Below, piece by piece: positions 1 to 45,803 of a DNA stretch of 45,803 nucleotides (position 1 is its first letter; each line of letters begins with the position of its first letter). Origin of the DNA: a virus; the IMG/VR virus record IMGVR_UViG_3300037487_000506, positions 1 through 45,803 of that record. One strand, 5' to 3'. Both the position numbers and the translations under genes were made by a program. The notes under the pieces are model-generated. The model had not been told where the DNA came from. It saw only the letters and a program-made list of their open reading frames with translations, and searched no databases.

Positions 1-190
1 TTTCTTTGATGCCATCATTATTGCAGACGAAACTTTCGACCAGTTCATGCAGTGCAACAAGAAATGCGTTGTTATCACGCATACCATAATCTGCCACTGT
101 AATACTCACTAAATCTCCTACAATCTCCCAATCTCCTGTTGTAACATACCGCATCAATGATGGGTCAACAGACTTTGCTTCAAATCTCAT
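1..190 (-). CDS. Hypothetical protein, cut off by the window edge
   Basis: An open frame starts at the ATG at 190-188 and runs 63 codons off the left edge without a stop (begins MRFEAKSVDPSLMRY). The visible part is a normal-looking globular sequence containing LVALHELVES, in which a His-Glu pair sits in a helix-like stretch; this recalls the first half of zinc-peptidase motifs, but the rest of any such motif lies outside the window. The start overlaps the stop of a tiny upstream frame in an ATGA arrangement, which suggests translational coupling. I do not recognise the family with certainty. It lies downstream of the late-operon terminator and so belongs to another transcription unit or to read-through. 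Confidence 0.6.
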   Translation of the reverse strand, partial: MRFEAKSVDPSLMRYVTTGDWEIVGDLVSITVADYGMRDNNAFLVALHELVESFVCNNDGIKE

Positions 191-243
191 TTCTTCGTCT
201 TCTTATCAGTATCTTCTTCGTCAAATGCCTTAAAAAAGGTCAT
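187..243 (-). CDS. Possible 18-residue peptide
   Basis: A very short frame (MTFFKAFDEEDTDKKTKK) ends in an ATGA overlap with the start of the partial gene at 190. It also overlaps the end of the 33-residue frame upstream. The charged Lys/Asp/Glu-rich tail and the coupled arrangement are the only support; it could equally be a leader or chance. Confidence 0.2.
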   Translation of the reverse strand: MTFFKAFDEEDTDKKTKK

Positions 244-331
244 CCCACCATAACGCCGCTGCAATACAGAATCCACCTCCAATGAGAGCAGAAACAGACA
301 GAATAGTGATAACCCAATAATCATGTGTCAT
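230..331 (-). CDS. Possible 33-residue single-pass membrane peptide
   Basis: The frame runs from ATG 331-329 to TAA 232-230. The peptide begins MTHDYWVITILSVSALIGGG and continues into a hydrophobic stretch ending WWDDLF, so residues 6-28 form a plausible membrane helix with a charged carboxyl end. Small one-helix peptides are common in phage small-gene runs. No family is recognised, and the gene is proposed only from composition and from filling the gap between its neighbours. Confidence 0.35.
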   Translation of the reverse strand: MTHDYWVITILSVSALIGGGFCIAAALWWDDLF

Positions 332-392
332 GGCTAATTGAAATAATTCAATTAAAGACTATTTATTTTTAAAACCGAATCAATCGTTTTTA

Positions 393-554
393 TCAACTTT
401 TCTTTTTTCGAGTCTGCGCTGCCTTTTTGGCGATTGCTTTGCGCTTTACACTATAGGCAATAGCAACAGCCTGTTTGACTGGTTTTCCAGAACGAACTTC
501 AGTTGCGACATTACGATCAAAGCAGTTTTGTGAGGCACATTTGCGGAGTGGCAT
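393..554 (-). CDS. Small basic Cys-containing phage protein, 53 aa
   Basis: The frame runs from ATG 554-552 to TGA 395-393. The protein starts MPLRKCASQNCFDRN, carries the segment GKPVKQAVAIAYSVKRK at about residues 23-39, and ends in a run of Lys/Arg. A glycine-lysine-proline turn followed by KQAVAIA and a basic helix recurs in many small uncharacterised phage proteins (I recall the DUF6496-like group, not verified). The strong positive charge suggests nucleic-acid binding. Two cysteines five residues apart (C6, C11) could bind a metal. It is the first gene after the terminator that closes the late operon. The start context (CAAAATAATATG) is the AT-rich, SD-less type seen elsewhere in this genome. 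Confidence 0.65.
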   Translation of the reverse strand: MPLRKCASQNCFDRNVATEVRSGKPVKQAVAIAYSVKRKAIAKKAAQTRKKKS

Positions 555-589
555 ATTATTTTGTATGTTGTTTAGATTTAATTTTTTGT

Positions 590-643
590 GTTTTCAAAAA
601 CCTACTAACAGTGAATTTTTGAGTTTTTCGGAGATAGTAGGTT
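590..643 (-). terminator. Rho-independent terminator of the late operon
   Basis: A perfect 9-base inverted repeat, AACCTACTA (599-607) and TAGTAGGTT (635-643), closes a 27-base loop. Read on the minus strand it is followed directly by a T-run (TTTTTG). It lies about 40 bases after the stop of the 1040-residue virion gene, where a late-operon terminator is expected. The long loop makes it less than textbook-strong. Confidence 0.7.
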
Positions 644-679
644 AATTATAAAAAATATTAATGTTTATTGTATTTTAAA

Positions 680-3600
680 TTAAAATCTTGGGAATTCTTT
701 ACCAGACGCAAAACCAAATCCCATTTTTGTTTTTGGTTCTTCTTTTTTATCTTCTTCTTCCTCCTCAAGTCCAAAATCAATAGCGCGAGCTTGGATGCCT
801 ATATTACGAAGGAATCTTTTTGTTGTAGGCCAAGTTTGTTGATTAATTGGACGAATCATATTTTTTGCAATCTCTGGATCAGTCAAAGCCCTTGCAAGTA
901 AATCAGCGTAAATTTTTCCAACATCATCTTTAGCTTTGTTATTTAGTTTTCTAATAAGATCAATAGACTTCCAAGCAACATATCCCTTCACATTAGCAAA
1001 TCCAATTGCGCCAATAGACATAAGAGTATCTGCAACCTCTCCTTTTGCGGCATCTTTCTTCAAGATTTCATTTGGAGAAAGTTTTGTTTTGCGAGCCATT
1101 GCATCAAGAATTCTTCGTGATTCATCAAGTGCTGCCATTTCCCTCGAATCCTTGCCAAAAACAAGTTCAAGAGTTTTTCTTTGTGCAGAATCTTCTTTAA
1201 GCAAATCACTCACTTTACCCAAATCGGCTTGCAATGTATCAACAAGCAAAACAGGATCGGGTAATCCTTCAGTTGTTGTGGCAAGAGCCGTTGACCTTAC
1301 TTGCCCATTAAGCCATTTCCTTGTAGCATTAAGAACCCCTTGAGTTGCCTTTCCACTTGTATCTTCAGCAGCAGCATCAAGTATTGCTTTCATTTGGGAT
1401 TGGGAATTTTCAGCATCTGCCATAATATTCCCAACAACCTCGCTTGCATCTCCTTTAATAAATCTATTTGCTGGATTCAATGAAGTATTTTCAAATTCTT
1501 GGAACTCATCAATGACCTGTTTTCTCTTAATTGTTAAGAGGGTATCGATTTCTTTTTTACTTGCACGAGCTTCATCAAATGCATCCTTTTCTGGAGTGCC
1601 TTGTGATATTTTCTTTTTGGCTACCTCATCAGCACTATTCTTGGCACTATTTGCAGATTCTTCTAAATTTCTGAATCTTGATGCTAACCCATCAATAGCC
1701 ATCTCTGCTTTAGATGGAGTTCCCTTGAATGCTCTAAATATAACAGAACCGGGGCCATTCTTCCATTCCTCAATAGATTTTGATGTTGAAAATCCTTTTG
1801 CCTGTGGTTTTTTCAAATGATCAACAACACTATCAACAATCCAGTTATCAACTTCCTTAAATCCTTTTTGCTTCAAAGCATCAACGCTTGCAACGCCAGC
1901 ATCTTTTAGTTGCTCTGGAGAAACTGTAACCTGCGGATCACCTTCAATTGATTGACGCAGCCTAATAAGATCATCTTCTGATTTGCTATATTTATTAAGG
2001 ATTTGACTTAAACTTGCGCCTTCTTCAAATGCTTTTTCTGCTGCTCCAGATTTATAAACATCAGCATACTTTGAATAAAATTTATTAGCTTCAGCGATTT
2101 GAGGGTATGCTGTTTCAAGTTGCTGTAGGTCAGAGTCAAGTGCTTTTTTGACCTTAATCATTATCCTTCTTTGCGCTTCGTTTCTTTCAGTTGAAATGGC
2201 AGCATTAAGTTCTTTTAATGAAGCTGTAACATCTTGAAGTTCTTTTTTGTATGGGTTACCTTCTGGATCAACCAAATTTTTATAGATGCTTCTAACTATT
2301 GGTGGAATTTTTTGATTCAATTCAACTTGATTTTGAATTGATTGCTCAATTGTTTCACCAGCTATTCTTTCTTCTTTTGATACAGCACCAGAAGGAACAA
2401 GATTTTCAATTTCAGCTCTTGCTGTTTTAGGTTCAAAAGGTTCTACATCAGTAATCTTATTATACAAAGAAGTTGCATGATCGCTTGTAAATTTTCTTTG
2501 CTTTTGAATTACATCAGCAACAGATTTATTTGTATCAAGTTTTTGAGTCTCAATGCGCCTTGATTTTTCAGCATCAAAAGCCTCATCAAGAGTTTGCTTT
2601 GCATCTTTATATGCCCGTTCAGCGTCAATTTTGCCAGCAGCAAGATTCTTTTCGGCTTCATCAAGTTTTATTTTTGCATCCTCAAGTTCTTGTGTTGCTT
2701 TAAGTCCCTGCACATCCAAATCTTCAATTGTTTTTTTATACAAAGACTTTAGTTCGTTATATCGATCTGTAAAGAATGTTGTTGCATCTTGTATTGGCGC
2801 ACCAACTTCTGCCATGCCTCGACCTATTTTTTTACCAACGCCTTGAAGATTTTTAAAACTGCGTTGAGCAACATCTTGAGATGATTTTTCCAATCCCTGC
2901 TGAAATGCTAACATTGTTTTATTATTGGTGATATCACCAATCATCAATTTAACATCTTCATCCGAAATATTCCCGGCTTCACTTAATGCTTTAATTGCCG
3001 CATCTCTTTCCTTTTCATTCTTAAAAGCTGATTGGAAAACAAAACGAACCCTCTCTTCTGCTTCTAAAGCCTTTCTTGCTTCAGATGGAGCAATCGCGCT
3101 TTTTACTTTTGAAACTGCTGGAACTCCCAATCCTGCACCCAAACCAACAACAGTTGAAACTACAGGGCCAGCACCTGCTTCTTGAGCTACAGATGATGCA
3201 AGACTTGATGCTCCACCAACAGCAAGTTGCTCAAGTGGTTTTTGACCCATGAATTCAGAAACTTTTTGAAGTTTAGTTCCAGATTTTGCAATTTCTCCAG
3301 CTTTCTTAAATCCAGCGGCAGTCCCACCTCCACTTGCCAAACCTTCAGTGACAGCTTCAGTAATCTTTTCGGCAGCAGTATCTGGTTTAGGAGTCCCAAG
3401 AGAGTCTAAAAGTTTTGTTATTGCTCCGCGAGATGTGCCGTAATCAGTCCCAAAATATGAATTCACTCCTTCAATTGCAAGATCACCAAGACCAAACACA
3501 ATTGGCCCAGCAGCAGCCCCAGCAACCATTCCCGGTGGGCCTAATGGTGATCCCAAAACTGCTCCAGCTAACGCTTGAGATGCAGGAACAGTTAATCCAC

Positions 3601-3802
3601 GGGTTGCCGCACCAGTAAGTCCTCCTACATCTGTTTTAGGTTCTTCTGGAGATGGTGATTTTACTTGGATAAGTGCAGGTTGATTTGTTCCAGCAACAGG
3701 AGGCAATTCTTCTAATTGAGCAGGTTCTTCAGTTGCTACTGAAGACATTTCACGCTCTTTTTTAATTTTTTCTTTAATTTCTTCTAAAGGAGATAGAGAC
3801 AT
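680..3802 (-). CDS. Large internal virion (DNA-ejection) protein, 1040 aa
   Basis: A 1040-residue protein ends the structural operon. Residues about 60-250 are rich in Gly and Ala with hydrophobic stretches (for example LGPPGMVAGAAAGPIVFGLG), as in phage proteins that insert into membranes. Residues about 330-900 are dominated by charged helical and coiled-coil sequence. The tail ends in FGFASGKEFPRF, resembling the carboxyl ends of two smaller virion proteins encoded upstream. Size, position after the nozzle and neighbouring Ala/Gln-rich proteins match the role of T7 gp15/gp16-type internal core proteins, which leave the capsid with the DNA. No lysozyme or transglycosylase motif is obvious. 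The assignment is by context and composition, not by recognised homology. Confidence 0.65.
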   Translation of the reverse strand: MSLSPLEEIKEKIKKEREMSSVATEEPAQLEELPPVAGTNQPALIQVKSPSPEEPKTDVGGLTGAATRGLTVPASQALAGAVLGSPLGPPGMVAGAAAGPIVFGLGDLAIEGVNSYFGTDYGTSRGAITKLLDSLGTPKPDTAAEKITEAVTEGLASGGGTAAGFKKAGEIAKSGTKLQKVSEFMGQKPLEQLAVGGASSLASSVAQEAGAGPVVSTVVGLGAGLGVPAVSKVKSAIAPSEARKALEAEERVRFVFQSAFKNEKERDAAIKALSEAGNISDEDVKLMIGDITNNKTMLAFQQGLEKSSQDVAQRSFKNLQGVGKKIGRGMAEVGAPIQDATTFFTDRYNELKSLYKKTIEDLDVQGLKATQELEDAKIKLDEAEKNLAAGKIDAERAYKDAKQTLDEAFDAEKSRRIETQKLDTNKSVADVIQKQRKFTSDHATSLYNKITDVEPFEPKTARAEIENLVPSGAVSKEERIAGETIEQSIQNQVELNQKIPPIVRSIYKNLVDPEGNPYKKELQDVTASLKELNAAISTERNEAQRRIMIKVKKALDSDLQQLETAYPQIAEANKFYSKYADVYKSGAAEKAFEEGASLSQILNKYSKSEDDLIRLRQSIEGDPQVTVSPEQLKDAGVASVDALKQKGFKEVDNWIVDSVVDHLKKPQAKGFSTSKSIEEWKNGPGSVIFRAFKGTPSKAEMAIDGLASRFRNLEESANSAKNSADEVAKKKISQGTPEKDAFDEARASKKEIDTLLTIKRKQVIDEFQEFENTSLNPANRFIKGDASEVVGNIMADAENSQSQMKAILDAAAEDTSGKATQGVLNATRKWLNGQVRSTALATTTEGLPDPVLLVDTLQADLGKVSDLLKEDSAQRKTLELVFGKDSREMAALDESRRILDAMARKTKLSPNEILKKDAAKGEVADTLMSIGAIGFANVKGYVAWKSIDLIRKLNNKAKDDVGKIYADLLARALTDPEIAKNMIRPINQQTWPTTKRFLRNIGIQARAIDFGLEEEEEDKKEEPKTKMGFGFASGKEFPRF

Positions 3803-3811
3803 TTTTAATTA

Positions 3812-5638
3812 TTATTTTAATGGTTTACTGAATTGATCAATAAATTCTATTGTCCTTTGAAGAGATTCTAACCTTTTAAGTGCATCTTTATAATTTTGAC
3901 TTTGCTTTTGATCTTCAGTGGCATTTGCCAAAGCAGAATTTATTTCTTTAATTTTATTTGCATAGCTATTATAAATGTCAGTTGATATTGGATTTTTAAC
4001 AGATTTATCAAGTGGCTTTACTTCTGCGTAAGCATTGAGAAGTATTTTTACTGCTCCATTTTTAAGGCGATAAAGAGTATCAAGATTTAAGTCTGGAGAT
4101 AATCCTGCATCTAATGCGCCTTGAGTTTGTTGCAATGATTGTCTTTCTTCGTTTGAAAACCCACCTACTCCAGCCGATCCAGTTGATGAAAGTTCTTTCA
4201 ATTCAGAAAATTTACTCCAACCTATGTTGCTTGCAACTGAATTTAAAGAAGCCGTTAAATCTTTGACTTTTTGAACCTTTTCATAAGGAGCATCATATCC
4301 TAACCATGTTTTTGCAATTATAGCAGCTTCTTCCATTGTAACTGGAGTTAATGGAATCTTTTTTTCGTCGCTATAATATTTAGAAATAACCCCAACAAGT
4401 TCTGGATTATTTTGAATTTTTTCAATTGCAATATCAATCAGGTCAATATTTTTTGTTGCGTCTGATATATTATTTTTGATTTTTTTCAAATATGTTTTAT
4501 CTTCTTTTAAACGCAACCTTTCTGCATTCTTTAATTCAATTTCTGCTTTTTGAGCGTCTCTTGCATCTTTTTGTTTATCAAGTGCCAATCTTTCTACTGA
4601 AATATTTAAATTTGCAGCTTGATTTTGCAGATTAGCAACTGTTGTGTTATTGTCTTTAGGTTGAAGAAACCATTTGAATGTCCTTGGATTTTCAACTGCT
4701 ATAACTTCCCAATATGGAGTGCTTAATTTGCCAGCAATATCAACAGCAATACTTGCATCCTCCGGTTCAAACTCAATGTCTTTGCCTAAATTTCTTGGTG
4801 CTTTAGGGTCTGTTGGTTGTGCTGGTATTTTTACCATTTTAGATGGAATTGCGTTTGTTGTAACAATAGGCTCAAGACCAGTCAATGAAGGTTGCGGTTG
4901 TTGCGGTTGTTGCTGTTGAACTTGTGGTTGAAGTCCAGACAATGACAAGGACACAGGTTTATCAGAAATTAAAGTTGGAGTTTCAGATGGAAGAACTTCT
5001 ACAACACCTTGCATTTCTGGCAATGGAGTTTCTGCATCAACTTTTAGAATTTGTTCTTTCAAGTCTCCAGCTTGCGCTTCTGACAATGCTGCCTTATATC
5101 TTGGGTCTTCTGTAGTTTTATATTCTTTTTCAGTTTCTTCTTGAGCTTGTGTAACTGATACTGATGGTTCTTGCGCTGGAGTTGGTTTTTTAGCAGGTTT
5201 TTTTTCTGCAACATTCCCAGAAGGATTAACAAAATTTAATCTTTCAGCGGCTTTATCAATTTCAGCCATTCTTTTTGGCAAATCAGCTTCAAGACCATGT
5301 TCAGAAGCTGTTTTTAATTTCAATTCATCAATAAAATTTTTGTTTTTAGTTTGCTGTTTTGCCTCTTCAAGCGCAAGTTCTCGATCATACTTGCGTTGTT
5401 CTTTTGCAAGCGATTCTTCTTTCTCCCATTTTGCAGTAATTCCACTCAATGCACCTTGAGCAATACCTTGAACAGCACCAGCAATGCCTTGTGCAACAAG
5501 TTCTGGTCTTGAAGACACAACTTCGATTGGAGCAAGTGCTTGAAACTGCAATGACCCTCCGCGAGTCAAATCTAATGCTTGCAGGGGTTGCAAACCAGAA
5601 AGGTTAGCGAATTGTGGGTTGATGGAATAGTCTGCCAT
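3812..5638 (-). CDS. Probable internal virion protein, 608 aa
   Basis: The protein starts MADYSINPQFANLSGLQPLQ. A hydrophobic GIAGAVQGIAQGALSGI stretch at about residues 50-66 is followed by long charged coiled-coil sequence, a Pro/Gln-rich linker (about 230-255) and a helical second half. The motif SGLQP near residue 15 recurs near residue 234 and, as TGLEP, near 254, so short elements are repeated around the linker. The start follows the previous stop directly (TAAATG). A GGAGG lies in the preceding gene's Gly-Gly codons, but it may not be used as a ribosome site. I infer an ejection or core protein from its place between other such genes. Confidence 0.55.
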   Translation of the reverse strand: MADYSINPQFANLSGLQPLQALDLTRGGSLQFQALAPIEVVSSRPELVAQGIAGAVQGIAQGALSGITAKWEKEESLAKEQRKYDRELALEEAKQQTKNKNFIDELKLKTASEHGLEADLPKRMAEIDKAAERLNFVNPSGNVAEKKPAKKPTPAQEPSVSVTQAQEETEKEYKTTEDPRYKAALSEAQAGDLKEQILKVDAETPLPEMQGVVEVLPSETPTLISDKPVSLSLSGLQPQVQQQQPQQPQPSLTGLEPIVTTNAIPSKMVKIPAQPTDPKAPRNLGKDIEFEPEDASIAVDIAGKLSTPYWEVIAVENPRTFKWFLQPKDNNTTVANLQNQAANLNISVERLALDKQKDARDAQKAEIELKNAERLRLKEDKTYLKKIKNNISDATKNIDLIDIAIEKIQNNPELVGVISKYYSDEKKIPLTPVTMEEAAIIAKTWLGYDAPYEKVQKVKDLTASLNSVASNIGWSKFSELKELSSTGSAGVGGFSNEERQSLQQTQGALDAGLSPDLNLDTLYRLKNGAVKILLNAYAEVKPLDKSVKNPISTDIYNSYANKIKEINSALANATEDQKQSQNYKDALKRLESLQRTIEFIDQFSKPLK

Positions 5639-6142
5639 TTACGATCCTCCGAATTTAATGCCAGATGCGAATGGTAATTTAAATTGATTTTGTGATTGCC
5701 CAGTGCCACCAGTTCCAACATTAGCAGCCGCTTGTGCTGCTCCTCCCATTTGCGTAGAAGGAGAAACTGCTGTTCCACCACCCATTCCGAGTCCAGCGAT
5801 CTTTTGAGCTTGGGAAGGCGCGCCAGCAGCACCTCCAACACTCATTGAACCCATTGCAGACTGTGCTTGTTGAGCAGATGCCAATGATGCTTGGTCTGCA
5901 ACTTGCTGTTGATTTCCATATTGACCAAGTTGTTGCCTCGCCAATGCCTCACCTTGTTGAGCAGCAGCAAGTCCAGCTTGTTTCTGTTGTTCAATCAATG
6001 CTTGTTGCCGAGCTTCTTCAGCTTGACGAGCTTGATCAGCAGCTTGTTGCGCCGCTTGCTGTTGTTGCATCATCATCATTGCAATCATTGGATTTACAGA
6101 TGATTGCTGTGATTGTTTTGGTTGTGATTTTCTACCACCCAT
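5639..6142 (-). CDS. Gln/Ala-rich virion protein with MGG amino end, 167 aa
   Basis: The protein starts MGGRKSQPKQSQQSS, continues with a Met/Gln/Ala-rich helix (about residues 18-95), then a Gly-rich flexible segment, and ends LPFASGIKFGGS. The same plan, and an alignable end (LPKTQGITFGGQ), appear in the gene immediately upstream, so the two look like tandem paralogs. Low-complexity Ala/Gln helices next to ejection proteins suggest an internal core component. No enzyme motif is seen. Confidence 0.6.
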   Translation of the reverse strand: MGGRKSQPKQSQQSSVNPMIAMMMMQQQQAAQQAADQARQAEEARQQALIEQQKQAGLAAAQQGEALARQQLGQYGNQQQVADQASLASAQQAQSAMGSMSVGGAAGAPSQAQKIAGLGMGGGTAVSPSTQMGGAAQAAANVGTGGTGQSQNQFKLPFASGIKFGGS

Positions 6143-6143
6143 A

Positions 6144-6704
6144 TTATTGTCCTCCGAATGTTATGCCTTGTGTTTTTGGCAAATTAAAAATGTTAGCATA
6201 CTTGCCAGTTGCTCCAGAATCTTGATTTTGATCGTATCCATAAAATGGAAGTTTTGCGCTTGATGGCATTGCTCCAGTCCCACCAATATTTGCCATCTGT
6301 TGTTGTTTTGCTTGATTAACATCAAATCCTGCTCCGACTGCCGATTCTCCCATTGCTCCGTATGCTTGTTGTTGCTTTTGTTGTGACGCAAGATCACGGG
6401 CTTGCTGCATTGATCCAGCTTGAGATAAAATTTGTTGCGCTCCAAGTTCTCCCTGTCTTGCCGCTGAAAGAGCAGATTGTTTTTGAGATTCAATAAATGC
6501 TTCTTCTTGTGCTTTTCGAGCAGCTTCAGCTTGTGCCGCTTGTTGTGCTTGCATTTGCGACATATATTCCATCATTGGGTCTGCCGCTGGGCCGCTTGAC
6601 TTTCTTTTACTTTTAGGTGACCTTTTTTCAATAAATTCACGAGCAACAAATGCTCCAATTGGATCAAATATATTTTGTCCCGGTATTCGTGTTTTCCCAC
6701 CCAT
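6144..6704 (-). CDS. Gln/Ala-rich virion protein with MGG amino end, 186 aa
   Basis: The protein starts MGGKTRIPGQNIFDP. A Gln/Ala/Glu-rich helix covers about residues 48-120, followed by a Gly/Ser linker and the end NLPKTQGITFGGQ. It parallels the 167-residue downstream neighbour in helix composition and carboxyl motif. The start follows closely the stop of the Cys-cluster gene. It is likely a minor internal virion protein; the function is not known. Confidence 0.6.
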   Translation of the reverse strand: MGGKTRIPGQNIFDPIGAFVAREFIEKRSPKSKRKSSGPAADPMMEYMSQMQAQQAAQAEAARKAQEEAFIESQKQSALSAARQGELGAQQILSQAGSMQQARDLASQQKQQQAYGAMGESAVGAGFDVNQAKQQQMANIGGTGAMPSSAKLPFYGYDQNQDSGATGKYANIFNLPKTQGITFGGQ

Positions 6705-6705
6705 A

Positions 6706-7002
6706 TTAGTTGATTTTTAGTTTATTTCTTGCTTCAAGGCATAATTCGCCATTCGGAGTAAATTGCCGACAAGAATCTGGTCTGTCAAAGTAAATTTTGC
6801 ATGATACACAACTGCCAACAATTCCATCAAGAGCAATGCATCTATTGTCTTTTGTTTTCATTAAAGGATAATCCATTCGTTGCATTTCTTGCGGTATCTT
6901 TTTACAATCTGATCTATCTCGTTTAAGAACAGGCCAAGACCATTTATAAGAGCAACAAGCACCGCACGAAATACAATCATCTTCAGTTATTTCTCTTCCC
7001 AT
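6706..7002 (-). CDS. YkgJ-type cysteine-cluster protein, 98 aa
   Basis: The motif C10-x2-C13-x2-C16-C17 (within DDCISCGACCSYK) and further cysteines at about 33, 54, 65, 68, 78 and 88 match the YkgJ family, thought to bind zinc or an iron-sulfur centre (UPF0153; function unproven). The gene overlaps the end of the PP-loop gene by 16 bases, so both are probably co-translated. In phages I recall PAPS-reductase-like genes with small Cys-rich partners, but the joint reaction is not established. The pair interrupts a run of virion proteins, so it looks like an inserted metabolic or modification cassette. Confidence 0.75.
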   Translation of the reverse strand: MGREITEDDCISCGACCSYKWSWPVLKRDRSDCKKIPQEMQRMDYPLMKTKDNRCIALDGIVGSCVSCKIYFDRPDSCRQFTPNGELCLEARNKLKIN

Positions 7003-7826
7003 TGAACTGGTCTAAACCCCAAGTCTGGAATAACAATATCTTCATATGGAACCATGTCACTTATATTTGTGATTGTGGCATTAAGTTTAGGACAATGCAC
7101 ATGATTTCCTAAATGTCTGTTTACGCAATTAAAACAAGTAGGATAAAAGTCAGCATTCAATGATTTATCTGGGTTGTTTTGCCATTTCTCGTTGGTTTTT
7201 ACATATCGAGTTGGGTCTGGAGTTATGCCATTATCTTCCAGATACCAGAATATTTCATCATCAGTCCAGTCTCGCATTGGATACAATGATACCGGCGCAC
7301 CATCAACAATGCGGATATCCTGTGCAAGTGGAACATGACCTTTGATTAGGTCTGTATCTTCGTATTTTGTTCCAATGTATACTGCCCCCCAAGGCCAGTT
7401 AAAAGTCCCTGTAGGACGCTGTAGGAAGTCTGTAACGCCACATAGAAACTTCTCTCCATCTTTAGGTGTTTCTGTTCCGAGAGACAATACAACGCAATTA
7501 CTTCCCCATTGGAAGTAGTGAAGCATATCAAATCGAACTTCTCCTGTATTAACATCTGGCCCATCTGCCAATGCTACTTTCATTGGAGGATACTCATATA
7601 CCTCAAGACCCCATTCTTTGATGAGGTAATCAGAGTAAGCATATCGCTCGCGAAATTTAGGTTGACGATACTGAATAACTGGAATGTCTATCTCTGCTCC
7701 ATATCGAATAAGATGGAGCAATGCCGTTGAATCTTTACCTCCACTCCACAAGACAACTGCTCTCGGCCATCTTTTATTCCACTCTTTTATTCTATTTATT
7801 GTTTTATCTATTAGGTGATGTCTCAT
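6987..7826 (-). CDS. PP-loop ATP pyrophosphatase, PAPS-reductase-like, 279 aa
   Basis: The PP-loop SGGKDS occupies residues 28-33 after a hydrophobic strand (AVVLW), the hallmark of the adenine nucleotide alpha-hydrolase/PAPS-reductase superfamily. The carboxyl third contains PMRDWTDDEIFWYLEDNGI, typical of this family, and a Cys/His cluster (CFNCVNRHLGNHVHCP) able to bind a metal or an iron-sulfur centre. Members reduce phosphoadenosine phosphosulfate or activate substrates for thiolation, including DndC in DNA phosphorothioation. Which applies here cannot be told from sequence. The start overlaps the upstream stop by one base (TAATG). The gene sits between paralogous virion proteins, which is odd for a metabolic enzyme. 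Confidence 0.8.
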   Translation of the reverse strand: MRHHLIDKTINRIKEWNKRWPRAVVLWSGGKDSTALLHLIRYGAEIDIPVIQYRQPKFRERYAYSDYLIKEWGLEVYEYPPMKVALADGPDVNTGEVRFDMLHYFQWGSNCVVLSLGTETPKDGEKFLCGVTDFLQRPTGTFNWPWGAVYIGTKYEDTDLIKGHVPLAQDIRIVDGAPVSLYPMRDWTDDEIFWYLEDNGITPDPTRYVKTNEKWQNNPDKSLNADFYPTCFNCVNRHLGNHVHCPKLNATITNISDMVPYEDIVIPDLGFRPVQWEEK

Positions 7827-8626
7827 TAAATAATAATTGCCGCTCCTAATGCTGCACCAACAACCGCTCCTCCAGTTTGAATATATGAAGCTCTTTTAGA
7901 ATTTTCTGATGCTGCCTTTTGCACGGCATTTTCATATGCAAATTGCTCTCTACTTTGCTTATTTTGTTGTTCAACATTACTTGCTTTTTGCAATTCTCCA
8001 AGATTTTGATTGATCCAATCAGTTGCAGATTGTTGAAATGCTTGACCTCCAGCAAGAATATTTTGTTGATATTGCTGCATTGATTCCAAGTTTTGTTTTT
8101 TTGCTGCCATCTCGGCTTGTATAATTGAAGCTGGATCAAGACCTCCTATTGGGGCTGGAGTTTGAGCAAGATATCCTTGTTGAATTTGCAAATTGCGAAG
8201 TTTAGCCATTCTGCCAGCGGCAGTTCCAACATCATAAATAGCAGAATTGCCAATTGTGCTTTGTCCAAGTCCAGTAGTATAACCAGATGTAATTCCTTGC
8301 TTTTTGGCCCAATCATCCATCCCTTTTTTGGTAGCTGTTATGTCTGTAAGTTCAGCAACCCTGCTTCCCATTTCATGGCGCATTCTTGCAGCATTTGGAT
8401 CGGTTAATCCCTCAAAATCACGGGAACGAATTTTATTTTCAATTCCCCATTCTGCTGCTTCTTTTGATGTTTGCGCTCCATCAAATACTTGCATTTGCGG
8501 TGGAAGTTGAGCTTGAAGTTTAAGAAGTTCTCCTTGATTCTGAAGGTATCCCCAACCTGTGTCTGTTTTGTTTTTCAACAAAGTATACATCCACGAATCA
8601 TCTATTTTATTAATGTTTGGTGGCAT
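7826..8626 (-). CDS. Internal virion-type protein, 266 aa (paralog of the next gene upstream)
   Basis: A helical Gln/Ala-rich protein ending in the hydrophobic, Ala/Gly-rich segment GGAVVGAALGAAIII, a possible membrane-active tail. It shares an ordered block with the adjacent upstream protein: GLGQSTIGNSAIYD then YLAQTPAPIGGLDP here, GLGDSTIGRAAMYD then YLARTAEPVGGISP there. This indicates tandem duplication. It lacks the MGG start (begins MPPNINKIDDSWMY). By position and composition it is probably packed in the capsid and ejected; this is inference. Confidence 0.6.
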   Translation of the reverse strand: MPPNINKIDDSWMYTLLKNKTDTGWGYLQNQGELLKLQAQLPPQMQVFDGAQTSKEAAEWGIENKIRSRDFEGLTDPNAARMRHEMGSRVAELTDITATKKGMDDWAKKQGITSGYTTGLGQSTIGNSAIYDVGTAAGRMAKLRNLQIQQGYLAQTPAPIGGLDPASIIQAEMAAKKQNLESMQQYQQNILAGGQAFQQSATDWINQNLGELQKASNVEQQNKQSREQFAYENAVQKAASENSKRASYIQTGGAVVGAALGAAIII

Positions 8627-8631
8627 ATTCT

Positions 8632-9585
8632 TTATACTGCTGTTGCTCTTGGGACATATCCCATTCCACTAACATACGATCCTGTTGTGCCGGGTATTGT
8701 TGCTTCTTGCATTCCTGCCATTGACCCATATCCTCCAGCTTTAGTTAGTCCTGTTCCTACAGGCATCTTGCCAACAGAACCAAGTGCACCAGAAGCAACA
8801 TTACCTGCTGCACTGACATATGCGGCATTCATTGCGTTTCGAGACGCTTCAGATTGCTGCTGCCCCTGCATTATCATTTGATTATATGCTTGCTGTGATT
8901 GTTGTGCGGCACTTTGAAGCCCAGCAAAATTTGCATATTGTTGCGCTGCCGCATTTGCTCCTGCTTGGTTAAATCCACCAAGAGAACTAAACATATTTTG
9001 TTTATACGCTTCTCTTGCAGCAAGGTTTTGAGCATCTACAGCTTGTTGTGCGGCAATTGATGCTTCTGGAGATATTCCACCAACAGGTTCAGCGGTTCTT
9101 GCAAGATACGCTTGTTGTTGAAGTGCCAGACTTTCTTCAAATGCTTTTTTAGCTTGCAATGCTCGATCATACATTGCTGCTCGACCAATTGTAGAATCAC
9201 CAAGTCCTGTTTCGTATTGAGATGGCAGTCCTTGAGTCCGCATATATTCTCGCATATATGCTTGGCTTGTTTCTGGACTTGTCAGTTGCTCCATTTCTTT
9301 TGATTGAGCAAGGCGCATAGCGGCAGCTTCTGGACTTGTAAGCCGATCTAATTCTCGTTGCCTTAAAATGTTTTGCATTCCAAGTTCTGCTGCTCTGCGA
9401 GATATTTGAGACGCATCGTAATCTTGCTGTTGCACTGCAGTAGAAGAATACTGCTTCAACATATCAGCTTGATTCTGCATCTGCTGTTGTTGAGCTTGCT
9501 GCATCATCATGGCAATAGCTACATCGCGTGACGGATCACGCTTTGAAATATATTTACTTGGATCAACTGTTTTTGCTCCACCCAT
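8632..9585 (-). CDS. Internal virion-type protein with MGG amino end, 317 aa
   Basis: The protein starts MGGAKTVDPSKYISKRD, then has a Gln/Met-rich helix (about 23-45) and long helical sequence. The element LTSPEAAAMRLAQSKEMEQL is followed by a second LTSPET. The carboxyl half is Ala/Gln-rich with a Gly-rich tail. The central GLGDSTIG...MYD and YLARTAEPVGG motifs are shared with the 266-residue downstream protein, marking them as paralogs. No catalytic motif is visible. It lies two genes after the nozzle protein, where T7-like phages encode inner core proteins. Confidence 0.6.
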   Translation of the reverse strand: MGGAKTVDPSKYISKRDPSRDVAIAMMMQQAQQQQMQNQADMLKQYSSTAVQQQDYDASQISRRAAELGMQNILRQRELDRLTSPEAAAMRLAQSKEMEQLTSPETSQAYMREYMRTQGLPSQYETGLGDSTIGRAAMYDRALQAKKAFEESLALQQQAYLARTAEPVGGISPEASIAAQQAVDAQNLAAREAYKQNMFSSLGGFNQAGANAAAQQYANFAGLQSAAQQSQQAYNQMIMQGQQQSEASRNAMNAAYVSAAGNVASGALGSVGKMPVGTGLTKAGGYGSMAGMQEATIPGTTGSYVSGMGYVPRATAV

Positions 9586-9586
9586 G

Positions 9587-9976
9587 TTAAGTCAATGAAT
9601 CGTAACTATAAATTTCTCTATCTGTTTTTGTCAATCCTAATTTAGTCATTACTTCATTGCTAAAATTAGGTCTATCATTAACAAGTGGAACTCCAATATA
9701 TCCAAGTCCTCCAGAGAGTTGAGCGTGCGCTCTCCAGTCGCGCATTACTTGAATAACATCTTGAGGTTTTGTGTATTGTGGATGAAAAGCTGGATACACA
9801 ACAGGAAGAAAAACATGGTCAGAATAACCAAACAACTGACCATCCCGATAATGCCCGTAAACATTAATGTTCGGATGTTCGACAATTTTATGGTCAAAAG
9901 ATTCAGCAAAATCTTGTATGTTTCCAAATTCAAATGAGTCTTTTGGTATTAATCGATAATCTATTCTTGTTCGCAT
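9587..9976 (-). CDS. Hypothetical protein after the nozzle gene, 129 aa
   Basis: A compact globular protein beginning MRTRIDYRLIPKDSFEFGN with a central VFLPVVYPAFHPQ, then VMRDWRAHAQLSGGLGYIGV and the end LGLTKTDREIYSYDSLT. T7-like phages often place a GNAT-fold-like internal protein (gp13) just after the nozzle, and the last segment vaguely recalls a GNAT end. I cannot assign the fold from sequence alone. Few polar repeats are present, unlike the neighbouring virion proteins. It ends two bases before the start of the MGGAKT gene. Confidence 0.55.
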   Translation of the reverse strand: MRTRIDYRLIPKDSFEFGNIQDFAESFDHKIVEHPNINVYGHYRDGQLFGYSDHVFLPVVYPAFHPQYTKPQDVIQVMRDWRAHAQLSGGLGYIGVPLVNDRPNFSNEVMTKLGLTKTDREIYSYDSLT

Positions 9977-9981
9977 ATTTA

Positions 9982-10236
9982 TTAGTTAAATCCAACTCTT
10001 GGATCATTCCCAGCAATTTCGTTGGGTATATAATCTTTAAACCGATTTGCCTGCTGTGCAATTATTTTTTTTCTTGTCGCAAAATTTCCACAAGCGGAAC
10101 ATGGCAAACATCCAGATTGTGGAGAAAACAATGGGACAGATGAATACAATGGCACAACTGGGTCATCTTTAAAAGGTGTAATGTATCGAAATGGGAAATC
10201 ATTTACCTGTTGTGAAGCTGTAGCGATTGATGGCAT
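9982..10236 (-). CDS. Small hypothetical protein, 84 aa
   Basis: I chose the ATG at 10236-10234 (MPSIATASQQVNDFPF), because it falls right after the nozzle stop; the open frame extends upstream but only inside the nozzle gene. The middle contains CLPCSACG, three closely spaced cysteines that could bind a metal, followed by a basic helix (RKKIIAQQANRFKDY). The remainder is Pro-rich and extended. No family recognised. It is probably a minor virion component by context. Confidence 0.55.
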   Translation of the reverse strand: MPSIATASQQVNDFPFRYITPFKDDPVVPLYSSVPLFSPQSGCLPCSACGNFATRKKIIAQQANRFKDYIPNEIAGNDPRVGFN

Positions 10237-10237
10237 A

Positions 10238-12370
10238 TTAACAAGGATTCTGTGCGAGATATTGTTGTGCGGCTGAATTAGCGGCATTTTGAGCAAGAAT
10301 TCCAGCTTCATTTCTGGCATCAATCTGTGAAATACTTGACAGGAAACTGGCAGATGCCGTTGCAGAAATTGACTTGCTTGGGTTCGTTTGGCAAGTAAGC
10401 GTTACAGTCCTAAATTCCTTTGCCCACCATGATTTTTGGGCAGTGTCTTCTTGCTCATATGGACTTGGCAAAAGGTCAATTGATAATGTTTCACCATCTT
10501 GTGAAACAACACATGATTTTGTTTCTGGAGCTTGTGGGATTCCTGTGCTTCTTTCACTCCAAGGATCAATAAATATTCTTATTGTTTCAACTCCAAGCTC
10601 ACCACACCATTCAATTAACAACGAGAATGCCTTGTCAATGTCATCAGTTAAATTAGACTCGCAAGTTTGAGATGACTCTCTTCTTTGTGAGTTTTCCGTA
10701 ATAAGTCTCCGATATTGCGTATTTAAAAAACCAAGTTGAGAAATCTCATCAGCAAAATCAGTATTTACCCATTGATAATCATTCGTGACTGCCAACAATC
10801 TTGTATCAAGAATATTTTGATATGATCCCTTTGATCCGCGATACGAAACTTTTACATCAACAGTTCCACCAATTTCACAAGCCTCAACTTCAGCATATGA
10901 AAATTGTTTTAAATCTACTGCATCACCAAGTAATCCTGTTTCCATCTGACAATAAATGCGGCTGGCCTTTTCTGTAACATTACCATCAATATTAATGTCG
11001 AAATATGTATCAACACGATTTGGCATGAATGATTCCCAAAGATGGTTATATGAACCATCATTTGTAGCCGCATAGTCAACCGAGAAGTGAAAGCAACGAG
11101 GAGTGCCGTCTACAACGCCAGAAACCCACTCTACAGGTCTTGTTCCAGTCCAAACGCCACACCATGCAGGATATCTTTGTTGTGACCATTCAGAGGCTGC
11201 TGCGTAATCCATGACCATCGTTGCAGAATTGCATGGCTCCAGATATGGAATTGAATACAATAAGTAATTTTCAAATGTCATCGCGCATATACTGGATGTA
11301 TCTCCAGCCATATATGCCTTTACTCTTGCCATCTCAACATCTCGATACAACGCTTGAGAAGTAATATATGCAGATGCCGCAATATCAGCAGCAATAAGAC
11401 CACCTTGCGAATACCACCAGATTTGTCCTGCCTGAAAGGTTATTGATTTTCCTGCAACGCAACCAATCGTTGGATATAATGTAGTTTGGAAATTTGCTGT
11501 TGTTGCCCACAAAGTTCTATCATAAATTCCGCTTGAAAGGGAATAAGTGGCACGATCTGTAAACACAATGAGCTTTGTTTCGTTATTTTGACCAATGTAA
11601 TTAGTCATTCCTGTAACAACGCGAGCAAATGAAAAATCACCTCGTCCAGTGCCAGTTGTGCGTTCCGTAAATGATGTTGGATCACCAATATCAGATGCAA
11701 GAACAATGTTTTTTGCTGCCACCCAAAGTCGATTTCCGCTGAATGCCATCCAATATCCAATCGGAATAGAATTTGTTTGAACTCCAGTTTTATTTGATCC
11801 ATCCCAATACGCAGGAGAAGAAACTCCATCTTGAATAACAACAATTCGATGCGATGGTGTAACAGTTATATCCCCACCAGTTGATACCTGTGCTGTTTGC
11901 GTTGCAAGAGTAAAAACAAACTGATCAACAGATGGGTCAAGCTTGATATTCTTGAGCCTATAGCTTTCCCAATCTTTTGGTTGGCGCAATGGGAATGGTG
12001 AGAAGTAAACGCTTCCGTTAACTGCAAACACTACATAAGGCAATTCATCAGCTACAACACTTGTTCCATCTGGATTAAAAATTTGAGCAGGTATTATTTT
12101 TGTAACCCCATTTTGAATTATGGTATCAGATGCGTTAGATTGCTTATTTGATGAAAAAAAGATTCCACCTTGGAAATTTCCGGGGGGAAGTGAAAGTCGC
12201 ATTGCATTTCCGGGTCTTGTTTGAACCACTCCACCACGAACAGAGCAATTTACTGCCCATTTGATTTGATTGTCTGGCAATGCCCAAGGATTGCGTACGG
12301 AATTAACACCAAGCATCCATCCAGATGCAGTTTTACTTTCTCTGCCAGAGGTTATCTGTGCGCTTTTCAT
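10238..12370 (-). CDS. Tail nozzle protein (T7 gp12-like), 710 aa
   Basis: The amino end (GWMLGVNSVRNPWALPDNQIKWAVN) and NCSVRGGVVQTRPG match the opening of phage nozzle and receptor-type beta-propeller proteins, in which a 'trivial' opening loop is followed by Gly-Val-rich blades. Much of the length is beta-rich (for example RIVVIQDGVSSPAYWDG, RLWVAAKNIVLASDIGDPTSF). The carboxyl end (about 650-710) is an Ala/Ser/Gln-rich helix. It follows the gp11-like adaptor gene with a one-base TAATG overlap, the same order as gp11-gp12 in T7-like phages. The protein would form the distal tail tube through which DNA leaves. Confidence 0.75.
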   Translation of the reverse strand: MKSAQITSGRESKTASGWMLGVNSVRNPWALPDNQIKWAVNCSVRGGVVQTRPGNAMRLSLPPGNFQGGIFFSSNKQSNASDTIIQNGVTKIIPAQIFNPDGTSVVADELPYVVFAVNGSVYFSPFPLRQPKDWESYRLKNIKLDPSVDQFVFTLATQTAQVSTGGDITVTPSHRIVVIQDGVSSPAYWDGSNKTGVQTNSIPIGYWMAFSGNRLWVAAKNIVLASDIGDPTSFTERTTGTGRGDFSFARVVTGMTNYIGQNNETKLIVFTDRATYSLSSGIYDRTLWATTANFQTTLYPTIGCVAGKSITFQAGQIWWYSQGGLIAADIAASAYITSQALYRDVEMARVKAYMAGDTSSICAMTFENYLLYSIPYLEPCNSATMVMDYAAASEWSQQRYPAWCGVWTGTRPVEWVSGVVDGTPRCFHFSVDYAATNDGSYNHLWESFMPNRVDTYFDINIDGNVTEKASRIYCQMETGLLGDAVDLKQFSYAEVEACEIGGTVDVKVSYRGSKGSYQNILDTRLLAVTNDYQWVNTDFADEISQLGFLNTQYRRLITENSQRRESSQTCESNLTDDIDKAFSLLIEWCGELGVETIRIFIDPWSERSTGIPQAPETKSCVVSQDGETLSIDLLPSPYEQEDTAQKSWWAKEFRTVTLTCQTNPSKSISATASASFLSSISQIDARNEAGILAQNAANSAAQQYLAQNPC

Positions 12371-15300
12371 TAAAATATTACTGGATCAGAACCATCACCA
12401 TATACCGCATTATTTATTTGTGGCGTTACCATAGCATGACCATCAATACTCTCCTGCTGATTCTTTAGATAAGCAAATGCAATCTGCCAATAACGAGCGG
12501 ATTGATCAGCAAAATCTTTGTCTTCCAAATCAACAGCATGAACAGCAGTAATAATTGCTCGTTCTTGCTCAAGCGGAACAAAATCGTAAATACTGGTAAT
12601 GCTTGGAGTCTGGATTCGATATGAAATTCTCGCCCATGCACAAGGTTTTCCAATGCGAATCCTGCGATATTGAGGATTAACTTCAGATGGATGATATTGA
12701 CCGATCAGTGTCATGTCATTACTGCGTCCATAATCATAAGCGTAAAGCGAAACATAACCTTCCGTGATTGGCTTATCAATTTGAGAAACAGACTTCACAA
12801 AAACTGGCAATGTTACCGAATCAACAAAGAATGTTGAAGAAACCAATTCGCCAGTTGTTGTGTATGATCTGCGTCCAGTTGTAGAAGAAGTGTTCCTTGA
12901 TTGCGTTTGCGTATCGTAAAGTTCAAACGAATTGTTATCAATCCTACGAGCATAATATGTCGTTCCAGATGTCAATCCTGTTGGCAATACATCACCTTCT
13001 TTTGCGCGAGGAACAACAGCATCTCCTGTATTAAATTGGGATTGATCTGCATCAATACTTGTAGATGGTGAAACATTAAATGTGCGGATAATGTCCAATT
13101 TTAGTTGTCCACTTCCCGGTGTTGTCAAATTTTGCAATACTCCACCAAGATAAACCTTGAATGAATCACCAAACAATTTGATTGTATAATCTGTTGCCGC
13201 AACAAGTGGAGATGGAAGAATATTTGTTGTTGAAAATTTAACAACTTCATCTTCCTTCAAATACTCTATTCCACTTGGTTTAATCAAATCTCCATAAGGA
13301 AGAGACTGGAATGATTTACGCAATGCATAGTATGACTGACCAGAACCAAATGAATTTACAGTAATAAGACCAGTTGTTCCTCCTGCATTGGCATTTACAA
13401 GTGTATTATAAATCTTGCCCGTGGTATTGTTGATCTTGTTAAGATAAAATGGAGTCACTCCATTATCAATTGGAGGATTTGTATTTGGCAGTAAATAATC
13501 CGTTCCCCAGTAAATTTCTTGACCAGTTATAAGATTAGCAAAATCTCCAGCCCAGTTATTGTTGAATGTAACGCTAAATGGCCGAGAAAGTGAAACATAT
13601 AATGTTCCAGTTCCAGATGATGTTATATTTACATCGCTGAAGTCGGTATTTTTAACAGTAAAATTACCAGTTGAGGTATTTAGCGGTATTTCTGCTCGAT
13701 ATGCTGTTCCTGCAACTAATGGTGCTGGCAATGATCCTGTTGATGTAAACGCAACAAATACACCAGTAGATGGAGTGATAGCAACAGTTGGGTTAGTTGT
13801 ATATCCAGTTCCCGCAGTCACGATATTTAGTGCTGTAACATCTCCAGAAACGCAAGTAATTGTTCCTGTGGCTGGAGTTGCAGTCCCAGATGCAATTGCA
13901 TATTGAAATGTTGTTCCTGTAGCATCTGGAACGCTTGAGGTAATTGTTCCTGTTGCTGGAGTTGTTAGTGTTGACGCTACTGTATATGTAAATTCATTTG
14001 GATTAGAGAAAACAGTAACAACAAAATTTCCATTGTATCCAGCGGGGCTTGCGCCAGCAATAGTCACAACATCTCCAGTTGAATAGTCGTGAGGAGTTGG
14101 AGTTACTGCTGTAGCAATAGCTCCAATCCTTGAAATTGTAACTCCACTAATTGTTGTCAATGGAACTGATGTAATAACCTTTGTTCCATTGTATGCATTC
14201 GGAGTTGCTCCAGAAATATTTACAGACTGACCAATGCTATATCCATGTGGGATAGATGTTGTTGCAGTTGCAACAGAACCTGTGGTAGTTAGTGAATTTA
14301 CACTCAAAACAGCATTATTAATAGTTGCTGTTGCAGTAGCCCCTGTTCCTCCACCTCCAGTAATTTTAACTTGAGGTGGATCAATATAGTTTAATCCTCC
14401 AGATATTTTTTTGAAACTTGAAACAAATGATGTTTGAACTTTTGCTGTTGCTGCGGCTTGAGTTCCAGTGCCACCCGGTGCGCCAATAGTAATTACAGGT
14501 GGATCAGTATATCCAAGTCCACCACTTGTAATAACAATTTGATTTACTGCTCCAGAAACAAGAATTGCATATCCAGTTGCAACAGCAGTTTGAATTGTGC
14601 TTCCAGCAGGTTGAGATGGTGGATCAGAAAAAGTTACAGTTGGAGTAGAAGCATATCCAGAACCTCCAGCAGTAACAGTAACAGAGACAACTGAACCAAC
14701 AGTTACTGCTTGAAATTGCGCTCCAGAACCAGAAGGAGTTGCAATATTTAGAGTTGGAGCAGTAATCTGTGAAGTTGTTCCAATTGTTGCTGTTGATGCA
14801 ATTAATTTTACAATTGAATTTGTTCCGCTTCCAGAATCTTTAAGAACAATAGGATTTACAAGATTTACTGGATCAGACGCAATTGCATCAGCGTAACTTA
14901 TATGAAGAGAGATTGTGAATTGATTAATTACATTTACATAGTAATTTTGATTTGCAATCAAAGGCTGCGGTAAATTACCAGATGCTGTAAATGCTTGAAC
15001 TTGATCTCCATCACTATAGTAATGACGAACAGGAAATGTTAAAGTTGTTTGAGGATCAATCTTCTTACGAATATCAACATTTAAAGATGCTGTTGTTCCG
15101 GTTGTGTAAACTGGGTTAATGTTCTTTTTAGCATCATCATTACTTCCAAATACAGTCAAATGCGTGGAATCAATTGCATTTGCATAATAAGTATTTTCAG
15201 AACTAAACGGAGAAGGAAGAGATTGCCCTGTTGGGAATGTGATTTGATTTGCGGTATCAAGCGTAAAGGCTGGAGCAGATGAAAGCTCAAGTGCAGTTAC

Positions 15301-16116
15301 AACTTGCGAATCTCGACTATCTTTAAACTCCAGATCACCCGCACCAACTATACTCTGAAGATTTACTGGATACTGCAAATCTTGAGCATTTAGCGGATCA
15401 TTGAAGAGTTGAACTGTGAAAGCATCAATAACGCCAATGTAGTATACTTGACCATTCTCCAATGCTACTGGAATTGTTCCAGAAGTCGCTGTAACACTCA
15501 TTCCTTGACCAGATGACAATCCATGCTCGGAAAGTGATTTAAACAGGTTTATCGGCGTTATAGCGGCACTACGGGTCTTTACTGTTGCATCATCTGGAGC
15601 AATCGTTCCATATGCAAAATCACTTTGTGAATGAATTGGAACAAGAAGACCATCTACACCAGTTCCATTAGCAAGCTGCGAACGAATCGTGCGGTTATTT
15701 TCATCAAGACCAAGAACACGAATTGTCTTGCCAACATCATTCTCCATTTCAGCAACGGCAATAAGTTGCGAAGGCTGGATAATGTCCATGAGTGTTGCAA
15801 CATACCCTCGATCATCCCATGCCCAATCAACGGAGTTAAACATCCCGCCTTTGTTTACATGGTATTGGAAAAGACGATTCCGAAAGTATGCGGGACTACC
15901 ATCAATGTTGACTGCAAGAGGAACATCAATGTTGCGAGGAAGCGTAATAGAACAACGATCCCAACCCGTGCATACATCAACATCTGCAACTGAATGAGTC
16001 CAATGACCGGACTCCATCAGCGTTGCTACTGCTTGTTGGATTTTACGGAATATTTTCTTATCGTCAGTAGTCCCTAAAATCTCGGCACACTCATCGTAAA
16101 TCTGCGATACAAACAT
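12370..16116 (-). CDS. Head-tail adaptor (T7 gp11-like) with a very large beta-repeat insertion, 1248 aa
   Basis: Residues 1-130 (MFVSQIYDECAEILGTTDD, then FRKIQQAVATLMESGHWTH) and the last 150 (ERAIITAVHAVDLEDKDFAD, YWQIAFAYLKNQQESIDGH) are helical and look like an adaptor body in the style of T7 gp11, normally about 200 residues. About 900 or more residues of beta-rich, Thr/Ser/Gly-rich repeats lie between. Short units recur, such as GGSGYASTPTVTFS, GGLGYTDPPVITIG and GGLNYIDPPQVKITG. Another set has the form tension-sheet YY/Y-A-x-x-I-D (TYYARRIDNNSFELYD, TYYANAIDSTHLTVFG). The insertion would give the ring external decorations or fiber-attachment arms. Adaptor assignment is moderately sure; the role of the insertion is inference. 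Confidence 0.7.
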   Translation of the reverse strand: MFVSQIYDECAEILGTTDDKKIFRKIQQAVATLMESGHWTHSVADVDVCTGWDRCSITLPRNIDVPLAVNIDGSPAYFRNRLFQYHVNKGGMFNSVDWAWDDRGYVATLMDIIQPSQLIAVAEMENDVGKTIRVLGLDENNRTIRSQLANGTGVDGLLVPIHSQSDFAYGTIAPDDATVKTRSAAITPINLFKSLSEHGLSSGQGMSVTATSGTIPVALENGQVYYIGVIDAFTVQLFNDPLNAQDLQYPVNLQSIVGAGDLEFKDSRDSQVVTALELSSAPAFTLDTANQITFPTGQSLPSPFSSENTYYANAIDSTHLTVFGSNDDAKKNINPVYTTGTTASLNVDIRKKIDPQTTLTFPVRHYYSDGDQVQAFTASGNLPQPLIANQNYYVNVINQFTISLHISYADAIASDPVNLVNPIVLKDSGSGTNSIVKLIASTATIGTTSQITAPTLNIATPSGSGAQFQAVTVGSVVSVTVTAGGSGYASTPTVTFSDPPSQPAGSTIQTAVATGYAILVSGAVNQIVITSGGLGYTDPPVITIGAPGGTGTQAAATAKVQTSFVSSFKKISGGLNYIDPPQVKITGGGGTGATATATINNAVLSVNSLTTTGSVATATTSIPHGYSIGQSVNISGATPNAYNGTKVITSVPLTTISGVTISRIGAIATAVTPTPHDYSTGDVVTIAGASPAGYNGNFVVTVFSNPNEFTYTVASTLTTPATGTITSSVPDATGTTFQYAIASGTATPATGTITCVSGDVTALNIVTAGTGYTTNPTVAITPSTGVFVAFTSTGSLPAPLVAGTAYRAEIPLNTSTGNFTVKNTDFSDVNITSSGTGTLYVSLSRPFSVTFNNNWAGDFANLITGQEIYWGTDYLLPNTNPPIDNGVTPFYLNKINNTTGKIYNTLVNANAGGTTGLITVNSFGSGQSYYALRKSFQSLPYGDLIKPSGIEYLKEDEVVKFSTTNILPSPLVAATDYTIKLFGDSFKVYLGGVLQNLTTPGSGQLKLDIIRTFNVSPSTSIDADQSQFNTGDAVVPRAKEGDVLPTGLTSGTTYYARRIDNNSFELYDTQTQSRNTSSTTGRRSYTTTGELVSSTFFVDSVTLPVFVKSVSQIDKPITEGYVSLYAYDYGRSNDMTLIGQYHPSEVNPQYRRIRIGKPCAWARISYRIQTPSITSIYDFVPLEQERAIITAVHAVDLEDKDFADQSARYWQIAFAYLKNQQESIDGHAMVTPQINNAVYGDGSDPVIF

Positions 16117-16125
16117 GGCGCGACA

Positions 16126-16452
16126 TTATCGCATCGAACCTTCTTGTGCAAGAGATTTAAGAAACTCTTCGTCTGCTGAAGCTGGAACTTCTGAAACCAT
16201 TTCAGCAGGAGCAGCAGGAGCAGCAGAACCACCTTTTTGAGCATCAACTTCTGACTTGAGAGTTTCAAGTCCACTTGCGAGTTGCGTAACAAGCATATAA
16301 ATAGAATCAAAGTCATCAGATGGCATTTGAACCATAACTTTTCCACCAGCAGGAGCAGCCATATCGGGAGTTGGTGCGGCCATTTCCCCCGGCATCGCTT
16401 CTGGTGTTGGTGTTGGAGCCTCTGTTGGAGGCATGGTTTTGTCTTGTGCCAT
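16126..16452 (-). CDS. Ala/Pro-rich small virion-type protein, 108 aa
   Basis: The first 40 residues are a disordered Pro/Ala/Thr-rich segment (TEAPTPTPEAMPGEMAAPTP). A short helical core follows (SIYMLVTQLASGLETLKSEV, about 58-77), and then another Ala/Pro linker and an acidic helix. The layout of a short coiled-coil core between flexible arms suits a linker or a capsid-associated protein. It lies between a charged protein and the adaptor gene. No family recognised. Confidence 0.55.
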   Translation of the reverse strand: MAQDKTMPPTEAPTPTPEAMPGEMAAPTPDMAAPAGGKVMVQMPSDDFDSIYMLVTQLASGLETLKSEVDAQKGGSAAPAAPAEMVSEVPASADEEFLKSLAQEGSMR

Positions 16453-16456
16453 AAAA

Positions 16457-16873
16457 TTAATCTTCGTCTTCTTCTTCGTTTCCTTCAGAATTGCCTTCAG
16501 CAGCTTTCAATCCCATCTCAATAGCATCTTCATCATCTTCTTCCTCCATCTTTCCCTCTGGCATATCTTCGCAACATTCTGGTTTGATTCCGCAAATTTG
16601 AAGCTCAACGGAATGACGCTTTTCACTCTTGCCATTACGAGTAATGTTTTCTGTGCGCTCCATCACTTTTTTGTAATGAATAACTGCCATACCTTCTTTG
16701 CCGAGTTTTTCAAGTCCTTTTACATTGTCAAAATAAAGCGAAGGATAATGATATTCTGGAGATTTAGAAGGTTCTTCAGAGTCCATAGAAATTTTCATCC
16801 CGTCAGATTTTACTTCTTCGCCGAGATCAATAAAATCGGATTTTAGTTTAGTTTTTTCTTTTGTGTATGGCAT
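16457..16873 (-). CDS. Acidic-tailed hypothetical protein, 138 aa
   Basis: The first 100 residues look like one beta-rich domain (KSPEYHYPSLYFDNVKGLEK, then HSVELQICGIKPE). The last 35 are extremely acidic (MEEEDDEDAIEMG...EGNEEEDED). Similar proteins with a conserved YPSLYF core are, as I recall, common near phage head-tail genes but are uncharacterised. The acidic tail could mimic DNA or shield a basic surface during assembly. The start ATG at 16873 follows the previous stop by three bases. Confidence 0.55.
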   Translation of the reverse strand: MPYTKEKTKLKSDFIDLGEEVKSDGMKISMDSEEPSKSPEYHYPSLYFDNVKGLEKLGKEGMAVIHYKKVMERTENITRNGKSEKRHSVELQICGIKPECCEDMPEGKMEEEDDEDAIEMGLKAAEGNSEGNEEEDED

Positions 16874-16876
16874 AAA

Positions 16877-17998
16877 TTAACGAACCCTGCGAGCTTTAAG
16901 AGTTGCTGTAAATGTAATTGTTCCTGCACTAAATGTTGGTGCTTTAACAACAAGATAAGTTGGAGTAGACGCTGAAACAGATACTGGAACCTTGGGACTT
17001 ACAAGTGCAAATGCTGGTGTTAGTGTCGCTGTTGTAAATGCAGGTAACATTATTACTTGTTGCTTGTCTGTTTGAAGTGTTGCAGCGGTATCACTTACAC
17101 CTACAACTATTGATGTATTTGCAGTTACTGTTGTTCCAGAAAAATTAAATGTTGCGTTTCCAAAAACTTCCCACTCTCCAGCAGTAAGTGATAGAGTTAT
17201 TGCAGTTACAGTTGCTCCAGTTGCAATTGATGTGCTTGCTTGATTAACTTGAAGTAATTCTCCAATGTAAGAAGATATTGACGGGGTTGATCCATCAGTT
17301 ACGCCTTGAACAACTTTTGATGTCAAACTTCCAGTTGCGGTTCCAGTAAATAATGGAGATGTAATAGTAGCACCAGAAGTTATTGTTGCTGGAATTGTAA
17401 TATTTGTAGAACCATTAAATGATGTTGCGGTTCCAGTAACCGCACCAGAAATAGCGATTGTTCTTGCAGTTTCAAGAGTAGTTGCTGTTCCTGCATTTCC
17501 AGTCAAGTTACCGGTAACATTCCCAGTAAGATTCCCAGTAAGATTTCCAGTAACATTTCCAGTAACATTGCCAGTGAATGTTGCGTTTGCACCAGTCCCA
17601 TTTTCTAAAATTTTAGTAGTGCCATCAGATGCAAAAATATCACCAACAACATTGCCAATAATATTTTGAGTAAATGTTTTTATTCCAGTCACTGTCTGGT
17701 TTGCATTAGTTGTCATTACATTCGGAATGACAGCAACATCCTCATTCAAAACGCGAATTATATAGCAAAGCAAACCTTCTCCTTCTTCTCTTGGAATTCC
17801 AGATACTTCAGCAGGCGACGAAGTAGGATCACATGGGATATTCCAAATTACTCGACCAGAAGAAACGGACTTTTCAATTGTTCCATAAAGAGCATAAACA
17901 AGATTATCAATCAATGAGGGAACTGATTCTGGAGAAATTGTTGGATATGGAACCTCTGGGCAGGCTGTTGATGTAGAATTAGAGCATCCGCAAGACAT
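16877..17998 (-). CDS. Tail-fiber-type protein with NxTGN repeats, 373 aa
   Basis: The protein starts MSCGCSNSTSTACPEVPYPT (three early cysteines), followed by a folded amino domain to about residue 100. A block of 'GNVTGN/GNLTGN' tandem repeats at about 140-172 resembles the triple-stranded repeats of long tail fibers. The remaining Thr/Ser/Ala-rich beta sequence contains SFNGSTNITIPATITSGA, a common phage fiber element. The carboxyl region (about 245-373) is a beta-sandwich-like domain. It probably forms a trimeric fiber or side appendage and may bind the host surface. The upstream leader is AATTATG without an SD. Confidence 0.7.
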   Translation of the reverse strand: MSCGCSNSTSTACPEVPYPTISPESVPSLIDNLVYALYGTIEKSVSSGRVIWNIPCDPTSSPAEVSGIPREEGEGLLCYIIRVLNEDVAVIPNVMTTNANQTVTGIKTFTQNIIGNVVGDIFASDGTTKILENGTGANATFTGNVTGNVTGNLTGNLTGNVTGNLTGNAGTATTLETARTIAISGAVTGTATSFNGSTNITIPATITSGATITSPLFTGTATGSLTSKVVQGVTDGSTPSISSYIGELLQVNQASTSIATGATVTAITLSLTAGEWEVFGNATFNFSGTTVTANTSIVVGVSDTAATLQTDKQQVIMLPAFTTATLTPAFALVSPKVPVSVSASTPTYLVVKAPTFSAGTITFTATLKARRVR

Positions 17999-18010
17999 AA
18001 TTAATGTTTT

Positions 18011-18307
18011 TTATTTTGTTACTTTGTTTCTGTCAAAAGATATTTCAAGCATTTCCCAATAGACATCTTCAATCAAAGTTCCCATTTCTTCGACAGCATC
18101 TTCTTCAAGGTCTTGAAACCTTGCATGGAGCAATTCATGGGATAATATATTAAGAAGATTTCTCCCAGACTTTGGATTGATAAAAATTGTTCTTTTGTCA
18201 TAATCACAGATCCCATCGTTATCAACTTTGTCGGTTTTACCTGCGTGACCGAATTGTATTTTCCACAGATGTCCGTTGATTTTCTTTTTTACGATCTTTT
18301 TTTTCAT
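18011..18307 (-). CDS. SprT/ImmA-like zinc-peptidase-type protein, 98 aa
   Basis: SHELLHARF places a zinc-binding HExxH motif at H57-E58-x2-H61, preceded by DYDKRTIFINP, a strand typical of small phage SprT-like and M78-like domains. The amino end is very basic (MKKKIVKKKINGHLWKI). At 98 residues it is much shorter than full SprT proteins; a third ligand may be the glutamates near residues 69-74. Substrate unknown. Its first 71 bases overlap the end of the upstream HTH-like gene, unusually long for this genome, so either start or stop use could differ. Confidence 0.6.
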   Translation of the reverse strand: MKKKIVKKKINGHLWKIQFGHAGKTDKVDNDGICDYDKRTIFINPKSGRNLLNILSHELLHARFQDLEEDAVEEMGTLIEDVYWEMLEISFDRNKVTK

Positions 18308-18539
18308 GGAAAAAATAATGTGGGGTTTTGTGCATTGCTTTGTTTTTGCGAGGCAAGAAATAATATTCTACATCAATAAATCCAAATTTAATTCCATCTC
18401 TTATTCGCCTTCTTGTAGCGGTTGGATTAAGATTCCACAACTTGCATAAGTCTTTGCATGAATGCCAACCTTTAGGAACAGGTTCGTATTGTTTATGAAT
18501 ACTATCCTGTATGATTTTTAGGAAATCGTTTGGTGTCAT
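18237..18539 (-). CDS. Small HTH-like basic protein, 100 aa
   Basis: I placed the start at the ATG 18539-18537 (MTPNDFLKIIQDSI), which overlaps the phosphoesterase stop as ATGA; the open frame continues upstream only inside that gene. The segment GWHSCKDLCKLWNLNPTATRRRIRDGIK (about 26-53) looks like a winged helix-turn-helix recognition region. Basic sequence runs to the end (KKDRKKENQRTSVENTIRSRR). DNA binding is therefore likely, but target and role (regulator or endonuclease accessory) cannot be told. Its tail overlaps the next gene by 71 bases. Confidence 0.5.
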   Translation of the reverse strand: MTPNDFLKIIQDSIHKQYEPVPKGWHSCKDLCKLWNLNPTATRRRIRDGIKFGFIDVEYYFLPRKNKAMHKTPHYFFHEKKDRKKENQRTSVENTIRSRR

Positions 18540-19300
18540 ATTGGAAGTCTCCACACATCTCCTTTTGCGCGTTGCGTGATTTGAAGTGATGATTGATGCA
18601 ATGACTCGCAATACTCTCCCCACAACCATCCTTGACACCAACTAAATGTGCTTCTGCGATTTTTTGCATATTCTAATGCTCCGCGAGCAGTAAGAGTTCC
18701 AATATTATAGCAGGTTCCACCATGATATGTTCTGGCATTTTGAATGGCTACACGATGAGTATGCCCCATAATTATTTTGCGCCTGCTTCTATCACAGTAT
18801 TGCTCTGCCATGTCTCTTGCCGCAGATTCTCCATAACAAGTTCCATGAGTAAATCCCATGTCTGCTATATCAACAATTTGTTCAATTCCAGAATACGGAA
18901 TCAATCTTGCTTTAAGTTTTTTTGATGTATCTTCAATCGCGGAAATAATCTTGTGAGCGCAATATGATGTAACAGCATTTTTGCTATTTGTTAGCTTCCA
19001 AGCACGATCTTCGTGGTTTCCGCAAAGGATATATGGGTTTTTGCATCCAGCCATTAATTCTCGCAAGTGAGTTAATCCAGTATCAATATCTGGAGTTATT
19101 TCGTCTCCATCATTACCAGACCCTGTGCCATTTCCCATTAGCGCAGACATATCAATAAAATCACCAAGATGAAGTATTGTGTCTGGTTTGTATTTTTCTT
19201 TAAATGCCATTACTGCTTTCCACGCTTCTGAATCGCAATAACGAGCATGAGTGCATGAAACTGCTAACACTTTTTTCCATCTGTGTGCAATATTAGCCAT
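18536..19300 (-). CDS. Calcineurin-like metallophosphoesterase, 254 aa
   Basis: The five metal-ligand motifs of the family are recognisable: an altered first motif SCTH (residues 15-18, normally D-x-H), GDFID (46-50), GNHED (94-98), a lone His at about 152 (FTHG) and MGHTHR (178-183). The first Asp is replaced by Ser/Cys, which may reduce or alter activity. Such enzymes hydrolyse phosphodiesters or nucleotides; phage copies are known but their substrates usually are not. It follows the endolysin gene and overlaps the next gene by four bases. Confidence 0.8.
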   Translation of the reverse strand: MANIAHRWKKVLAVSCTHARYCDSEAWKAVMAFKEKYKPDTILHLGDFIDMSALMGNGTGSGNDGDEITPDIDTGLTHLRELMAGCKNPYILCGNHEDRAWKLTNSKNAVTSYCAHKIISAIEDTSKKLKARLIPYSGIEQIVDIADMGFTHGTCYGESAARDMAEQYCDRSRRKIIMGHTHRVAIQNARTYHGGTCYNIGTLTARGALEYAKNRRSTFSWCQGWLWGEYCESLHQSSLQITQRAKGDVWRLPI

Positions 19301-19306
19301 ATTTAT

Positions 19307-19828
19307 TTATATCGATGCAATACTTGGATGAATGCGAATCAAATCTTTTACAAGAGATTTCTTTCTAATTTTTCGCCAAACTCCATCTCCAGTTTCGGAA
19401 TCACGCAATCCTTTTTGCCCTGTGTTTCCTTCCAAGGTCACAATTTCTTTACCTGTATCTTCAACAACAAATCCAACATGAGAGAAGTCAAATGTTACGA
19501 TGTCACCAAGTTGAGCTTTATGAGTATCATTATATACTTTAGTGGTGCTTGGACGCTGTAATGCCCAAGATTTTAGTCCATACGCAAGTGCTGTCTTTGG
19601 TCGCCATTCTTCTGGACTCCTGCGTTGAAGATTAAGCCAAATTACAACTTGTGGAATTGATAGCCATTCACGAATGCACCAATCAACATAAGCGGCACAC
19701 CAAGGCCAAGCTCCGGGGTTTAAATCTGTTGCGGATTGATACTCGCGGATTCGTTCTCCACGATTATTCCCGCCTTCTTCCCTCACGCCAACTTCTGCTG
19801 AAGCGATGGCGATAAGTTTGTGAAGCAT
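19307..19828 (-). CDS. Endolysin with a CHAP-type peptidase domain, 173 aa
   Basis: The catalytic set of an NlpC/P60-CHAP cysteine peptidase is visible: Cys44 in WPWCAAYV, His117 in FSHVGFV, and the Glu133/Asn135 region in TLEGNTG. The spacing and the GDIVTFDF strand before the His fit CHAP-type amidases of phages. The protein would cleave peptidoglycan stem peptides or the sugar-peptide bond at lysis. At 173 residues it is a single domain without an obvious cell-wall-binding module. No signal peptide is seen, so it needs a holin; two candidate small membrane proteins are encoded just upstream. Confidence 0.85.
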   Translation of the reverse strand: MLHKLIAIASAEVGVREEGGNNRGERIREYQSATDLNPGAWPWCAAYVDWCIREWLSIPQVVIWLNLQRRSPEEWRPKTALAYGLKSWALQRPSTTKVYNDTHKAQLGDIVTFDFSHVGFVVEDTGKEIVTLEGNTGQKGLRDSETGDGVWRKIRKKSLVKDLIRIHPSIASI

Positions 19829-19830
19829 GA

Positions 19831-20007
19831 TTATTTTTTCTCTTTGCGGAAAACATTGATTGCACCAACAATCGCCATGCCAGCAGCAGCAATAGCGTTT
19901 GCTTTGCTTGGATCAATAGCAATGCCAGCGGCAGATGCAATAAACACGATTCCGCGCCATGTGGAGGTTTCAGTAAGCCTGTCAAGGATGTAGTCTACAA
20001 TTTTCAT
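19831..20007 (-). CDS. Holin-like small membrane protein, 58 aa
   Basis: This short gene runs from ATG 20007-20005, overlapping the lipoprotein stop as ATGA, to TAA 19833-19831, just before the endolysin start. The peptide (MKIVDYILDRLTETSTWRG, then two hydrophobic helices about 18-34 and 38-54, then NVFRKEKK) matches in plan the small phage holins that end in a basic tail after a Ser/Thr-Trp-Arg-Gly motif. It is placed directly before the endolysin, the usual lysis order. Confidence 0.75.
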   Translation of the reverse strand: MKIVDYILDRLTETSTWRGIVFIASAAGIAIDPSKANAIAAAGMAIVGAINVFRKEKK

Positions 20008-20210
20008 TTATCTTTATATAGTTTAGGTTGTGGTATGATTGGGTTGAACCAATCTATTTCTTGTTCTGGTGGGAGATACTTTACATTGACTGAAATTTGA
20101 ACTTTCCCGTATTGACCTATCTTGTCGCCAACTGGAGGAATTGGAACAGAAACGCAACTTGTGAGCGCAAGGCATACAAGCAACATTAATGTAAATTTAT
20201 ATATCATCAA
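20004..20210 (-). CDS. Small lipoprotein, possibly outer spanin-like, 68 aa
   Basis: A hydrophobic signal (residues 3-16) leads to the lipobox LALTSC, so Cys19 would be lipid-modified after signal peptidase II cleavage. The mature part of about 50 residues is Pro-rich (VPIPPVGDK, PIIPQPKLYKDK), as in Rz1-like outer spanins. An outer spanin implies a Gram-negative host, consistent with but not proving it. No inner spanin partner with a coiled coil is evident next to it. Four-base overlaps join it to both flanking membrane-protein genes. Confidence 0.65.
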   Translation of the reverse strand: MMIYKFTLMLLVCLALTSCVSVPIPPVGDKIGQYGKVQISVNVKYLPPEQEIDWFNPIIPQPKLYKDK

Positions 20211-20389
20211 GACTTATTTTTGTTCCAATTTTTAGCAAGAACGATAAGTGATCCGATACCTACTGCGATACCAACAAGAAGCGATGCAATACGCAACCAT
20301 GCCTCTACTTCTGGCAAAAATGAAATTCCAACTGATGTTGCTGTTGCAATAACACCTGTTAGTCCTGCGTTAAATGAGTGAGTATCCAT
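20207..20389 (-). CDS. Two-helix membrane protein, holin candidate, 60 aa
   Basis: Residues about 11-29 and 33-53 are hydrophobic and Gly/Ala-rich, separated by a short turn (EVEAW), and the protein ends in a basic Asn/Lys tail (KNWNKNKS). The size and the topology fit a class II holin. Its gene starts the lysis cassette and overlaps the lipoprotein gene by four bases. The 58-residue membrane protein downstream is an equally good candidate; one may be a holin and the other an antiholin. Confidence 0.6.
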   Translation of the reverse strand: MDTHSFNAGLTGVIATATSVGISFLPEVEAWLRIASLLVGIAVGIGSLIVLAKNWNKNKS

Positions 20390-20430
20390 TGTTATTTTTT
20401 TCTTTTGTATATTGAATAATTTTCATTTTA

Positions 20431-21258
20431 TTAAATAGACCATTTTGTTCTAAAATACCTTGATAATCCTTGGTATTCTTTTTGAGTAAAATTGGAATTT
20501 CTTAAATAAACCGCAACATCGCAAATTGTGCAAGGAGAAAACAAATCTGGAGTGTAAGACGATGTTGTTAGTCTTGATCCCAAATTAAACGATTGGTCTG
20601 TTGCTGATGCTGGTGCGCCATTATCAGTCATCCCTGTTCTTGTAGCTAATAATGAGTCATTGACATATACATTCCCATCAAACGTCCTTACTTGTGTTCT
20701 TGGGAATGTAAATACAGCATATTGATATGATGTTGAGCTAAAATTAGGTATTCCGTATTCCCAAAGTCCATTTGTGTAGATTTGGGTCATAAATGTCCCA
20801 GTAGTTCCACCAAATGAACTCATATCCCATCTTCTAATATGCCATGAACCAGATTGTCCAGATTGCGTTCCTCCATTTTTACTAATTATATTTATAGAAT
20901 TTGTTCCAGAATATGTCTGGAATTTAAAAACCATAAAAACAAACAATTGGTTGCTTAAAAGATTTCCTGCATTATTTGTTGTATCTCTAATGTGCTGGGA
21001 TGTGCCATTAAATGTTATTCCGTTTTTAGAATTTAATGCAGAAGTTGTTAGTGTCGGCCTTGATCCAGCAGATGATTGAGTTAAATGCCACCCATTCCCA
21101 CTTTGATCTTCCCATCTTGCTACTGATGCACCATTAGTTATTACAGCATTGCCACCAGTAGTCGCATCAAACAAACCTTGAGTTGCATCATACCAAACAT
21201 TTAATCCTTGAACAGATTTTGGATTAACAATTGACTTGCTTGGTAACAGTATAAGCAT
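20431..21258 (-). CDS. LamG/concanavalin-type lectin-like tail protein, 275 aa
   Basis: The order GLNVWYDA, WEDQSGNGWHLTQSSAG, RPTLTTSALN and GITFNGTSQ in the first 100 residues is the usual entry to LamG-like jelly-roll domains that bind carbohydrate in phage appendage proteins. The rest is beta-strand sequence ending YQGLSRYFRTKWSI, typical of the end of these domains. The role is probably binding host surface sugars or decorating the fiber. It is encoded directly after a collagen-like protein, and a similar lectin-like protein lies 1.4 kb upstream. Confidence 0.7.
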   Translation of the reverse strand: MLILLPSKSIVNPKSVQGLNVWYDATQGLFDATTGGNAVITNGASVARWEDQSGNGWHLTQSSAGSRPTLTTSALNSKNGITFNGTSQHIRDTTNNAGNLLSNQLFVFMVFKFQTYSGTNSINIISKNGGTQSGQSGSWHIRRWDMSSFGGTTGTFMTQIYTNGLWEYGIPNFSSTSYQYAVFTFPRTQVRTFDGNVYVNDSLLATRTGMTDNGAPASATDQSFNLGSRLTTSSYTPDLFSPCTICDVAVYLRNSNFTQKEYQGLSRYFRTKWSI

Positions 21259-21260
21259 TT

Positions 21261-22199
21261 TTATTGATTTTGCTCAATAGTATAAGCAAACCATGTTGTT
21301 CCACCATCATATGTTAAAAATGAAAATGTATCAAATTTGCCATTTAAACAAGTTAATGTTGGTGGAACTCCAGCAGCCCATTTAAATGATGCAGGCCATG
21401 CAATTGTAAAAACAGTATTTGAATTGAATGTTACTTGAAAAACAATTGAAGCAAGATTTGGGGATACTGGAGTATTTGATAAAGTGAAAGTTGAAATAGT
21501 TGCACTTAATGTAGTAGTAAAAAAATTAGCTAAACTCAAATCCAAGGTAATTGCTCCACTGGATATTGTAGAGTTTTGGCGAGTTCCAGTAATTGTTTTA
21601 TAAGCAACATTCCCAGTAAATGTTTTAGAAGCAGTTATTGTTTGAACAGTGTCTGTTGTAACTGTATTTGCTGCTGCCACACCAGTTGCCCCAGTTGATC
21701 CCTGCGTTCCTATTCCGGTGGCCCCGGTAGCCCCGCTTGCGCCTTGGACTCCAACGCCAGTAGCTCCAGTTGATCCTTGTCCCCCAATAACGCCAGTAGC
21801 TCCAGTTGAACCAGTAGCTCCAGTTAAACCTTGTGTTCCTGTTCCAGTTGCCCCAGTAGAACCTTGAATCCCTGTTCCTGTAGCACCAGCAACTCCCGTT
21901 GCCCCAGTTGCCCCTGTAGGCCCACCACTTGGCCCCGTTGCTCCAGTAGCGCCACCTATGCCTTGTAATCCTACTCCAGTGGCTCCCATCTGACCAGTTG
22001 CCCCAGTAGAACCTTGTCCGCCAACGCCAGTCGCTCCAATAGGCCCAGTTGCACCACTTGCACCAATTCCAGTCGCACCAGTAGCTCCAGTAGCCCCAAC
22101 ATAATTCCAATTACAATCGTTTTGTTGACCCGGCAATTGATTAGGATTGCAAGGGGCGCATGATTGAGGCCCAGTTGTCCAAATTACTTTTTGAGTCAT
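21261..22199 (-). CDS. Collagen-like fiber protein, 312 aa
   Basis: After a Cys-containing amino end ([17 protein letters not shown]) come about 140 residues of Gly-X-Y triplets dominated by GAT and G-S-T-G-A-T units (about 35-175). A non-collagenous carboxyl domain follows (starting [20 protein letters not shown], which recalls fiber-shaft beta sequence) and extends about 135 residues. Gly-X-Y runs form trimeric rods; the end domain would trimerise or bind a receptor. Threonine in the third triplet position makes the rod a candidate for O-glycosylation. The gene starts four bases after the stop of the GC-rich 142-residue gene. Confidence 0.8.
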
Positions 22200-22202
22200 C
22201 GA

Positions 22203-22631
22203 TTAAATTTGTATTCCAAGTTCTTGATATGCTTCAACAACTGTTTCATTAAATGTAAATGGTGCAGTTCCCCAATCTTCTTTAGGCTGGCTGTTCTGCA
22301 CATACTCTCCAAGAATCGCGTTCGTCCATGCCTTGACTGCGTTGAGCTTGGCAGAGGTCTTTCCTGCTGCGGATAGGGCGGCGTAGAGGTCGAGGAGCGT
22401 GACAAGCTGCGTGGCTCCATAGCCTTCTTTGGCGAGCCATTGCTCTGCGGTGTAGAGTGTCGGAGGAATCGGAGTGACCACCCACGCGCCGTCTACCCAC
22501 TCGCATTGCTGGGTGGCTGGGTCGTAAGAGGGCTGTGGAGCGGAAACCCAGCCTTTGCGCTCAAGAGTGGCGATGATCGCGGGGTCGGTTTCGGAGCGGA
22601 GTTGTTTGTCAAATGTAAGATATGTTTTCAT
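22203..22631 (-). CDS. Probable tail-fiber accessory protein, 142 aa, GC-rich
   Basis: I start at ATG 22631-22629 (MKTYLTFDKQLRSETDPA), directly after the stop of the lectin-like gene, although the frame is open further upstream. The middle contains WVDGAWVVTPIPPTLYTAEQWL and ALSAAGKTSAKLNAVKAWTN, an alternating beta/helix plan as in small proteins encoded next to fibers (assembly chaperones or tail-tip proteins). The stretch from about 22300 to 22620 is noticeably richer in G+C (about 58% over one 60-base line that I counted) than the genes around it. This points to acquisition from another genome. Confidence 0.6.
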   Translation of the reverse strand: MKTYLTFDKQLRSETDPAIIATLERKGWVSAPQPSYDPATQQCEWVDGAWVVTPIPPTLYTAEQWLAKEGYGATQLVTLLDLYAALSAAGKTSAKLNAVKAWTNAILGEYVQNSQPKEDWGTAPFTFNETVVEAYQELGIQI

Positions 22632-22638
22632 GTTGTTA

Positions 22639-23342
22639 TTAGCAGGCAATTTTGAAAGAAAAAGCGGCGGCGTTTTCAAGGCGTTTTCGTATAGATTGGT
22701 TTGTGCCGTTTTTGTAAATTGTAACACTTGCCATATCTCCATCAAATGCTGTGTTTTGTGGCGCAATCGTAGTCCATGTTTGTCCAAGTCGCATGGTCGA
22801 AAAATTGTTTGATCCAATGCTACCAGAGGCCACTTGATTTCCTGCTCGGTATAAAGCAGAAGACGCTCCATTATATAACCCACTGGCAACCCACCATGTC
22901 CCCCTGCTATCAAAATTTTCTGTTACAGCATTTGCCCCTCCCGCATAAAGAAACAATTCTCCGGGGTCTGCCCCTGTTGAATCATGTCCAAATGATACTC
23001 GGCTGCTATTTGAAGTTGCATCAAATAAATACAATGCAGGCGTTGCTGTTGTTGCCTTGTATGTAATTGTTGCAAAAAATGGTTGCGCTAAAATAAAACT
23101 TGATAATTCATAATAATCTTGTGTTGCGACTCCTCCAACGAATCTAACTATTGGCTGTCCTCCTTGAATTGCTGTTTTGAATGTAGCTTTAAAACTTGCT
23201 GTTGCTTGTGTCGGGCTATTGCTTCCCGTGCGACTGGTGAATGTTGTTACGGCATCATTATCATTTAATCCAAGAAACCTTGAGTCCAATGCCATAGACG
23301 CACCAGCATCGCGAGGATTAAAATGTCGTTGTCGCGCTCTCA

Positions 23343-23343
<1 letters not shown>
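22639..23343 (-). CDS. LamG/lectin-like tail protein, 234 aa
   Basis: The protein begins MRARQRHFNPRDAGASMALD and continues with jelly-roll-like strands: PIVRFVGGVATQDYYELSS, FATITYKATTATPALYLFDA and the closing IRKRLENAAAFSFKIAC. The plan (amino lead, FVGG, a short beta block, then DGDMASVTIYKNG) fits the LamG/concanavalin fold found in carbohydrate-binding phage tail proteins. The start overlaps the collagen-fiber stop by one base (TAATG). It may be attached to the fiber or form a baseplate-side receptor-binding module; which is unknown. Confidence 0.65.
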
Positions 23344-25412
<2,069 letters not shown>

Positions 25413-25413
25413 A

Positions 25414-25683
25414 TTAAGAAATTGTTACATTAACAAGATTAGCGTCATTCGTAGTAGGAGGCTGAACAGAGTAAGTCAATGTTAGTGTTGCAACTGTAGT
25501 GCCAGTTTTTTCATAAACAACAGTTTGAATATTGTTTGTGCTTCCATAATAAGTCAAAGAAAGTTCATCGTATTCTGGAATTTGAAAACCTTGGAGACTT
25601 GAAACTGCTGTTGAAATTTCATTTGCACCCTCCAAGACAAGGTGGCGAAATTTTGCTGTGTCGAGAATAGATGGAACATCCAT
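25414..25683 (-). CDS. Small hypothetical beta protein, 89 aa
   Basis: The protein starts [21 protein letters not shown]. Its second half is a set of strands ([19 protein letters not shown], then [13 protein letters not shown]) of the type that recurs in small proteins next to phage fibers, with the element YGSTNNI; these are uncharacterised. It separates the capsid gene hairpin from the collagen fiber gene. It may be a fiber-connector or capsid decoration protein; neither is shown. Confidence 0.6.
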
Positions 25684-25741
25684 ATGATTATTTTTTTATT
25701 TCTTACTGCGTTACTTGTCTAATGTTTATTAAGCTGATGAA

Positions 25742-25771
25742 GTGGCAGGATCAACTTAATGACCCTGCCAC
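25742..25771 (-). promoter_or_regulatory. Hairpin after the major capsid gene
   Basis: GTGGCAGG (25742-25749) and CCTGCCAC (25764-25771) form a perfect 8-base stem around 14 bases. It lies 15 bases past the capsid stop codon in the intergenic gap. No T-run follows on the minus strand, so it is more likely an mRNA-stabilising or processing hairpin, or a weak terminator, than a strong terminator. Confidence 0.5.
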
Positions 25772-25785
25772 CGATACCAACTTAA

Positions 25786-26994
25786 TTACAGACCAGTCGA
25801 TGATGTCGAGCAAGCGGCAGCAACTCCGTCAAACGGGCAACGCTTGTAGACAATGGCGCACACATTCTGCGGGCGAATCGGTTGAATCGCACGAGAGATT
25901 TGGTAAATGTGCTGACCAAAATCACCGTAAAGGTTGCAATCGTTGTCGCGGAAGTAAGTCCACTCAAGCTCACCCATTGCAAGTTGAGGAGCGAACTTGA
26001 AGGTTCCCTCGCCAACATACTGTTCGGGGATGAGACGCTTGAAGGCTTCGCCAGCAATAACGAACATAACCTCGTAAGGAGCGGCAACCCAAGCTGGATT
26101 GCGGCGTTGAGCAAATCCATTCGTAACAGCAGTGCTGACGATAGGATTGACCAAAACAAGGTTGCCAGAACCATCAAATCCGGTGGCGCGGAGAGGCTGT
26201 TGGTCGATACCAAAAGCAAAACCACGGTAACCCATAAACTGATATCCGCTGATGGACTCTTCACCGAGCTTGAAGCTGCCAGCGGAGAGATACAACAGGT
26301 CTTCTTTAACATCAGCATCGTTACGGAGCACTTCGATCTGATCAGCAGAAGCGAGAACTTGGAAGAACTCACCATCTTTGGAGGCGAAAGGTTCAGCAAG
26401 CATCTCTTCACGCAGGAATGTTCCAATGCGATACAGAGTTTTGAAGTTCATCGGCGCATCGGGAAGGATGGCGGCAAACTGGGTATTGATCTGCTGCATA
26501 TCACCAGTAAGGTTCTGCGAGAAAGATTGAGTGCTGTTGCTCACATACTTAATACCGGACTGGATCAGATATTGATAGCGGATGTCGGCGTTGATAAGTT
26601 GAAGGATCGTTTTTTCAAGCGAAACTTGAGCTTGGAGATAACTGCCTTTGAAAGCAGTGCGAGCTTGCTTAACGCAAACGCGAGGGCCAGCACCACGAAG
26701 AGTCTGAAGCTGGAACTGATATTCAGTCGAGCCGACTTGATCGGGAGTAGCACCAATGCCACAAAGCGTAGTGTCATTCACGAATGTAGGAGAAGCGAGC
26801 GAAGCGGCAGGAACTGCCATTTCCTCAACAACGCTACGGACAACATCCGAGACATTGGGGAGAGTTCCACCATCAATCGAATTGACATATGGAGATTTAC
26901 GGGCAAGCACTCGGCCAATCTGACCGATAATGCGGTTTACATCTTTAGAAGCGAAATCTTGAATCGCTGCAAGTGGGATACAATCGTTAGGCAT
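25786..26994 (-). CDS. Major capsid protein, 402 aa
   Basis: The size, position after the scaffold side of the cluster and before the fibers, and a higher G+C composition than most neighbours fit a highly expressed shell protein. The sequence (MPNDCIPLAAIQDFASKDVN, then RIIGQIGRVLARKSPY in an amino arm, beta strands such as GFAFGIDQQPLRATGF, and the closing FRDNDCNLYGDFGQHIYQIS) resembles HK97-fold coat proteins of podovirus-like uncultured phages; I cannot name the nearest relative. Its leader holds two inverted repeats and no SD sequence (CTAAAATTATG). A 377-codon frame on the other strand is a shadow of this gene. Confidence 0.8.
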   Translation of the reverse strand: MPNDCIPLAAIQDFASKDVNRIIGQIGRVLARKSPYVNSIDGGTLPNVSDVVRSVVEEMAVPAASLASPTFVNDTTLCGIGATPDQVGSTEYQFQLQTLRGAGPRVCVKQARTAFKGSYLQAQVSLEKTILQLINADIRYQYLIQSGIKYVSNSTQSFSQNLTGDMQQINTQFAAILPDAPMNFKTLYRIGTFLREEMLAEPFASKDGEFFQVLASADQIEVLRNDADVKEDLLYLSAGSFKLGEESISGYQFMGYRGFAFGIDQQPLRATGFDGSGNLVLVNPIVSTAVTNGFAQRRNPAWVAAPYEVMFVIAGEAFKRLIPEQYVGEGTFKFAPQLAMGELEWTYFRDNDCNLYGDFGQHIYQISRAIQPIRPQNVCAIVYKRCPFDGVAAACSTSSTGL

Positions 26995-27000
26995 AATTTT

Positions 27001-27070
27001 AGTTTTCTAATTTAGTTTTGTTTGTGTTTGGGTTTTGTTCTGCTTGAACCTACCCGTTGTTTAGAAAACT
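27001..27070 (-). promoter_or_regulatory. Long inverted repeat in the capsid-gene leader
   Basis: AGTTTTCTAA (27001-27010) is the perfect reverse complement of TTAGAAAACT (27061-27070), a 10-base stem around 50 bases. On the minus strand it ends six bases before the capsid ATG. The enclosed segment is A/C-rich and unstructured near the start. It could hold the leader open or regulate capsid translation. Confidence 0.55.
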
Positions 27071-27102
27071 TCGGGCGACATTCAAGTTGCATGGAATATC
27101 AT

Positions 27103-27120
27103 TTTCGTGATGTCACGAAA
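27103..27120. promoter_or_regulatory. Short palindrome upstream of the capsid gene
   Basis: TTTCGTGA (27103-27110) and TCACGAAA (27113-27120) form an 8-base inverted repeat around two bases. It may be an operator for a dimeric regulator or an RNA stem of seven pairs with a four-base loop. It lies immediately after the stop of the broken small gene. Confidence 0.5.
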
Positions 27121-27305
27121 TTAATCGTCCTGCTTTGGTTCTTGTTTGTTCGCCCCGGCACGCTGGGCTTGTTGTGCGGCCTGTAATGTGGATTCTTTGA
27201 CTTCCACGGAGTCACCATATACGGAATGGTTCGCCGAGATAAGTGACCTATGCGGGTTGATAGAAATATCGTCAAATGATTTTTTTTAAAAAAATATTTT
27301 GACAT
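27121..27305 (-). pseudogene. Small gene split by a frameshift in an A-run, about 61 aa if joined
   Basis: From ATG 27305-27303 the frame reads MSKYFFKKN and then implausible sequence. The -1 frame, entered at a run of eight A, reads SFDDISINPHR, SLISANHSVYGDSVEVKEST, LQAAQQAQRAGANKQEPKQDD and stops at TAA 27123-27121. This second half looks like a natural protein with a charged amphipathic helix, and joining the two gives 61 residues. Nine A instead of eight would restore one frame. A sequence error in the homopolymer, a real mutation or a programmed -1 slip on A-AAA-AAT can all explain it. It is the gene directly before the capsid gene. Confidence 0.45.
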
Positions 27306-27326
27306 ATGAAAAAAAATAATTATTGT
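27299..27326 (+). promoter_or_regulatory. Possible plus-strand promoter
   Basis: TTGACA (27299-27304), 16 bases, TATTGT (27321-27326). The -35 is a perfect sigma-70 match, the -10 has four of six bases. It faces the structured plus-strand RNA. The surroundings are very AT-rich, so chance is not excluded. Confidence 0.3.
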
Positions 27327-27387
27327 GATTTCATCTTTCTTGAATTTGTGCGGAATTCAAAACGAAACATTTTCCCTCTGGTAAAAT

Positions 27388-27426
27388 AACCCGTCTTGAT
27401 GCTGCACACATTGAGGCGGGTTTTTC
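27388..27426 (+). terminator. Terminator-like hairpin, better on the plus strand
   Basis: AACCCGTCT (27388-27396) pairs with AGGCGGGTT (27414-27422) around 17 bases, followed on the plus strand by a T-run (27421-27425). The one non-Watson-Crick pair is U-G on the plus strand but A-C on the minus. It could end a short plus transcript, or be the first stem of the structured RNA; on the minus strand it is less good. Confidence 0.45.
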
Positions 27427-27435
27427 GTTTAGCAT

Positions 27436-27955
27436 GAAGCGTAATAGCAGTTCCCTAAACGAGCCTAAAGATGAGCGTAGCACGGCAAGGTTCTATCCCT
27501 TGACTATGGAACAAATCTGTAAAGGACTCCCGTGTGAAGGAGAGGAGTTGGGAGGGGTAACAGACTACCAACTTAATACGCTTCTTCAGAAATGAAGGAG
27601 ACTGCGAATCAAGCTGGCTCTCACCGAAAGGTGTAAACTAAAGTAAGCCTCGGTTAAGGACGACCTCTGGGCGAGTGATTCATAAATGCATACGATGGCT
27701 CCATACGAGGAAGCGTTATGTTTTTAGCAGTTTCTTTCATAGGAACTGCTATGCTCCGATTTCACCACCAAAGAAGCATTAGGTTAATATATCCAAACGC
27801 TACGCTTATCAAAAATGATAAACTAAAAGAGTGTAATATTTTTAATATGTATAAAAAACACCCTCCAAAGTATGCATCGTTGAGAGGCATGGAGGGTCTG
27901 CTAATAGTAACCCGATTTGGTGCGCTTCTACGAGAGGCGTAACAGGTGTTGTTAA
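27436..27955 (+). ncRNA. Structured RNA candidate of about 520 bases
   Basis: No protein is encoded on the minus strand here, the only long non-coding gap in the window. On the plus strand many stems form: GCACGG/CCGTGT (27480-27485/27530-27535), CAAGG/CCTTG (27486-27490/27498-27502), AGTTGG/CCAACT (27546-27551/27568-27573), an 8-pair stem with GAAA loop (27581-27600), CACC-GAAA-GGTG (27622-27633), 10 pairs at 27725-27751, and a closing three-way junction AACA/TGTT (27857-27860/27947-27950) around CCCTCC/GGAGGG (27861-27866/27891-27896) and a 9-pair hairpin (27921-27941). GAAA tetraloops and G-U pairs indicate the plus strand. The size and ornate fold recall large phage RNAs such as GOLLD and ROOL (the membership is untested). 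Confidence 0.55.
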
Positions 27956-27973
27956 AAATAATCTACAATTTAT

Positions 27974-28543
27974 TTAACGCTTTTGCAAGACAAATTCAAT
28001 GAATGCTTCTACGCGATTTTCGTATGGATATGTTTGATCAACGCGAGTTCCAATTTTGTAATTATAGTTGGTGTCAATAAGGTCGCAGTAGACAATTTCG
28101 CAATTAAAGTTTTCTAACCATTCCGGCAAGCAAACATGAGTTGGAGCAGGAGAACCGGATTGCCAAAGTGAGAAGGTTGACTTGTGGTCTGGATTGAATC
28201 GACTTGGCCAAATCATACCCTCGTAAAGTTCCCACGATGGCACAGAAATCACTGCAAATCCTCCCTTGCGTAAAACCTTCAACCAAGAGTTCAGAGCAAT
28301 TTTAGGGTCACGCATATGCTCCAAGCATTGTGAAGCATGGATGTAATCGAATGATTCTTCTGGGAAGTATTGATCAAGATGGTTTGCGTCTCCGTCCTCC
28401 ATATCAAACCTGCGAACATCTGGGACATTGATCAGATCATCTCCTGCTCCAATATCAATTCCTTCTCCCTTGAATATCTTGGAAAAAAGTGGTGATTTTT
28501 CCGAGTTAAATCGACGCTCCATTGCCTTGCTTGATTCTTTCAT
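27974..28543 (-). CDS. SAM-dependent methyltransferase (class I), 189 aa
   Basis: The GxGxG-type motif GIDIGAGDD at about residues 30-38 starts the Rossmann-type fold. Motifs DVRRFDMEDGDA (the acidic SAM-ribose region) and ASQCLEHMRDP follow, and LRKGGFAVISVPSW is the usual strand-4 and post-motif region. It is a class I methyltransferase of the kind that acts on small molecules or sugars; the substrate is not deducible. Being the last gene of the glycosyltransferase cassette suggests methylation of a glycan, for example O-methylation of the transferred sugar. The leader is AACAATTATG without SD. Confidence 0.75.
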   Translation of the reverse strand: MKESSKAMERRFNSEKSPLFSKIFKGEGIDIGAGDDLINVPDVRRFDMEDGDANHLDQYFPEESFDYIHASQCLEHMRDPKIALNSWLKVLRKGGFAVISVPSWELYEGMIWPSRFNPDHKSTFSLWQSGSPAPTHVCLPEWLENFNCEIVYCDLIDTNYNYKIGTRVDQTYPYENRVEAFIEFVLQKR

Positions 28544-28573
28544 AATTGTTATTTAGATTAAACTATATTTTAT

Positions 28574-29161
28574 TTATTTTGGATTTTTTATGTTAATTAG
28601 GTCTTGATACTTGTCTCTGTGAAAAATAATAGATTTTTCTCTAATCATTTCAATGTCTCTTGGGAATCTGTGCGGTTCTGCGTGTCCATGAGTGTAATCA
28701 CCATAGCTGTGCTGGATTAATGGAGTTCTGTGAATTGTATGCGGAATAGATTTAATCATCCATCCATCCCATCCTTCTCCCTTGAACTTTCCATCAATGT
28801 ATTTTGGGATTAACCACCTTGCACTTGCTCCATATATTCCAATTCCTCCAATAAAATCATATGGAGGATTTTGGTCAGATGATAACATGAACTCCTTGCC
28901 AGAACGAAGATATTCTTCTTCAGCTGCTTTCAACCATCCTTCTTTTAGTGGAATTGAATCTGGTTCAAGCCAGAAAAATGGTTCTCCAGCCATATATTCA
29001 GCACCTTCACGCAATGCAAAATTATTTCTATCTGGATATTCTGTTGTTTCTTCACGGCAAGTAATTACAGTAACATTTGTTCCGTCAAGTTTACAGATAT
29101 AATCAACAAGTTTATCAACAACTTCAACTTGAGATTTTGCTTTTACAATTATCGCTTTCAT
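28574..29161 (-). CDS. GT-A-type glycosyltransferase, 195 aa
   Basis: FFWLEPDSIPLKEGWL (residues 62-77) is the GT-A metal-binding region, with E66-P-D68 as the DxD-type motif, followed by PPYDFIGGIGIYGASARW and GEGWDGWM, usual in acceptor-side loops. At about 195 residues it is a minimal catalytic domain. Its start overlaps the upstream gene by four bases. It would add a sugar from a nucleotide-sugar donor; both partners are unknown. Confidence 0.7.
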   Translation of the reverse strand: MKAIIVKAKSQVEVVDKLVDYICKLDGTNVTVITCREETTEYPDRNNFALREGAEYMAGEPFFWLEPDSIPLKEGWLKAAEEEYLRSGKEFMLSSDQNPPYDFIGGIGIYGASARWLIPKYIDGKFKGEGWDGWMIKSIPHTIHRTPLIQHSYGDYTHGHAEPHRFPRDIEMIREKSIIFHRDKYQDLINIKNPK

Positions 29162-29889
29162 TTTATATCTGGAAGTTTAATTTTATCATCAAATCCATAA
29201 ATTGCGCTATCATATTTTATAATACTATTGGGAACAATTGGAAAAACTTCCTGTATCAATGGTTTCATTAATGCCATTGCAATCCAACAAGCAGAAGATT
29301 GATTTCCAACAAATAAAGAACACGCATTAATTGCTTGTGCCACTTTTAAGCAATCTTTTGTTGGATAATGATCTATTTTCCCAATAATATTGCAAAAATC
29401 TTCATGTTCTTCTTTAGTTCCAATAAAAACAGCAATATCTTTGTATTTTTTATAAATTTCTTTCCAAGGAAACTTTGGATTTCTATATCTATGTGATCTA
29501 TTAAAAACTACTTTTCCAATAATGTTGTTATCTTCACTAACCTTTATCCAAGGTTGTGTAATCTGAACATGACCATTTTTTTTGGCAACAAATCCAATAA
29601 ATCTGGCTTGTGAGTCCATTAAACTAATATTATTTTGATAACATTGCCTCCAATGTGTCATATCAAAGTCAACAACAGAAACATCATTGAATGAAACAAC
29701 TATTCCTTGATTCTCTAACAATGGTTTAATTGAATCATATTTAAATCCACTCATTGGAGCCATTCCGGGATCATTGCAAATTACTAAACGAGTTCCCTTC
29801 ATTCCCCAATATATTGGTAAAAAAGCTATAATGTCACCAATATGTCCAGTATGCAAGAATGTTGCTGTTTTAATAAATGGACTATTCAT
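29158..29889 (-). CDS. GT9-like glycosyltransferase, 243 aa
   Basis: The amino end FLHTGHIGDIIAFLPI (residues 11-26) is the GxxGD loop of GT9 (ADP-heptose-transferase-like) enzymes. Near the end, SLFVGNQSSACWIAMALMKP is the donor-binding strand-helix of the same group. At 243 residues it is shorter than the usual 330-350, so it may be a reduced version. It may transfer a heptose-like sugar. Genes around it are other glycosyltransferases. Confidence 0.7.
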   Translation of the reverse strand: MNSPFIKTATFLHTGHIGDIIAFLPIYWGMKGTRLVICNDPGMAPMSGFKYDSIKPLLENQGIVVSFNDVSVVDFDMTHWRQCYQNNISLMDSQARFIGFVAKKNGHVQITQPWIKVSEDNNIIGKVVFNRSHRYRNPKFPWKEIYKKYKDIAVFIGTKEEHEDFCNIIGKIDHYPTKDCLKVAQAINACSLFVGNQSSACWIAMALMKPLIQEVFPIVPNSIIKYDSAIYGFDDKIKLPDIK

Positions 29890-29895
29890 AAAATG

Positions 29896-30468
29896 TCAAT
29901 TTTGACGCATTAACGCTTGCATTGCCTCTGAACGCATCATTTTTGATGTATTATTGCAATGTTTAACCAATTTTGAAGATAAATCTTTATCGTCAGAATT
30001 AATCATACATTTTTCTGACGAATCAAAGATATTTGCGGAGATAAACTTCATAATCGCCGCAGAACACATATCACGGGTTGCATAAAACAAGTATGTAGGC
30101 TCTCCACACACATACAGAGATTGTTTTTGCTCAATTTCGTTTGCCTTATCTGTAGTAAAGTCAAGATTAACGGCATCGTAATCACTCATCCAGCCACCTC
30201 CCGCTGCGTGTAAGGCGCACCAACGAGTAAAGCGAGCCATAAGCCAATCAAGTTGATTCCTGCGGTCTTCTGGAAGGCTACTTGAAGCATTCAGCATCTT
30301 GGATGCAATTTTATTGTAAAGGTGTGAACCTTGAGCATGGGAACGATTAAGCATGACTGCCTTCCATCCAAGTTTTTCCCATGATGTTTTCCACCAGTTA
30401 GAGCAAGCAAACTCCTCGTTTTGGTTTGCAAGTTGAATACTGGTATAAAATGCGTATATATTCTTCAT
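29896..30468 (-). CDS. GT32-like glycosyltransferase, 190 aa
   Basis: The motif D96-Y-D98 in GGGWMSDYDAVNLDF, preceded by FTRWCALHAAG, is the sugar-binding DXD block of the GT32/GlycosylT-sug group, which transfers hexoses. The amino end MKNIYAFYTSIQLANQNEEF lacks a signal peptide, so it acts in the cytoplasm. It starts three bases after the stop of the AT-hook glycosyltransferase. Confidence 0.7.
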   Translation of the reverse strand: MKNIYAFYTSIQLANQNEEFACSNWWKTSWEKLGWKAVMLNRSHAQGSHLYNKIASKMLNASSSLPEDRRNQLDWLMARFTRWCALHAAGGGWMSDYDAVNLDFTTDKANEIEQKQSLYVCGEPTYLFYATRDMCSAAIMKFISANIFDSSEKCMINSDDKDLSSKLVKHCNNTSKMMRSEAMQALMRQN

Positions 30469-30471
30469 AAC

Positions 30472-31482
30472 TTAATAACAACGATATCCAACATGGAATA
30501 CTGGCAGTCCAAGATCAATGTGAGGTTGATGTCCTGCTTCTTTTGCTCGTTTGCAGAATGAAACATCTTCTCCGGTTGCAGAGTTAATTGGATGGAAGAA
30601 GTCAAATGCACCATTTGGAATTGGCGATTTAAGTTCTGGATACTTTTCTTCAATATCTTGAAACACTTTTCGATGAACAAGCATACATCCAGTAGCTACC
30701 CAATCAACAGGAGCAATTTCATCTTGATATGCGCGAGCTTTTGGTTCAAGTGATCTATCAGAACACATTATAGGCCCACCTTCTTGACGGCCAAAGTATG
30801 CTCCACCAATCAATGTTTTGTTTGATCCAATAAGCCGCTGAAGAACATGACGCTGGAGTGGCGCATCTGGCATATTCCTTGCGCTTGCAACAGTTGCTTT
30901 CATCCAATTAGGACGACCAATGCAAGGAATAATATCGTCATCAATCATCAAAAGCCATTTTGCATCTGTCTCAAGGAACTTTTGTGCAATTTTGTTGCGA
31001 GAATGATATATCATGGCATCACCAATTGACATATCAAAGCGAATCTTGTCCTTGCCAAAATCAAGTGCCATTGCAAGTAATGCAAATGCCGTAACAGGAT
31101 TTGTAGTCTTGTAGCATGGGAATCCAACAAAGATATCTCGACCAGAAAACTCTGTTCGATAGCTTGGCAACCCTTCAGAATTTCGGGACTCTACAATTGG
31201 TTGCTGTAGTGGCAATGATTTGTGTGGTTCCTGTTCAATTTTGGGTTCTGGAACTGCGTTTTCGATAGTTTCCAGAGCTTTTGTCTCGTTCTGTGTGCCA
31301 ATATCAACATTACGATGCTCTTTTTCGGTAGTTACCTCTTCTTTTGGCTTGCGTCCGGGTTTTTTGGGAGCTTTTGGTTGATTTAGAGGTTGCGTAGGAA
31401 CTCCATTACGAGCAAATGGATCAAAATTGTCCAATGCATTCATTGTAATGCGTTCATCTGGAGATATTTTTGCTTGAGACAT
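30472..31482 (-). CDS. GT-A glycosyltransferase with AT-hook-like amino arm, 336 aa
   Basis: Residues 1-105 are disordered and charged, with PGRKPK (42-47) closely matching an AT-hook DNA-binding core. The catalytic half begins about 115 (DIFVGFPCYKTTNPVTAFAL); MIDDDII with D181-D183 is the metal-binding DxD motif, and GCMLVHRKVF plus GEDVSFCKRAKEAG are typical GT-A carboxyl motifs. The hook suggests the enzyme could act on DNA or near it, for example glucosylating modified bases, or the arm could be a simple localisation tail. It opens the cassette. Confidence 0.7.
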   Translation of the reverse strand: MSQAKISPDERITMNALDNFDPFARNGVPTQPLNQPKAPKKPGRKPKEEVTTEKEHRNVDIGTQNETKALETIENAVPEPKIEQEPHKSLPLQQPIVESRNSEGLPSYRTEFSGRDIFVGFPCYKTTNPVTAFALLAMALDFGKDKIRFDMSIGDAMIYHSRNKIAQKFLETDAKWLLMIDDDIIPCIGRPNWMKATVASARNMPDAPLQRHVLQRLIGSNKTLIGGAYFGRQEGGPIMCSDRSLEPKARAYQDEIAPVDWVATGCMLVHRKVFQDIEEKYPELKSPIPNGAFDFFHPINSATGEDVSFCKRAKEAGHQPHIDLGLPVFHVGYRCY

Positions 31483-31542
31483 AATATTTTATATTAAAGT
31501 TATACTAATTTATACTAAACTTGCTATATATCTATGTATATT

Positions 31543-32838
31543 TTATCCAAGAGCTTCATCCAGACCAAGATCAATAGCATCAGAAGCATTCATCTTGATT
31601 CGATCATTTATGCTTGATGGTTTATTGACAGATTGATTGGCTGCTGACTGCTTTGGCATCTTGCTTGATGATTTCAAAGAATTATTCTCGGCAGTCAACT
31701 TCTTGACTTGTTCCAAAAGCGCATTCTTTTGCGTTTGTTCAGTCCGCAGTTGATCGGAAAGCACATGACTGAATACTGCGGCGGCAGCAACATTTGTGCG
31801 ATCTTTTGCCGTTGTAGGCCACAATGCGGACTCAAACTTTGTTGCGAGATCAGAAACCCTTGCATTGTGCGCTTGCACTTGCTGGATTTGCTCTGGAGTC
31901 GCATTTGCTGGGGCTTCTGCAAACCTTGCCCAAGGCAGGTCTTTTGTGATTTCATCAAGATCACGATCAATTTCTTGAATTGTCCTTTCATACCACTGAC
32001 CTTTTTCTTGCTCGCGTTCTGCAAGAATTTGTTCTGCATTTTCAGCGGCATATTGAATTTCTTGCTCTTGCTTGTCACGAAGATCAGAAACATCAACGAG
32101 ATTGCGCTTCAACTTTTCAGCATCAGTCAATGGCAGATTCTGGAATGCAGGATTGCGCCAGAATTCATCATTAATCTTGTCTGGCCCTCCAGCCTTCTCA
32201 ATGCTTGCAATAACTTCTTCAGCGGCTCCATGCTTTTTAAGGATGGAATAGATATTATTTTTAGCATTCTCAATTGGTTGAGCGTATTTTGACTTGAACT
32301 CTGGATCGTTCTTGATATCGAATGTTTGACGGAACTTCTTTAGCTCTTCGTAGTCTTGCGGGATTTGTGCTGGGCCTTGCTCAAGCTCTTGGAGTTTTTG
32401 ACGGAGTTGCTCTGCTTCTTCAGCTTGCTTTTTGTAGGTGCTTGCTGTTTCTTGTAGTTTACGCCAGTTGCTTTGGTTTTTTTCCGAAAGGTTGCGTGGC
32501 TGCTCGATAGCCGCAATTTCGGGATCGATGTCGATTTGCGGCTGGACTGGTTCGACTGGTGTATTGACTGGTTGAACATTGACCGGACTCTCGCCAGTTG
32601 TTTTTTCAATCGGCGTTTCCGTAGATACAGATGAATCTTCCAGTAGATTTTCTGCATTGTCTCCACTATCAGTAATATTAGGTTGTTCATTATTTTCTTC
32701 TTGCTGTCCATTGATTGCTGCATCAAGGAGGTTATCTATTGCTGAATCGGTAGAATCATCGATTTTATCCGAGTCAAGTGATGGGTTTCCGAATCCAGTA
32801 ACATCGGATTCGACAATGTTGTCGTCTGTGTCTGTCAT
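31543..32838 (-). CDS. Probable scaffolding protein, 431 aa
   Basis: An acidic disordered amino part (about 1-100, rich in Asp, Glu, Ser and Asn) is followed by charged helical sequence with heptad-like runs (NWRKLQETASTYKKQAEEAEQ, EREQEKGQWYERTIQEID). It ends with the short PSSINDRIKMNASDAIDLGL segment, reminiscent of coat-binding tails of scaffolds. Size, acidic-then-coiled plan and place before the capsid gene (with the sugar cassette between) fit a podovirus scaffold. No protease motif is seen. The leader contains repeated CCAA units and a 22-base palindrome. Confidence 0.6.
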   Translation of the reverse strand: MTDTDDNIVESDVTGFGNPSLDSDKIDDSTDSAIDNLLDAAINGQQEENNEQPNITDSGDNAENLLEDSSVSTETPIEKTTGESPVNVQPVNTPVEPVQPQIDIDPEIAAIEQPRNLSEKNQSNWRKLQETASTYKKQAEEAEQLRQKLQELEQGPAQIPQDYEELKKFRQTFDIKNDPEFKSKYAQPIENAKNNIYSILKKHGAAEEVIASIEKAGGPDKINDEFWRNPAFQNLPLTDAEKLKRNLVDVSDLRDKQEQEIQYAAENAEQILAEREQEKGQWYERTIQEIDRDLDEITKDLPWARFAEAPANATPEQIQQVQAHNARVSDLATKFESALWPTTAKDRTNVAAAAVFSHVLSDQLRTEQTQKNALLEQVKKLTAENNSLKSSSKMPKQSAANQSVNKPSSINDRIKMNASDAIDLGLDEALG

Positions 32839-32858
32839 ATTTATGTTTGGTTGGTTGG

Positions 32859-32880
32859 TTAGATAAAATATTTTATCTAA
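32859..32880. promoter_or_regulatory. Perfect 22-base palindrome at the end of the HNH gene
   Basis: TTAGATAAAAT (32859-32869) is followed directly by its exact reverse complement ATTTTATCTAA (32870-32880). It covers the HNH stop codon and lies just before the scaffold leader, which carries AACCAACCAACC. It could be an operator, a cleavage site or a hairpin; no T-run follows on the minus strand. Confidence 0.6.
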
Positions 32881-33521
32881 AATTTATTTTGTAGTAATTT
32901 TAAATTTTGAGAATCAATGTATAATTTCTCAATCTCCTCAATTGTCGAGTTATTTTTGATCCAATTTGCTCTCCATGAAATTACTCGGACATTTCCTTTT
33001 GTATATCCCAATTCTGGGAAAATTCTATCAAGTGATGGGCCGTTATTCTTGTGGCCATTTGTTGAAATTTGAATTCCCAATACAGGACAATAATTTGGTA
33101 TAATTACATCTTCAAGTTCAATGTTTATTTGAATTCCAGACTGCCTTGCTCTTGATGTTGCTGCATAAAACATTGTTTTTGCAATATTTTTTCTTCTGTG
33201 TTTTTTAGCATATTCATTTATTTTATGCATATTTGCTCTGCGATATTGATCTTCGCATTTCTTGCAATTACGCGATTTCCCATCCCTTCTGAAATTGAAA
33301 TCAGTTTTTAATTTCCAGCTTTTACATTTATTGCACCAATGAAAATCTTCGCTTGGTTGTGAAGGTCTTTGAGCCTTATGATGGCATTTATGACAGCTTT
33401 TAATTTTTTTAATATCGTGATTCCTTACTCTCCTTACAATTCCACAGACAGAACATTTGCAGAGATAATAAGATTTTCTGTTTTCTGTAAATTTTTCAGA
33501 AACAATTTCAGAATAATTCAT
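32877..33521 (-). CDS. Free-standing HNH endonuclease with zinc-ribbon amino part, 214 aa
   Basis: I start at ATG 33521-33519 (MNYSEIVSEKF), which overlaps the upstream stop as ATGA. The amino half has several C-x2-C pairs (CKCSVC, CHKCH, CNKC, CKKC), probably zinc ribbons. The carboxyl half carries the HNH block: YCPVLGIQI, SLDRI, then NVRVISWRANWIKN. This order (CPxLGI...SLDRI...GNVRVIS) is that of phage HNH homing-type nucleases. It would cut DNA near its own insertion point, so spreading the gene. It interrupts the head-gene run and may be linked to the adjacent palindrome. Confidence 0.75.
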   Translation of the reverse strand: MNYSEIVSEKFTENRKSYYLCKCSVCGIVRRVRNHDIKKIKSCHKCHHKAQRPSQPSEDFHWCNKCKSWKLKTDFNFRRDGKSRNCKKCEDQYRRANMHKINEYAKKHRRKNIAKTMFYAATSRARQSGIQINIELEDVIIPNYCPVLGIQISTNGHKNNGPSLDRIFPELGYTKGNVRVISWRANWIKNNSTIEEIEKLYIDSQNLKLLQNKF

Positions 33522-33784
33522 TTTTTCTTTGCATACTTTCCTTGGCATCTCCACCGCTTACGACTTAAATTATTTGGAGAGTTAGGATCGTTTTGTTTAG
33601 ATTTCGACAAACGCTTTTTGATTCCATAACTACGAGCGCAATAACCTGACGCTTTTTTCGTTCCGGGGCGAATACGATCTCCACCATCTGCCGCTTTTCC
33701 TGCTTGTCCGTATTTAACTGTGCGAGTCCTGCCAGTGGATTTGTTTGTAACAATCTTGGTAAAGCGTTTCTTGATTGCTGCCAT
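33518..33784 (-). CDS. Small basic Arg/Lys-rich protein, 88 aa
   Basis: Strongly basic (MAAIKKRFTKIVTNKSTGRT, RTVKYGQAGKAADGGDRIRP), with the element DPNSPNNLSRKRWRCQGK near the end. The YGQAGKA...DRIRPG and SPNNLSRRRW elements recur, as I recall, in small basic proteins of marine phage genomes. Function unknown; DNA condensation or binding inside the particle is plausible. It is the immediate neighbour of a second small basic gene. AT-rich SD-less leader (AATAATATG). Confidence 0.65.
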   Translation of the reverse strand: MAAIKKRFTKIVTNKSTGRTRTVKYGQAGKAADGGDRIRPGTKKASGYCARSYGIKKRLSKSKQNDPNSPNNLSRKRWRCQGKYAKKK

Positions 33785-33785
33785 A

Positions 33786-33941
33786 TTATTTTTTAGAAGT
33801 TTTAGCAGACTGCTTCAGTGCTTTTGCTGTAGGTGCGCCTTTACTTCCGGGCTTCCTCATTTTCTCGCCACTGCCAGCGGCAATGCGCTCGCGTTTAGCA
33901 TGAATGTTAGCCCACAAACCTTGTTGTTTACTTCTTGCCAT
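33786..33941 (-). CDS. Small basic protein, 51 aa
   Basis: The frame runs from ATG 33941-33939 to TAA 33788-33786. The protein reads MARSKQQGLWANIHAKRER, then AGSGEKMRKPGSKGAPT, and ends in Lys-rich sequence. The LWANIH(A)KRKRI...GSGEKMRKPGSKGAP pattern is widespread in phage genomes as a small uncharacterised basic protein. It is very likely real despite its size. DNA binding or a role in particle assembly is plausible from charge. The start follows AAATAATTATG, a recurrent leader in this genome. Confidence 0.75.
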   Translation of the reverse strand: MARSKQQGLWANIHAKRERIAAGSGEKMRKPGSKGAPTAKALKQSAKTSKK

Positions 33942-33943
33942 AA

Positions 33944-34363
33944 TTATTTTTCAAATTGTTTAGCAGATTTAATCTGTTCAGCAGTTGGTGACGGAACATA
34001 ATCTCCAGTTGCAATTCTTGCAGTAATTGTTTGTTTTAGCAAGTCTGAATTATTTGCATATGCCCCAAGAGATTTTGCCCATTCTGTTTGTTCTGGAGTA
34101 ATCTCAAATGTTGCTTTCCATTTATCTTCATCCATCTTGTGTCTAATTCTTTCATTTTGAATTAAACTCTGTTTTGCTTCTTGAGTTTTTAGATTGGGAC
34201 TATAATCATTAACAACAACAACTCTTGGTTGCTTGGGATCACTATTATTGACTCCACCTCCCCATGCCATTCCAGCAACATTCGGATTTGCTTTGAAATA
34301 ATCATCAAGACCTAAATCTTTAGCAGGAACAACTGGATATTTTTGAGATGAATGCCCACCCAT
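33944..34363 (-). CDS. Virion-region protein with MGG amino end, 139 aa
   Basis: The protein starts MGGHSSQKYPVVPAKDLG. The rest is mainly helical (KQSLIQNERIRHKMDEDKWK, then TARIATGDYVPSPTAEQIK). No motif of known function is seen. It shares only the initial MGG with five other proteins of the virion clusters. It is probably a small virion or assembly component; unproven. Confidence 0.55.
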   Translation of the reverse strand: MGGHSSQKYPVVPAKDLGLDDYFKANPNVAGMAWGGGVNNSDPKQPRVVVVNDYSPNLKTQEAKQSLIQNERIRHKMDEDKWKATFEITPEQTEWAKSLGAYANNSDLLKQTITARIATGDYVPSPTAEQIKSAKQFEK

Positions 34364-34365
34364 AA

Positions 34366-34605
34366 TTACATTGTTGTGAAGTTGCCATTAGAAGCATCAT
34401 CTTCGTTGTTTTTGTCGGAAATAATACTATCTATTTCCTTCAAAACTTTCTCGAATCCTTCTTTGTATTTAGCTTGCAATGCAACTTCTTCAATAGTTTT
34501 TCCATCGCAAGTAGGTATGATGGATTGAAGATATGACCTAAACCTAAATCCGTTTTTCTGCAAGTAGTCTCTGAATTTAGCAGAGTCTTCGCTTGTCCAA
34601 TTCAT
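34366..34605 (-). CDS. Small hypothetical protein, 79 aa
   Basis: Helical charged protein (MNWTSEDSAKFRDYLQKNGF, then IEEVALQAKYKEGFEKVLKE). The start overlaps the upstream stop by one base (TAATG), so translational coupling is likely. The arrangement suggests a helical bundle; no family is recognised. It lies between two MGG proteins. Confidence 0.55.
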   Translation of the reverse strand: MNWTSEDSAKFRDYLQKNGFRFRSYLQSIIPTCDGKTIEEVALQAKYKEGFEKVLKEIDSIISDKNNEDDASNGNFTTM

Positions 34606-34871
34606 TATTTATTTGGTGTTTCTTGAGTAGCGGGAGCAGATACATCGCGTCCAAACAAATTCGGACTAATCAACGAAGATGCCTTTGAACGCAAGTCTCC
34701 GTAAATATCTTTCCCCATAGCAATGTAACTTGCAAGAGATTCATCGCCAGACCCACTCATTCCTTGTTTAGCAAGGCGAGAATATGTTTTTTCTGCCCTT
34801 GCAGGAACTGCTGGATTATATGAATCTTCTACTTGAGTAGGTTGTGGTGTTTGTGTGTTTGCGCCGCCCAT
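34605..34871 (-). CDS. Small protein with MGG amino end, 88 aa
   Basis: The protein starts MGGANTQTPQPTQVEDS and shares MGGANT exactly with the 313-residue neighbour upstream. Ser/Gly-rich middle (KQGMSGSGDESLASYIAMG), then a helical segment and a Pro/Thr-rich end. Together with the neighbours it looks like one of several small exported-to-virion proteins; function unknown. Confidence 0.55.
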   Translation of the reverse strand: MGGANTQTPQPTQVEDSYNPAVPARAEKTYSRLAKQGMSGSGDESLASYIAMGKDIYGDLRSKASSLISPNLFGRDVSAPATQETPNK

Positions 34872-34882
34872 AGTTTTGTTAG

Positions 34883-35824
34883 TTAAGTTTGTTTTTCAGA
34901 ATTAGTCAAACCATTTTCTATTGCATCATACGATGATTGTGGTTTTGCTTGAACAAATTCTGGAATTGCTTGTTTTGCAGTATCCCACAATATTCTAAAT
35001 GATTTTGGATGTGTTGGGAGTTCTCTTGATCTATATATTTCCCTTAATCCTCTTCGTGTATCTGGTGAAAAATTTTGAAATCTTTCATCATCTGGTATAG
35101 ATTTTTGTTGTTCCATGAAATCATCAAGAGTTTCTGGAGTAAATCTTTTTCCATATAAATAAAACGCTTCTCTTTGAATTTTCCCAAGCTGGTTGGAAAG
35201 CTCGTCTGGCTTTGCCATATGCGTAGATGTTAATCCTATAAAATCTTGAGACTTAACATTTGTAGGATGATGTCCAACCTCATGTTCAACTGTCCCAATA
35301 AAGTCAGATATTGGATTTTGAAACTTTTCTTCAATGTCTTTTTTTGTAAAAACATTTTTATCAATAAATTTTTGGAATCCTTCTTGTTGTTCTGGATTTA
35401 CAGATTGCGACATTTCAAGAAGTTTCCCAGCCGAAAACAATTGTTCGTTTGGATGTGAAATGTGCGCTAATTTATTTGTTGGATCATAATAAGAACGAGG
35501 ATTTTTGCTTGAAGAAACAGGAATTTTTTCTCCTATTTTTTCATAATTCATCTCAACAACTGGAAACATTTCTTTAACTAAATACCTTTTCAAAGAAGCA
35601 TCTTTTGCTGCTTCAATTTCAGATTTTAGCGTTTCTTCTCCTCCATAATATGGAGCAATTATTTCTTCCAAAGATATGTTTTGCTGACCAGTTGTAAGCA
35701 AATCTTTATATGGTTTCAACAATTGTGGATTTTCATGCAATGGAGCATCACCCAATGCTTGTGGAGTTTTCTTTTCTGTTGCCCAATTTCCTTTCGGAGT
35801 TTCCGCTGTATTTGCTCCACCCAT
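34883..35824 (-). CDS. HExxH metallopeptidase-like protein, 313 aa
   Basis: VEHEVGHHP places the zinc-metallopeptidase core HExxH at H181, E182, H185; E208 (PDELSNQ) is a candidate third ligand. The start MGGANTAETPKG is the same as in the 88-residue neighbour. The amino half has helical charged sequence without a signal peptide. It lies between portal and scaffold, where many phages encode a prohead maturation protease. Known maturation proteases are serine-type, so a metallopeptidase here would be unusual. The motif is clear, but activity and role are not. Confidence 0.6.
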   Translation of the reverse strand: MGGANTAETPKGNWATEKKTPQALGDAPLHENPQLLKPYKDLLTTGQQNISLEEIIAPYYGGEETLKSEIEAAKDASLKRYLVKEMFPVVEMNYEKIGEKIPVSSSKNPRSYYDPTNKLAHISHPNEQLFSAGKLLEMSQSVNPEQQEGFQKFIDKNVFTKKDIEEKFQNPISDFIGTVEHEVGHHPTNVKSQDFIGLTSTHMAKPDELSNQLGKIQREAFYLYGKRFTPETLDDFMEQQKSIPDDERFQNFSPDTRRGLREIYRSRELPTHPKSFRILWDTAKQAIPEFVQAKPQSSYDAIENGLTNSEKQT

Positions 35825-35828
35825 AATC

Positions 35829-38249
35829 TTATCCTGCCGTTGGAGGTTTAGGAGGATTGGCTACATCGTTAACCATTCCAAATTGCGTTGGTATTTCTTC
35901 TGATGCCTTGCCAACTTCGCGGGATTGACCAAGTGCAACTCGACCAGTCCTTGCTCCGGGCATTGGCATTCCTCCTCCTGCTGCTGGCATCAAATCTTCT
36001 GGGAATGGAGTTCCATGTCCTGCGGTAAGATGCTCAAATGCTTGTTGTGCGGCAGACTTAAACTCGGAAAGTTGTTTTGCATCCATCCCTTTAGCTTCTG
36101 CTTGACCAATATGCCCCATGAAATGCTCCAATGCTTTGTTCAGCGGTTGAACCATCTCTGGAGGTAGAGAGCCTGCTGGTGCGCCTTCTATGAGCGGCAT
36201 GAGCTTTTGTGCCATGACATTCAAATGGATCATGTCGTTATCGCGTGGAGATACGGGAACTTCTTGTCCTGCGATAATGCTTTGAAGTTCGATAATCTGT
36301 TGACGGGTTGCTTCAATAGCAAGCGATTCAACTTGATCTTTTGGAAGAATGACTGAATTCGCAATACTCTCACCAAGTTTCCGACTCCAATCCAACTTGA
36401 GCAATTCGTCTTGGTTAACATTAGGATTGCCGGTATAACGCTGAATCATCATGTCAAGAATCTGATCGTTCTGTGCCTGTGTATCTGGCAACAACTCTTC
36501 AGCAGGACTATATGCCATAAGAAGGATATCCGAAGGAGGAAGATTGCGTTCAAGCATATTCAAAACGCAAGAAATAGCATCCTCATCCAAATGATCTGGA
36601 ACTTGGAATGGAACCATAAATGATGGCAACTCCATTACACTACGATCAAACGCTTCAACAACATCTGCCCTTGCCCAAACAGCATTAGGAACCATCTGGC
36701 GAGCAATATCCAATTTGGTCTTCAATTCCGCAGCAGCCCTAATATGCTCTGGATGGCAAATGCCTCGTTGCATACGCTCAACTGCCCTACTGAATTGCTT
36801 GGTAAAGCGCATCAAGATTCCTTCGCGGATTTGATTCTCAATAGCGGCAACCCTATTAATTTCAGAAGCAGTTACTTTTTGATCACGCATTCCCAATGCA
36901 GAACTTGGAAGAAATGTTCCAATCTGAATTTCAGCAAGACCAGAAACAAACCGATCCAGATTGATAAAATCTTGGATGTTTGCTGGCATATTCTGTGGAA
37001 TCACTTCATATCCTTCCGCGATATAGGCAACAGGATGATGGACAGTTAACGGAATTGCTCCAGCCTTTGCATTTGGCCCTTTTTTGAGCAACAACATTCC
37101 GTTGAGATAAGAATTGTCCACAACAAGGTTTCGAGCCTTCTCAACAGCAATGTGCGTGTTATACAAATCGCGTCCTGCTCCACGGGAACTCATTAATGCG
37201 CCACTGCCAATCTCAACGCTAAACAATGCAATACACTCACTCATTTTGCTGTAACGATCAAGTTGTGTGCAAATCTCATCACCACTTTTATCGTCAAACA
37301 AAAACCTGCTAATTTTGCCGTGAGGTTCACGAACAAGCAATTCACCAAGCTCTACATACTTTGCATCGTTTTCGTATGATGCGCCATATGATCCTTCACG
37401 AATCCAGTCTTCGTATCGACGAGCATCGTCATCAGCGTCAAGTGTGCGTCCAACAGGGATAGCGTTGTTGATTGATTTAACAAGATTTTTAATATGCCAT
37501 CCTGCCATTGCTGACATTTGCGGGTCTTCAAGAATTGGAAGCAATTCAGCAATTTGATACCTGCGCTTCCTTGCCCAGATCGGTGTAGCTTCAGTTTCTT
37601 GAGGAGTCTCAATAGAAAAGAAAGTATAATCTTGACGAAGAAACTCTGGTTTCCAGTCACGCAAGTCATCCCAAGCTAAAGCACAAAACCCAAATGTAGT
37701 ATTTTCGTGAACAACTTGTGCTACGATATCATCGTGACCTCGCCATCCACGAATGCACTTGGTAATTTCCTCTCGAAAAATCTTGGTCTTGTTTTCAGCA
37801 TCAACTCCCTCAACAGGAAACTTTGTGTATGTCAATGTTGGAGCTTGCTCAATAACCTGTTTAAATGGAGGCTGAATGCGACTAACCATTGTGGACAAGA
37901 ATCCGGTAGGACGATTGCTCCTCCAGTTTTGTCCCATGCTCTCCAACTTCTTTGCGCTATATGGAGGCTCGTTGTTAAGTTTCTTCTGAATCAATTGATT
38001 CTTGCGATTCCTCTCAACATTCTGTTGTTTCAAACGACGATAAGCAGAATGTGCTTGCGCTGCATCTTTAAATGTGCGTCTAACCTCAAGCGTTTTTGGA
38101 TCAACAGTATCTCCATTACTTGTGGGAGATGGATCAACAACATTAAGATTAAGTGTCCTCGGTTTAGTCTGATTATCTGCAATGCGAGGGGCCTTGTTAG
38201 CGTAAGTGTCGGTAACAAGTGCGGGAAGCGGTTTTAAAACATCTGCCAT
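35829..38249 (-). CDS. Portal protein, 806 aa
   Basis: Size and place right after the terminase and Cys-rich gene, and sequence features such as YDAPITARARKRRYQIAELLP-like strands, a helical core (SRAVERMQRGICHPEHIRAA, about 500-520) and long helices rich in Gln/Glu in the last 200 residues, match podovirus portals. The carboxyl end is Gly/Pro-rich (MPAAGGGMPMPGARTG). Twelve copies would form the vertex ring for DNA entry. It is larger than T7 gp8 (536 residues), as in many uncultured podovirus-like phages. Starts after AAATAATTATG, three bases past the upstream stop. Confidence 0.75.
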   Translation of the reverse strand: MADVLKPLPALVTDTYANKAPRIADNQTKPRTLNLNVVDPSPTSNGDTVDPKTLEVRRTFKDAAQAHSAYRRLKQQNVERNRKNQLIQKKLNNEPPYSAKKLESMGQNWRSNRPTGFLSTMVSRIQPPFKQVIEQAPTLTYTKFPVEGVDAENKTKIFREEITKCIRGWRGHDDIVAQVVHENTTFGFCALAWDDLRDWKPEFLRQDYTFFSIETPQETEATPIWARKRRYQIAELLPILEDPQMSAMAGWHIKNLVKSINNAIPVGRTLDADDDARRYEDWIREGSYGASYENDAKYVELGELLVREPHGKISRFLFDDKSGDEICTQLDRYSKMSECIALFSVEIGSGALMSSRGAGRDLYNTHIAVEKARNLVVDNSYLNGMLLLKKGPNAKAGAIPLTVHHPVAYIAEGYEVIPQNMPANIQDFINLDRFVSGLAEIQIGTFLPSSALGMRDQKVTASEINRVAAIENQIREGILMRFTKQFSRAVERMQRGICHPEHIRAAAELKTKLDIARQMVPNAVWARADVVEAFDRSVMELPSFMVPFQVPDHLDEDAISCVLNMLERNLPPSDILLMAYSPAEELLPDTQAQNDQILDMMIQRYTGNPNVNQDELLKLDWSRKLGESIANSVILPKDQVESLAIEATRQQIIELQSIIAGQEVPVSPRDNDMIHLNVMAQKLMPLIEGAPAGSLPPEMVQPLNKALEHFMGHIGQAEAKGMDAKQLSEFKSAAQQAFEHLTAGHGTPFPEDLMPAAGGGMPMPGARTGRVALGQSREVGKASEEIPTQFGMVNDVANPPKPPTAG

Positions 38250-38251
38250 AA

Positions 38252-38833
38252 TTATTTATTATTCAGCCAGCAAAAATCTGGCAAATCATTTGATACTGAC
38301 AAATTGTCTTTGTCAAAAAAAATCGCACTACGATTATCGTGTCGAAGTGCTTTGCATCCACCTAAAACTGCTGAAGATTTTGTATCCCTTGCATTCCTAA
38401 TGCTGGCGCAAATACGATCAGTTGATGCAATACAGGACGAACAACCTCCGCGCCAATTAGCATTATTGGGACACTGCCGACAAATCTTTGCTCGCTCCTC
38501 TGCAAGTTCATCACTAACTAAATTAATTCTTTCCTTGGAATGAAGAATATTTTTTGCCCAAGTGGAAATGTCATTCATCAAGTCAGTAGTATTTGTTGGA
38601 GTATTAATACTCGTTATAACAACCATATCTACCCCATGACAGAAGTGCGGCCAATTCCCACAAATATAATTTGTTACATCTCCTTCAACATCACCAACTG
38701 GCAAATGATTTTCAGCACGATAGTTTGTAACATTTTGTAGTAGGTTTTTATAACTACTACCAGTAATATTTACATCACTTTCAATATAGTGAAATCCATG
38801 CGGAGGAATTATTCCTTCAATTGGTTTAGGCAT
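38252..38833 (-). CDS. Cys-rich protein between terminase and portal, 193 aa
   Basis: A zinc-ribbon-like cluster CRQCPNNANWRGGCSSC lies at about residues 118-134 with further cysteines (ICASIRN, GGCKALRH, DFCWLN) after it. The first 100 residues are a different part (PHGFHYIESDVNITGSSYKN). I recall similar Cys-rich proteins adjacent to terminases in unclassified phages, of unknown function. Binding of a metal is likely, of DNA possible. Two bases separate its ATG from the terminase stop. Confidence 0.6.
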   Translation of the reverse strand: MPKPIEGIIPPHGFHYIESDVNITGSSYKNLLQNVTNYRAENHLPVGDVEGDVTNYICGNWPHFCHGVDMVVITSINTPTNTTDLMNDISTWAKNILHSKERINLVSDELAEERAKICRQCPNNANWRGGCSSCIASTDRICASIRNARDTKSSAVLGGCKALRHDNRSAIFFDKDNLSVSNDLPDFCWLNNK

Positions 38834-38835
38834 AA

Positions 38836-40692
38836 TTATTCAGAAAAATCAATATATTCCATTTTTTCGATACCTTGCAAGGCTTTTGTTCGTTGCGGCA
38901 ACTCTGGTTTGGCATCATTCATAGTCGCAATTGCGCCTCCTCGTTGTCTCAAAAGAAATACAAGCAAGGAAAGCGAATCTAATGCATCTGGAGAATGTTG
39001 TCGTGTGCGCTTACAATAATCTCCCTTACTCTCAACACGAACCAAACCTTGGCCTTTTTGCTTGTATCGTCTTCCAGTTGCTTGTCGGACTAACTCCTCG
39101 CTACGAAACCCCGGAGAGATTTTTAGATATTCAAACTCCAAATATTTTGCTAAACCAAAAAGCAATTCAGTTACAACCCCAGAATAAAGTTGTGATGCTG
39201 GCAATGAGTCATCACCCAAGATATGTGTATCCGTAGCGGCGGTTGAGTAGTTAACACCCAATACATCGCCAAATAATGTAGATAACGAATCATGTATGCC
39301 TGCTCCATTGCCTGTTCGATCAACGCATACCCAGTTTGGAGCAATACGCATTTGCTTGCAAAATCTGACAATGTTTGCTGACTGCTCCAGAGTTGCTGCC
39401 TTTGGGAAAGGAATCTGTGAGTCAAGTTGTAAGACAACTTTGGATTTCTTGTAATCAACAAACTTGCCGCTCATTGGCGTATATCCATCAGACAGCCCAA
39501 ATCTGCCGTAAGAACAAATTACTTGGTCATTGCCCTCTAAAGCCAAATCGAACGCGCAGAGAGGCACTACAGGCCCAACAAAGCGGGTAACTCCCATAGC
39601 ATTATCCATCATGCTCGGAGTAATAATTGCCATCGATACACCTTCTTGCGGGAACCATCCCCTTGCCATTGTAAAATACTCGGCAGTTCTTCCTTTGGAT
39701 TCGTATGCTTGGTAGCCTTCATGCGTCTGAAGACCGGGGAACATTATCTTCTTCTGGATAACATTTTCGCATCTTGCCGCATCGAGCCGTAACACTTGCC
39801 ATCCATCTCGACTTTTCCACTCAAAATCATCCTCGCAGTCAATTGTTCCCCATCCCGCTGTTGGCTCACAACGCTTTCCAAATTCGCTTGTTCTATCCTT
39901 CGGGTTGCTTGCCGCAAATATTTTGATTCGGCCTTTTGCGCCTTCTGTATCAGCAGCAGACAATATGTTTTGAAGACCTTCCCATACTCCAGCAGGAACT
40001 TCTTCGGCTTCGTCCAACACAACATGGGTTCTGCTCATCCTTCCCCATTTTGGGTGGGATTTCCCACTTCTCGGACTTGGGTGGAATCCACGCAATGTTC
40101 CCGTTCCGCTATCACCTCTTGGAACAGCTACCAAGTGAATTCCGTTTTTTGAGTCATTATTTGCCTGTATACTTTTTACAAGTGTTTCACTTCCTTCAAA
40201 CTCTGGTCTAACTAATGCAGTTGTATAAAACTTTTTAATAGCCGCAAATACATTTCGTTGAGCGTGTTCAGCAGTAAGTGAAACAACCTTAATGCAAGTG
40301 TAGTGCGGGTCACGCATCCAATCCAACAAAAACCATGCCGCTGCACCAAATGTTTTTCCCATTGCGCCAGCACCTTGGATTAGCAACTTATCGTGATCAA
40401 ACAAACATCTCCATGTATTTTGACTGGACATTGGTCGCCAATCATAGACCTGTGGCCCCCATAAAATAGTAGCGGCAGCTTCAAACTGATCTGCATCCAA
40501 CAAACTCTGGACATAGTTTTGCACTATTTCTTTCGCTTTTGGTATATCCAATTCAATCTTTCCCTTCACAACTGAAGCATTGATAATAATATGCTTTGCC
40601 GCATACACAATTCCAACATCTTCGTCACGATCCGCTTCAGCACGGATTTCCTCTGCCAACTGAATTGTTTGATTGACAGATAAACTAATCAC
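38836..40692 (-). CDS. terL: Terminase large subunit, 618 aa
   Basis: Walker A GAGAMGKT at 107-114, Walker B VVLDEAEE at 224-231 (with catalytic Glu) and coupling sequence show the packaging ATPase. The RNase H-like nuclease half follows: a first acidic residue in LCAFDLALEGND, CVDRTGNGAGI in the middle and DALDSLSLLVFLL near the end. It would pump and cut the genome into heads through the portal. The start is GTG at 40692-40690, overlapping the upstream stop as GTGA. The Walker A is a GxGxMGKT variant. Confidence 0.95.
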   Translation of the reverse strand: MISLSVNQTIQLAEEIRAEADRDEDVGIVYAAKHIIINASVVKGKIELDIPKAKEIVQNYVQSLLDADQFEAAATILWGPQVYDWRPMSSQNTWRCLFDHDKLLIQGAGAMGKTFGAAAWFLLDWMRDPHYTCIKVVSLTAEHAQRNVFAAIKKFYTTALVRPEFEGSETLVKSIQANNDSKNGIHLVAVPRGDSGTGTLRGFHPSPRSGKSHPKWGRMSRTHVVLDEAEEVPAGVWEGLQNILSAADTEGAKGRIKIFAASNPKDRTSEFGKRCEPTAGWGTIDCEDDFEWKSRDGWQVLRLDAARCENVIQKKIMFPGLQTHEGYQAYESKGRTAEYFTMARGWFPQEGVSMAIITPSMMDNAMGVTRFVGPVVPLCAFDLALEGNDQVICSYGRFGLSDGYTPMSGKFVDYKKSKVVLQLDSQIPFPKAATLEQSANIVRFCKQMRIAPNWVCVDRTGNGAGIHDSLSTLFGDVLGVNYSTAATDTHILGDDSLPASQLYSGVVTELLFGLAKYLEFEYLKISPGFRSEELVRQATGRRYKQKGQGLVRVESKGDYCKRTRQHSPDALDSLSLLVFLLRQRGGAIATMNDAKPELPQRTKALQGIEKMEYIDFSE

Positions 40693-40970
40693 ACCAGTTC
40701 TGGAATATTACGATCACGCTTAAATTGAAGCAATACTTGCCATACCTTCTCAAGTGTGTGGTCACATCCATCAATGCGTTTTTTAATTACCTTCCCATCT
40801 TCTTCATATTCTTCTACTTGAAACTCCCGAAACTCCCCGGTATCATATCGCAACTTGCTTCTAATCTCGTTTTCCAAGTCGCTAATAACAAGAATAGCAT
40901 CAAGTCCCGCTAAAGCGTAGGCATGGTCATGTTGGTCTTCTGGTAGATTAAAAATAAGTTGAGCTTGCAT
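40689..40970 (-). CDS. Small hypothetical protein before the terminase large gene, 93 aa
   Basis: Mixed charged sequence (MQAQLIFNLPEDQHDHAYAL, then VEEYEEDGKVIKKRIDGCDH) with a central helix. Such proteins occur just before terminase genes in unrelated phages; I do not know the function. Translationally coupled to the terminase by a four-base overlap. A TATAAT box lies before its ATG on the minus strand. Confidence 0.55.
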   Translation of the reverse strand: MQAQLIFNLPEDQHDHAYALAGLDAILVISDLENEIRSKLRYDTGEFREFQVEEYEEDGKVIKKRIDGCDHTLEKVWQVLLQFKRDRNIPELV

Positions 40971-40999
40971 TTTTATATATTATAATTGTGTTTTATTTT

Positions 41000-41566
41000 T
41001 TAAATTTCGTTTTTGTCTAATACATTGTAATACGCATTACCATAACATCCAGATTCCGCAAGTCGAAGCGTATATCCCGCCTTGCCAATCCATTTATTTA
41101 ACTTTTCCCGTGTTAATTCAACAGGATGACCATTATGTGCAGGAATGTCAATCCACTCAAAGATGCGAAGTGTTTTTGCTGCGTTTAATGCGTTTTTAAT
41201 AATTAACTCTGGATCATCAGTATGCTGAAGGCAGTTGTAAATCCATGCTTCGTCAAACCCTGTTTCAGCGACATCCTCACCTCTTCGCACCGCATAATAT
41301 ATTTTCTTTGCGTCATACCTCTGATATGTCCATTGGGGATATTCCAACGGATCAACAACCAATGAACGATTACCAAGGTTAATTGTCTTGAGCAGCATAG
41401 ATGTAGGCCCACCCCCAATGTCAATGATCCTCGCTCCTGCGACATCAAACGAGTATCCAACCTGCTTCAATTTCATGTAGCGAGCGTAGACATAATGCTT
41501 CTGATCTTCGTCGAATGTATTGCAACAATCTCCCCAGTATTGCGATTCAAATGTGTAGTCACTCAT
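41000..41566 (-). CDS. SAM-dependent methyltransferase, 188 aa
   Basis: The motif IIDIGGGPTS (about 47-56) is the SAM-binding glycine loop, followed by SLVVDPLEYPQW and a later AWIYNCLQHTDDPE acidic motif of class I methyltransferases. Substrate unknown. Being next to a GT4 glycosyltransferase it may methylate a sugar, but DNA, RNA or protein cannot be ruled out. The ATG overlaps the upstream coiled-coil stop by eight bases. Confidence 0.7.
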   Translation of the reverse strand: MSDYTFESQYWGDCCNTFDEDQKHYVYARYMKLKQVGYSFDVAGARIIDIGGGPTSMLLKTINLGNRSLVVDPLEYPQWTYQRYDAKKIYYAVRRGEDVAETGFDEAWIYNCLQHTDDPELIIKNALNAAKTLRIFEWIDIPAHNGHPVELTREKLNKWIGKAGYTLRLAESGCYGNAYYNVLDKNEI

Positions 41567-41879
41567 ATTTCTTTTTCAACTTCTTGATTTCACGCTTTAG
41601 CATCATATTATCATCCATCAACCTCAATCCTTGTTCAGTAAGTTTTTCTACCATATCCTGCGCCTCATCGCGCTCTATGCAAACGCCAAGGTAGGCATCT
41701 ACCCGTTCGGAATCTGCGGCTAATAGCTGTTTAAGTTGATCTCGCTCGCGCTCAAGTTGGCGAGCAAAAATAACAGGAATGTAAACAGAACTTGATTCAT
41801 CACCACAAGTAGTTATTGAATCTTTGATTTTTACTCCCGAATATTTTTCTACTTCATCTATTTCTGGTGTATCACTCAT
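41559..41879 (-). CDS. Coiled-coil hypothetical protein, 106 aa
   Basis: The first 45 residues form a small domain (VKIKDSITTCGDESSSVYIP). From about 48 on, heptad-like helical sequence (ARQLERERDQLKQLLAADSE, then DNMMLKREIKKLKKKYE) indicates a coiled coil, and the end is very basic. It may act as a dimeric scaffold for its neighbours. Its upstream leader contains a near-perfect tandem repeat. Family unknown. Confidence 0.55.
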   Translation of the reverse strand: MSDTPEIDEVEKYSGVKIKDSITTCGDESSSVYIPVIFARQLERERDQLKQLLAADSERVDAYLGVCIERDEAQDMVEKLTEQGLRLMDDNMMLKREIKKLKKKYE

Positions 41880-41885
41880 ATTTTA

Positions 41886-41924
41886 TTTAGCGTATATTTA
41901 TTATATATTTGGTTTAGCGTATAT
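41886..41924 (-). repeat. Two 27-base tandem units with the shared core TTTAGCGTATAT
   Basis: TTTAGCGTATAT occurs at 41886-41897 and again at 41913-41924, 27 bases apart. On the minus strand each copy follows a TATAAT-like box, so two similar promoter or operator units precede the coiled-coil gene. AT-rich; function untested. Confidence 0.5.
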
Positions 41925-43042
41925 TATATATATGGATAAAACCTTGTCAGTGCGTCAATTCCATTGCCTTTGGCATACCATCCTTCACCAGTGTATACAT
42001 CAAGAATATCCTCGAAATACTTCTCATACATCGGGGCAACTTTTTCCAGTGTAAAATTCTCCCCAAACTTTCGGCAGTCATATGGATTAATGCAATCAAT
42101 GCTTTTAATAGCATCCACGAAGTCACCCATAGTGCGGCATCGATAACCAGTAATGCCGTGTAGGTTATTCTCGGCAAATGAACCCCAGTCAGTAGTTATT
42201 GTCGGTGTGCCAGAAAGCAAATTTTCAATCTGAACACCACCAAATGGCTCGATATACATCGATGGAAGAAAACTTGCTCTGGCGTTAGCCATCAATTTTT
42301 TTCGCGTTTTTACATCAGCATAGCCAACATATTCCACATGGTCTGGCAACTTATAACCTTCTTCCTTTTGTCCCGCTATCACAAGCTTCACTCCTGCGCG
42401 TTCTGTGGCCTGTATAGCTACATCAACACCTTTACCAGAGTAAACCCTACCAAGATACAAAAAGTAATCCTGCTTTTCACTCACAAAGTCGAAATCTTCA
42501 GCATCAAAATAGTTGGGAATAACAACATCATACCAATCTTGTTTGCATGAACCAACAGCAGATAGTCCATAATACGCATGGTAGATTGCATAGGATTCAA
42601 ATACCTTCCAACGCGCCCAGTGACCTCCTGCGTAGCCAATGCCCGGCTCAACGCATATCAAATCTGGGTGAGCATCACAAATTGGTCTTACTCCACTTCC
42701 CCAAAACGGCAGAATGAAATCATTCTTCTTCTTTCTTTTCCCTACCTCCTCAATTGCATTCTTAAAAAATGTCTGATAGGCATGATCTCCCATATCAAAT
42801 TTAAAGAATGTTTTCCTCCAGTCATGCGTTCCATAGCTTTTCTTGAAATCGTCGTTTGTTAAAACTGATACATTCTCTGAACATATCAAGTCGCTATCTT
42901 CATGCCCGTAGTGGATGACCTCATGGCCTCTTTCGGTCATCATCTTCCCGAATTTCACTACCTTTTGCGTATACGCACAGGCATTAAATTCTTTGCTTGT
43001 TACTGTATGCGGAAGCCCGATGCAGTGGTATCTGTGTTTCAT
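41924..43042 (-). CDS. GT4-family glycosyltransferase (GT-B fold), 372 aa
   Basis: GRVYSGKG at 198-205 opens the donor-binding domain; the GT4 signature E-x7-E lies at E265-E273 (EPFGGVQIE), with LLSGTPTITTDWGS following. The amino domain begins with the acceptor-side strand CIGLPHTVTS. The plan is that of retaining GT-B enzymes that build bacterial surface glycans, LPS or other glycoconjugates. Donor sugar unknown. It starts right after the 46-residue gene (TAAATG) and is followed by an AT-rich repeat; together with the methyltransferase it forms a second, smaller sugar-modification unit. Confidence 0.85.
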   Translation of the reverse strand: MKHRYHCIGLPHTVTSKEFNACAYTQKVVKFGKMMTERGHEVIHYGHEDSDLICSENVSVLTNDDFKKSYGTHDWRKTFFKFDMGDHAYQTFFKNAIEEVGKRKKKNDFILPFWGSGVRPICDAHPDLICVEPGIGYAGGHWARWKVFESYAIYHAYYGLSAVGSCKQDWYDVVIPNYFDAEDFDFVSEKQDYFLYLGRVYSGKGVDVAIQATERAGVKLVIAGQKEEGYKLPDHVEYVGYADVKTRKKLMANARASFLPSMYIEPFGGVQIENLLSGTPTITTDWGSFAENNLHGITGYRCRTMGDFVDAIKSIDCINPYDCRKFGENFTLEKVAPMYEKYFEDILDVYTGEGWYAKGNGIDALTRFYPYI

Positions 43043-43183
43043 TTATTTATTCTCTCTTGTTAGTATGCTGTAAATTTCTTCTGGAGATGCGCCAGAGTAA
43101 AACAATTCTTTCGCTTCTTCAATCGATTTTTCCAATTGCTTTACTCTCTCTCGCAACTTCTCAAGTTTTTCTGCGTCTGTCAT
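43043..43183 (-). CDS. Small coiled-coil peptide, 46 aa
   Basis: The frame runs from ATG 43183-43181, overlapping the deaminase stop as ATGA, to TAA 43045-43043, directly before the GT4 ATG. The peptide (MTDAEKLEKLRERVKQLEKS, then IEEAKELFYSGASPEEIY) is an amphipathic Glu/Lys/Leu-rich helix pair with a Gly-Ala-Ser turn and no hydrophobic signal. A natural-looking, tightly coupled small gene; function unknown. Confidence 0.65.
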   Translation of the reverse strand: MTDAEKLEKLRERVKQLEKSIEEAKELFYSGASPEEIYSILTRENK

Positions 43184-43569
43184 AGTCGAATCAATTCAAT
43201 GCCGAAATCCTTCGCAAGTTGCAATGTGCTATCGTCGCGTTCGTAAACATACCGATAAACAACTTTCCCGATTCCGTATCCTGCAATCATCTTGAAACAA
43301 TTGTTGCACGGGAGCGTTGTCGTTGCAATCAATCGGCATTCGTTCGGCTTCGCATACCTCAACGCATTTTGCTCGGCGTGGATTACATAGCTTCGCCTTT
43401 TCTCTCTGTTCGTCCAGTCTTCATCCATTCCAGACGGGAATCCATTGAATCCAATACCAGCAATCGTGTTGTCATGTCGCAACAATACTGCGCCAACCTG
43501 TAGCCATGGGTCTTTGCTCTTTAGCTTGGCAACTTCTGCCAGTTCAATGGCGTATTTTTCCCATGTCAT
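43180..43569 (-). CDS. Deoxycytidylate deaminase, 129 aa
   Basis: Zinc-binding signature HAE (H64-A-E66, in VIHAEQNAL) and PCNNC (P87-C88-x2-C91) place it in the cytidine/dCMP deaminase fold. Phage dCMP deaminases make dUMP from dCMP and so raise thymidylate supply for phage DNA. The amino end MTWEKYAIELAEVAKLKSKD is the usual opening helix. A blasticidin-deaminase-like or other deaminase substrate cannot be excluded. It fits the adjacent MazG-like gene. Confidence 0.85.
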   Translation of the reverse strand: MTWEKYAIELAEVAKLKSKDPWLQVGAVLLRHDNTIAGIGFNGFPSGMDEDWTNREKRRSYVIHAEQNALRYAKPNECRLIATTTLPCNNCFKMIAGYGIGKVVYRYVYERDDSTLQLAKDFGIELIRL

Positions 43570-43572
43570 AGT

Positions 43573-43896
43573 TCAAAGCTCATATGCCAGTTTAACTTCG
43601 CTTGGCAAATCATTATGAGGGAATCCTGCTCCCTCTTCCTGTTCCTTGTGGATTTTCTCTGTCTCAACTGCGGCCTTTAATTCTTCGCGTAGTGCGGCCA
43701 ATGCTCCATCGTAGCTGGTGCAAATGATTTCAATGTCGTTGTGAATGTAGCCATGATGCCGGACTATATATTTAGCAGGTGCGCCGTAACTCCATGTCGT
43801 TTCAATCATCCAATGACAATCTCGGTTTTTGTGATGATCTCCTGATATTAGCTTGTGATATTCGCTCGCCAGTTGTTGGATTTGTTTTGTCTTCAT
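43573..43896 (-). CDS. Hypothetical protein, 107 aa
   Basis: Mixed helical sequence starting MKTKQIQQLASEYHKLISG, with many His and charged residues (DHHKNRDCHWMIETTW, RHHGYIHND). No motif of known enzymes is clear. The start overlaps the upstream stop as ATGA. It belongs to the nucleotide and small-gene block upstream of the deaminase. Confidence 0.5.
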   Translation of the reverse strand: MKTKQIQQLASEYHKLISGDHHKNRDCHWMIETTWSYGAPAKYIVRHHGYIHNDIEIICTSYDGALAALREELKAAVETEKIHKEQEEGAGFPHNDLPSEVKLAYEL

Positions 43897-44303
43897 TGTT
43901 CGTTGTTGTCTTGAAATGGGCTTGATTCCTCCAATCGACTCATTCCTTCATCAATCGCATGGTGAAATTGTTCTTCGCTGATGTCTCCTTGATGTAATAC
44001 AAAAATTGCTGCTGATAGGACATGAAGGATTCGAGCGTATGCAAATGCGGATGCGATGGCTGTTTGCGTTGCTGGTTCATAGTCTCGATATTTTAAACCT
44101 CCCTCGTCGTTCAATTCATCGCTCCCATTGTTCTTTAGTATTTCATGTGTCCATCTTGCCATCATGTCGAGGTTATCAATTAGCTGGTTCGGATCCAGTC
44201 CATGACATTCCTGCTCATCTGGCTTCTCCTGCTCTTCATGTTCGTCGTTTATCATGTCTCGGAAAATTTCTAATGCCTTGGTGATTGTTTCCCGTTCACT
44301 CAT
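43893..44303 (-). CDS. Hypothetical acidic protein, 136 aa
   Basis: I prefer the ATG 44303-44301 (MSERETITKALEIFRDMIND), which overlaps the MazG stop as ATGA; a GTG at 44318 gives a version five residues longer. An acidic segment (HEEQEKPDEQECHGLDPNQ) is followed by two helices (LIDNLDMMARWTHEILKNN, ASAFAYARILHVLSAAIFVL). The second is quite hydrophobic. It is not recognised. Neighbours suggest a nucleotide-metabolism or regulatory role, unproven. Confidence 0.5.
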   Translation of the reverse strand: MSERETITKALEIFRDMINDEHEEQEKPDEQECHGLDPNQLIDNLDMMARWTHEILKNNGSDELNDEGGLKYRDYEPATQTAIASAFAYARILHVLSAAIFVLHQGDISEEQFHHAIDEGMSRLEESSPFQDNNEQ

Positions 44304-44842
44304 TGGCATGATTCGCACTCTGGATCGTCAATCTTGCAAGTGCGTTCAATGATGATCTCCTCAAAATCATCTTCGGGGGCTGGTGATTTTACTTCGCTTT
44401 CGTGGTCTTTGTCCTGCTCTTGTGCTGGTGATTTGTCTACTCTGGCGATGGCTGCGGCGTTGGAAAATGCCATTGATTGATAACGAGTGGAAAGTTTCGC
44501 CATGTTTTCGCTTATCACTTCGTCCATGTCGCATCCAATAGAGTCGAGAAGCCCGGTAACATAGAAAAGGATATCCCCGCATTCTTCCCGCACATTGGCA
44601 ATGTCCAGAGGTTTCCTGTAGATACAGGCTTTCTTGATGGCATCCAGTAGTTCACCTGCTTCGCCAGATGCGCCAACTGCCATATGCAATCTGTGGGCAT
44701 CGTCGGGAGTGAGCTCTTCGGCGATTACGCTTCCTGCCTTGCATAATGCCCGGACAAATGTCCTGTAGTCTTTTGGATCGGTGGTTGGTTTCATTGGTTC
44801 CTGTGGATCCTGTGGTTGGTTGTCTTGGTTGTCTTGTGTCAT
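44300..44842 (-). CDS. MazG-like nucleotide pyrophosphohydrolase, 180 aa
   Basis: The metal-binding helices of the MazG/all-alpha NTP-PPase group are visible: E61-A-G-E64 (GASGEAGELLDAI) and E86-E87-x2-D90 (VREECGDILFYVTG), with the usual spacing between them. The ends (Pro/Asp-rich start and an acidic, Cys-containing tail) are extra. Such enzymes hydrolyse dNTPs or related nucleotides to NMP and pyrophosphate; in phages they are often called MazG and may adjust host stress signals or nucleotide pools. It overlaps the next gene by four bases. Confidence 0.85.
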   Translation of the reverse strand: MTQDNQDNQPQDPQEPMKPTTDPKDYRTFVRALCKAGSVIAEELTPDDAHRLHMAVGASGEAGELLDAIKKACIYRKPLDIANVREECGDILFYVTGLLDSIGCDMDEVISENMAKLSTRYQSMAFSNAAAIARVDKSPAQEQDKDHESEVKSPAPEDDFEEIIIERTCKIDDPECESCQ

Positions 44843-44918
44843 GAAAATCTTATTGGATGCGCCATGTGTAATCTTATTAGATTTGTTATTCGCGATTGGC
44901 GTTTCGCCATTGGCGCAA

Positions 44919-45446
44919 TTAGTCCCGATCTGGTGTAATGCTGTCGGAATATGGCAAATCGGTGCTATCGGGTATGCTATCGGGTGATATGTCTATAATG
45001 TGGGGCGTTGCGTCCTGTAATGCGTCTAATGTGGCAGGCGCATGAAGTGGCGCATTATTTCGATCTGGAACATTAAAGCTAATTTTGAAGTTTTGCTGTC
45101 CTGTTTGTTCAATCTCCACCTTGTCTCCGTATTTTTTGGGGGCCAGTTTGGAGGCTGTCCACTTCAACGCATCGATCCGCAATCTCCCGATTTGTGCGTC
45201 ATGTGCGGAAAATGCTTCAGTCATTACCATGGACGCAAATGTGTCAGCCTGTCTTTGCCTCGCCCGTGCGTAGTTATCAGCAAACTCTGGATCATTGTCA
45301 ATCCAGTCATATATTGTGCTGATTGTTGGCATATCATCCAGTTCGGCGACTGCCAGTAATGTCATGCCGGATTCGATCATCTGGCAAATGTCCTTCGCCT
45401 TCTCTTTTGAGTATGTGGATGGTCTACCAATTTTTTTGTCTGACAT
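44919..45446 (-). CDS. terS: Terminase small subunit, 175 aa
   Basis: The amino part (KIGRPSTYSKEKAKDICQMI, then SGMTLLAVAELDDMPTISTI) is a helix-turn-helix region of the terminase-small type, followed by the helical core YARARQRQADTFASMVMTEAF and RLRIDALKWTASKLAPKKYG, a block seen in many terminase small subunits, then an acidic disordered tail. It would bind the packaging site and load the large subunit. It sits 4 kb upstream of the large subunit gene rather than next to it. A possible 35-residue gene and an iterated leader lie just upstream. Confidence 0.8.
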   Translation of the reverse strand: MSDKKIGRPSTYSKEKAKDICQMIESGMTLLAVAELDDMPTISTIYDWIDNDPEFADNYARARQRQADTFASMVMTEAFSAHDAQIGRLRIDALKWTASKLAPKKYGDKVEIEQTGQQNFKISFNVPDRNNAPLHAPATLDALQDATPHIIDISPDSIPDSTDLPYSDSITPDRD

Positions 45447-45467
45447 GATGAGATTGTTTTTGACAGG

Positions 45468-45575
45468 TTAGTTTTTGAGCTGTTTAAAATGAGCTGCGCA
45501 GAAGCTCCTCTTCATTCCACTTCGTTTCACATTCGGATGCTTTGCTCCGCGTAATTGGTCTTGAAAACTTGGCAT
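45468..45575 (-). CDS. Possible 35-residue basic peptide upstream of the terminase small gene
   Basis: ATG 45575-45573 to TAA 45470-45468 reads MPSFQDQLRGAKHPNVKR, then SGMKRSFCAAHFKQLKN. Basic and helix-compatible, and the frame ends 21 bases before the terminase gene. The start (ATGCCAAGTTTT on the minus strand) is repeated upstream, giving two short aborted copies. It could be a real peptide or a leader related to regulation of the terminase gene. Confidence 0.45.
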   Translation of the reverse strand: MPSFQDQLRGAKHPNVKRSGMKRSFCAAHFKQLKN

Positions 45576-45661
45576 GATAATTATTTCTTGAAGTTATTAA
45601 CTTGGCACAGAAAATAATATTTTAAAACTTGGCATGGTTTATGATTTCTGAAGTTGGCATG
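45566..45661 (-). repeat. Iterated AACTTGGCATG units upstream of the terminase small gene
   Basis: AACTTGGCATG occurs at 45566-45576 and 45626-45636, AACTTGGCA at 45599-45607 and AAGTTGGCATG at 45651-45661, spaced 33, 27 and 25 bases. On the minus strand each reads (C)ATGCCAA(G/C)TT, so three carry an ATG. This may be a packaging or regulatory site, or repeated copies of a gene start. Confidence 0.55.
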
Positions 45662-45803
45662 ATATTTGAATAATGCAAACAGGATTATCTCGTTTGCGAT
45701 TAATGCTCGGTATTATCGGACATTTTAAAAATCGCGCAAATGTTTCGAGAAGTTTTTTTTCGTGAAAATGATTTTTGTCGATGCCCACAGATGTAGTGTT
45801 TAT

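Follow-up and report, generated by a model that had tools for sequence, protein, structure and literature searches.

A structured plus-strand RNA new to Rfam and an orphan abiF RNA, a candidate decoy against AbiF, in one intergenic gap of a phage genome

A gap between minus-strand genes of the virus record IMGVR_UViG_3300037487_000506 contains a real structured RNA on the plus strand, here called RNA 1, which is new to Rfam 15 and resembles the large phage RNAs GOLLD and ROOL in style only. The minus strand of the same gap carries a second RNA, RNA 2, which matches the abiF family and is likely to be a counter-defence decoy against AbiF, so that it is treated here as a candidate for that role. 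The window, i.e. the whole stretch analysed, comprises all 45,803 bases of the record. Its terminase matches PHROG 2, and searches of INPHARED with its portal and putative capsid proteins returned no named relatives.

The genes neighbouring positions 27436-27955 all lie on the minus strand. A sequence-only reading had taken this interval as a single structured plus-strand RNA beside the capsid gene. A structured plus-strand RNA is indeed present, but it extends from about 27332 to about 27750-27785, and 27860-27946 belongs to a separate, minus-strand RNA, of which 27860-27896 matches Rfam abiF. "Capsid" is an inferred label for the neighbouring protein, which has no Pfam or PHROG match. The description of the gap as non-coding holds, as the longest plus-strand open reading frames (53 and 74 aa) are interrupted at differing positions in homologs; without conservation of either, a protein-coding gap is ruled out. 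By a slight preference, the gap is read as an accessory slot containing two RNA genes that converge, RNA 1 on the plus strand and RNA 2 on the minus strand. Elsewhere in the window, the minus strand encodes collagen-like proteins (21261-22199 and 23343-25412) that contain long GATGATG repeats and probably belong to the tail.

Structure and strand of RNA 1

RNA 1 is about 440 nt long and occupies about 27332-27780 of the plus strand, its 5' end lying some 100 nt before position 27436. Members were collected from the surroundings of genes encoding relatives of the putative capsid protein and by motif scans of viral contigs, which yielded 21 further members. Their alignment reaches upstream of 27436 and stops near the 3' hairpin. 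Matches to an 18-base motif in bacterial genomes (L110 and L111) and motif matches among L105-L108 were rejected as chance matches, the rest of RNA 1 being absent there.

A sigma70-type promoter, TTGACA-16-TATTGT, was found by sequence match at 27299-27326 (plus); in so A+T-rich a region, matches of such quality are common by chance. A TTGAC-16/17-TA..T promoter block stands at the same spacing from RNA 1 in 34 distinct homologs, and from this spacing the transcript start is predicted near 27333. At the predicted start lies the 5' strand of helix P0 (CATCTTT, 27332-27338), the 3' strand of which (AAAGATG, 27467-27473) crosses P1 and so forms a pseudoknot. P0 is 97% paired and has three pairs with double changes. 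Between its strands are two hairpins, HP1 (27340-27360) and the terminator-like HP2 (27388-27422), which is associated with a U tract. The HP1 loop (TGTGCGG, 27347-27353) is complementary to the HP2 loop (CTGCACA, 27402-27408), with which it pairs.

The core, likewise on the plus strand, is closed by P1 (27432-27440 with 27698-27706; 91% of cells paired, two double-change pairs). It includes P2 and P3 (27476-27508; 100% of cells paired), P6 (GTTGG/CCAAC, 27547-27572, from the covariation alignment), the 8-pair helix P7 (27581-27600) and P8 (27606-27611/27676-27681), which encloses P10 with its GAAA loop (27622-27633) and P11 (27647-27650/27669-27672). P8, P10 and P11 together (27606-27681) are 100% paired and have eight double-change pairs in all. 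P7 and P10 correspond to an 8-pair stem and a CACC-GAAA-GGTG stem already described from the single sequence; both are present as described and covary, P7 with double changes in seven of its eight pairs. The 3' hairpin HP3 (27726-27750) is 94% paired with zero double changes. The loop of the P3 hairpin (27486-27502) is seven nucleotides long and T-loop-like, and reads TTCTATC (in the divergent member L086, TTCAATC); the T-loop is a common RNA tertiary motif.

Altogether, the structure is pseudoknotted and consists of 14 helices with 84 pairs, in which 94.6% of cells are paired (alignment A2, 22 homologs), a figure that is inflated because the helices were partly chosen on the same sequences. 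When the structure is slid by 1-3 columns, at most 41% of cells are paired. Double changes are stronger evidence than the percentage paired. They occur in 33 of the 84 pairs and in 129 cells, where shuffling gave on average 19.8 pairs and 34.6 cells and none of 500 shuffles was as good; covariation in the homolog alignment thus supports the structured plus-strand RNA that had been proposed. The kissing interaction between HP1 and HP2 stands out as well. Loops from the same RNA have a mean score of 6.5 versus 3.1 for swapped loops (0 of 5000 permutations), complementarity is found in all 25 distinct loop pairs, and each of the seven kissing pairs has double changes. Two low scorers, L004 and L087, had been misparsed, and both pair fully by eye. 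The kissing loops evolve fast and have phage-specific sequences.

Folded as a single sequence, each strand beats 100 dinucleotide shuffles (z -3.19 for plus, -3.50 for minus), and the choice of strand therefore required comparison across homologs. The equally good folding of both strands would suit the alternative that the plus-strand pairing arises secondarily, from selection for a minus-strand structured RNA or a DNA element. This alternative is nevertheless very improbable. Across the 84 pairs there are 125 GU cells, spread over 31 pairs, and 27 AC cells, spread over 14 pairs, the cells being non-independent of one another, and the consensus fold reaches -70.6 kcal/mol on the plus strand versus -53.5 kcal/mol on the minus strand. 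The conserved promoter is on the plus strand, and so is the U tract of HP2. The GU excess, the promoter and the position of the U tract all favour the plus strand, and the argument from G-U pairs put forward earlier was sound. GU and AC totals from an unbiased seed-and-extend helix search were set aside, since that search mixed genuine helices with chance ones and included the chance rows L110 and L111.

A cmscan of the whole window with all 4227 Rfam families gave one match above the cut-off, abiF on the minus strand. For RNA 1 (26950-28100, E<=10), the same 4227 families of Rfam 15 gave weak chance matches only, and the Rfam search of its divergent members was without a match. HEARO, OLE, group I and group II introns and RNase P do not match the plus-strand RNA in Rfam 15. 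GOLLD (RF02032) was rejected after cmscan and a direct covariance-model search were both negative; ROOL (RF03087) was rejected on the lack of a cmscan match and of a match at E<=10 in a direct search run without a positive control. A new RNA class, as had been suggested, is therefore upheld for the plus strand, and the supposed likeness to GOLLD or ROOL does not amount to membership.

GOLLD and ROOL are large phage RNAs for which we know of no function, and ROOL, at about 580 nt, is often found near tRNA islands. RNA 1 is, like them, a large phage non-coding RNA with pseudoknots and kissing loops. Unlike them, it has a hypervariable kissing loop at its 5' end and two alternative cores behind one common 5' domain, and it has no match to their covariance models. 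It is also shorter than ROOL, and the window lacks a tRNA island, no tRNA genes having been found in it. ROOL and GOLLD both form RNA-only cages (PMC12286853).

Spread and proposed role of RNA 1

The core DNA of RNA 1 is 78-94% identical in phages whose putative capsid homologs are only 25-28% identical. In one of them (G047), a core 94% identical to that of the window accompanies a 28% identical putative capsid homolog, whereas in another phage (G003, locus L004) the core is 84% identical and the putative capsid protein 95% identical. Given this discord, the simplest reading of the sequences is that RNA 1 has been transferred horizontally between phages. In many close relatives the same promoter and kissing hairpins are followed by a different, type II core of about 430 nt, which shows covarying helices and is without a match in Rfam. 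A type I core (L102, 142-491) and a type II core (L129, near 9038) lie at opposite ends of one 68,965-base contig with near-identical flanks; the two have the appearance of alleles that share a single slot within one population, although a genome with two copies is possible. The same promoter and kissing hairpins also precede HNH-like genes in the slot (L009:4228-4755 and L018:4880-5572, minus strand), which show a CxxC...H...CxxCH pattern and have no Pfam match. A further HNH-like gene lies in or beside the slot of L129. RNA 1 had been described as antisense to the genes around it, which applies to all genes of the window but not to a second phage lineage, in which it precedes a dCMP deaminase gene and has the same orientation.

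The favoured reading is that RNA 1 is transcribed and, while the phage infects its host, would work as a free RNA that acts in trans. It would be transcribed from its own promoter, and it folds into one pseudoknotted molecule, with the 5' pair of kissing hairpins followed by a closed multibranched core. P0 joins the 5' end to the core across HP2; as this helix crosses the hairpin, both sides of HP2 are tied into one RNA. The U tract of HP2 is kept in most members and degenerate in four divergent ones (L086, L092, L096 and L109), which, together with the span of P0, argues that HP2 is part of one RNA. The phage-specific kissing loops would join hairpins within or between RNA 1 molecules. RNA 1 passes from phage to phage as a unit, and the unrelated second core can take the place of its own.

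HP2 resembles an effective terminator, so that continuation of transcription into the core is uncertain. RNA 1 might instead be mainly a cis-acting leader or attenuator, regulating downstream transcription through its kissing hairpins and HP2 terminator. The widespread U tract would suit this role, as would the promoter and kissing hairpins placed directly before the HNH-like genes of L009 and L018, and the dCMP deaminase gene downstream in the second lineage would also fit it. It is nonetheless unlikely: the window and its closest relatives have no sense gene downstream, about 290 nt of core past the terminator are structurally conserved, P0 pairs across the terminator, and the U tract has decayed in the four divergent members.

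Just before HP3 lies an internal copy (GAAGCGTTATGTT, 27710-27722, plus strand) of the 3' boundary sequence (GAAGCATTAGGTT, 27773-27785, plus strand). Such an internal copy of the own 3' boundary occurs with both core types and is also seen in L002, L008 and L004. The two copies match better within than between phages (0 of 5000 permutations for each core type, with relatedness incompletely controlled). This agreement, the spread of RNA 1 between distant phages and the HNH-like genes within or next to the slot (L009, L018, L129) would be expected of a mobile RNA element that is non-autonomous and uses its internal copy to guide insertion or homing, with an endonuclease supplied in trans. Such an element is quite improbable, because most members have no linked enzyme, the HEARO, group I and group II families gave no match, and ordinary recombination between common flanks could move RNA 1. 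Nor was a clean empty site found: no close relative with matching flanks had a slot that was genuinely vacant, that of L009 being occupied by its HNH-like gene. Action in trans as a free RNA stays the favoured reading of RNA 1.

An orphan abiF RNA on the minus strand

RNA 2 is an abiF RNA (Rfam RF03085) at 27860-27896 on the minus strand, scoring 44.5 bits against a cut-off of 37; in bacteria, RNAs of this family are antitoxins that silence the AbiF suicide toxin. A possible second, degenerate motif follows at 27910-27946 on the same strand (23.9 bits, below the cut-off), and the second motif of the related locus L002 scores 23.2 bits. Among about 50 records of this phage group, only the window and L002 have an abiF RNA above the cut-off. 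The RNA is an orphan: no Abi_2 (PF07751) toxin gene was found in the window record, which is possibly incomplete, or in nine related contigs. An abiF-like RNA with a long loop insertion (26.9 bits) was also seen at 1501-1578 of L115 (record G036), from a phage with a type I RNA.

The GGAGGG stem of RNA 2 is followed by U6 (27858-27853, minus), so that the hairpin is probably a terminator as well, stopping the minus-strand transcript ahead of RNA 1. This feature and the presence of a single strong motif would be compatible with an operon terminator and nothing else, its likeness to abiF RNA being due to chance. That explanation is rather improbable, as unrelated phages share, letter for letter, a 15-nt stretch (GCCTCTCAACGATGC) that has no bearing on termination, and a similar plasmid copy adjoins an Abi gene. 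In this nearest plasmid copy, on pT75-VIM, an Abi family gene comes immediately after the abiF RNA, which is the cognate arrangement. In addition, the copy in the Aeromonas phage PZL-Ah8 stands at the start of a transcript and not at its end, directly behind a T7-like promoter sequence that is present in three near-identical copies within 8 kb.

Orphan abiF RNAs are found in further lytic phages, namely T7-like Aeromonas phages and the Salicola phage CGphi29. Among the isolate phages carrying abiF, the search for the toxin gene covered PZL-Ah8 and CGphi29, and neither complete record contains an Abi_2 gene. In all three Aeromonas phage loci read, the abiF RNA is located between the connector and scaffold genes. 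Orphan-looking abiF RNAs in T7-like Aeromonas phages were noted at L082 4001-4057, OM716005.1 15322-15364 and MW671054.1 2393-2432. A lactococcal phage region is said to give protection from AbiF, reportedly described by Rince in 2000.

RCd22, an RNA with two abiF motifs, binds AbiF directly and neutralises it in cis and in trans (PMC12373285). RNA 2 shares its loop and bulged stem, scores above the Rfam cut-off and may have a second motif like that of RCd22, but it is located within a viral operon and not in front of a toxin gene. Phage PhiTE provides a precedent with pseudo-ToxI, an RNA mimic of the type III antitoxin of ToxIN (PMC3475682). The antitoxin-mimic logic proposed for RNA 2 against abortive infection is the same, except that RNA 2 would mimic the AbiF antitoxin and not ToxI, and is a hairpin and not a set of tandem repeats. 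The cyanophage S-CREM1, a lytic phage, is also reported to have an abiF RNA; that RNA is described as an sRNA in a different phage with a different neighbourhood, and the accessible text of that report attaches no decoy interpretation to the RNA (PMC9964418).

The neutralisation in trans by RCd22, the orphan copies without a toxin and the precedent of ToxIN mimicry make the decoy reading of RNA 2 likely. The phage would make a minus-strand transcript that the abiF hairpin ends, and the hairpin would accumulate. Once accumulated, it would bind the AbiF of the host and keep this ribonuclease inactive, much as pseudo-ToxI of PhiTE does with its toxin. Tentatively, and with some doubt, the two RNAs may be combined into an RNA-only counter-defence island, in which a self-recognising phage RNA class with a 5' kissing module, swappable cores, mobility and private assembly stands beside the AbiF decoy.

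For phage biology, RNA 1 adds a separate class of large phage RNA beside GOLLD and ROOL. Its exceptionally clear covariation, its natural core swaps and the evidence for its transfer offer handles for genetics. RNA 2 belongs to a known family, although its orphan setting is unusual. Cas13 is considered to descend from AbiF (PMC12737573), and the orphan abiF RNAs suggest that lytic phages may disarm an ancestor-type relative of Cas13 by means of an RNA decoy. This idea is directly testable in the T7-like Aeromonas phages.
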